Shown here one piece after another: positions 1 to 38,801 of a DNA stretch of 38,801 nt. The notes beneath the pieces were generated by a model, which searched no databases, was not told where the DNA came from, and saw only the letters and a program-made list of their open reading frames with translations. Source of the DNA: an uncultured beta proteobacterium. Lineage in GTDB: Bacteria; Pseudomonadota; Gammaproteobacteria; Burkholderiales; Casimicrobiaceae. The DNA lies in contig CAIWHR010000589.1 in assembly GCA_903912485.1 (NCBI GenBank), positions 1-38,801 of the forward strand. The letters run 5' to 3'. A program made the position numbers and the translations under genes. Numbering within the stretch: position 1 is the stretch's first letter; every line of letters begins with the position of its first letter.

Positions 1-1
1 C

Positions 2-730
2 GGCGAGGAGACCGGCTGCGAAGGCGCCTTCCACCTGGCCGAGCTGCACAAGGTCGCGCGGATCCTCGGCACCGCGGGGGCGATGGTCGTCGCCGAGCCG
101 ACCGCCAACTATCCGCTGGTCGGCCACAAGGGCGCGCTATGGCTGCAGGCGAAGACCTCCGGCGTCACCGCGCACGGCTCGATGCCGGACTGCGGCGACA
201 ACGCCGTCTACAAGGCGGCGCGCGCCGTCACGGCGCTGGAGCGCTTCGACTTCGGCGTCGCGCCCGACGCGCTGATGGGGCCGGCGACGCTCAACGTCGG
301 CAGCATGCACGGCGGCCTCAACGTCAATTCGGTCCCCGACGCGGCCGAGATCGGGATCGACCTGCGGACGATCCCGGGCCAGCGCCACACCGAGCTGCTC
401 GGCTGCCTGCGCCGCCACCTCGGACCCGACGTCGCGCTGCGAACGCTGCTCGACGTCGGGAGCGTGTACACCGATCCCGCGCACCCGTGGATGCAGCGCG
501 TGTTCGCGCTGATGGCGCCGCTGCTGGGCGAGACGATCGTGCCGCGCTCGGTCACCTATTTCACCGACGCCGCGGCGCTGATGCCGCCCTTCGACGCGCC
601 GCCGACGGTGATTCTCGGGCCCGGCGAGCCGCAGCTCGCGCACCAGACCGACGAATACTGCTTCGTCCACCGCATCGAGCAGGCCGTCGTCGCCGATCGT
701 GCGCTCATCCTGGACTGGTGCGCATCGTAG
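2..730 (+). CDS. M20 family metallopeptidase (ArgE/DapE-like), 5'-truncated by window edge
   Basis: Frame is open from base 2 (GEETGCEGAF...), with the M20 GEETG motif and typical dimerisation-domain sequence (TAHGSMPD..., NVNSVPDAAEIGIDLRTIPGQ). Stop at 728-730. Confidence 0.85.
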   Translation, partial: GEETGCEGAFHLAELHKVARILGTAGAMVVAEPTANYPLVGHKGALWLQAKTSGVTAHGSMPDCGDNAVYKAARAVTALERFDFGVAPDALMGPATLNVGSMHGGLNVNSVPDAAEIGIDLRTIPGQRHTELLGCLRRHLGPDVALRTLLDVGSVYTDPAHPWMQRVFALMAPLLGETIVPRSVTYFTDAAALMPPFDAPPTVILGPGEPQLAHQTDEYCFVHRIEQAVVADRALILDWCAS

Positions 731-785
731 TGCGGGTGCGCCGGGCCGACGGTGCGTCGGCGCCGTGACTCGCCGCGGTTCCCCT

Positions 786-799
786 TTGTCCTGCATCAA
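786..799. promoter_or_regulatory. Possible FNR/ANR-like box TTGTC-CTGC-ATCAA
   Basis: 8 of 10 positions match TTGAT-N4-ATCAA. Lies about 70 nt upstream of a c-type cytochrome start codon. Confidence 0.3.
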
Positions 800-869
800 G
801 GGTCCGACCTGGCGCGCGGGGTACCCTCGGCGACGCGGTTCACCCGCACAATCGACGGAGGATTCACCG

Positions 870-1340
870 ATGCAACGCCCTGCCGCACTCGCCGTTCTTT
901 TCCTGTGCAGTCTCTCGACTCCGGTCGCCGCGCAGGATCTGACCTGGCGCAAGGACATCCAGCCGCTGATCAAGGAGCAATGCGGCGGCTGCCACGGCGC
1001 CAGCGCCCCGAGCTACGAGGAGTGGAACCTGGATCGCAAGAACTTCGAGGGCAGGATGATCGGGCCGCGGATGGACAACTACGCGGACTTCATGCGGCAC
1101 GTGGTGTGGCCCGCGACGGGCTCGGTGGAGCGCCGCCTCGACGACGGCAAGAATGCCGAAGGGAAGCCGGGCAACATGCACGGATTCCTGGGGACGACCG
1201 ACGCGGATCGCGCCAGGAACCTGGCGACGCTGAAGAACTGGCTGGGCGAGGGGGCGTGGAACCTCAATCGCTGGGAAGCGCGCGGCAGCGTGCCGGCGAT
1301 CACCAAGGAACAGCTCGACCGGATCAAGGCCAGGTACTGA
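870..1340 (+). CDS. Periplasmic monohaem c-type cytochrome-like protein
   Basis: Signal peptide MQRPAALAVLFLCSLSTPVAAQ followed by CGGCHG (CXXCH haem motif). Purine-rich ggagga upstream of the ATG. Confidence 0.8.
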   Translation: MQRPAALAVLFLCSLSTPVAAQDLTWRKDIQPLIKEQCGGCHGASAPSYEEWNLDRKNFEGRMIGPRMDNYADFMRHVVWPATGSVERRLDDGKNAEGKPGNMHGFLGTTDADRARNLATLKNWLGEGAWNLNRWEARGSVPAITKEQLDRIKARY

Positions 1341-1343
1341 GGG

Positions 1344-4300
1344 TTACGCAAGCTTCGCCTTGCCGCCCACGGTCTGCGCCACCCGCGCCACCGCCGCGCA
1401 CAGATCCTCGACCGTGTTGGGCTTGTAGATGAGCTCGCGGATGCCGGCGGCGGGCGCCCTGGCGCGCAATTCCTCGGTGATGTAGCCCGAAGCCAGCACC
1501 ATCGGCAGGTCGGGGCGCAGTTCCCGCAGCGCCTGCGCCACCTCCAGCCCCGACATCCCCGGCATGCTGTAGTCGGTCACCGCCAGGTCGAACTGGTCGG
1601 GGTCGAGCCGGACCGCCGCCAGCGCCTCGTGCGGGTCGGTGTAGCCGCTCACGCGGAAGCCCTGACGTTCGAGCAGACGCTTCATCAGGAAGATGATCGC
1701 TTCCTCGTCGTCGACGTAGAGCACGTGTTTGCCCTTGCCGTGGACCGGCGCGGCGGCCGCGACGGGCGGCACGACGTCGGCGATCGGCGCCTCGGCCGGC
1801 GGAAAATAGATGCGGAACTCGCTCCCCTCGCCCGGAGTGCTCTTCACCGTCATGCTCGCGCCGTGCGCCTGCACGATGCCGTACACCACGGACAGGCCGA
1901 GGCCGGTTCCCCTGCCCCTCGGCTTGGTCGTGAAGAACGGCTCGAAGATGCGTGCGCGCGTCGCCTCGTCCATGCCCGAGCCGTTGTCGCGCACCGTGAG
2001 GCAGGCGCAGCGGCCCCGGCCCGAGTCGCCGCGCGCCTCGTCGTCGGGTTGATGACGCGCCTCCAGGCGGACCTCGATCACCCCCGGGCGCTCCTGATCC
2101 TCGACCGCGTGCAGCGCGTTGTTGCACAGATTGAGCAGGATCTGCTTGACCTGCGTCGAATCGGCCAGCACCGCCGGCGTATCGCCCGCGCATTCCACGC
2201 TCAGCCTCACCCGCACCGGCAGCGTGGCGCGCAGCAGGCGCTCGGTCTCGACGACCACCAGTGCCAGCGACATCACCGTGCGTTCCAGCTTCTGCCGGCG
2301 GCCAAAGGCAAGGATCTGCTCGACCAGGTCCTTGGCCCTGCGGCTCGCCTTGCCGATCTCGTCCAGGCTTTCCAGCGCCGGGTGACCGGGCCCCACGTCC
2401 TGCCGCGCCAGTTCGACGTTGCCCGTGATCGCCGCCAGCGCGTTGTTGAAATCGTGCGCCACCCCCCCGGCCAGCGTGCCCAGCGCCTCCATCTTCTGCG
2501 ACTCGCGCAACTGCGCTTCCAGCGACGCGCGGGCGGCTTCCGCCTGCGTGCGCTGCTCCTGCGCCTGCCGCATCTCGACCAGCGCCCGATGCGCCTGCTG
2601 CCGCGCGCTCTCGACCAGCGCGTGCGCGGTCGCGTTGTCCAGCGCAATGGCGCCGTAGGCGCACAGCGTGCGGAAGATCGAGCGCTCGCGCTCGCCGTAG
2701 GCATGCGCCTTGATCGACTCGATCGACATCACGCCCAGCAGGCGCTCGCCGATCATCAGCGGCGTGAACAGCAGCGTCCGGTTGACCACGGTCCCCGGAA
2801 TGTGCGTGGGGAGAACGGTGTCGGGTTCGACGGCGATGAAAAGGTCCTGCCGGCTGCGCGCGCAGCGGGCGGTGATCGAATTCGGGTCGTCTATGGGGAT
2901 CTGCGCCGACGGCAGGCGCTGGCCCAGTTCGATGCTGAACACGTCCTTGAGCACCCGGCCGTCGGGCTCGAGCAGGTAGACGGAAAAGGACGTGACGTCG
3001 AACAGCTGGCTCGCGTGCCGGAACAGCGCCGCGAACACTTCGTCGATGTTCAGGCTGGCGGTGATCTCGCGCCCGATCTGACCCAGCGTCTGCAGCGTGG
3101 CGCTGGCTTCCTGCAGCGTCCTGGCACGGCTGGCTTCGGTCGCGGCAGTCTGCCGCTGGTGTTCGGCCTCCGTGTGCACGCGCTCGCTTTCAGCCAGCTG
3201 GCGCTGCTGGCCGGCCTCGACCCGGGCACGCTCGGTTCCCTGCCGCCCCTGCATCGCCATGGCACGGTTGCGCGCCTGTTCGAAGCGCTTGCTGTCGCGG
3301 ACGCCGGCGGCGGCCAACGCATGGTCGTAGGCCAGCCGATGGTCGCCGCAGGCGGCGCAGGCGCTCGCCAGTTCGAACAGCAGTTCGCTGCGCGGCGTGT
3401 AGCCGCTGATGTTCGCCGCGAGCGCCATCGCCTGATTCAGGTAGTGCAGCGTCGCGCTGGCGGCGACCATCCCGTCGGGCGGCGGCAGCGGGTAGGTCCG
3501 GTGGAGCTCGGCGTAGACGCGAAGCGTGTCGATCTGCTCGTCCGGACTGCCTTCCGCCGTCGCCAGTTCCAGCGCCGCGGCCAGCCTGGCTCGCGCCTCT
3601 TCCGGCCGCGCCAGCCGGCACAGGGCGTGGGCTTGCCCGCGCCAGCACCGCGACAGGGGAATCCGCCCGCCGGGCGTCCGCGCACGCTCCTCGGCCTGAC
3701 CGAAATACTCGAGCGCGGCCGCAGGATCCCCGACGTCGAGCGCAAGGTCGCCCAGATAGCACAGCGTGATCGCGTAGCCGTTGGAGTCCTTCAGCGCCGC
3801 CCTCACGGCCAGCGCCTCGCGCAGCGCCACCTCGGACTCCGCGTGGCGACCGAGCAGGCGCAGGACGTTGCCGGTCTGCATCAGCGAATTGCCGAGCACG
3901 CTCGGCCAGCCCGCGCCGCGGGCCAGCGTCAGGGCGATTTCATCCCATTCCAGCGCGGTATCGAGGTCCCCCAGGATCGCGAAGCTGTCGGCAGCGTTGC
4001 TCGCCGTCAGGACGGCCTGCCGGATCTGGCCGCTCTCCACCGCCGCATGATGCGCTTCGAGAAAATGCCGGGCGGCGTTACCGAAACCGCCGGCGGGGCT
4101 GGCCGCGATCGCACGGGCGCAGGCGGCCCAGGCGGTCACCGCGGCATCGTCGCTCGCGGCCGGGCCGGGCGGCCACACCAGCCGGCTGGCGGCGGCACCG
4201 GGGTCGCCGAAGGCCGCGTAGAGCAGGCTGCGCGCCGTGGCGGCGTCGACCCGCACCGGATCGCCTGCTGCCCGGTAATCCTCGATGGCCGACGTCACGC

Positions 4301-4694
4301 ATTCGTCGCGGCGGCGCACGTTGCCGCGATCGCCGACGATGGAAGCCAGCAGCCACTTCCCGTCGCCCGCGCCAATGCGGTCGCCCAGGCTATCGAACGC
4401 CGCCAGCGCCGCGTCCGCGTGATGCTCGGCCGCGTCCAGGTCGGCGAAAAGCCAGGCCACCTCGCCCCTCACCAGCCGCAGCCGCGCAAGGCCGCGCCGG
4501 CGCTCGGTGGTGTCGACACCGGCGCCGCCGAGCAGGACCTCGGCTTCGTCCGCCAGCACGAGCGAACGGCCGCAATCGCGCTGGCGCAGCTGCCACGCCA
4601 ACGCGATCAACGGCACGAGCCTGTCCGCGCCTTCGGCCCGCAACAGCGCGGCCTCGAGCGCGGCAAGCTCCTTGTTCGGTGCAAACAGCTCCAT
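1344..4694 (-). CDS. Hybrid sensor histidine kinase: TPR-like N-terminus, GAF, HisKA/HATPase, receiver domain
   Basis: TPR-like repeats; GAF-like segment (ITASLNIDEVFAALFRHASQLFDVTSFSVYLL); H-box GVAHDFNNALAAITGNVE; N/G boxes (LLNLCNNALHAV, RDNGSGMDE, GRGTGLGLSVVYGIVQ); receiver (VLYVDDEEAIIFLMKRLLERQG, LAVTDYSMPGMSGLE). No evident transmembrane segment. Confidence 0.9.
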   Translation of the reverse strand: MELFAPNKELAALEAALLRAEGADRLVPLIALAWQLRQRDCGRSLVLADEAEVLLGGAGVDTTERRRGLARLRLVRGEVAWLFADLDAAEHHADAALAAFDSLGDRIGAGDGKWLLASIVGDRGNVRRRDECVTSAIEDYRAAGDPVRVDAATARSLLYAAFGDPGAAASRLVWPPGPAASDDAAVTAWAACARAIAASPAGGFGNAARHFLEAHHAAVESGQIRQAVLTASNAADSFAILGDLDTALEWDEIALTLARGAGWPSVLGNSLMQTGNVLRLLGRHAESEVALREALAVRAALKDSNGYAITLCYLGDLALDVGDPAAALEYFGQAEERARTPGGRIPLSRCWRGQAHALCRLARPEEARARLAAALELATAEGSPDEQIDTLRVYAELHRTYPLPPPDGMVAASATLHYLNQAMALAANISGYTPRSELLFELASACAACGDHRLAYDHALAAAGVRDSKRFEQARNRAMAMQGRQGTERARVEAGQQRQLAESERVHTEAEHQRQTAATEASRARTLQEASATLQTLGQIGREITASLNIDEVFAALFRHASQLFDVTSFSVYLLEPDGRVLKDVFSIELGQRLPSAQIPIDDPNSITARCARSRQDLFIAVEPDTVLPTHIPGTVVNRTLLFTPLMIGERLLGVMSIESIKAHAYGERERSIFRTLCAYGAIALDNATAHALVESARQQAHRALVEMRQAQEQRTQAEAARASLEAQLRESQKMEALGTLAGGVAHDFNNALAAITGNVELARQDVGPGHPALESLDEIGKASRRAKDLVEQILAFGRRQKLERTVMSLALVVVETERLLRATLPVRVRLSVECAGDTPAVLADSTQVKQILLNLCNNALHAVEDQERPGVIEVRLEARHQPDDEARGDSGRGRCACLTVRDNGSGMDEATRARIFEPFFTTKPRGRGTGLGLSVVYGIVQAHGASMTVKSTPGEGSEFRIYFPPAEAPIADVVPPVAAAAPVHGKGKHVLYVDDEEAIIFLMKRLLERQGFRVSGYTDPHEALAAVRLDPDQFDLAVTDYSMPGMSGLEVAQALRELRPDLPMVLASGYITEELRARAPAAGIRELIYKPNTVEDLCAAVARVAQTVGGKAKLA

Positions 4695-4941
4695 CGGCGG
4701 CCTTGGCGGGGCGAGGCGGGTTGCGGGCGTCAGGGCATCTTACAGGAGCTTCCCCGTCGCGTCGGTTGCCTGGACGACGCTGCTGGCAAGCCGCTACAGC
4801 GACGACACGCCGCTGATTCATGTCTTCGCCAGACTGGACCGCTACATCGCAGGCAACCTGCTTTCCATCATTTCCCGGGTGAACGGCCCAAGATGCCGCG
4901 CAGATTCCACCTTCGCGCCCGAGTGTCGATGCGTATGATGT

Positions 4942-4962
4942 ACAAAATACCGCACATTTTGT
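4942..4962. promoter_or_regulatory. Inverted repeat ACAAAAT-N7-ATTTTGT upstream of antitoxin; candidate operator
   Basis: Perfect 7-nt arms (4942-4948, 4956-4962) 18 nt before the antitoxin ATG, next to TATGATGTA. Confidence 0.45.
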
Positions 4963-4980
4963 GCTGCATCGGAGATCATC

Positions 4981-5271
4981 ATGGGTATTTCCGCAAGCGA
5001 CGTCATTCCCCTTTCGCACGCCCGAGCGAACTTCTCTGAACTGGCTGAAGACGTCAAGGGCGGTGCCGAGAAGATCATTACCAAGAGCGGCGAGAGCTAC
5101 ATCGCCCTTATCGACGTCAACCGTCCGGACTACTATCACCAGCTGGAGGGTGAGCGCATTCATCTGCTGCTGATCGGCGAGGCTTCCCAGGGGCTCGACG
5201 ACGTTGCCGCTGCCAAGGTGAACGACGCCCGCAGCGCCATTACCGCCCTCAAGCGTCGGCGCAGTGCGTAA
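4981..5271 (+). CDS. Type II toxin-antitoxin antitoxin, Phd/YefM family
   Basis: MGISASDVIPLSHARANFSELAEDVKGGAEKIITKSGESYIALIDVNRPDYY has the Phd/YefM pattern (S..AR.NFSEL...V...E....TK.G...ALI). Confidence 0.8.
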   Translation: MGISASDVIPLSHARANFSELAEDVKGGAEKIITKSGESYIALIDVNRPDYYHQLEGERIHLLLIGEASQGLDDVAAAKVNDARSAITALKRRRSA

Positions 5272-5493
5272 TTGGTCGAGATCGCCGGGTTCGCAGAACG
5301 GTATTCAAGGGCTGTTGCCGTGCCAGATCGAACAAACCCTCGATGGCCTGCTCAGCTTTTCGGCTTCACGCCCGCGCTCGACCTCTACCGTCGACTGTGT
5401 CGCCACTATTGGGACATTGACCCCCGTAGCGACGGCGTCTTACGTCGATGCTTACCGAACGACTTGGGATACGGACGATGAACAGCAATAGGT

Positions 5494-5847
5494 ATGGCGA
5501 GAAAACCTGTCGTCAAGTTCACGGCCCATTTCGAGCGCAACCTCGAAGGCATTGAACCTTTCCGGGCCGACGTGAAAGCACCGCAAGCCTTCGACCGCTT
5601 GCTGGATGAACTGCTCGACACGGTGATTCCCAACCTTGAGCGCTTCCCGGAAATGGGTAGACCATTCTTGGCCCGCCTATCGCATTCCGTTGAGACCACC
5701 AATGCGCTGGCAGCGCTGCGCGCTATCGGCGCTGACTCCGGACGCAGAAGCGCTACGCGAGTACATACTCAAGGACTACTTGACGCTCTACGCCAGACCA
5801 ACGCCGTGGTGTTATCCGTCATACAGGTCACAAACGACAAGAGATGA
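5494..5847 (+). pseudogene. RelE/ParE-family toxin-like gene with compensating internal frameshifts
   Basis: Frame 1 gives MARKPVVKFTAHFERNLEGIEPFRADVKAPQAFDRLLDELLDTVIPNLERFPEMGRPFLA (ParE-like). The expected segment DAEALREYILKDYLTLYA is in frame 2 at about 5729-5785. Frame 1 resumes with QTNAVVLSVIQVTNDKR. The stop overlaps the next ATG (ATGA at 5844-5847). Confidence 0.6.
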
Positions 5848-8822
5848 ACTACAGTCCGCACCAACTAGCGTATTTCGCGCATCAATTGACCCGTCGTGCC
5901 GCATCCAATTCTATGGACCGCATGGCCGGTGCACTGCTGGATGCACAAGTCGACTTGAACCCGCACCAGATCGACGCAGCACTGTTCGCCACGAGCAACC
6001 CGCTGTCCAAGGGTGCCATCCTCGCCGATGAAGTCGGTCTCGGAAAGACCATTGAGGCAGGTTTGTTGATCGCGCAGAAATGGGCCGAGCGCAAGCGCCG
6101 CATCCTGGTCATCACGCCGGCCAACCTGCGCAAGCAGTGGCATCAGGAACTGGCAGACAAGTTCGGTATCGCCGCCAGCCTCCTTGAAGCCAAGTCCTAC
6201 CGGCATGCCATCAAGGACGGCGCCACCAACCCGTTTGACCTCGCAGGCAATAGCGCCACCGTACTTATCTGCTCCTACCAATTCGCGGCACGCAAAGCCA
6301 AGGACGTGCAGTCGGTGCCGTGGGACTTGGTGGTGATCGACGAAGCGCACCGTCTGCGCAACGTCTATAAGCCGGAGAACAAGACCGCCCGCATCCTGCG
6401 TGATGCGCTCATGCTGCCGCACAAAGTCTTGCTGACGGCAACGCCGCTCCAGAATTCCTTGCTGGAACTCTACGGACTGGTCAGCTTTGTCGACGAGCGC
6501 GTATTCGGTGATCTGGATAGCTTTCGCGCCCAATTCGGGCAACTCAAGGACGCAGCCAGTTTCGATGCGCTGAAGAACCGCATTGCGCCGATCTGCAAGC
6601 GCACGCTGCGCCGACAGGTCGAGGCCTACGTCAAATACACCCGGCGCATTCCGATGCTGCAAGAGTTCGTCCCCGATGTGGACGAAACCAAGCTCTACAA
6701 CTACGTTTCAGAATTCCTGCAACGGCCATCGTTATACGCACTGCCCAATAGTCAGCGGCAACTGATTACCCTTGTCCTGCGCAAGCTGCTGGCGTCTTCC
6801 ACGTTCGCCATCGCCGGGGCGCTGGAAACCCTCATCAAGCGGCTAGGCCAGACCCTCGACGAAAAGGTGGCCAGCACTGATCTTGCCGACCTTGCCGACG
6901 AACTCGACCAGGACTACGAAGCCCTCGACGAACTGGCTGACGAGCTGGATGCCGTCGCCGACGGCAGCACCAAGGTATCAACCGCTGCGGAAATCACCGC
7001 CATCCGAGCCGAAGTCGGCGAACTCGAATCATTCCGCAATCTGGCCATTTCCATCACGGAGAACGCCAAGGGCACCGCGTTGCTGCAAGCTCTCAATGTC
7101 GCGTTCAAAAAGCTGGACGAACTCGGTGCGGCGAAGAAGGCGATTGTCTTTACCGAATCCCGCCGCACGCAGGAATACCTGCTGAAGCTGCTGGCAGGCA
7201 CCGAGCATGGCCCCGGCGTGGTGCTCTTCAACGGCAGCAACACCGATGCCAAGGCCAAGGAAATCTACGCCGAGTGGATCGCCCGACATACCGGCACCGA
7301 CCGGGTATCCGGCTCGCGCACTGCCGACACCCGCGCCGCGCTGGTCGATTACTTCCGTGAGCAGGGCAGCATCATGATCGCCACCGAGGCCGGCGCGGAG
7401 GGTATCAACCTTCAGTTCTGCTCGATGGTCATCAACTATGACCTGCCGTGGAACCCGCAAAGGATCGAACAGCGTATCGGGCGTTGCCACCGCTACGGCC
7501 AGAAGCACGATGTTGTTGTCGTCAACTTCCTGAATCGGGACAACGACGCCGACCGGCGCGTCTATGAACTGCTGGCGCAGAAGTTCCAGCTATTCGATGG
7601 CGTGTTCGGGGCCAGCGATGAAGTGCTGGGGGCCGTGGAGTCCGGCGTCGATTTCGAGCGCCGCATCGCCGAGATATACCAAACCTGCCGGCACCCCGAG
7701 GCCATTCATACCGCCTTCGAGCAACTACAACTTGATCTAGCCGGCGAGATTTCCGACGCCATGCTCAATGCCCGCAAGGCGCTGCTGGAAAACTTCGACG
7801 AGGACGTACAAGAGCGGCTGCGCCTGCGCAACATGGATGCCCGCGCCTCCCTCGGCAGGCTGGAACGCCTGTTGATACGCTTTACCCGCGCCGCGCTGGG
7901 CGGGCATGCCCGCTTTGACAAGGACGACACCGGCTTCCTGCTGACCAGCTTGCCCGAAGGTGTGCAGGACGAAGCCGCGACGGCGATCCCCTTGGGCCGT
8001 TACGAACTGCCGCGCCGGAGCGAAGAAGCGCACATTTACCGGATGGCGCATCCCTTGGCGCAAGGATTGATCGACTATGCCCAGCGTGTGCCGCTGACCC
8101 CCAGCAGGCTAGTACTCGACTACGATGCCTACGGCACCAAAGTTTCCGTCATCGAAGCCTTGCGGGGCCAGTTTGGCACGCTGATGGTTCAGCATCTGCG
8201 CATTCACTCGCTTGGCACCACCGAAGAGCATCTGCTGGCTGCTGCCATTGACGCCGATGGAAACGTTCTTGATGCCGACGTAACCGACCGCCTGCTTGGC
8301 ATGCCCGGTCATACCGTTCCGTTGCCGCGTATCGACGGTGCGCCCGTTCAGCAATCGCTCTCGGACGACCTCGCCCCGGCGCAACAGAACATGCTCGATT
8401 TCGCCGCCGCCAATGTGCCGATTCCGCCAGCGTTACAGCAGCAGATCGACCAGCAAAAGGCACTGGTGATTACCGACCTTGAGTCGCGCAATCTGAGCTT
8501 CTTCTCGCAGGAAACGGAAAAGCTTGATGCGTGGGCTGATGACCTGAAGGTCGGCCTTGAGCGCGAGATCAAAGACCTTGACCGACAAATCAAGGAAGCT
8601 CGCACCAAGAGCAAGGGGGCTGCAACCCTGGCCGACAAGCTGCAAGCGCAAAAGGAACAACGCGACCTCGAAGGGCAGCGCGACAAGAAGCGGCGCGAGC
8701 TATTTGACCGGCAGGATCAGATTCAGGCTCGGCGAGACAGCCTGATCGACGAACTGGAGCGGCAATTGGGGCAGCAAGTTACGACTACCCGGCTATTTGC
8801 CGTGGAATGGCAGGTGCGGTGA
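5844..8822 (+). CDS. SNF2-family (RapA/HepA-like) DEAH helicase/ATPase
   Basis: Walker A DEVGLGKTIEAGLL; Walker B VIDEAHRLRN; TATPLQNSLLELY; C-terminal motifs ATEAGAEGINLQFCSMVINYDLPWNPQRIEQRIGRCHRYGQ. C-terminus is a coiled coil; no nuclease motif recognised. Confidence 0.92.
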   Translation: MNYSPHQLAYFAHQLTRRAASNSMDRMAGALLDAQVDLNPHQIDAALFATSNPLSKGAILADEVGLGKTIEAGLLIAQKWAERKRRILVITPANLRKQWHQELADKFGIAASLLEAKSYRHAIKDGATNPFDLAGNSATVLICSYQFAARKAKDVQSVPWDLVVIDEAHRLRNVYKPENKTARILRDALMLPHKVLLTATPLQNSLLELYGLVSFVDERVFGDLDSFRAQFGQLKDAASFDALKNRIAPICKRTLRRQVEAYVKYTRRIPMLQEFVPDVDETKLYNYVSEFLQRPSLYALPNSQRQLITLVLRKLLASSTFAIAGALETLIKRLGQTLDEKVASTDLADLADELDQDYEALDELADELDAVADGSTKVSTAAEITAIRAEVGELESFRNLAISITENAKGTALLQALNVAFKKLDELGAAKKAIVFTESRRTQEYLLKLLAGTEHGPGVVLFNGSNTDAKAKEIYAEWIARHTGTDRVSGSRTADTRAALVDYFREQGSIMIATEAGAEGINLQFCSMVINYDLPWNPQRIEQRIGRCHRYGQKHDVVVVNFLNRDNDADRRVYELLAQKFQLFDGVFGASDEVLGAVESGVDFERRIAEIYQTCRHPEAIHTAFEQLQLDLAGEISDAMLNARKALLENFDEDVQERLRLRNMDARASLGRLERLLIRFTRAALGGHARFDKDDTGFLLTSLPEGVQDEAATAIPLGRYELPRRSEEAHIYRMAHPLAQGLIDYAQRVPLTPSRLVLDYDAYGTKVSVIEALRGQFGTLMVQHLRIHSLGTTEEHLLAAAIDADGNVLDADVTDRLLGMPGHTVPLPRIDGAPVQQSLSDDLAPAQQNMLDFAAANVPIPPALQQQIDQQKALVITDLESRNLSFFSQETEKLDAWADDLKVGLEREIKDLDRQIKEARTKSKGAATLADKLQAQKEQRDLEGQRDKKRRELFDRQDQIQARRDSLIDELERQLGQQVTTTRLFAVEWQVR

Positions 8823-8830
8823 TGGCAACA

Positions 8831-8854
8831 TCGCCTTGCCGGCGTCGGCAAAGC
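8831..8854. repeat. Imperfect inverted repeat CGCCTTGCC-GGCGTC-GGCAAAGCG (hairpin A)
   Basis: 9-nt arms with one mismatch and a 6-nt loop. Core TTGCCGGCG..GGCAA is shared with hairpin C at 8944-8975. Confidence 0.55.
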
Positions 8855-8859
8855 GATCA

Positions 8860-8883
8860 AATTGTGGCGAATTCGCCACAATT
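8860..8883. repeat. Perfect 24-nt palindrome AATTGTGGCGAATTCGCCACAATT
   Basis: Reverse complement checked by hand; it equals itself over 8860-8883. Confidence 0.9.
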
Positions 8884-8943
8884 AAAGGTCATGTGAGGCG
8901 GGATGGTCTCAGTATCAGCGCCAAGGAACAGGTAGGAATACAG

Positions 8944-8975
8944 CGATCATTTTGCCGGCGATGGCAAAATGATCG
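8944..8975. repeat. Inverted repeat CGATCATTTTGCC-GGCGAT-GGCAAAATGATCG (hairpin C)
   Basis: Perfect 13-nt arms with a 6-nt loop, in the gap between the helicase and AAA ATPase genes. No following T-tract, so not a canonical terminator. Confidence 0.9.
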
Positions 8976-9030
8976 TCGATTGGCAGAAGCTGTTATTGAA
9001 TGGATTTGCTCACTGCCGTAATGCATAGGA

Positions 9031-10029
9031 TTGGAGGCCATCATGGCTAACGGAAAACTACTTAGACAGCTAATTCGGTCCGGATTGGACGGAGACATAG
9101 AAACTTTCAAAGCGGCGTCTGAGACAGTGATCGCCGAAGAGCGTGGCAAGAATCATCACCTCTTGGCGAATGATCTTGAAAAGTTGCTGTACGGCACTCA
9201 ATCGGGCGCTCCGGTGTCGCAGTCGCACATGAAACTTGCCTCGGTGATGCCGACCAACAAGGACAGCGGACTTTCGCTACTTGAACTTCGGCCAGTAGTT
9301 AGAGAGCAACGGGATATCGTGCTATCGGATGGCACGCATTCAAGTCTTGATGAAATCATCATGGAGCACAATCGCGCCGACACGTTGCGTTCATTCGGTC
9401 TCCAGCCTGCGAGCAAGTTGCTTTTTTGCGGCCCTCCGGGTTGTGGCAAGACACTTGCGGCAGAAGTTATTGCCAGTGCTCTTTCAATGCCATTGATTGT
9501 GGTCCGTCTGGATTCAGTGATTTCCTCGTTTTTGGGGGAAACCGCATCGAATCTGCGGAAGGTGTTTGACTACATATCCAAATATCCTAGCGTTGCCCTG
9601 TTTGACGAATTTGATGCACTGGCGAAGGATCGAGGCGATAGCGCGGACCATGGTGAGCTAAAGCGTTCAGTCAACGCAGTTCTTCAAATGATGGACGGCT
9701 ACAGGGGGCAGAGCATTCTTATCGCGACAACGAACTACGAAACTCTGCTCGATAAAGCGGTCTGGCGCAGGTTCGACGAGGTCATGCAGTTCGATTTGCC
9801 GACAATCGAACAGATCAAGCGCCTGCTAAGCATCAAGCTTTCTGGCGTCCGGCGGAATTTCGAGCCAGACGACACCAAAATCGCCTCCCTGTTCAAGGGC
9901 ATGTCGCACGCAGATATTGAGCGCGTCCTGCGGCGTTCCGTAAAGGAAATGGTCCTTTCAGGTAAAGAGTTCCTCGAAAAGCAGCAGATTGACTCTGGCC
10001 TTGCGCGTGAGCGTCGAGTTAGCAACTAA
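9031..10029 (+). CDS. AAA+ ATPase (FtsH/SpoVK-like), IetA-like defence component
   Basis: Walker A LLFCGPPGCGKTLAAEVIA; Walker B VALFDEFDALAKDR; sensor ILIATTNYETLLDKAVWRRFDEV. Immediately followed by a subtilase, the IetAS arrangement. Confidence 0.88.
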   Translation: MEAIMANGKLLRQLIRSGLDGDIETFKAASETVIAEERGKNHHLLANDLEKLLYGTQSGAPVSQSHMKLASVMPTNKDSGLSLLELRPVVREQRDIVLSDGTHSSLDEIIMEHNRADTLRSFGLQPASKLLFCGPPGCGKTLAAEVIASALSMPLIVVRLDSVISSFLGETASNLRKVFDYISKYPSVALFDEFDALAKDRGDSADHGELKRSVNAVLQMMDGYRGQSILIATTNYETLLDKAVWRRFDEVMQFDLPTIEQIKRLLSIKLSGVRRNFEPDDTKIASLFKGMSHADIERVLRRSVKEMVLSGKEFLEKQQIDSGLARERRVSN

Positions 10030-10050
10030 CCGCCCGGAGTTGATCTGCTC

Positions 10051-12399
10051 ATGCCTTACGAACACATAAAAATTAGCCGGGATGAACCGATAGTCCCCCG
10101 CCTCACTCGCAAGCTGGGTCCGCAGCCAAGGTTTACCGTTGATGAAGCCAAGGCTTACGGGGTAGGGCTTAAACGTAGCCTTGAGGGCGTCAAAGCCTCG
10201 ATAGCTCAATCGGAAATACGCGGATACGACGACCGGCTGCTATTCAAGCTAAACCTTCAAGAAGGCGTATTGCCGCCCGAGTTAGAAGCGATAGAAGGGC
10301 TGACTATCGTCAGTCAAGAAGAAAAATCTGTATTGCTGGCGTTTGCGACGGCGCAAGGTTTGGCGGAATTTGAAGCCAGATTGACCTCGTTGAGCACAGA
10401 CGGGACTGTAACCAGAAAAGACATATTTTTTGCCATACATGGCTTTGATTATTGGACACCTGAGAACAGGAGAGGCACTGCACTTAGGGAGCACGGCCTT
10501 CCGCAGCGTGCGACTTTTCTATTGGATGTAGAGCTTTGGCCGCTGGAGAATCCGCAGCAACGAACGCAACTACAGCAGTCTTTTGTCGCTTGGGCCATTG
10601 AACAAGGCATAGAGATCACCGATAGCCTTATCTATCCGTCCTTGGTCATGGTTCGCGTGCGGACGGCAGCAAACGCCGTTGATCTTATTTTGAATCACCG
10701 GGATGTTCGCACGGTCGACTTGCCGCCCCGAGTCGGCCTAGACGTTAATCTGCTCACGGCGGACATTAACCAATTCCCGGTAGTCGCTCCGCCACCACAG
10801 GACGCACCCCGCATCGGCGTACTCGATAGCGGGATTACTGCGGGTCATCCGCTGTTGGGGGCGGCAGTCGGCGATGCACAAGGATACGTCTTGCCAGGTC
10901 GCGATGCCGCAGACAATCCAGTGAACGGGCACGGGACATTCGTCGCCGGGATTGCGTTGTACGGGGACGTTGCGGCCAATATCACTGCCGGTCAATTCAT
11001 ACCTGACCTTCAGCTTTTCTCCGGTCGCGTATTTGCAGATGATGATGCCGACCAGACCAAATTTGTAGAGAAGTCCGTTGATGAGGCAGTCCGCTACTTT
11101 CAGAGCACCTATCAATGTCGGGTTTTTAACCTGAGCTACGGAGATCGAAACAAAGTTTATGACGGAAAGCATGTCCGTGGGCTGGCTTATGTGCTGGACA
11201 AACTGACCCGCGAATTAGGCGTTCTCTTTATTGTGCCGACCGGCAATCTGGCGTTGGCAGAACTCCCTGCTAACCCGGTGGCGGATTACCCCACTTACCT
11301 TCTGACGCAATCCTCTCGTTTAATTGATCCGGCTACCGCGCTGAATGCACTGACTGTCGGGGGCCTCGCAACGCTAGACGCGACTTTTGATGCGCGCCGC
11401 AATGAACATACCTTTGAAGATGTACCGATAGCCCAACAGGACCAGCCGTCGCCAATAACTCGCTCCGGTTTTTCAGTGGGTGCTGCGATCAAACCGGATT
11501 TGGTCGAAGCAGCAGGCAACGTTGCGTTTGTGCCAAGTCGCCGCGCGACTAGAACGCAGGGCCTCGGCATCGTTTCGTTAAATTCAGGTTTTGCTTTGGG
11601 GCGGCCATTTCGAGAAGAGATTGGAACCAGTTTCGCTGCCCCACGAATTGCCCATTTGGCAGCGAAGCTTGCGCACCGATTTCCAGACAACTCCATCAAC
11701 CTGACGAGAGCTATCTTGGCGAGTCACGCCAGTTGGCCCGCGGCGAGTGTGAATTTGCTGAATCACGCTAGGAATGCGCAAGGCAGAGAGAATCTGCTTC
11801 GGCTGCTTGGTTACGGTCAGGTTTTTTCGGAGGCAGTATTCGAGTCGATTGAAAATGAGGTCACGCTCTACGCGGAGGATCGGATAGGCAACAGCCGCAC
11901 CCAGTTCTATGAGCTTCCGGTTCCCGAAGAGTTTTGGGGTACAGGGAGGCGGGATCGAAACGTCACTGTATCGCTTGCCTATAGCCCAGTTGTGCGAACT
12001 ACGCGCCTCGACTACCGGCACACGAAACTATCGTTCACGCTGGTGAAGGGCGAATCCCTCGAAGTGGTTGCCGATGCCTTCACGCGAGGGCGAGCGACGA
12101 CGGACGCGCTGAAGGAAGTTTCAGCCGGGCAAACGATAGGCAAAGAAACGAGAAAGCCCGGGACGCTACAAAGCTCCTCTTGGACCTTTAAAGATGTGTC
12201 CCGAGGGGCACCCAAATTATTCGCTGTCGTTACACGGCAGGACGCGGCATGGTCAGCTCAACAAGAGGTTGACGAAGCCTATGCGCTAGTCGTCGTCATC
12301 AGAGATAGAGCAAACGAAACAGTAAATCTTTACGAACGGGTATCAGCCATCGTGCAAGCCCGCGTGAGAGAGCGCGAACGCGCACGGGTTCGTACATAG
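10051..12399 (+). CDS. S8 family (subtilisin-like) serine protease, IetS-like defence component
   Basis: Catalytic triad motifs present: IGVLDSGI (Asp codon 10825), NGHGTFVAG (His codon 10930), IGTSFAAPRIAH (Ser codon 11629). Pairs with the upstream AAA ATPase (21-nt gap). Confidence 0.88.
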   Translation: MPYEHIKISRDEPIVPRLTRKLGPQPRFTVDEAKAYGVGLKRSLEGVKASIAQSEIRGYDDRLLFKLNLQEGVLPPELEAIEGLTIVSQEEKSVLLAFATAQGLAEFEARLTSLSTDGTVTRKDIFFAIHGFDYWTPENRRGTALREHGLPQRATFLLDVELWPLENPQQRTQLQQSFVAWAIEQGIEITDSLIYPSLVMVRVRTAANAVDLILNHRDVRTVDLPPRVGLDVNLLTADINQFPVVAPPPQDAPRIGVLDSGITAGHPLLGAAVGDAQGYVLPGRDAADNPVNGHGTFVAGIALYGDVAANITAGQFIPDLQLFSGRVFADDDADQTKFVEKSVDEAVRYFQSTYQCRVFNLSYGDRNKVYDGKHVRGLAYVLDKLTRELGVLFIVPTGNLALAELPANPVADYPTYLLTQSSRLIDPATALNALTVGGLATLDATFDARRNEHTFEDVPIAQQDQPSPITRSGFSVGAAIKPDLVEAAGNVAFVPSRRATRTQGLGIVSLNSGFALGRPFREEIGTSFAAPRIAHLAAKLAHRFPDNSINLTRAILASHASWPAASVNLLNHARNAQGRENLLRLLGYGQVFSEAVFESIENEVTLYAEDRIGNSRTQFYELPVPEEFWGTGRRDRNVTVSLAYSPVVRTTRLDYRHTKLSFTLVKGESLEVVADAFTRGRATTDALKEVSAGQTIGKETRKPGTLQSSSWTFKDVSRGAPKLFAVVTRQDAAWSAQQEVDEAYALVVVIRDRANETVNLYERVSAIVQARVRERERARVRT

Positions 12400-12421
12400 G
12401 CATCAAATAGAATATGAGAAT

Positions 12422-14119
12422 ATGACGAACAGACAAAAACTAGAACTGACATGGATCGGCAAAGATGCGCGCCCGAAGCTGGAGCCGCGCATTTTGTTGG
12501 GCGATCCAGAGAAAAGCCATCACGCGAAGCACCGTGTCACCAGTGCCGACTTTTTCGATAACCAGCTTATCTTCGGTGACAACCTGCTGGCATTGAAGGC
12601 CTTGGAGCAGGAATTCGCTGGCAAGGTGAAGTGCGTATTCATCGACCCGCCGTACAACACCGGCAGCGCATTTACCCACTACGACGATGGCGTTGAACAT
12701 TCGATCTGGTTGTCATTGATTCGGAATCGATTGGAGATCATTCGTCGCCTGATGTCCGAAGAGGCCTCGTTGTGGATCACTATCGACGACAATGAATGCC
12801 ATTACCTCAAAGTGGTATGCGATGAGGTTTTCGGACGGGCGAACTTTATGGCAAACATGGTTTGGGAGAAACGTACATCTCGGGAAAACCGCCGTGTGTT
12901 CTCCTTCAACCATGACCATTTACTCGTGTATGCAAAGTGCAAGCCTAAGTTCGAGAAGGTCAGAAACCCTCTGGGCTTAAACCAAGAAGTTTTATCTCGA
13001 TATAAAAACCCGGACAACGACCCGCGTGGCCCGTGGCAGTCAGTTTCAGCGAATGCACAGGCGGGGCACGCAACCCCAAGCCAGTTCTATTCGTTGACGC
13101 TTCCTTCTGGTCGGGATGTTGATCCGCCAAAAGGGCGTTGCTGGCTTTATACAAAAAACCGAATGGAGCAAGAAATTGCAGCTGGCAACATTTGGTTTGG
13201 GGCTGGAGGTGACAATGCGCCTCGCGTAAAAAAGTTTCTCAGTGACAGCGAGGACAAGGGACTTACGCCGGAAACTATTTGGACAGCCAGCGAGGCAGGT
13301 ACAAACGACGATGCAAAGAAGGCGATGCTGCAACTGTTGGCGGACACTCCCGTTTTCGATAATCCGAAGCCCGAGGCACTACTGGAGCGTGTAATTCACA
13401 TAGCCACTAACCCCGGCGACCTCGTTCTTGATTCCTTCGCTGGTTCCGGCACCACCGGCGCTGTTGCCCACAAAATGGGCCGCCGCTGGATCATGATCGA
13501 GTTGGGCGAGCACTGCCACACGCACATCATTCCGCGCCTGAGAAAGGTCATCGACGGCGAGGACCAAGGCGGCATCAGCCAGGCAGTGAACTGGAAGGGC
13601 GGCGGAGGCTTCCGCTACTACCGCCTCGCGCCCAGCCTGTTGCAGCAAGACCGCTGGGGCCAGTGGGTCATCAACAAGGAATACAACGCCGAGATGCTGG
13701 CGGCGGCGATCTGCAAGCTGGAGGGCTTCACCTACGCGCCCAGCGACGCGCACTACTGGCAGCACGGCACAAGCACCGAAAACGACTTCATCTACGTGAC
13801 TACGCAAAGCCTGACACCGGAGCAGTTGCAAGCAATTAGCGATGAAGTCGGCGAAGGGCGCAGCCTGCTGGTCTGCTGTTCGGCATTCCGGGGCGATGCG
13901 GATCGTTACCCCAATCTCACCGTCAAGAAGATTCCCAAGATGGTCTTGTCCCGCTGCGAGTGGGGGCACGACGATTACAGCCTGAACGTCGAGAATCTGC
14001 CGATGGCGTCGCCGCTCGAGCCGGCTGTCACTGCGAGTGGGCCTGCGTTGAACGTGCGTAAGGGCGCAAAGGCTGTCGACGCAGGTCAAGCAGGCCTCTT
14101 TGACGGGGGCGGCGAATGA
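12422..14119 (+). CDS. Site-specific DNA (adenine-N6) methyltransferase, beta class, type III Mod-like
   Basis: Motif IV FIDPPYNTGSAF (Asp codon 12644) precedes motif I LDSFAGSGTTGAVA (Asp codon 13430). This order defines beta-class MTases such as type III Mod. Confidence 0.92.
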   Translation: MTNRQKLELTWIGKDARPKLEPRILLGDPEKSHHAKHRVTSADFFDNQLIFGDNLLALKALEQEFAGKVKCVFIDPPYNTGSAFTHYDDGVEHSIWLSLIRNRLEIIRRLMSEEASLWITIDDNECHYLKVVCDEVFGRANFMANMVWEKRTSRENRRVFSFNHDHLLVYAKCKPKFEKVRNPLGLNQEVLSRYKNPDNDPRGPWQSVSANAQAGHATPSQFYSLTLPSGRDVDPPKGRCWLYTKNRMEQEIAAGNIWFGAGGDNAPRVKKFLSDSEDKGLTPETIWTASEAGTNDDAKKAMLQLLADTPVFDNPKPEALLERVIHIATNPGDLVLDSFAGSGTTGAVAHKMGRRWIMIELGEHCHTHIIPRLRKVIDGEDQGGISQAVNWKGGGGFRYYRLAPSLLQQDRWGQWVINKEYNAEMLAAAICKLEGFTYAPSDAHYWQHGTSTENDFIYVTTQSLTPEQLQAISDEVGEGRSLLVCCSAFRGDADRYPNLTVKKIPKMVLSRCEWGHDDYSLNVENLPMASPLEPAVTASGPALNVRKGAKAVDAGQAGLFDGGGE

Positions 14120-14631
14120 GCAAGAAAATCATCATCATCGCCGGCCCGAATGGTGCAGGGAAAACCACCTTCGCCCGTGCCTTCCTGCCTGAAGAGGCGC
14201 AGTGCCCGCACTTCATCAACGCCGATCTGATTGCCGCCGGTTTGTCGCCGTTCGCGCCGGAGGCGGCGGCAGTGAAGGCGGGCCGCTGGATGTTGCAGGA
14301 GATCGCGGCTTGCGCGGCCAAGGGCGAGAGCTTCGCCTTTGAGACCACGTTGTCGGGCGTGGCGTATCTGCGCCATATCCGCGAATGGCAGCAGGCCGGT
14401 TACCACGTCAGCCTGTTTTTCCTTGGCCTGCCCTCCGCCGAGGTGGCGATTGCCCGCGTGGCCGAGCGGGTGCAGCAGGGCGGCCACAACATCCCGGAAC
14501 CGGTTATTCGCCGGCGCTTTGCCGCCGGTAAGGCCAACTTCGAGCGCGACTACCGTGCGGCGGTGGATGCCTGGGCGCTATATGACAACTCGGGCGACGA
14601 ACCCGTAATGATTGAGTGGGGAGAGCGATGA
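14116..14631 (+). CDS. Zeta-toxin/COG4185-like P-loop ATPase or kinase
   Basis: KKIIIIAGPNGAGKTTFARAFLPEE (Walker A), FINADLIAAGLSPF, FAFETTLSG. ATG overlaps the Mod stop (ATGA). Confidence 0.8.
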   Translation: MSKKIIIIAGPNGAGKTTFARAFLPEEAQCPHFINADLIAAGLSPFAPEAAAVKAGRWMLQEIAACAAKGESFAFETTLSGVAYLRHIREWQQAGYHVSLFFLGLPSAEVAIARVAERVQQGGHNIPEPVIRRRFAAGKANFERDYRAAVDAWALYDNSGDEPVMIEWGER

Positions 14632-14816
14632 TGACCCGGCATGAACTCGGCAGGGCGAAGGACCAAGATCTCGTGACCTCGATGGCGGCGATGAAGCGGG
14701 CGGCAGCGATGGCGCGCAAGGCAGCGGTGCAGACCGACACGGCGATTGTCGTGGTGCAAGGAGAGAAGATCGTCCGGGTGACTGCCGACGACCTCCGAAA
14801 GAAGGCTGGCGCATGA
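14628..14816 (+). CDS. Small protein (about 62 aa) paired with the zeta-like protein; possible antitoxin
   Basis: MMTRHELGRAKDQDLVTSMAAMKRAAAMARKAAVQTDTAIVVVQGEKIVRVTADDLRKKAGA. Start overlaps the upstream stop, stop overlaps the downstream ATG. The listed GTG start at 14616 is less likely. Confidence 0.6.
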   Translation: MMTRHELGRAKDQDLVTSMAAMKRAAAMARKAAVQTDTAIVVVQGEKIVRVTADDLRKKAGA

Positions 14817-17566
14817 GTCTGGAAAACATCGTTCGCTCGGTCAGCGGCCGCCTGAGTCTGCGCGAGCCACAAGCCGAAAGTCTGCGCCGCCTGCATTGGG
14901 CGGTCGATCAGGTGCCCGCGTTGCGCGACGCGAAGGCGCGGTCGCCGGAAGAATTGAAGGCGATGCAGGATGCGCTGACAGGACAGTTTCCAACACTGGC
15001 CGACTTCGAGCGCGACTTCCCGTCCCTGTGCTTCGCTCTGGCGACCGGCGTCGGCAAGACGCGCTTGATGGGTGCGTTCATCAGCTATCTGCATGCGGCC
15101 TACGGCTACAAGCATTTTTTCGTGCTGGCGCCGAACCTGACCATCTACGACAAGCTGATCGGCGATTTTTCGCCGAACTCGCCCAAGTACGTATTCAAGG
15201 GCATTGCTGAATTCGCCAGCACACCGCCCGAGGTGATTACGGGTGACAACTACGAGCAGCGCGGCAGCTTGAGTCTGCTGGGCGGCATCGAGGTCAATAT
15301 ATTCAACATCTCGAAGATCAACTCCGAGGTGCGCGGCGGCAAGTCGCCGAAAATCAAGCGGCTGTCCGAATACCTTGGGCAAAGCTACTTCGAGTATCTG
15401 GCCGGACTGGATGATCTGGTCCTCATCATGGACGAGTCGCACCGCTACCGGGCGAGCGCGGGCATTCGGTCCCTGAACGAGTTGCGCCCTCTGTTGGGCC
15501 TTGAGCTGACAGCAACGCCCTTCGTCGAAGGTGCTGGCGGCAAGACCACGCCGTTCAAGAACGTGGTGATGGATTACCCGCTGGCGCGTGCCATCGAGGA
15601 CGGTTTCGTCAAGGAGCCTGCCGTTGTCACGCAGCAGAACTTCGACCCGAGCGCCCATAGCGCCGGTGCGCTGGAAACCATCAAGCTGCAAGACGGCGTG
15701 CGGGTGCATGAGGAAACCAAAGTCCATTTGCTGACCTATGCGCAGCAGACCGGCGAAAAGCTGGTAAAGCCCTTCATGCTGGTCATCGCACGCGACACCA
15801 CGCACGCCGCCGCGTTGATGGCGAACATCGAATCCGATGCTTTTTTCGCTGGCCGTTACAAGGGCAAGGTCATTCAGGTCGATTCGAGCCGTTCCGGTGC
15901 CGAGGAAGAGGAAATGATCCGGCGCTTGCTGGCGGTGGAAAGCTACGACGAGCCGACCGAGATCGTGATTCACGTGAACATGCTGAAAGAAGGCTGGGAC
16001 GTGACCAATCTCTACACCATCGTTCCGCTGCGTGCCGCCAATGCCCGCACGCTGATTGAGCAGTCGATCGGTCGCGGCCTGCGTTTGCCCTATGGCCGCA
16101 AAACTGGCGTTGACGTGGTGGATCGGCTGAACATCATCGCCCACGACAAGTTTCAGGAGGTCATCGACGAGGCGGGGCGCGGCGATTCGCCGATCCGAAT
16201 GCAGGCCTTGGTGCTGACGCCGGATACTGGCAGTGGCAGCAGCCTGAAGAGCATTTCGGTGCAGCCCACGGCCAATGCGATGTTGGGGACGCTGACGACT
16301 GGCACACAGCAAGTGCCCGGTGCCAATGCATGCACCACGCAATATGGCACCTCCGCGCCGACAACCGTGTTCAAGACCGATGAACAGCGGCAGATTGCCC
16401 AAGTCGCCATGGACGTGATCGCCGAGATAAGCCGCGAGCGCCAGGATGGACAGCCCCTTGTCGCCAGTACCCAAGCCCTGACACAGGCCAGCATCCAGCA
16501 GCAGATTACCCAGCGGGTGCAGGAACGCATGTTGCCCAAGCAGGGAGACTTGCTCGGAGTGATGGTAAATGCGGGACCATCCCCGGTGGCCGACATTGTG
16601 CAAAGAACGGTGGCGGTGCTGGTCGAGCACACGATTGACATTCCGCGTATCTCGGTCGTGCCGAAAGGCCCGGTGAAGAGCGGCTACAAGCTGTTCAAGC
16701 TGGACCTTTCGAAGATGAACTTCCAGCCGCAGGACATGGCGCTGGTCGGCCAAGGCCTGAAAACCGGCAAGCAGGTGCTGTACGGACAATCGTCGACCGT
16801 GCTGGAATCGCGGCTGGAAAACTACATCGTCCGCGAACTCATCAACTATGACGACGTGTCCTACGACGAGCACGCCGAGTTGATCTACGAACTCTCGGGG
16901 CAAGCCGTCGCACACTTCAAGACCTACCTGAAAGCCGACGACGAACTGCACAACATCCTCGGCAACTACGGCAAGACCATTGCCGACAACATCCATCTGC
17001 AACTCGCGCTGCACTACTACGAGGACATTTCGGAATCGGAGGTCCTCGTCAGTCAAGGCTTCACGCCGCTCAAGCACTGCGCCTTTACCGCCGTGGGCGA
17101 CATCCTGCCGCTGCATCGGCCTCCCGACGAGAAGGGCAAGATCGCGCAGTACGTCTATGGCGGGTTTGGCAAATGCGCTTATCCGGTGCAGAAGTTTCAT
17201 TCCGACACCGAGCGCGTTCTCGCCTGCGTGCTGGAGCGCGACGCGCTGCGCTGGTTCCGACCGGTGGCCGGGCAGTTCAATATCTACTACCGGTCCGGCG
17301 CCAACCAACCCGAGTACGTGCCGGACTTCGTTGCCGCGACTGCCGACCACAACCTGATTATCGAGACCAAAGCGGCCAAGGACATGGAGGCCAGCGACGT
17401 GAAGGCCAAAGCCGACGCAGCAGCCACGTGGTGCAAGAACGCCAGCGAGTATTCGCAGGCCCAAGGCGGGAAACCGTGGAAGTACCTGCTGGTGCCACAT
17501 GACGCGGTGTCCCATAACGCGACAGTGTCCGCGCTGGCAGGCACGTACCTGGTCGCTTCGGCGTAA
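14813..17566 (+). CDS. Type III restriction Res-like DEAD/DEAH helicase with C-terminal PD-ExK nuclease motif
   Basis: FALATGVGKTRLMGAFISYLH (Walker A), LVLIMDESHRYRA (Walker B-like), NMLKEGWDVTNLYTIVPLRAANARTLIEQSIGRGLRLP, C-terminal YVPDFVAATADHNLIIETKAAKD (PD...ExK). Confidence 0.9.
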   Translation: MSLENIVRSVSGRLSLREPQAESLRRLHWAVDQVPALRDAKARSPEELKAMQDALTGQFPTLADFERDFPSLCFALATGVGKTRLMGAFISYLHAAYGYKHFFVLAPNLTIYDKLIGDFSPNSPKYVFKGIAEFASTPPEVITGDNYEQRGSLSLLGGIEVNIFNISKINSEVRGGKSPKIKRLSEYLGQSYFEYLAGLDDLVLIMDESHRYRASAGIRSLNELRPLLGLELTATPFVEGAGGKTTPFKNVVMDYPLARAIEDGFVKEPAVVTQQNFDPSAHSAGALETIKLQDGVRVHEETKVHLLTYAQQTGEKLVKPFMLVIARDTTHAAALMANIESDAFFAGRYKGKVIQVDSSRSGAEEEEMIRRLLAVESYDEPTEIVIHVNMLKEGWDVTNLYTIVPLRAANARTLIEQSIGRGLRLPYGRKTGVDVVDRLNIIAHDKFQEVIDEAGRGDSPIRMQALVLTPDTGSGSSLKSISVQPTANAMLGTLTTGTQQVPGANACTTQYGTSAPTTVFKTDEQRQIAQVAMDVIAEISRERQDGQPLVASTQALTQASIQQQITQRVQERMLPKQGDLLGVMVNAGPSPVADIVQRTVAVLVEHTIDIPRISVVPKGPVKSGYKLFKLDLSKMNFQPQDMALVGQGLKTGKQVLYGQSSTVLESRLENYIVRELINYDDVSYDEHAELIYELSGQAVAHFKTYLKADDELHNILGNYGKTIADNIHLQLALHYYEDISESEVLVSQGFTPLKHCAFTAVGDILPLHRPPDEKGKIAQYVYGGFGKCAYPVQKFHSDTERVLACVLERDALRWFRPVAGQFNIYYRSGANQPEYVPDFVAATADHNLIIETKAAKDMEASDVKAKADAAATWCKNASEYSQAQGGKPWKYLLVPHDAVSHNATVSALAGTYLVASA

Positions 17567-17604
17567 CAAAGAAACATTGCTGATTTACACGACGTGCATG
17601 ACGC

Positions 17605-18240
17605 CTACTTGACGGTATCGGACATGTGCAATAGACGTTCACAATAGCGTGCGACCAGATCGACCTCGATGTTGACCGGCGCGCCGGGGGCGAGCGACTT
17701 CAGCGTCGTGACTTCGAGCGTGTGCGGGATCAGGTTCACGTGAAAGCGCGCGCCGTCGACGCCGTTCACGGTGAGGCTGACCCCCTGCACCGCGATCGAG
17801 CCCTTGGCCGCGACGAATCGCGCCAGCGCCGCGGGCACCTCGATGTCGAGGCGCCAGCTCTGGTCGGTCGCGTCCACCGCCGCGGCGCCGACCGGGCCGA
17901 ACGCGACGACGGTGCCGACGCCGTCGACGTGGCCGGTCATCAGGTGGCCGCCCAGCCGGTCGGCGAGCCGCAGCGCCTTCTCGAGGTTGACGTCGGCGCT
18001 GCCGTCGAGGCCGGCGGTGCAGCGCAGCGACTCGGCCGACACGTCGAAGGCGAGGCGCGCGCCGGCCGGTCCTGCGCGCTTCGCCACCACCGTCAGGCAG
18101 CAGCCGCTCACCGCGATGCTGTCGCCGACGCCGACGTCGTCGAGGTCGAGCCCGACCGGATCGATCTCGAGCCGCAAGCCGTCACCGCGCGGGGTCGCCG
18201 CCGCGATTCTTCCCACCGCCTGCACGATGCCAGTGAACAT
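17605..18240 (-). CDS. ribE: Riboflavin synthase subunit alpha
   Basis: MFTGIVQAVGRI start, two lumazine-binding repeats (SGCCLTV, GHLMTGHVDGVG, VQGVSLTVNGV). Shares its first base with the ribD stop. Confidence 0.93.
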   Translation of the reverse strand: MFTGIVQAVGRIAAATPRGDGLRLEIDPVGLDLDDVGVGDSIAVSGCCLTVVAKRAGPAGARLAFDVSAESLRCTAGLDGSADVNLEKALRLADRLGGHLMTGHVDGVGTVVAFGPVGAAAVDATDQSWRLDIEVPAALARFVAAKGSIAVQGVSLTVNGVDGARFHVNLIPHTLEVTTLKSLAPGAPVNIEVDLVARYCERLLHMSDTVK

Positions 18241-19349
18241 CAGTTCTCCTTGGATTTGACCCGCGCGAGAATGCGCAGGTCGGCGCCGATGCGCTCGACC
18301 GAGTGGATCGCCAGCGCGACGCGGTCGGCGAGCCGCGCGAGGCCCTCGCCGAAGCCGGCGACGCCGCGCGCGGGGTCGCCGATCACGCAGGGCGCGAGGT
18401 AGAGCAGGAGCTCGTCGACGAGGCCCGCCGCGAGCAGCGCCCCGTTCAGCCCGGCGCCGGCCTCGACGTGCAGTTCGTTGACGCCGCGCGCGCCCAGCTC
18501 GCGCATCATCGCCGCGAGGTCGACGCGGCCCGTCGCGTCGGGCAGCGCCAGCACGTCGACGCCGTGGCCCCACGCCGGGTTGCGCGCGCCGTTGGTGACG
18601 ACCAGCGCGTTGCCGCCGGCCAGGACCTGCGCGCCGGGCGGCGTCTCGCCGCGGCGATCGACGACGATGCGCAGCGGCTGCCGCGCGGTCTCCACCGCGC
18701 GCACCGTCAGCTGCGGGTCGTCGTGGCGCACGGTGCCGATGCCGGTGAGGATGGCGCAGGCGCGCGCCCGGAAGGCGTGGCCGTCGGCGCGCGCTTCGGG
18801 GCCGGTGATCCACCGACTCTCGCCGTTCGCGAGCGCGGTGCGCCCGTCGAGGCTCGCCGCCGCCTTCATCCGCACCCAGGGCCGGCCGCGCGTCGTCCGC
18901 GCGACGAAGCCGATGTTCTGTTCGCGCGCCTCGTCCTCCATCAGCCCCAGCTCGACGTCGATCCCCGCCGCGCGCAGGCGCGATGCGCCCTGCGCCGCCG
19001 CCGGGTTGGGATCGGCCATCGCGGCGACGACGCGCTTGACCCCGGCGGCGATCACGGCGTCGGTGCACGGCGGCGTCCTGCCGGTGTGGCTGCAGGGCTC
19101 GAGCGTCACGTAGAGCGTCGCGCCGCGCACGTCGTGCCCGCGCGCCGCCGCGTCGGCCAGCGCGTTCACCTCGGCGTGCGGCAGCCCCGCGCGCTCGTGC
19201 CAGCCCTCGCCCAGCACCGCGCCGTCGCCGACGATCACGCAGCCGACGCGCGGATTGGGCGTCGTGCTGCGAAGGCCGCGTTCGGCCAGCGCCAGCGCGC
19301 GCGTCATGAACGCGCGGTCGGCGGCGGTGAACGCGGTCGTCGGCGGCAC
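18240..19349 (-). CDS. ribD: Bifunctional diaminohydroxyphosphoribosylaminopyrimidine deaminase / 5-amino-6-(5-phosphoribosylamino)uracil reductase
   Basis: Deaminase zinc motifs HAEVNAL and LEPCSHTGRTPPC; reductase domain KAAASLDGRTAL. Confidence 0.94.
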   Translation of the reverse strand: MPPTTAFTAADRAFMTRALALAERGLRSTTPNPRVGCVIVGDGAVLGEGWHERAGLPHAEVNALADAAARGHDVRGATLYVTLEPCSHTGRTPPCTDAVIAAGVKRVVAAMADPNPAAAQGASRLRAAGIDVELGLMEDEAREQNIGFVARTTRGRPWVRMKAAASLDGRTALANGESRWITGPEARADGHAFRARACAILTGIGTVRHDDPQLTVRAVETARQPLRIVVDRRGETPPGAQVLAGGNALVVTNGARNPAWGHGVDVLALPDATGRVDLAAMMRELGARGVNELHVEAGAGLNGALLAAGLVDELLLYLAPCVIGDPARGVAGFGEGLARLADRVALAIHSVERIGADLRILARVKSKEN

Positions 19350-19362
19350 GGGGCCGGGGCCG

Positions 19363-19833
19363 CTAACGGCGCGTGCGCTTGCCCGGCGTCTCGACTTCCT
19401 TCAGAGCGTCACGGAAGTCGGAAACGTCCTGGAACGAGCGGTAGACCGACGCGAAGCGGATGTAGGCGACCTTGTCGAGCTTGTAGAGCTCCTGCATCAC
19501 CAGCTCGCCGATCTGCCGCGACGCGATTTCGCGCTCGCCCAGCGACAGCACCTGCGCGACGATGCGCGCGACCGCCTGGTCGACGAACTCGGTGGGGACC
19601 GGGCGCTTGTGCAGCGCGCGCTGGAAGCCGTTGCGCAGCTTGGCCACGTCGAACTCGGAGCGCGTGCCGTTGGTCTTCACCACCTGCGGCAGCCGCAGCT
19701 CGACCGTCTCGTAGGTCGTGAAGCGCTTCTGGCAACCGGAGCAGCGGCGGCGGCGGCGGATCGAGTCTCCCGGCTCGGTGACCCGCGAGTCGACGACCTG
19801 CGTGGCGGTGCTGCCGCAGAAGGGGCACTTCAT
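19363..19833 (-). CDS. nrdR: Transcriptional repressor NrdR
   Basis: [42 protein letters not shown] zinc ribbon plus ATP-cone. Confidence 0.96.
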
Positions 19834-19854
19834 GGCCGCGGCACTGCGTTCAGG

Positions 19855-21102
19855 TCACCGGTAGACCGGAAACTTGGCGGTGAGCGCAGCGACGCCCGCC
19901 CTGACGTGCTCCTGCGCGACGGTGTCTTCGGGCGCGTCGAGGACGTCGGCGATCAGGTGTCCGAGCTCCTCGCACTCGAGTTCGGTGAAGCCGCGCGTCG
20001 TGACCGCCGGGCTGCCGATGCGGATGCCCGAAGTGACGAACGGCTTTTCCGGATCGTTGGGGATCGCGTTCTTGTTGACGGTGATGTTCGCCTGCGACAG
20101 CGCCGCCTCGGCGTTCTTGCCGGTGATCGTCTTGGCGCGCAGGTCGACCAGGAACATGTGGCAGTCGGTGCCGCCGGAAACGATGCGCAGGCCGCGGTCC
20201 TGCAGCACCCGCGCCAGCACCCGCGCGTTCTCGACCACCTGCTCCTGGTAGCGGCGGAAGTCCTTGCCCAGCGCCTCGCCGAACGCCACCGCCTTGGCCG
20301 CGATCACGTGCATCAGCGGCCCGCCCTGCAGGCCGGGAAAAACCGCGGAGTTGATCGCCTTCTCGTGCTCGGCCTGCGTCAGGATGATGCCGCCGCGCGG
20401 GCCGCGCAGCGTCTTGTGCGTGGTGCTGGTGACGAAGTCGGCGATGCCCACGGGACTGGGGTAGACGCCCGCGGCGACGAGCCCCGCGTAGTGCGCCATG
20501 TCGACCATCAGCTTCGCGCCGACCGCGTCGGCGATCTTGCGGAAGCGCTTCCAGTCGATGACCCGCGAGTACGCCGAAGCGCCGGCGATGATCAGCTTCG
20601 GCTGGTGCTCGTGCGCGAGGCGCTCGGCGACGGCGTAGTCGATGAGCTCGGTCTCCGCATTCAGCCCGTAAGGCACGACGTTGAACCACTTGCCGCTCAT
20701 GTTGACCGGCGAGCCGTGCGTCAGGTGCCCGCCGTGCGGCAGCGCCATGCCGAGCACGGTGTCGCCGGGCTTGAGCGTGGCGAAGAAGACGGCCTGGTTC
20801 GCCTGCGCGCCCGAGTGCGGCTGCACGTTCGCGGCTTCGGCGCCGAACAGCTTCCTGACGCGGTCGATCGCGAGCTGCTCGGCGACGTCGACGAACTCGC
20901 AGCCGCCGTAGTAGCGCTTGCCGGGGTAGCCCTCGGCGTACTTGTTGGTCAGCTGCGACCCCTGCGCGGCCATCACCGCAGGGCTCGCGTAGTTTTCGGA
21001 GGCGATCAGCTCGATGTGCGTTTCCTGCCGGCCGTTTTCGGCGCTGATCGCGGCCCACAGCTCGGGATCGGATTGGGCGAGGTTCTGCGAATGACGGAAC
21101 AT
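19855..21102 (-). CDS. glyA: Serine hydroxymethyltransferase
   Basis: [39 protein letters not shown] and [14 protein letters not shown] (PLP lysine). Confidence 0.97.
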
Positions 21103-21206
21103 GGGGGCGTTTTCCGCTCGGTGATGGGAAGCCGGGGCATTCTAGCATCTTGCTCCCGGGGCGCCCTGCCCCGCCGGCGACCGCGAGCGGCGCCCGCAAA
21201 TGCGCT

Positions 21207-21212
21207 TATAAT
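21207..21212 (+). promoter_or_regulatory. Possible -10 element TATAAT upstream of the TRAP operon
   Basis: Perfect TATAAT in a GC-rich region about 108 nt upstream of the dctQ start; no convincing -35. Confidence 0.35.
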
Positions 21213-21319
21213 CGCCCGGTTGCCGCCGGGGAGTCTTCGCGCCGAGAAGAAAGAACCCCGAGGTCGGCCCCTGTCCGCGGCGGCAGCACCCGTCGCCGCG
21301 GAGCCCTTCGGAGGAATAC

Positions 21320-21976
21320 GTGAACGCGCTTCTCGCATTTTCGCGTGCGGTCGACCGCATGAACGAGGCCATCGGCAAGGCGGCCACCTGGCTCATCCTT
21401 GTCGTCGTCGTCATCAGCGCCGGCAACGCCGTTTTCCGGTTCGCCTTCGACTGGAGCTCGAACGGGCTGCTGGAAATCCAGTGGTACCTGTTCTCGGCGG
21501 TGTTCCTGCTCTGCGCGGCGTACGTGCTCAACCGCAACGAGCACATCCGCATCGACGTGATCGCCGGCCGCATGTCGCCGCGCGCGCAGAACTGGATCGA
21601 CGTCTTCGGGATCATCGTGTTCATGATGCCGATGGTCTGCATCACCGCCTACCTGTCGTGGCCGGTGTTCACGCTGGCGCTGCAATCCGGCGAGGTGTCG
21701 GCGAATCCCGGCGGGTTGATCCGCTGGCCGGTGCGCCTGCTGATGCCGGTCGGCTTCTTCCTGCTGTTCCTGCAGGGACTGTCCGAACTCGTCAAGCGCG
21801 CCGCCTTCCTGACCGGGCACGCCCCCAACCCGCTCGACAAGGTCAAGACCAAGAGCGCCGAGGAGGAGTTGGCCGAGGAGATCAAGAAGCACCACGTGGC
21901 GGCCGAGGTCGTCGAAGCGGTCGAGATGAGCGACGAAATGCGCGCCGGCGACGCCGCGAAAGGAGACAAGCAATGA
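21320..21976 (+). CDS. TRAP transporter small permease (DctQ family)
   Basis: Four hydrophobic helices, WSSNGLLEIQWYLFSAVFLLCAAYVLNRNEHIRIDV (DctQ signature region). RBS ggagg before the start. Confidence 0.9.
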   Translation: MNALLAFSRAVDRMNEAIGKAATWLILVVVVISAGNAVFRFAFDWSSNGLLEIQWYLFSAVFLLCAAYVLNRNEHIRIDVIAGRMSPRAQNWIDVFGIIVFMMPMVCITAYLSWPVFTLALQSGEVSANPGGLIRWPVRLLMPVGFFLLFLQGLSELVKRAAFLTGHAPNPLDKVKTKSAEEELAEEIKKHHVAAEVVEAVEMSDEMRAGDAAKGDKQ

Positions 21977-23697
21977 CCGCGTTCCTGATCGCCAACATGG
22001 CGCCAATCATCTTCGCGTCGCTGGTCTTCTTCCTGCTGCTCGGTTTCCCGGTCGCCTTCTCGCTGGCGGCCAACGGCATCATCTTCGGCCTGCTCGGCAT
22101 CCAGCTGGGGCTGTTCCAGCCGACGTTCTTCCAGGCGCTGCCGGAGCGGATCTTCGGCGGCGTCATGAACAACGACACGCTGCTCGCGATCCCCTTCTTC
22201 ACCTTCATGGGGCTGATCCTGGAGCGATCGGGGATGGCCGAGGACCTGCTCGACACCGTCGGCCAGCTGTTCGGCCCGGTCCGCGGCGGCGTCGCCTACG
22301 CCGTCATCCTGGTCGGCGCGATGCTGGCCGCCACCACCGGCGTGGTCGCCGCCTCGGTGATCTCGATGGGCCTCATCTCGCTGCCGATCATGCTGCGCTA
22401 CGGCTACGACCGGCGGCTCGCCTCCGGCGTGATCGCGGCGTCCGGGACGCTGGCGCAGATCATCCCGCCGTCTCTGGTGCTGATCATCATGGCCGACCAG
22501 CTCGGCAAGTCGGTCGGCGACATGTACAAGGGCGCGTTCCTGCCCGGCTTCCTGCTGGCCGGCATCTACATGCTCTACGTTCTCGGCTGCACCATCCTCA
22601 AGCCCAAGTGGGCGCCGGCGCTGCCGCCGGAAGCGCGGGTCTTCCGCGAGCCTTCGGGCAAGATGGGCGGCACCTCGCTGCTGATCCTGGCCATCGTCTC
22701 CGTCGCCGTGTCCTGGGGATACGCCCGGTTCGTCATGCCCGCCGACAAGCCGCTCGACGAGCTGATCGTCATCTGCATGCTGATCGGCATCGGCGTCGCC
22801 TTCGCGCTGGCGATGATCAGCCGGCTGCTGAAGCTCAACCTGCTGTCGGGCATGGCGGAGAAGGTCACCTTCGTGCTGATCCCCCCGCTGGCGCTGATCT
22901 TCCTGGTGCTGGGCACGATCTTTCTCGGCATCGCGACGCCGACCGAAGGCGGCGCGATGGGCGCGACCGGCGCGATCATCATGGCGCTGATCCGCAGGCG
23001 CCTGTCGTGGTCGCTGCTGAAGCAGGCGATGGACAGCACCGCCAAGCTGACCACGTTCGTCGTGTTCATCCTGGTCGGCGCGCGGGTGTTCAGCCTGACC
23101 TTCTACGGCGTCGACGGCCACAAGTGGGTCGAGCACCTCCTGTCCGACCTGCCGGGCGGCCAGGTCGGCTTCCTGATCGTCGTCAACATCCTGGTCTTCG
23201 TGCTGGCGTTCTTCCTCGACTTCTTCGAACTGTCGTTCATCGTCGTGCCGCTCCTGGGCCCGGTGGCGGAGAAGCTGGGCATCGACCTCATCTGGTTCGG
23301 CGTGCTGCTGGCGGTGAACATGCAGACGTCGTTCATGCACCCGCCTTTCGGCTTCGCGCTGTTCTACCTGCGCTCGGTCGCGCCGACGCACCCGTTCAAG
23401 GATGTCCACAGCGGCAAGATCACCGATCCGGTCACCACCGGCCAGATCTACTGGGGCGCGATCCCGTTCGTGATCATCCAGATGATCATGGTGACGCTGA
23501 TCATCGCCTTCCCGTCGATCGTCAGCTACGACAAGCCCGATGCCGGGGCGCAGTCGGGGCCGCAGATCGACATCCAGAAGATGATCCAGGACGATGCCGC
23601 CACGGGGACGACCGGCGGCGACGCGGGAACGCCGCCCACCACCACGCAGCAGGACGACGACGCGCTGATGAAGTCGCTGCGCGAAACGACCAAGTAG
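21973..23697 (+). CDS. TRAP transporter large permease (DctM family)
   Basis: ATGA overlap with dctQ; polytopic protein with TPTEGGAMGATGAI and IPPSLVLIIMADQLGKSVGDMYKGAFLPG. Confidence 0.93.
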   Translation: MTAFLIANMAPIIFASLVFFLLLGFPVAFSLAANGIIFGLLGIQLGLFQPTFFQALPERIFGGVMNNDTLLAIPFFTFMGLILERSGMAEDLLDTVGQLFGPVRGGVAYAVILVGAMLAATTGVVAASVISMGLISLPIMLRYGYDRRLASGVIAASGTLAQIIPPSLVLIIMADQLGKSVGDMYKGAFLPGFLLAGIYMLYVLGCTILKPKWAPALPPEARVFREPSGKMGGTSLLILAIVSVAVSWGYARFVMPADKPLDELIVICMLIGIGVAFALAMISRLLKLNLLSGMAEKVTFVLIPPLALIFLVLGTIFLGIATPTEGGAMGATGAIIMALIRRRLSWSLLKQAMDSTAKLTTFVVFILVGARVFSLTFYGVDGHKWVEHLLSDLPGGQVGFLIVVNILVFVLAFFLDFFELSFIVVPLLGPVAEKLGIDLIWFGVLLAVNMQTSFMHPPFGFALFYLRSVAPTHPFKDVHSGKITDPVTTGQIYWGAIPFVIIQMIMVTLIIAFPSIVSYDKPDAGAQSGPQIDIQKMIQDDAATGTTGGDAGTPPTTTQQDDDALMKSLRETTK

Positions 23698-23777
23698 CGG
23701 ATCCGCGACGCAGTTCGCGCAAAGGGTGCCGGCGCTACCGCCGGCACCCGCCGGCGCAGTCCGGCGAAGCGCGAACC

Positions 23778-23814
23778 AAAAAAAACCCCGCGGTGCAAAC
23801 CGCGGGGTTTTTTT
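23778..23814. terminator. Bidirectional rho-independent terminator
   Basis: AAAAAAAACCCCGCGG-TGCAAA-CCGCGGGGTTTTTTT: 8-bp GC stem with A-tract and T-tract, between convergent genes. Confidence 0.93.
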
Positions 23815-23835
23815 GTTCGGGGACTGGCCCCGGTC

Positions 23836-24918
23836 TTACTTGATGTGCTGCTGCAGGAACTGGTCCATCCGCAGTTCGGCGACGCTGAACCACTGGTTCT
23901 CGGTCTTCTGGTACGCGAGCATCGCGTCGTACAGCTTCTTGAACGCCGGGTTCTTGGCCGATTCCTCGGCGTAGAACGCGACGGAAGCCTTGTACGCGGC
24001 TTCCATGATTTCCGGCGAGAAGCTGCGCAGCTGGACGCCGTTCTGGATCAGGCGGCGCAGCGCGGCCGGGTTCTTGTCGTCGTATTCGGCCAGCATCGTG
24101 ACGTTGGCTTCGTACGCGGCGGCCTGGAAGGCCTCCTTGTATTCGGCCGGCAGCTTGGCCCACGCGTCCTTGTTGACGAAGAAGTGGATCATGGGGCCCG
24201 GCTCCCACCAGCCCGGGAAATAGTAGTTCTTGGCGACCTTGTAGAAGCCCAGCTTCTCGTCGTCGTAGGGGCCGACCCATTCGGCGGCGTCGATGGTGCC
24301 CTTTTCCAGCGCCGGATAGATGTCGCCGCCGGGGATCTGCTGCGGCACCATGCCCAGCGCCGCCTGAATCGTACCGCCCAGACCGGCGATCCGCATCTTG
24401 ATGCCCTTGCAGTCGGCGACGGTCTTGATCTCCTTGCGGAACCAGCCGCCCATCTGCGTGCCGGTGTTGCCGCCGGGGAACGAGACGATGTTGTAGCCTG
24501 CGTAGAACTCGTCGAGCAGCTTCTGGCCGCCGCCGTAGTACACCCACGCGTTCATCTGCCGGGCAGTGAGGCCGAAGGGGATCGCCGTGCCGAAGGCAAA
24601 CGACTTGTCCTTGCCGACGAAGTAGTACGAGCAGGTGTGGCAGCACTCGACGGTGCCGTTCTGCACGACGTCCAGCGCCTGCGGGCCCGGGGCGATTTCA
24701 CCGGCCGCGAACACCTGGATGTCGAACTTGCCGCCGGTGATGGCCTTGACGCGCTTCGCCAGCACCTCGGCGCCACCGTAGATCGTGTCGAGGCTCTTGG
24801 GGAAGCTCGACGTGATCCGCCACTTGACTGCCGGCGAGCCCTGCGCGATCGCCGGCGCGGCGATCGCGCCGGCGGCGACGCCGACGCCCGCTTTCTTCAG
24901 AAATGAACGACGCTCCAT
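23836..24918 (-). CDS. TRAP transporter substrate-binding protein (DctP family), Tat-type signal
   Basis: MERRSFLKKAGVGVAAGAIAAPAIAQ signal; NAWVYYGGGQKLLDEFY, GIKMRIAGLGG and WVGPYDDEKLGFYKVAKNYYFPGWWEPG are typical of the family. Confidence 0.93.
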   Translation of the reverse strand: MERRSFLKKAGVGVAAGAIAAPAIAQGSPAVKWRITSSFPKSLDTIYGGAEVLAKRVKAITGGKFDIQVFAAGEIAPGPQALDVVQNGTVECCHTCSYYFVGKDKSFAFGTAIPFGLTARQMNAWVYYGGGQKLLDEFYAGYNIVSFPGGNTGTQMGGWFRKEIKTVADCKGIKMRIAGLGGTIQAALGMVPQQIPGGDIYPALEKGTIDAAEWVGPYDDEKLGFYKVAKNYYFPGWWEPGPMIHFFVNKDAWAKLPAEYKEAFQAAAYEANVTMLAEYDDKNPAALRRLIQNGVQLRSFSPEIMEAAYKASVAFYAEESAKNPAFKKLYDAMLAYQKTENQWFSVAELRMDQFLQQHIK

Positions 24919-25123
24919 CTGTATCTCCTCACAAGTGTGCCCTCGGTCGAGCCGACCGCAAGCTTACGCACCAAAAGTGTTGTCGGTCCGGTTTGCCCGA
25001 CGGCATTCTGCCGCCGGCGGGTCACGAGACGGATCAATGCCCGATTCTATCCCAAATCATCCCTACCGTCGGCAGGGACCGCGCGGCCTTCCCGCTCGCG
25101 CCGGCGCGGCCGCCGGTCGGACT

Positions 25124-26752
25124 TCAGGTCGCGAGATTGCGCACCGCGCTGAACAGCACCCACGACCAGCCGACCTGCTGTTCGAGCGTCCGGGTGAAGC
25201 GGATGAGGTAACGCGCCTTCCCGGTGTCGAACTCGATCATCGCGCCCGCCGCCAGCCGGTCGCCCGGACCGATGAGGCTGCGCTGCGCGGCGTGCCGGTG
25301 GTCCGGATGCGCCGGCAGGTAGACGCCGAGGAAGGGGAGACCGGCGCCGGCGCCGGTCCAGGTGCGCAGCAGCACGGGAACCGGCCGGCGGGCGATCAGT
25401 TCGACGCCGAGCGAGACGTCGTCCGACTCGGTGCGCTGCATCCGTCGGACGATGCCCAGCGACCAGCCGGCGCCGTCGCGGATCGCCAGCACGTCGCCGA
25501 GCCGGGCCGGCGCTTCGTTCATCTGCGCGGTCAGCCGGCAACCGGTCTCGCTCGCGTCCGCCATCGTCCAGACCTCGCCGCCGACGCGGCTCGGCGGCAC
25601 GTCCGTGTACCCGGCCGGCTCCACCCGCGACGCGTCGGGGCCGCGACCGGCGGACTCCGCGTCGGCCGGGTACACCGCGGCCTCCTCCGTCTCGCCGATG
25701 GCGCAGCAGAGCGCCTCCAGCCCGAACACCACGCGGACCTCGGTGTCGACGGCGTAGCGCTCGGCGCGCGGCGTGACCGCCAGCGCGTCGGGTCCGAACA
25801 GCGCGGCGAGCCGCGTCAGCAGCAGCCGCTGCTCGCGCACCGGAAGCTCGCCGGATTTCGCCGGTTCGTCGTGCTCGGGCAGCCAGCGCATGCGTTCGAC
25901 GATGCGCGCGTAGACCGGGCCGACGTCGAGAAACAGGACGCGCCCCCCCGCATGCGGGTGATCGTGGCGGCGCAGGCCTTCGGCGCTGGTCAGGTCGACG
26001 AGGAAGCCGGCGCCGTTTCCGGGCGGCGGCACCAGCGCCAGCGACGGCGCCCAGTCCTCCAGCTGCCGCGCGATCCACTCGACCTGGTCGGCGGTGAAGT
26101 TGCCCGAGTCGAGCCGCATCAGCAGCAGCGTCTGCAGGTATTCCTGCTCGACGCAGATCCCCGGCCGCGAGAAGGCCGCCGCGCCGAGCACGAGCTGCTC
26201 GCGCTGCCAGCCGCGCATCCGCGCAAACTCGTAGAGCTCGTGCAGCTCGCGCCACTGCGCGGGAATCCACCGGCTGTAGCGGAACAGCCGGAACTTGCCG
26301 TCCTGCCCCTTGTAGTAGGCGAGGCGGACGAGCACCCACGGCAGGATCGCGCGCCAGTGCCGGTCGTCGGCCCGCGGGTAGCCGATCTTCAGCGCCGCCT
26401 GGTAGGCGGCGGCGAATGCCTTGACCAGATCGAACACCTGGCGCCAGAGCCGCAGCTCGACGTCGGTGCTCTTCCGGTAATTGGCCGTGTATTCGCGCGT
26501 GAGCTCGGCGATCACCGGCTCGAGCCGCGCGTCGATCCTGAGCAGCGCTTCGACCTGGTGCGGACCGATCTGTCGCCCGGACTCGACGAAGCGCAGCGCA
26601 AGGTCGAGCGTCCTGTTGGCGATCGCCTGCGCATCGTTTGCCGTGAGCGATGCAATCCAGTCCGCGGCGGCGCCCGGGTTGCGCAGCGGATAGTTGAGCG
26701 ACCGGAGCGATTTCAGGAAGCGCACGAGGGGGGAGCTGCGTGACGGGAGCAA
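25124..26752 (-). CDS. Conserved hypothetical protein, possibly PilZ-domain (542 aa)
   Basis: Long ORF with host-like composition; C-terminal segment resembles PilZ-type regulators (SLGIVRRMQRTESDDVSLGVELIARRP). Family call tentative. Confidence 0.6.
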   Translation of the reverse strand: MLPSRSSPLVRFLKSLRSLNYPLRNPGAAADWIASLTANDAQAIANRTLDLALRFVESGRQIGPHQVEALLRIDARLEPVIAELTREYTANYRKSTDVELRLWRQVFDLVKAFAAAYQAALKIGYPRADDRHWRAILPWVLVRLAYYKGQDGKFRLFRYSRWIPAQWRELHELYEFARMRGWQREQLVLGAAAFSRPGICVEQEYLQTLLLMRLDSGNFTADQVEWIARQLEDWAPSLALVPPPGNGAGFLVDLTSAEGLRRHDHPHAGGRVLFLDVGPVYARIVERMRWLPEHDEPAKSGELPVREQRLLLTRLAALFGPDALAVTPRAERYAVDTEVRVVFGLEALCCAIGETEEAAVYPADAESAGRGPDASRVEPAGYTDVPPSRVGGEVWTMADASETGCRLTAQMNEAPARLGDVLAIRDGAGWSLGIVRRMQRTESDDVSLGVELIARRPVPVLLRTWTGAGAGLPFLGVYLPAHPDHRHAAQRSLIGPGDRLAAGAMIEFDTGKARYLIRFTRTLEQQVGWSWVLFSAVRNLAT

Positions 26753-26815
26753 CCGGTCATCGTGCGGAACGGGCGTGGCGCCGGCGGGCCGTCGGTCGGC
26801 AGCGGCAGCCGGCCG

Positions 26816-28216
26816 TCAGGCGCTCCCGGCCACCGTCATCCTGCCGACGAGCATCGATCCGACGTGCCTCGATCCGCGGCGATCGACGTCGTTGCCGACG
26901 GCGACGATGTCGCGGTACATGGCGAGCAGGTTGCCGGCGATGGTGATCTCCTCGACCGGATACGCGATCTCGCCGCCCTCGATCCAGAATCCGGCGGCGC
27001 CGCGCGAGAAATCGCCGGTGACCGGATTCACGCCGTGCCCCAGCTGCTCGGTGACGAACAGGCCGCGGCCCATCCGCCGCATCAGCGCGGCAAGGTCGTC
27101 GCCGCCGTGCGAGACGACCAGGTTGTGGCTGCCCCCGGCGTTGCCGGTGGTGACGAGGCCCAGCTTGCGCGCCGAATAGCTGCCGAGAAAATAACCCTCG
27201 ACCACGCCATCCCTCACCACGTCGCGCGCCACGGTGGCGACGCCCTCGTTGTCGAACGGCGCGCTGCCGCGCCCGCGCAGCAGGTGCGGCTCTTCGCGGA
27301 TCGAGATCTCCGGCGAGAACACCTGCCGGCCCAGCGAGTCGAGCAGGAACGACGACCGGCGGTAGAGCGAGCCGCCCGAGACCGCGGCGACGAAGGCGCC
27401 GATCAGGTCGGCGGCTTCCGGCGCGTCGAACAGCACCGGGCAGTCGATCGTGCCCAGCCCGCGCGCATTGAGCCGCCGCAGGGTCCGCTCGCCGGCGACG
27501 CGGCCGACGACCGCGGGCGCCTGGAGGTCCTCGCGCGAGCGCGCCGCGGTGTACCAGAAGTCGCGCTGCATCCCGCCGCCGTCCTCGCCGATGACGGCGC
27601 AGTCGATGTGGTGGCGCGAACTGCGGTATCCGCCGAGAAAGCCCTGGCTGGTGGCGTAGACGAATTCCGACTCGCCGCGCGCCACCGTCGAGCCTTCGGT
27701 GTTGGTGAGCCGCTTGTCGACCGCGAGCGCGGCGGCTTCGGCCTCGCGACCGAGCTCGATCGCGTCCTCGACGCTGAGGTTCCACGGGTGGTAGAGGTCG
27801 AGGTCGGGAATGTGGCGCGCCAGCCGGTCCGGGTCGGCGAGGCCGGCGCAGGGATCCTCGGCCGTGTGCCGCGCGATCGCCAGCGCCTTGCCGACCGTCG
27901 CGCGAATCGCCTCGGCGGAGAAGTCGGCGGTGCTCGCGTGTCCGCGCCGCTGCCCGACGTAGACGGTCACGCCGATGCCCTTGTCGCGGTTGTAGGCGAT
28001 GGTCTCGACGACGTCGCGGCGCACGGTGACCGACAGTCCGACCGCCTGCGACACGTCGGTCTCGGCGGCGGTCGCGCCGCCTTCCATCGCCACCGCGACG
28101 ACGTCGCCGGCGACGCGTTCGAGCTCCGCCGTCGGCAGCGGAAACGGTCCGGCGTCGGCGTCGCGGGGCATCGCGGAAGTCGGGGGTGTCGAGGTCGCGT
28201 TCGTGGTTTCGGTCAT
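26816..28216 (-). CDS. pmbA: Metalloprotease PmbA/TldE
   Basis: YNRDKGIGVTVYVGQRRGHASTADFS; SVARGESEFVYATSQGFLGGYRSSRHHIDCAVIGED analogue (TVARGESEF...); NPVTGDFSRGAAGFWIEGGEIAYPVEEITIAGNL. Confidence 0.93.
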   Translation of the reverse strand: MTETTNATSTPPTSAMPRDADAGPFPLPTAELERVAGDVVAVAMEGGATAAETDVSQAVGLSVTVRRDVVETIAYNRDKGIGVTVYVGQRRGHASTADFSAEAIRATVGKALAIARHTAEDPCAGLADPDRLARHIPDLDLYHPWNLSVEDAIELGREAEAAALAVDKRLTNTEGSTVARGESEFVYATSQGFLGGYRSSRHHIDCAVIGEDGGGMQRDFWYTAARSREDLQAPAVVGRVAGERTLRRLNARGLGTIDCPVLFDAPEAADLIGAFVAAVSGGSLYRRSSFLLDSLGRQVFSPEISIREEPHLLRGRGSAPFDNEGVATVARDVVRDGVVEGYFLGSYSARKLGLVTTGNAGGSHNLVVSHGGDDLAALMRRMGRGLFVTEQLGHGVNPVTGDFSRGAAGFWIEGGEIAYPVEEITIAGNLLAMYRDIVAVGNDVDRRGSRHVGSMLVGRMTVAGSA

Positions 28217-28338
28217 CGGCGAAAGGAGTGGCGGCAGGGGACGCGGGACACCGCAATGTGCCCCGGCACGACCGGCGCGGGGAATGCGGTCAGCTATGAT
28301 AGCAAACGCGTTCCCTCATTCCCCAAGGTGCAATCCCG

Positions 28339-28926
28339 ATGGCTCTGCCCGACGACAAGTGGCACCGGCGCTCCCGCGCGGCCGGCGCGGAGGCTCCGCC
28401 GTCCGCCGACCCCGACGCCGCGCCGTCCAAGACCCGGCGCAAGGCCGCCATGCACGACCTGCAGGACCTCGGCGAAGCGCTGGTCGCGCTCGACGCGCGG
28501 CGGCTGGCCGAGATCGCCGCCGAAGCCGAGTTGCCCGAGCGCCTGGTCGACGCCATCACCCAGGCGCGCACGATCACCGCCTGGGGCGGACGCAAGCGTC
28601 AGCTCCAGTACGTCGGCAAGCTGATGCGCGACGTCGATCCCGAGCCCATCCGCCGCCGGCTGGACGCCTGGGCGCACGGCCATCACCTGGACACCGCGCG
28701 CCAGCACGCGCTCGAAGCGCTGCGCGACCGTCTGCTGGCCGAGCCCGGCGCGCTCGAGGCGCTGGTGGCCGACCACCCGGAACTCAACCGCAACCGGCTT
28801 GCCGGGCTGATCACGCGCGCGCGCGCCGAGCGCGCCGGCAACGAGCCGCCGCACGCCTACCGCGAGCTCTTCCGCGAACTGAAGGCCCTCGCCGACCCCT
28901 CCACGCCTGCTCCGACGCCGCCATGA
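28339..28926 (+). CDS. darP: Ribosome biogenesis factor DarP/YjgA (DUF615)
   Basis: SKTRRKAAMHDLQDLGEALVALDARRLAEI...ARTITAWGGRKRQLQYVGKLMRDVD. Confidence 0.92.
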   Translation: MALPDDKWHRRSRAAGAEAPPSADPDAAPSKTRRKAAMHDLQDLGEALVALDARRLAEIAAEAELPERLVDAITQARTITAWGGRKRQLQYVGKLMRDVDPEPIRRRLDAWAHGHHLDTARQHALEALRDRLLAEPGALEALVADHPELNRNRLAGLITRARAERAGNEPPHAYRELFRELKALADPSTPAPTPP

Positions 28927-29483
28927 CCGCCCCCGACACGCTGCTGATCGGCCTCGTCTCGATCTCCGACCGCGCCAGCGCGGGCGTGTACGAGGACAAG
29001 GGCATTCCGTCGCTGGTCGACTGGTTCACCGCGGCACTGACGTCGCCCTGGGAGAGCGAGACGCGGCTCATCCCCGACGAGCAGGCCGCCATCGAGCGCA
29101 CGTTGATCGAACTGGTCGACGTCGTCGGCTGCCACCTGGTGCTGACCACCGGCGGCACCGGCCCGGCGCCGCGCGACGTCACGCCCGAAGCCACGCTCGC
29201 GGTCGCGCACAAGGTGATGCCGGGTTTCGGCGAAGAGATGCGCCGGGTGAGCCTGCGCTACGTCCCGACGGCGATCCTGTCGCGGCAGGTCGGCGTGATC
29301 CGCGGCCGCGCGCTGATCCTGAACCTTCCCGGGCAACCGAAGGCGATCAAGGAGACGCTCGACGGCGTCTTCCCGGCGGTGCCGTACTGCATCGATCTGA
29401 TCGGCGGGCCGTACATCGTCGCCGATGACGCCGTGTGCAAGGCGTTCCGGCCCAAATCCGCGCTGCGCCCCGCGGCGGCCTGA
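28923..29483 (+). CDS. mogA: Molybdopterin adenylyltransferase
   Basis: IGLVSISDRASAGVYEDKGIPSL, LVLTTGGTGPAPRDVTPEAT, LILNLPGQPKAIKETLDGVFPAVPYCIDLIGG. ATGA overlap with darP. Confidence 0.94.
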   Translation: MTAPDTLLIGLVSISDRASAGVYEDKGIPSLVDWFTAALTSPWESETRLIPDEQAAIERTLIELVDVVGCHLVLTTGGTGPAPRDVTPEATLAVAHKVMPGFGEEMRRVSLRYVPTAILSRQVGVIRGRALILNLPGQPKAIKETLDGVFPAVPYCIDLIGGPYIVADDAVCKAFRPKSALRPAAA

Positions 29484-30418
29484 TGCCGCAGCGCGCGCGA
29501 TCGGCGGCCCGGCGCGGCCGCCTCGCCGCGGCGGCATCGGGAATCTGTTTCGGTGCGCTCGGCATCTTCGCGCAGGTGGCCTACCGCGACGGCGCCGACA
29601 TCCTCGGTCTGCTGCCGCTGCGCTTCCTGGTCGCCGGCAGCGTGCTCGCGCTGGCCGCGACGCTTTGCGGCGAATCGTGGCCGTCGCGCCGGCGGGTCGT
29701 CGCCTGCCTCGCGCTGGGCGGCGCCGGCTACCTGTCGTTCACCTTCCTGTTCTTCACCACGCTGCGTCACGCCAGCCCCGGCGTCGCCGTGCTGCTGCTC
29801 TATCTCAACCCGTTCGTCGTGTTCGCCTGGTCGGTGGCGCTTCGCCGCGAGCGCTTCCGGATCGGCGCGCTCCTGCTGCTGGCGGTCGCCGTCGCCGGGC
29901 TCGCGCTGGTGCTGATCGACGGCTCGGCCTCGCGCACCGGCGTCGTGCTGGGAGCGGTCACCGCGCTCGGCTACGGGACCTACCTCGTGCTCGGCGCGGA
30001 CGCGCTCGCGGATCTGCCGCCGCTCGCCGCGACCGCGCTGGTCTGCCTCGGTGCGGGGGCCGTCGCACTGGCGGCGGCCGCCGCGCTGGGCGGAGCCTTG
30101 CCGCGCACGGCGGCCGGCTGGCAGGCGTTGGCCGGCATGACCGTCGTCTCGACGGTGCTCGCGCTGGGGCTGCTCACCGTCGCGCTGCAGCGCATCGCGC
30201 CGGCGGAGGTCGCGACGATCATGATGGTGGAGCCGGTGTTCGCGGTGCTGCTGTCGGCGGCGGTGCTCGATCAGGCGGTCACGGCGCGGCAGGCGATCGG
30301 CGCGGCGATCACGCTGGTCGCCTGCACGCTGTTCCTGCGCCGCCGGCGCGACGCCCCGCCCGGCGCGGTCACGCCGCGCGCAGGCGCCGCATCTTCGCCG
30401 GGCCGAACAGGGCGATGA
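29483..30418 (+). CDS. EamA/DMT family transporter
   Basis: About ten hydrophobic segments, two EamA repeats (GICFGALGIFAQ..., ...TALGYGTYLVLGADAL...). Start overlaps the mogA stop. Confidence 0.88.
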   Translation: MPQRARSAARRGRLAAAASGICFGALGIFAQVAYRDGADILGLLPLRFLVAGSVLALAATLCGESWPSRRRVVACLALGGAGYLSFTFLFFTTLRHASPGVAVLLLYLNPFVVFAWSVALRRERFRIGALLLLAVAVAGLALVLIDGSASRTGVVLGAVTALGYGTYLVLGADALADLPPLAATALVCLGAGAVALAAAAALGGALPRTAAGWQALAGMTVVSTVLALGLLTVALQRIAPAEVATIMMVEPVFAVLLSAAVLDQAVTARQAIGAAITLVACTLFLRRRRDAPPGAVTPRAGAASSPGRTGR

Positions 30419-31247
30419 ACTCGTTGCCGGCGATCGCCAGCAGCACGATGCCGCCGCCGATCAGCGTCGGCGTGCCCGGGGTCTCGCCGACGCCGAGCCA
30501 CGCCCACAGCGGCCCCAGCACCGCCTCGAGCAGCGTCAGCAGCGCCACCTCCGCCGTCGGCAGGTGGCGGCTGGCGACGACCAGCAGCGTGCACGGCAGC
30601 GCCAGCTGGAACATCCCGAGGCCGGCGAGCCAGGCGAGATCGTGCGCATTCGCCTGGAACGGCAGCGCGAAGGGCAGCGTCACCAGCGCCGAAAGCACGC
30701 CGCCCAGCAGCACCGAAGGGATGAGGTCGGCCTCGCGCCCCCACTTCCTGAGCGTGACGACGTTGATCGCCGCCGCCACCGGCACGCCGAACGCGATCAG
30801 CGTCCCGGACAGCCCGGGCCCGAGCCCCGCCGCGAACATGAACACCATGCCGCCGACGGCGGCGAGGATCGCGACCCAGGTGTACGCCGGCAGCCGCGCG
30901 CCGAGCACCGCCATGCCGAGCAGCCCGGCGAAGACCGGGTAGAGGCTGTTGACGACCAGCGCGTTGGCGACGGTGGTGCTCATCAAGGCGAGCATGAAGC
31001 AGGTGAACATGACGCAGAACATGCACCCCGACAGCAGCCCCGGCCAGCCGGACGCGCGCATGATTTTCCAGGCCCGGCCGCGATGCAGGAAGGCGAGGAT
31101 CGCCACCATCGACAGCGCGGCGAAGAAGCTTCGCCAGAACGCCACTTCGAAGCTCTGCGCGCGCTCGAGCAGCCTGGCCACGACGCCGGCCGAACTCCAC
31201 AGAACGGCGGCGGCGACCATCAGCGCGGCGGCGCGCGCGTGCGACAT
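30369..31247 (-). CDS. EamA/DMT family transporter
   Basis: MSHARAAALMVAAAVLWSSAGVVARLLERAQSFEVAFWRSFFA, a typical DMT N-terminus. Upstream in-frame starts to 31289 are possible. Confidence 0.9.
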   Translation of the reverse strand: MSHARAAALMVAAAVLWSSAGVVARLLERAQSFEVAFWRSFFAALSMVAILAFLHRGRAWKIMRASGWPGLLSGCMFCVMFTCFMLALMSTTVANALVVNSLYPVFAGLLGMAVLGARLPAYTWVAILAAVGGMVFMFAAGLGPGLSGTLIAFGVPVAAAINVVTLRKWGREADLIPSVLLGGVLSALVTLPFALPFQANAHDLAWLAGLGMFQLALPCTLLVVASRHLPTAEVALLTLLEAVLGPLWAWLGVGETPGTPTLIGGGIVLLAIAGNEFIALFGPAKMRRLRAA

Positions 31248-31310
31248 TCCGGACGACAATGCATCTCCCCTCGGGTGAGCCAGCCCCACCGCAGCGGCAG
31301 GCCCGCCATT

Positions 31311-32090
31311 TTACTGCGGCGGCACGCGTAAGGCGGGATCCTGCCGATAGAAGCGCACGAACTGCGCGTAGACGTCGCCGTATTCGTGCCGCAGCAGCGT
31401 CGGGTCGGCGAAAAAGACTTCGGACAGGACGGCAAAGAACTCGCCCGGCGACTCGGCGGCGTAGGGATCGATCTCGGTGTCCTCGCCCCGATCCTGACGT
31501 GCGCAGAAGTCGTCGTAGGCCGCTTCGAGCGTCCGCCGCCACGCGCCGACCGACATGCCGGCGGGCAAAGGCGGGCAGCCGTTGGCGTCGCCGCCGGCCA
31601 TGTCGATCTTGTGCGCGAATTCGTGGATGACGAGATTCATCCCGGCCTCGTCCCAGTCGGCGCTCGCCTCGACGTCGGGCCACGACAGCACCACCGGCCC
31701 GCGCGGCATCGCCTCGCCGGCAAGGCCGTCGTCGATCCGGTGCACCACCCCCGCCTCGTCTTCCCACTCCCAGCCCGGGACGAACTCGCCCGGATAGACG
31801 ATGACGTTCTCGAAGCCCTCGTAGAGCGACAGGTCGAGGTTCAGCACGGGGACGCAGGCCTGGACCGCGATGACGACGCGCTGCAGCGGCGTCACCTCGT
31901 GCCCGCGCGCGCCGACGATCCCCTTGGCGTCGAGAAACAGCACGACGAGATCGCGCAGACGCGCGAGTTCGGCGGCGTCGTACAGCGCGAGAAACGGCAG
32001 CGCGGCGAGCGCCTCCCGCCACAGCGCCTCGGGCAGCGCCGCGTGGCGCAGCACGCGCGCGCGCCGCCACTTGCGAAATGCCTGGAACAC
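31311..32090 (-). CDS. mtfA: Zinc-dependent peptidase MtfA (M90)
   Basis: HEFAHKIDMAGGDANGCPPLP and AESPGEFFAVLSEVFFADP (M90/MtfA signatures). Confidence 0.92.
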   Translation of the reverse strand: MFQAFRKWRRARVLRHAALPEALWREALAALPFLALYDAAELARLRDLVVLFLDAKGIVGARGHEVTPLQRVVIAVQACVPVLNLDLSLYEGFENVIVYPGEFVPGWEWEDEAGVVHRIDDGLAGEAMPRGPVVLSWPDVEASADWDEAGMNLVIHEFAHKIDMAGGDANGCPPLPAGMSVGAWRRTLEAAYDDFCARQDRGEDTEIDPYAAESPGEFFAVLSEVFFADPTLLRHEYGDVYAQFVRFYRQDPALRVPPQ

Positions 32091-32120
32091 GCCGCCGCCT
32101 GCCGTCGATCCGCGGCGGCG

Positions 32121-33527
32121 TCAGCCGGCGGCGGGCGGATCGGCGCCGTCGGCACCCGGTCCGGGCTCGAACCCGAGCACGGCGCCGGCGTCGCCGGTGA
32201 GCAGCCGGTCGGCCTCGGCTTCGGGCAGCGCCTCGATGTCGCGCAGCTTGCGCGCGATGGTCGTGCTCTTCCTGCCCGCGTCGTCGAGCGTCCTGCCGAC
32301 CTGGTCGAGCCGCTCCTTGGTCCTGGCGAGGATGTCGCCGAACTTGCCGAACTCGGTCTTGACCGCGCCCAGCACGCGCCAGACCTCGGTCGAGCGCTTC
32401 TCGATCGCCAGCGTGCGGAAGCCGAGCTGCAGGCTGTTCAGCATCGCCGCGAGGTTCATCGGCCCGGTCAGCATCACGCGGTACTCGCGCTGCAGCGCGT
32501 CGGCGAGCCCCGGCCGCGACACCGCTTCGGCGTACAGGCCCTCGGTCGGCACGAACAGGATCGCGAAGTCGGTGGTGTGCGGCGGCTCGACGTACTTGTC
32601 GCGGATCGACCTGGCCTCGGCCTTGAAGAAGATCTCCAGCGCCTTGCGGCTCGCCTCGACCGCAGCGACGTCGGCGCGCTCGATCGCATCCTGCAGCCGC
32701 TGGTAGTCCTCCAGCGGGAACTTGGCGTCGATCGGCAACCAGCACGGCTCGCCGTCCTCGCCGCGCCCGGGGAACTTCACCGCGTACTCGACCCGCTCGC
32801 GGCTGCCCGGGCGGGTGGCGACGTTCTGCGCGAACTGCGCCGGCGTCAGCATCTCGGACAGCAGCACGCCAAGCTGCACCTCGCCCCAGCCGCCGCGGCT
32901 CTTGACGTTGGTCAGCACCTTCTTGAGGTCGCCGACGCCGGCGGCGAGCGTCTGCATCTCGCCCAGACCCTTGTGCACCTGGTCGAGGCGGTCGGACACC
33001 TGCTTGAACGTCTGCCCGAGGCGCTGCTCGAGCGTGGCCTGCAGCTTTTCGTCGACGGTCGCGCGCATCTGCTCGAGCTTGGCGGTGTTGTCGGCGCGCA
33101 GCGCCTCGAGGTTCTGCGCGACGCTCGCGCGCACCGCTTCCAGGCGCTGCTCGTTCGACGCCGTCAGCGCCGCGAGGCGCTCGCCGAACTGCTTCAGCTG
33201 CTCGCTCTGGACGCCGCTCATGCCGGCGAGCTGCTGCGTCATCGCCTGGCCGAACCGGGCGAGGCCGCCGGCGAGCTCGCTGCGCGCGACCTGCGCGGCG
33301 GCCGCCTGCTCCTGCCGCGCGATCGACAGGTCCTGCCGCAGGTCGCGTTCGAGGTCGGCGTTCTGCGCGGCGAGGACCTCGAGGCGGGTGCGCAGGTCGG
33401 CCGCGTCGCGGGACGCCACGTCGCGCGACGCCGTCAGCGCCGACAGCCGCGACAGCGCGATCAAAGCCAGCGCGACGCTGGTCGCGAGCAGGGCGAGGAC
33501 GGCGATGACGATCAGCGATTCGGGCAT
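32121..33527 (-). CDS. rmuC: DNA recombination protein RmuC
   Basis: N-terminal membrane helix, long coiled coil, GGWGEVQLGVLLSEMLTPAQF...LPIDAKFPLEDYQRL...FAILFVPTEGLYAEAV. Confidence 0.93.
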   Translation of the reverse strand: MPESLIVIAVLALLATSVALALIALSRLSALTASRDVASRDAADLRTRLEVLAAQNADLERDLRQDLSIARQEQAAAAQVARSELAGGLARFGQAMTQQLAGMSGVQSEQLKQFGERLAALTASNEQRLEAVRASVAQNLEALRADNTAKLEQMRATVDEKLQATLEQRLGQTFKQVSDRLDQVHKGLGEMQTLAAGVGDLKKVLTNVKSRGGWGEVQLGVLLSEMLTPAQFAQNVATRPGSRERVEYAVKFPGRGEDGEPCWLPIDAKFPLEDYQRLQDAIERADVAAVEASRKALEIFFKAEARSIRDKYVEPPHTTDFAILFVPTEGLYAEAVSRPGLADALQREYRVMLTGPMNLAAMLNSLQLGFRTLAIEKRSTEVWRVLGAVKTEFGKFGDILARTKERLDQVGRTLDDAGRKSTTIARKLRDIEALPEAEADRLLTGDAGAVLGFEPGPGADGADPPAAG

Positions 33528-33556
33528 GACGGATTCAGTTGGCGCAACATCACAGT

Positions 33557-33897
33557 GTAGCCCGGGTTTCGCCACCCCCAGTGCCCGCCGCCAGCCCCCC
33601 GCCGTCGATAAGCGAAACCCGGGTTTCGCCACCCCCAATGCCCGCCGCCAGCCCCCCCGCCGTCGACAAGCGAAACCCGGGGTTCGCCGCCAACGCCGGT
33701 GACCGCCAGCGCCCCCCCCGGCGTCGATCGGCCGGCAGCGCGGCACGCCGCAGGGATCGGTGGCGCTCGACCCCCCCGGCGTCGATCGGCCACCGGCGCG
33801 GCACGCGGCAGGGATCGGTGGCGCTCGAACCCCCCGGCGTCGATCGGCCGGCAACGCGGCACGCGGCAGGGATCGGTGGCGCTCGACGCCGGGCTAC
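33557..33897. repeat. Composite tandem-repeat element 1 (A-A-A'-B-B-B; about 57-58 bp units) bounded by GTAGCCCGGG...GCCGGGCTAC
   Basis: A units (GGGTTTCGCCACCCCC...GCGAAACCC) start at 33564, 33621, 33679; B units (GGCGTCGATCGGCC...GGATCGGTGGCGCTCGA) start at 33720, 33778, 33836. Confidence 0.93.
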
Positions 33898-33939
33898 GAC
33901 GGTTCGAAGCCGGATGGCGAACGGCCCCGGCGCCACCAT

Positions 33940-34220
33940 GTAGCCCGGGTTTCGCCACCCCCAATGCCCGCCGCCAGCCCCCCGCCGTCGACAAGCGAAA
34001 CCCGGGGTTTCGCCACCCCCAATGCCCGCCGCCAGCCCCCCGCCGTCGACAAGCGAAACCCGGGGTTCGCCACCAACGCCGGTGACCGCCAGCGCCCCCC
34101 GGCGTCGACCGGCCACCGGCGCGGCACGCGGCAGGGATCGGTGGCGCTCGAACCCCCCGGCGTCGATCGGCCGGCAGCGCGGCACGCGGCAGGGATCGGT
34201 GGCGCTCGACGCCGGGCTAC
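33940..34220. repeat. Composite tandem-repeat element 2 (A-A-A'-B-B), direct-orientation copy of element 1
   Basis: Same end sequences and units. A units start near 33947, 34004, 34062; B units at 34101 and 34159; one B unit fewer than element 1. Confidence 0.93.
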
Positions 34221-34261
34221 GGCGGGCCACGCGTCCGGGGGCGGTGCGCGAGGTCGCGGGA

Positions 34262-35296
34262 TTACGATTCGAGCGCCAGCAGAGCGAAGGTCGCCAGCCA
34301 GTGCCCGCCGAGGTAGTCGCCGCTGGCCACGCCGACGAGCCCGGCCGCGAGATGCACCTCGGCCGCGGCGCGCAACACGGCCACGCGGGGGTCGCCGTCC
34401 GGCAGCGCGGCGGCGACGCCGCGCATGCACCACGCGCGCGACAGGTTGAGGCCGTCGAGGTGGACGATCTGCGGGTCGCTGCGATCGGACACCGTTGCCG
34501 GCACGAACAGCGTCTCCGGCACCCGCTGCGCCAGACCGGGCAGGAACGCCGCCAGCCACGCCGCGAATTCGACGGGCGGCAGCACACGCCGCATCAACTC
34601 GGCCTCCATCAGCGCCGGCGACAGGAAATCGGCTCCGGACGGTTCCCACGCCGCCGGCGCATCGCGATCGGCGCCGTACCACGCGTTCGCGCTGCCGACG
34701 CAGGCGTCCTCGAGCGCCGCCCGGCCGGCGAGCCGCGCGTAGTCGAGCGCGAAGGCCAGGCCGAACGCGCTGTTGGGATGCATGCCGTGGCGGATCGGGT
34801 AGTGCGCCCGGGGCAGGTAATCGAGATAGCGGGCGACGAACGCGGCGGCGAGCGGCGCCAGCGCCGCCGACCAGCCTCTGCTGCGCTCGTCGGTCCCGAC
34901 GGCGAGTTCGGACGCCAGCTGCAGCAGCCACGCCCAGCCGTAAGTCCGCTCGAACGACCTCGTTTCGGGCCGCTGCAGGTACGCGCACTCGCCGGCGATC
35001 GCAGCCGGCGCGAAACTCCGGTCGAACAGCGCGTCGATGGCGGCGCGCTGCGGCAGCGCCGGCACCACCCGCCGCACGCGCGCCAGCAGCCAGTGCATGT
35101 GCACGCAGGAATGCCAGTCGTAGCTGCCGAAGAACGACGGATGCAGCGCGCGCGTCGGCGCGAGATCGTCCGGGCCGGACAGCACGTGACCCGGGTGATT
35201 CGGGTACTCGCGGACGACGTTGTCGAGCGCGACCGCCGCGAAGCGCGTCGCGAGCTCGGGCGTCAGGGACAGCGTGGAATCGGACGAATCGGCCAT
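34262..35296 (-). CDS. DUF2891 family protein
   Basis: YPNHPGHVLSGPDDLAPTRALHPSFFGSYDWHSCVHMHWLLARV...; RTYGWAWLLQLASEL; YPIRHGMHPNSAFGLAFALDYAR. Confidence 0.88.
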   Translation of the reverse strand: MADSSDSTLSLTPELATRFAAVALDNVVREYPNHPGHVLSGPDDLAPTRALHPSFFGSYDWHSCVHMHWLLARVRRVVPALPQRAAIDALFDRSFAPAAIAGECAYLQRPETRSFERTYGWAWLLQLASELAVGTDERSRGWSAALAPLAAAFVARYLDYLPRAHYPIRHGMHPNSAFGLAFALDYARLAGRAALEDACVGSANAWYGADRDAPAAWEPSGADFLSPALMEAELMRRVLPPVEFAAWLAAFLPGLAQRVPETLFVPATVSDRSDPQIVHLDGLNLSRAWCMRGVAAALPDGDPRVAVLRAAAEVHLAAGLVGVASGDYLGGHWLATFALLALES

Positions 35297-35300
35297 GTCG

Positions 35301-35420
35301 GTAGCCCGGGTTGCGCGGCCCGCGATGCCGAACGGAGCCCAGCTTGCCGGCGGCGAAACCCGGGGCGGCGGGCGGTCGACCGGGCCATCGGGCGCGCCCG
35401 GGCCGCTCGACCCGGGCTAC
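35301..35420. repeat. Short intergenic element bounded by GTAGCCCGGG / CCCGGGCTAC
   Basis: Perfect 10-nt terminal inverted repeats (35301-35310, 35411-35420); contains GCGAAACCCGGGG like the A units of elements 1 and 2. Confidence 0.75.
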
Positions 35421-35423
35421 GGC

Positions 35424-37280
35424 CTACGCGGCCTCGCGGCTCGCCTTCTTGCGCTCGTGATCCTTGAGGAAGCGCTTGCGGATGCGGATCGTCTGCGGCG
35501 TGACCTCGACCAGCTCGTCGTCGGCGATGAACTCGACCGCGTATTCGAGCGTCAGCTGGATCGGCGGCACCAGCCGCACCGCTTCGTCGGTGCCGGACGA
35601 GCGGACGTTGGTCAGCTGCTTGCCCTTGATCGGGTTGACGACGAGGTCGTTGTCGCGGGTGTGGATGCCGATGATCATGCCCTCGTACAGCTTGTCGCCC
35701 GGGCTGACGAACATCTTGCCGCGGTCCTGCAGCTTCCACAGCGCGTAGGCGACCGCCTCGCCGTCCTCGGCCGAGATCAGCACGCCGTTGCGGCGGTCGG
35801 GAATCTCGCCTTTCAGCGGGCTGTACTCGTCGAACACGTGGCTCATGAGGCCGGTGCCGCGGGTGAGGTTCATGAACTCGCCCTGGAAGCCGATCAGGCC
35901 GCGCGCCGGAATCCGGTACTCGAGCCGCACGCGGCCGCGCGAGTCGGACTCCATGTTGACGAGGTCGCCGCGGCGCGGACCCAGCGCTTCCATGACCGCG
36001 CCCTGGTTGGTCTCCTCGACGTCGACCGACAGCGCTTCGAACGGCTCGCAGGTGACGCCGTCGACCTCGCGCAGCACGACGCGCGGGCGCGACACCGCGA
36101 GCTCGAAGCCCTCGCGCCGCATGTTCTCGATCAGGATCGTGAGGTGCAGCTCGCCGCGGCCCGAGACCAGGAACGCGTCGGTGTCGCCGGTCTCTTCGAC
36201 CCGCAGCGCGACGTTGGTCAGCACTTCCTTGGCCAGGCGGTCGCGCAGGTTGCGGCTGGTGACGTACTTGCCTTCGCGGCCCGCCAGCGGCGACGTGTTG
36301 ACCTGGAAATACATCGACAGCGTCGGCAGGTCGACCTTGATCGGCGGCAGCGCCTCCGGCGACTCGATCGACGCCAGCGTGGTGCCGATGGTCAGGTCGT
36401 CGACGCCGGTGATCAGCACGATGTCGCCGGCTTCGGCGGCGGTGACCGGCGCGCGCTCGAGCCCCGAGAAAGCGAGCACCTGGCCGATCTTCGCCTTCTG
36501 CAGCAGCTGCCCTTCGACCGGCGGGCCGTTCAGCACCGCGACTTCCTGCCCCGGCGCGATGCGGCCGCGGCGGATGCGGCCGATGGCGATCCGGCCCAGG
36601 TAGTTCGAGTAGTCGAGCGCGCTGACCTGGAACTGCAGCGGCGCGTCGGGATCGCCGACCGGCGCCGGCACGTAGGACAGAATCGTCTCGAACAGCGCGC
36701 GCAGGTCGGCGCCTTCCGGCTTGACGCCGGCCTTGGCCAGCTTGACGTCGGTGGTCGCCCAGCCGTTGAGCGCCGAAGCGTAGACGACGGGGAAGTCGAG
36801 CTGCGCCTCGGAAGCGCCGATGCGGTCGAACAGCTCGAAGGTCTGGTTGACGACCCACTCCGGCCGCGCGCCGGGCCGGTCGACCTTGTTGATGACGACG
36901 ATCGGCTGCAGGCCCAGCTGCAGCGCCTTCAGCGTGACGAAGCGCGTCTGCGGCATCGGCCCTTCGACCGCGTCGACCAGCAGCAGCACGCCGTCGACCA
37001 TTCCCAGCACGCGCTCGACCTCGCCGCCGAAATCGGCGTGTCCCGGCGTATCGACGATGTTGATGTGCGTGTCGCGGTAGCGGATCGAGCAGTTCTTGGC
37101 GAGGATGGTGATGCCGCGCTCGCGCTCGAGATCGTTGCTGTCCATCACCCGTTCGGTGAGGTGCTGGTGCTTGGCGAAGGTGCCGGCCTGCACCAGCAGC
37201 TTGTCGACGAGCGTCGTCTTGCCGTGGTCGACGTGGGCGATGATCGCGATGTTGCGCAAGGGGCGGACTGAGGTGGTCAT
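35424..37280 (-). CDS. typA: Translational GTPase TypA/BipA
   Basis: [82 protein letters not shown]. Confidence 0.96.
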
Positions 37281-37374
37281 GGCGTGTGGGAAACGATGGC
37301 GTAACCGCGGCCGGAGGTGGCCGCGAAGAACCATAAATTATAGCCCGGAAACGGTCGCCACCGCCATGTTTATT

Positions 37375-37402
37375 TTGAATAATCCGAAACTTAGGTTATG
37401 AT
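37375..37402 (+). promoter_or_regulatory. Candidate sigma70 promoter TTGAAT-N16-TATGAT
   Basis: AT-rich island in a GC-rich region upstream of the rhlE-like gene; hexamers at 37375-37380 and 37397-37402. Confidence 0.5.
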
Positions 37403-37551
37403 CCCGCTTCGGGCGGCCATTCCGGTCACCGCCCACTCGAGCGCCGGCCGGTGGGGGTCATTCGCAGTCGCACCCCTCCCCCGCGACGTCAACCCGAAAT
37501 CCGCTGCCTGGACCGGAAATCCCCCAGGGGATGGCCGCGCCAGGAGTGCCT

Positions 37552-38801
<1,250 letters not shown>

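Follow-up and report, generated by a model that had tools for sequence, protein, structure and literature searches.

The window, by which we mean the whole stretch of 38,801 nucleotides that was analysed, contains what we read, with a probability of roughly two in three, as a horizontally acquired type III-like restriction-modification (RM) operon with a helicase-Mod-Res core, in which an embedded IetAS cassette separates helicase from Mod and a zeta-like kinase cassette separates Mod from Res. From position 5844 to 17566, all genes run in one direction and encode a SNF2 (RapA-like) helicase, IetA, IetS, a type III Mod, a zeta-like kinase, a protein of 62-66 aa, and a type III Res (Table 1). 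The genes are joined by ATGA overlaps at 5844, 14116, 14628, and 14813 or by short gaps of 21 nt (ietA to ietS) and 22 nt (ietS to mod), with two large gaps at 5272-5493 and 8823-9030. With a GC content of 52-65%, as against about 69-76% in the flanks, the operon looks like a horizontally acquired insert. An earlier note on this DNA had described the plus-strand reading frames, overlaps, and gaps exactly as we find them, and its family assignments (SNF2 helicase, AAA ATPase and subtilase as IetAS, Mod and Res as a type III RM-like pair, and a zeta-like protein) are borne out by the Pfam and PADLOC profiles given in Table 1.

Table 1. The operon and its surroundings in the window.
Feature	Position	Strand	Evidence or remark
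Hybrid histidine kinase gene	1344-4694	minus	Flank before the operon
Phd/YefM-family antitoxin	4981-5271	+	Pfam PF02604 1.1e-6; flanking remnant outside the operon proper
RelE/ParE-family toxin gene, frame-broken	5494-5847	+	Pfam ParE 0.033
SNF2/RapA-like helicase-translocase, 992 aa	5844-8822	+	First RM-core gene; Pfam SNF2-rel_dom and Helicase_C
Intergenic stretch	8823-9030	.	Perfect 24-bp palindrome (8860-8883) and 13-bp inverted repeat (8944-8975)
IetA, AAA+ ATPase	9031-10029	+	PADLOC IetA 343 bits
IetS, S8 subtilase	10051-12399	+	PADLOC IetS 942 bits; D259, H294, N399, S527
Mod, type III DNA methyltransferase	12422-14119	+	Pfam N6_N4_Mtase 7e-46; PADLOC MTase_III 738 bits
Zeta-like P-loop kinase	14116-14631	+	Optional cargo between Mod and Res; Pfam Zeta_toxin 2.6e-11
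Small protein, 62-66 aa by start	14616-14816	+	62 aa from ATG 14628, alternative GTG 14616; overlaps zeta-like gene and Res
Res, type III restriction subunit	14813-17566	+	SF2 motor and C-terminal PD-(D/E)XK nuclease; Pfam ResIII 8e-21; PADLOC REase_III 662 bits
ribE/ribD-like genes		minus	Other flank of the operon; read from translation

The core genes have the make-up of a type III RM system. Mod carries DPPY at residue 75 and FAGSGTT at 339, the beta-class order of an N6 methyltransferase with the target recognition domain between the motifs, and it matches the solved type III Mod 6k0w as well as EcoP15I Mod. Res, encoded downstream of mod, displays the motor motifs TGVGKT at 78 and MDESH at 206 and the nuclease signature with PD at 837-838 and E851-x-K853; motor motifs and PD...ExK are conserved in all aligned relatives that cover them. 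Type III systems of the EcoP15I kind likewise combine a Mod that has DPPY before the SAM motif with an SF2 motor and C-terminal PD-(D/E)XK nuclease in Res, encoded by adjacent genes, and their hallmarks are methylation of one strand and cleavage that needs two head-to-head unmethylated sites. Unlike these systems, the window operon has an additional RapA-like helicase gene upstream as well as cargo slots before and after mod, and its Res is only distantly similar to EcoP15I Res (2e-5).

The helicase matches PF00176 (Pfam, 3e-34), and its predicted structure (mean pLDDT 74) has RapA as its best match over most of the length, with a TM-score of about 0.5. RapA-like SNF2 helicases are also paired with a DNA methyltransferase in DISARM (DrmD), BREX (BrxHII), and Dpd (DpdE), but the window operon is without drmB/C, pglZ, and brxC and has a type III Res as its restriction gene. 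The link to DISARM drawn in the earlier note did not hold up: the helicase is DrmD-like in PADLOC (682 bits) but, at 690 bits, stays below the cut-off of 950 for the NCBIfam DrmD equivalog; no drmB- or drmC-like gene was found among the operon genes; and the only matches to drmA (which with drmB and drmC forms the DISARM core) and to drmD are the SNF2 helicase itself, so that membership in DISARM is ruled out. Hma and the Hma-embedded candidates (PADLOC; Payne et al. 2021, PMC8565338) are likewise helicase-methylase operons with embedded defence genes, and homologues of HEC-01A and HEC-06 sit in the slot of the window's relatives. Of the HmaA helicase, the HmaB methylase, and the HmaC (DUF499) ATPase that define Hma, only HmaA is approached, at 160 bits (PADLOC), and neither HmaB nor HmaC is among the matches listed for the operon genes. 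The operon has Res as third core gene where Hma has the HmaC ATPase, and IetAS as the embedded module; with no HmaC among the matches listed, we reject its membership in Hma.

An AAA ATPase together with a subtilase is reportedly the IetAS defence architecture of Gao et al. 2020. In the window, the ATPase gene is followed directly by the S8 subtilase gene, and the products retain Walker A (GPPGCGKT at 134) and Walker B-type (ALFDEFDA at 189) motifs and an intact D/H/S triad; the IetS residues listed in Table 1 are conserved in 44 of 44 relatives. The IetS prediction (pLDDT 83) shows a subtilisin fold with an additional region at the N-terminus and a beta-rich domain at the C-terminus, and fold searches returned ordinary subtilases only. 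Known IetAS (Gao et al. 2020; PADLOC) likewise consists of an adjacent AAA+ ATPase and S8 subtilase, but the window pair is embedded in a type III-like RM operon and its IetS belongs to the PADLOC PDLC02198 subfamily. The pair scores 257 and 116.5 bits, far below the NCBIfam equivalog cut-offs of 510 bits (IteA) and 900 bits (IteS), and it represents a divergent subfamily, for which the same function as in the tested pair cannot be taken for granted; we infer the function of IetS, in both target and trigger, from the published IetAS pair.

An IetS alignment scanned across whole genomes yielded 46 loci, onto which the window proteins were then mapped. The earlier note had called for a neighbourhood search for co-occurrence in the same order, and the order helicase-ietA-ietS-mod-res does recur across genera, with no or one gene between ietS and mod, in Thauera (L039), Extensimonas (L040), Solimonas (L041), Plasticicumulans (L044), and Pigmentiphaga (L075). 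The same order up to mod, where the locus is cut, is found in an uncultured gammaproteobacterium (L046), and Polaromonas (L053) has the arrangement with more interruptions and a broken ietS. Spacing between the co-directional ietS and mod genes is 14-22 nt in the window, L046, and L075. This recurrence in other genera, together with an operon GC content below that of the flanks, makes the gene order more than chance. Because IetAS-Mod, in part with Res, also occurs without the helicase in Acidithiobacillus (L038), Nitrosovibrio (L049), and genome G136 (L023), the helicase would be a common, not a universal, part of the core.

Among the 18 loci with an IetA identity of at least 69% (leaving out the window and L023), a type III Mod lies downstream in 12; one locus has Mod and Res remnants (L072), one a type I HsdR (L042), two are cut off soon after ietS (L037 and L052), and two have no RM gene seen nearby (L048 and L079). 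Several of the 12 Mod-bearing loci are near-copies of one mobile element, with 87-98% identical DNA over long stretches, and the Thauera, Extensimonas, Solimonas, Plasticicumulans, and Pigmentiphaga loci are a single mobile lineage, to which Polaromonas and the window are more distantly related. Since many loci thus belong to one lineage, the independent cases of IetAS with type III genes are fewer (about 5-8). On an IetS tree of 42 rows, 7 changes are needed to explain the type III context (shuffled mean 13.1), and supported branches force at least 5 of them, which argues that IetAS was probably recruited into, or lost from, this context repeatedly. The supported IetS clade of the window comprises 19 rows, 13 with type III genes, 2 with type I genes, and 4 without RM. 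More distant IetAS pairs lie among type I RM genes (L043, L051, L055, L059, L149, and L150; in the first four inside HsdM/HsdS/HsdR operons) or adjoin an MmeI-like enzyme (L071 and L076) or an OLD/UvrD pair (L067-L070), and L063 and L074 join L048 and L079 as relatives without an RM gene seen nearby.

The core was also traced without regard to IetAS in an unselected sample of 399 genomes of the window's phylum (Pseudomonadota, going by named records that match sampled genomes), where the helicase occurs in 18 genomes besides the window (19 loci) and Mod in 21. A DNA methyltransferase gene lies downstream of the helicase in each of the 16 loci that no contig end truncates, if in L116 a 597 aa gene that partly matches Mod is counted as such on its best reading, and Res then follows in most. 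IetS was detected on the Mod contig in none of the 21 Mod-bearing genomes (9 have IetS matches, always on other contigs), so that IetAS is a rare occupant of the slot, and the window's close IetS clade has no member beyond the window in the 399 sampled genomes.

What relatives carry between helicase and Mod is diverse: AIPR/AbiU (L105, L110, and L111), RhuM with AIPR (L113), a DSR2-like SIR2 (L104), GmrSD/HEC-06 (L102), SMC/LmuB-like proteins (L028 and L103), HEC-01A (L030), PDC-S06, an AAA_13 (PrrC/RloC-type ATPase) protein (L029), Schlafen-AlbA/RecG-C (L116), HerA (L053 and L054), SIR2-HerA adjoining IetAS (L036), and an Abi-family gene on a Salmonella plasmid (L134), while the slot is empty in some. 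In four such empty operons (L119 and L120 as well as L107 and L130, which have more distant Mods), helicase and mod overlap by 4 nt, so that cargo interrupts a coupled gene pair. The slot between mod and res holds a zeta-like gene (with or without the small reading frame), YhcG, PDDEXK_3, DUF262, or nothing. Exchange is directly visible between the Pigmentiphaga and Solimonas operons, which are 97.4% identical from upstream through helicase-ietA-ietS and of which only the latter has a 1.8-kb AIPR gene before mod. Across the same set of operons, mod has a central stretch of about 500 nt that does not align, between sides that are 86-98% identical, which fits a swap of the target recognition (specificity) domain. 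Going by these comparisons, the conserved unit is helicase-Mod-Res, with IetAS among the alternatives that fill the helicase-Mod slot, and the operon looks less like one new machine than like a bay in which cargo for backup immunity can be exchanged.

Intact catalytic signatures and predicted folds lead us to infer that the operon is active as a type III-like RM system whose motor is helped by a RapA-like remodeller, and that it carries an AAA+-controlled protease. Mod would mark one strand of a short target, and Res, guided by Mod, would translocate and cut unmarked phage DNA, with the helicase remodelling or clearing protein-bound DNA for the RM complex. IetA and IetS would form a separate, AAA+-controlled cytoplasmic protease that serves as a backup, probably abortive, effector once a phage escapes the RM core, and the cassette would share the operon and its spread without being a mandatory subunit.

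A tighter coupling would be that of a guard, in which a complex of Mod, Res, and helicase holds IetAS inactive until a phage anti-restriction protein frees the protease as a death switch; the coupling of PrrC to EcoprrI is a precedent. That IetAS probably entered type III and type I RM operons more than once keeps this model alive, the stable order and tight spacing agree with it, and the AAA_13 protein in the slot of L029 is of the PrrC/RloC type. Against it stand the IetAS relatives without an RM gene seen nearby, the frequent occurrence of the core without IetAS, the lack of a shared interaction domain in our searches, and the ability of embedded systems elsewhere to work alone, such as TgvAB in a type I RM operon (PMC11411939). 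We consider the guard unlikely, and it is equally doubtful that failure or inhibition of restriction switches on the cytoplasmic protease in a restriction-gated proteolytic abortive infection with the RM complex in direct control of IetAS. Still less probable is ordinary defence-island juxtaposition of three unrelated systems with no functional or selective linkage: the GC content is island-like and IetAS is absent from the sampled Mod loci, but IetAS lies within the operon, at the same position in several lineages and in some only 14-22 nt from mod. That helicase and methylation sensing drive the protease in one layered system, as the earlier note had suggested, and that this system is obligate, with every gene needed, is possible and would suit the co-directional, near-gapless operon and its recurring order, but we give it hardly any credence because the core usually occurs without IetAS and with other cargo or none, IetAS relatives occur without the core in type I RM operons or with no RM nearby, AIPR was gained or lost next to IetAS between operons that are 97% identical, and the toxin of the upstream toxin-antitoxin pair is broken.

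The preferred reading, a helicase-Mod-Res operon with exchangeable cargo, extends a known principle. Defence embedded in defence is already established: TgvAB (PMC11411939) and DarTG2 of the RptR island (PMC12255303) are likewise complete second defence systems inside an RM operon, BREX has backup effectors (PMC12839542), and Hma-embedded candidates are, going by its citations in PMC11411939 and PMC12255303, covered by a 2024 preprint by Payne et al. Unlike TgvAB and DarTG2, which sit in type I RM operons, the cassette described here has a type III-like host operon and an AAA+/protease effector. No paper describing a helicase-Mod-Res operon with IetAS was found in the literature searched, which excludes preprints and most subscription journals, and an IetAS cassette inside a diversifying type III-like RM operon would be a new form of this theme. 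It points to the helicase-Mod-Res operon as a hotspot for exchangeable backup effectors and places IetAS in the genomic setting of type III and type I RM operons, which turns the triggering of IetAS by RM failure into a directly testable question. The slot is also a place to seek new defence genes, such as an uncharacterised 359 aa gene in L031.

Upstream of the helicase, the Phd gene is intact and 68% identical to the Phd of Azoarcus/Burkholderia toxin-antitoxin pairs, but the ParE toxin gene, 56% identical to an Azoarcus RelE/ParE toxin up to residue 93, continues with its C-terminal half in a different frame and lacks its end, which leaves no intact type II pair. As the toxin is frame-broken and the related loci that were examined contained neither of the two genes, we place the pair outside the defence operon and reject the role of toxin-antitoxin guard that the earlier note had suggested. 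The palindrome-bearing stretch before ietA is possibly a regulatory site for the cassette; its palindromes were matched in related loci only by copies of the window itself, which rules them out as conserved cassette boundaries, the stretch had no match in E. coli genomes, and scans for promoters and terminators found no more than in shuffled sequence. The palindrome core sequence was seen on one IMG/VR contig, none of whose genes matches window or cargo proteins.

Three other loci have a relative of the zeta-like kinase next to Mod or to what remains of it, at 85%, 71%, and, in an interrupted gene, 73-89% identity. The kinase is accompanied by no recognised epsilon or PezA antitoxin as in epsilon/zeta or PezAT, only by the unclassified small protein downstream, which is possibly its partner. 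This protein reaches the cut-off of no Pfam family, and tblastn finds relatives of it in L025/L060, L029, and L049.

In L025/L060, the operon is found in a decayed version that has intact IetAS together with remnants of the C-terminal end of the helicase and the N-terminal end of Mod, followed by zeta-like and orf66 genes. This arrangement suggests that cassettes outlast the RM core. The slot between helicase and mod of locus L031 holds a gene whose product had no match in Pfam or PADLOC, and its embedding there makes it a candidate new defence gene.

Features of the helicase-ietA gap and the helicase-Mod slot
Feature	Location	Strand
Perfect 24-bp palindrome AATTGTGGCGAATTCGCCACAATT	window 8823-9030, helicase-ietA gap	
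13-bp inverted repeat, 6-nt loop	window 8823-9030, helicase-ietA gap	
Imperfect 23-nt direct repeat	window 8823-9030, helicase-ietA gap	
359 aa protein	L031 5034-6113, helicase-Mod slot	-

Upstream of ietA, locus L050 has a perfect 30-bp palindrome that shares its centre, CGAATTCG, with the window palindrome.

Relatives of IetAS are surrounded by type I RM genes in L043, L051, L055, L059, L149, and L150 (e.g., HsdM-IetA-IetS-...-HsdR), with Magnetococcales and Competibacteraceae as notable hosts. A Gabija-like OLD-TOPRIM and UvrD pair adjoins IetAS in L067-L070 and L077, within a nearly identical element that is common to Idiomarina, Providencia, Alteromonas, and Marinagarivorans. Plasmids, some of them conjugative, carry helicase-Mod-Res operons with cargo other than IetAS or none (L130, L131, L132, and L134); in this group, an E. 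coli entry whose label describes it as a 1-Mb plasmid has the operon in a pyrE-rph-yicC region.
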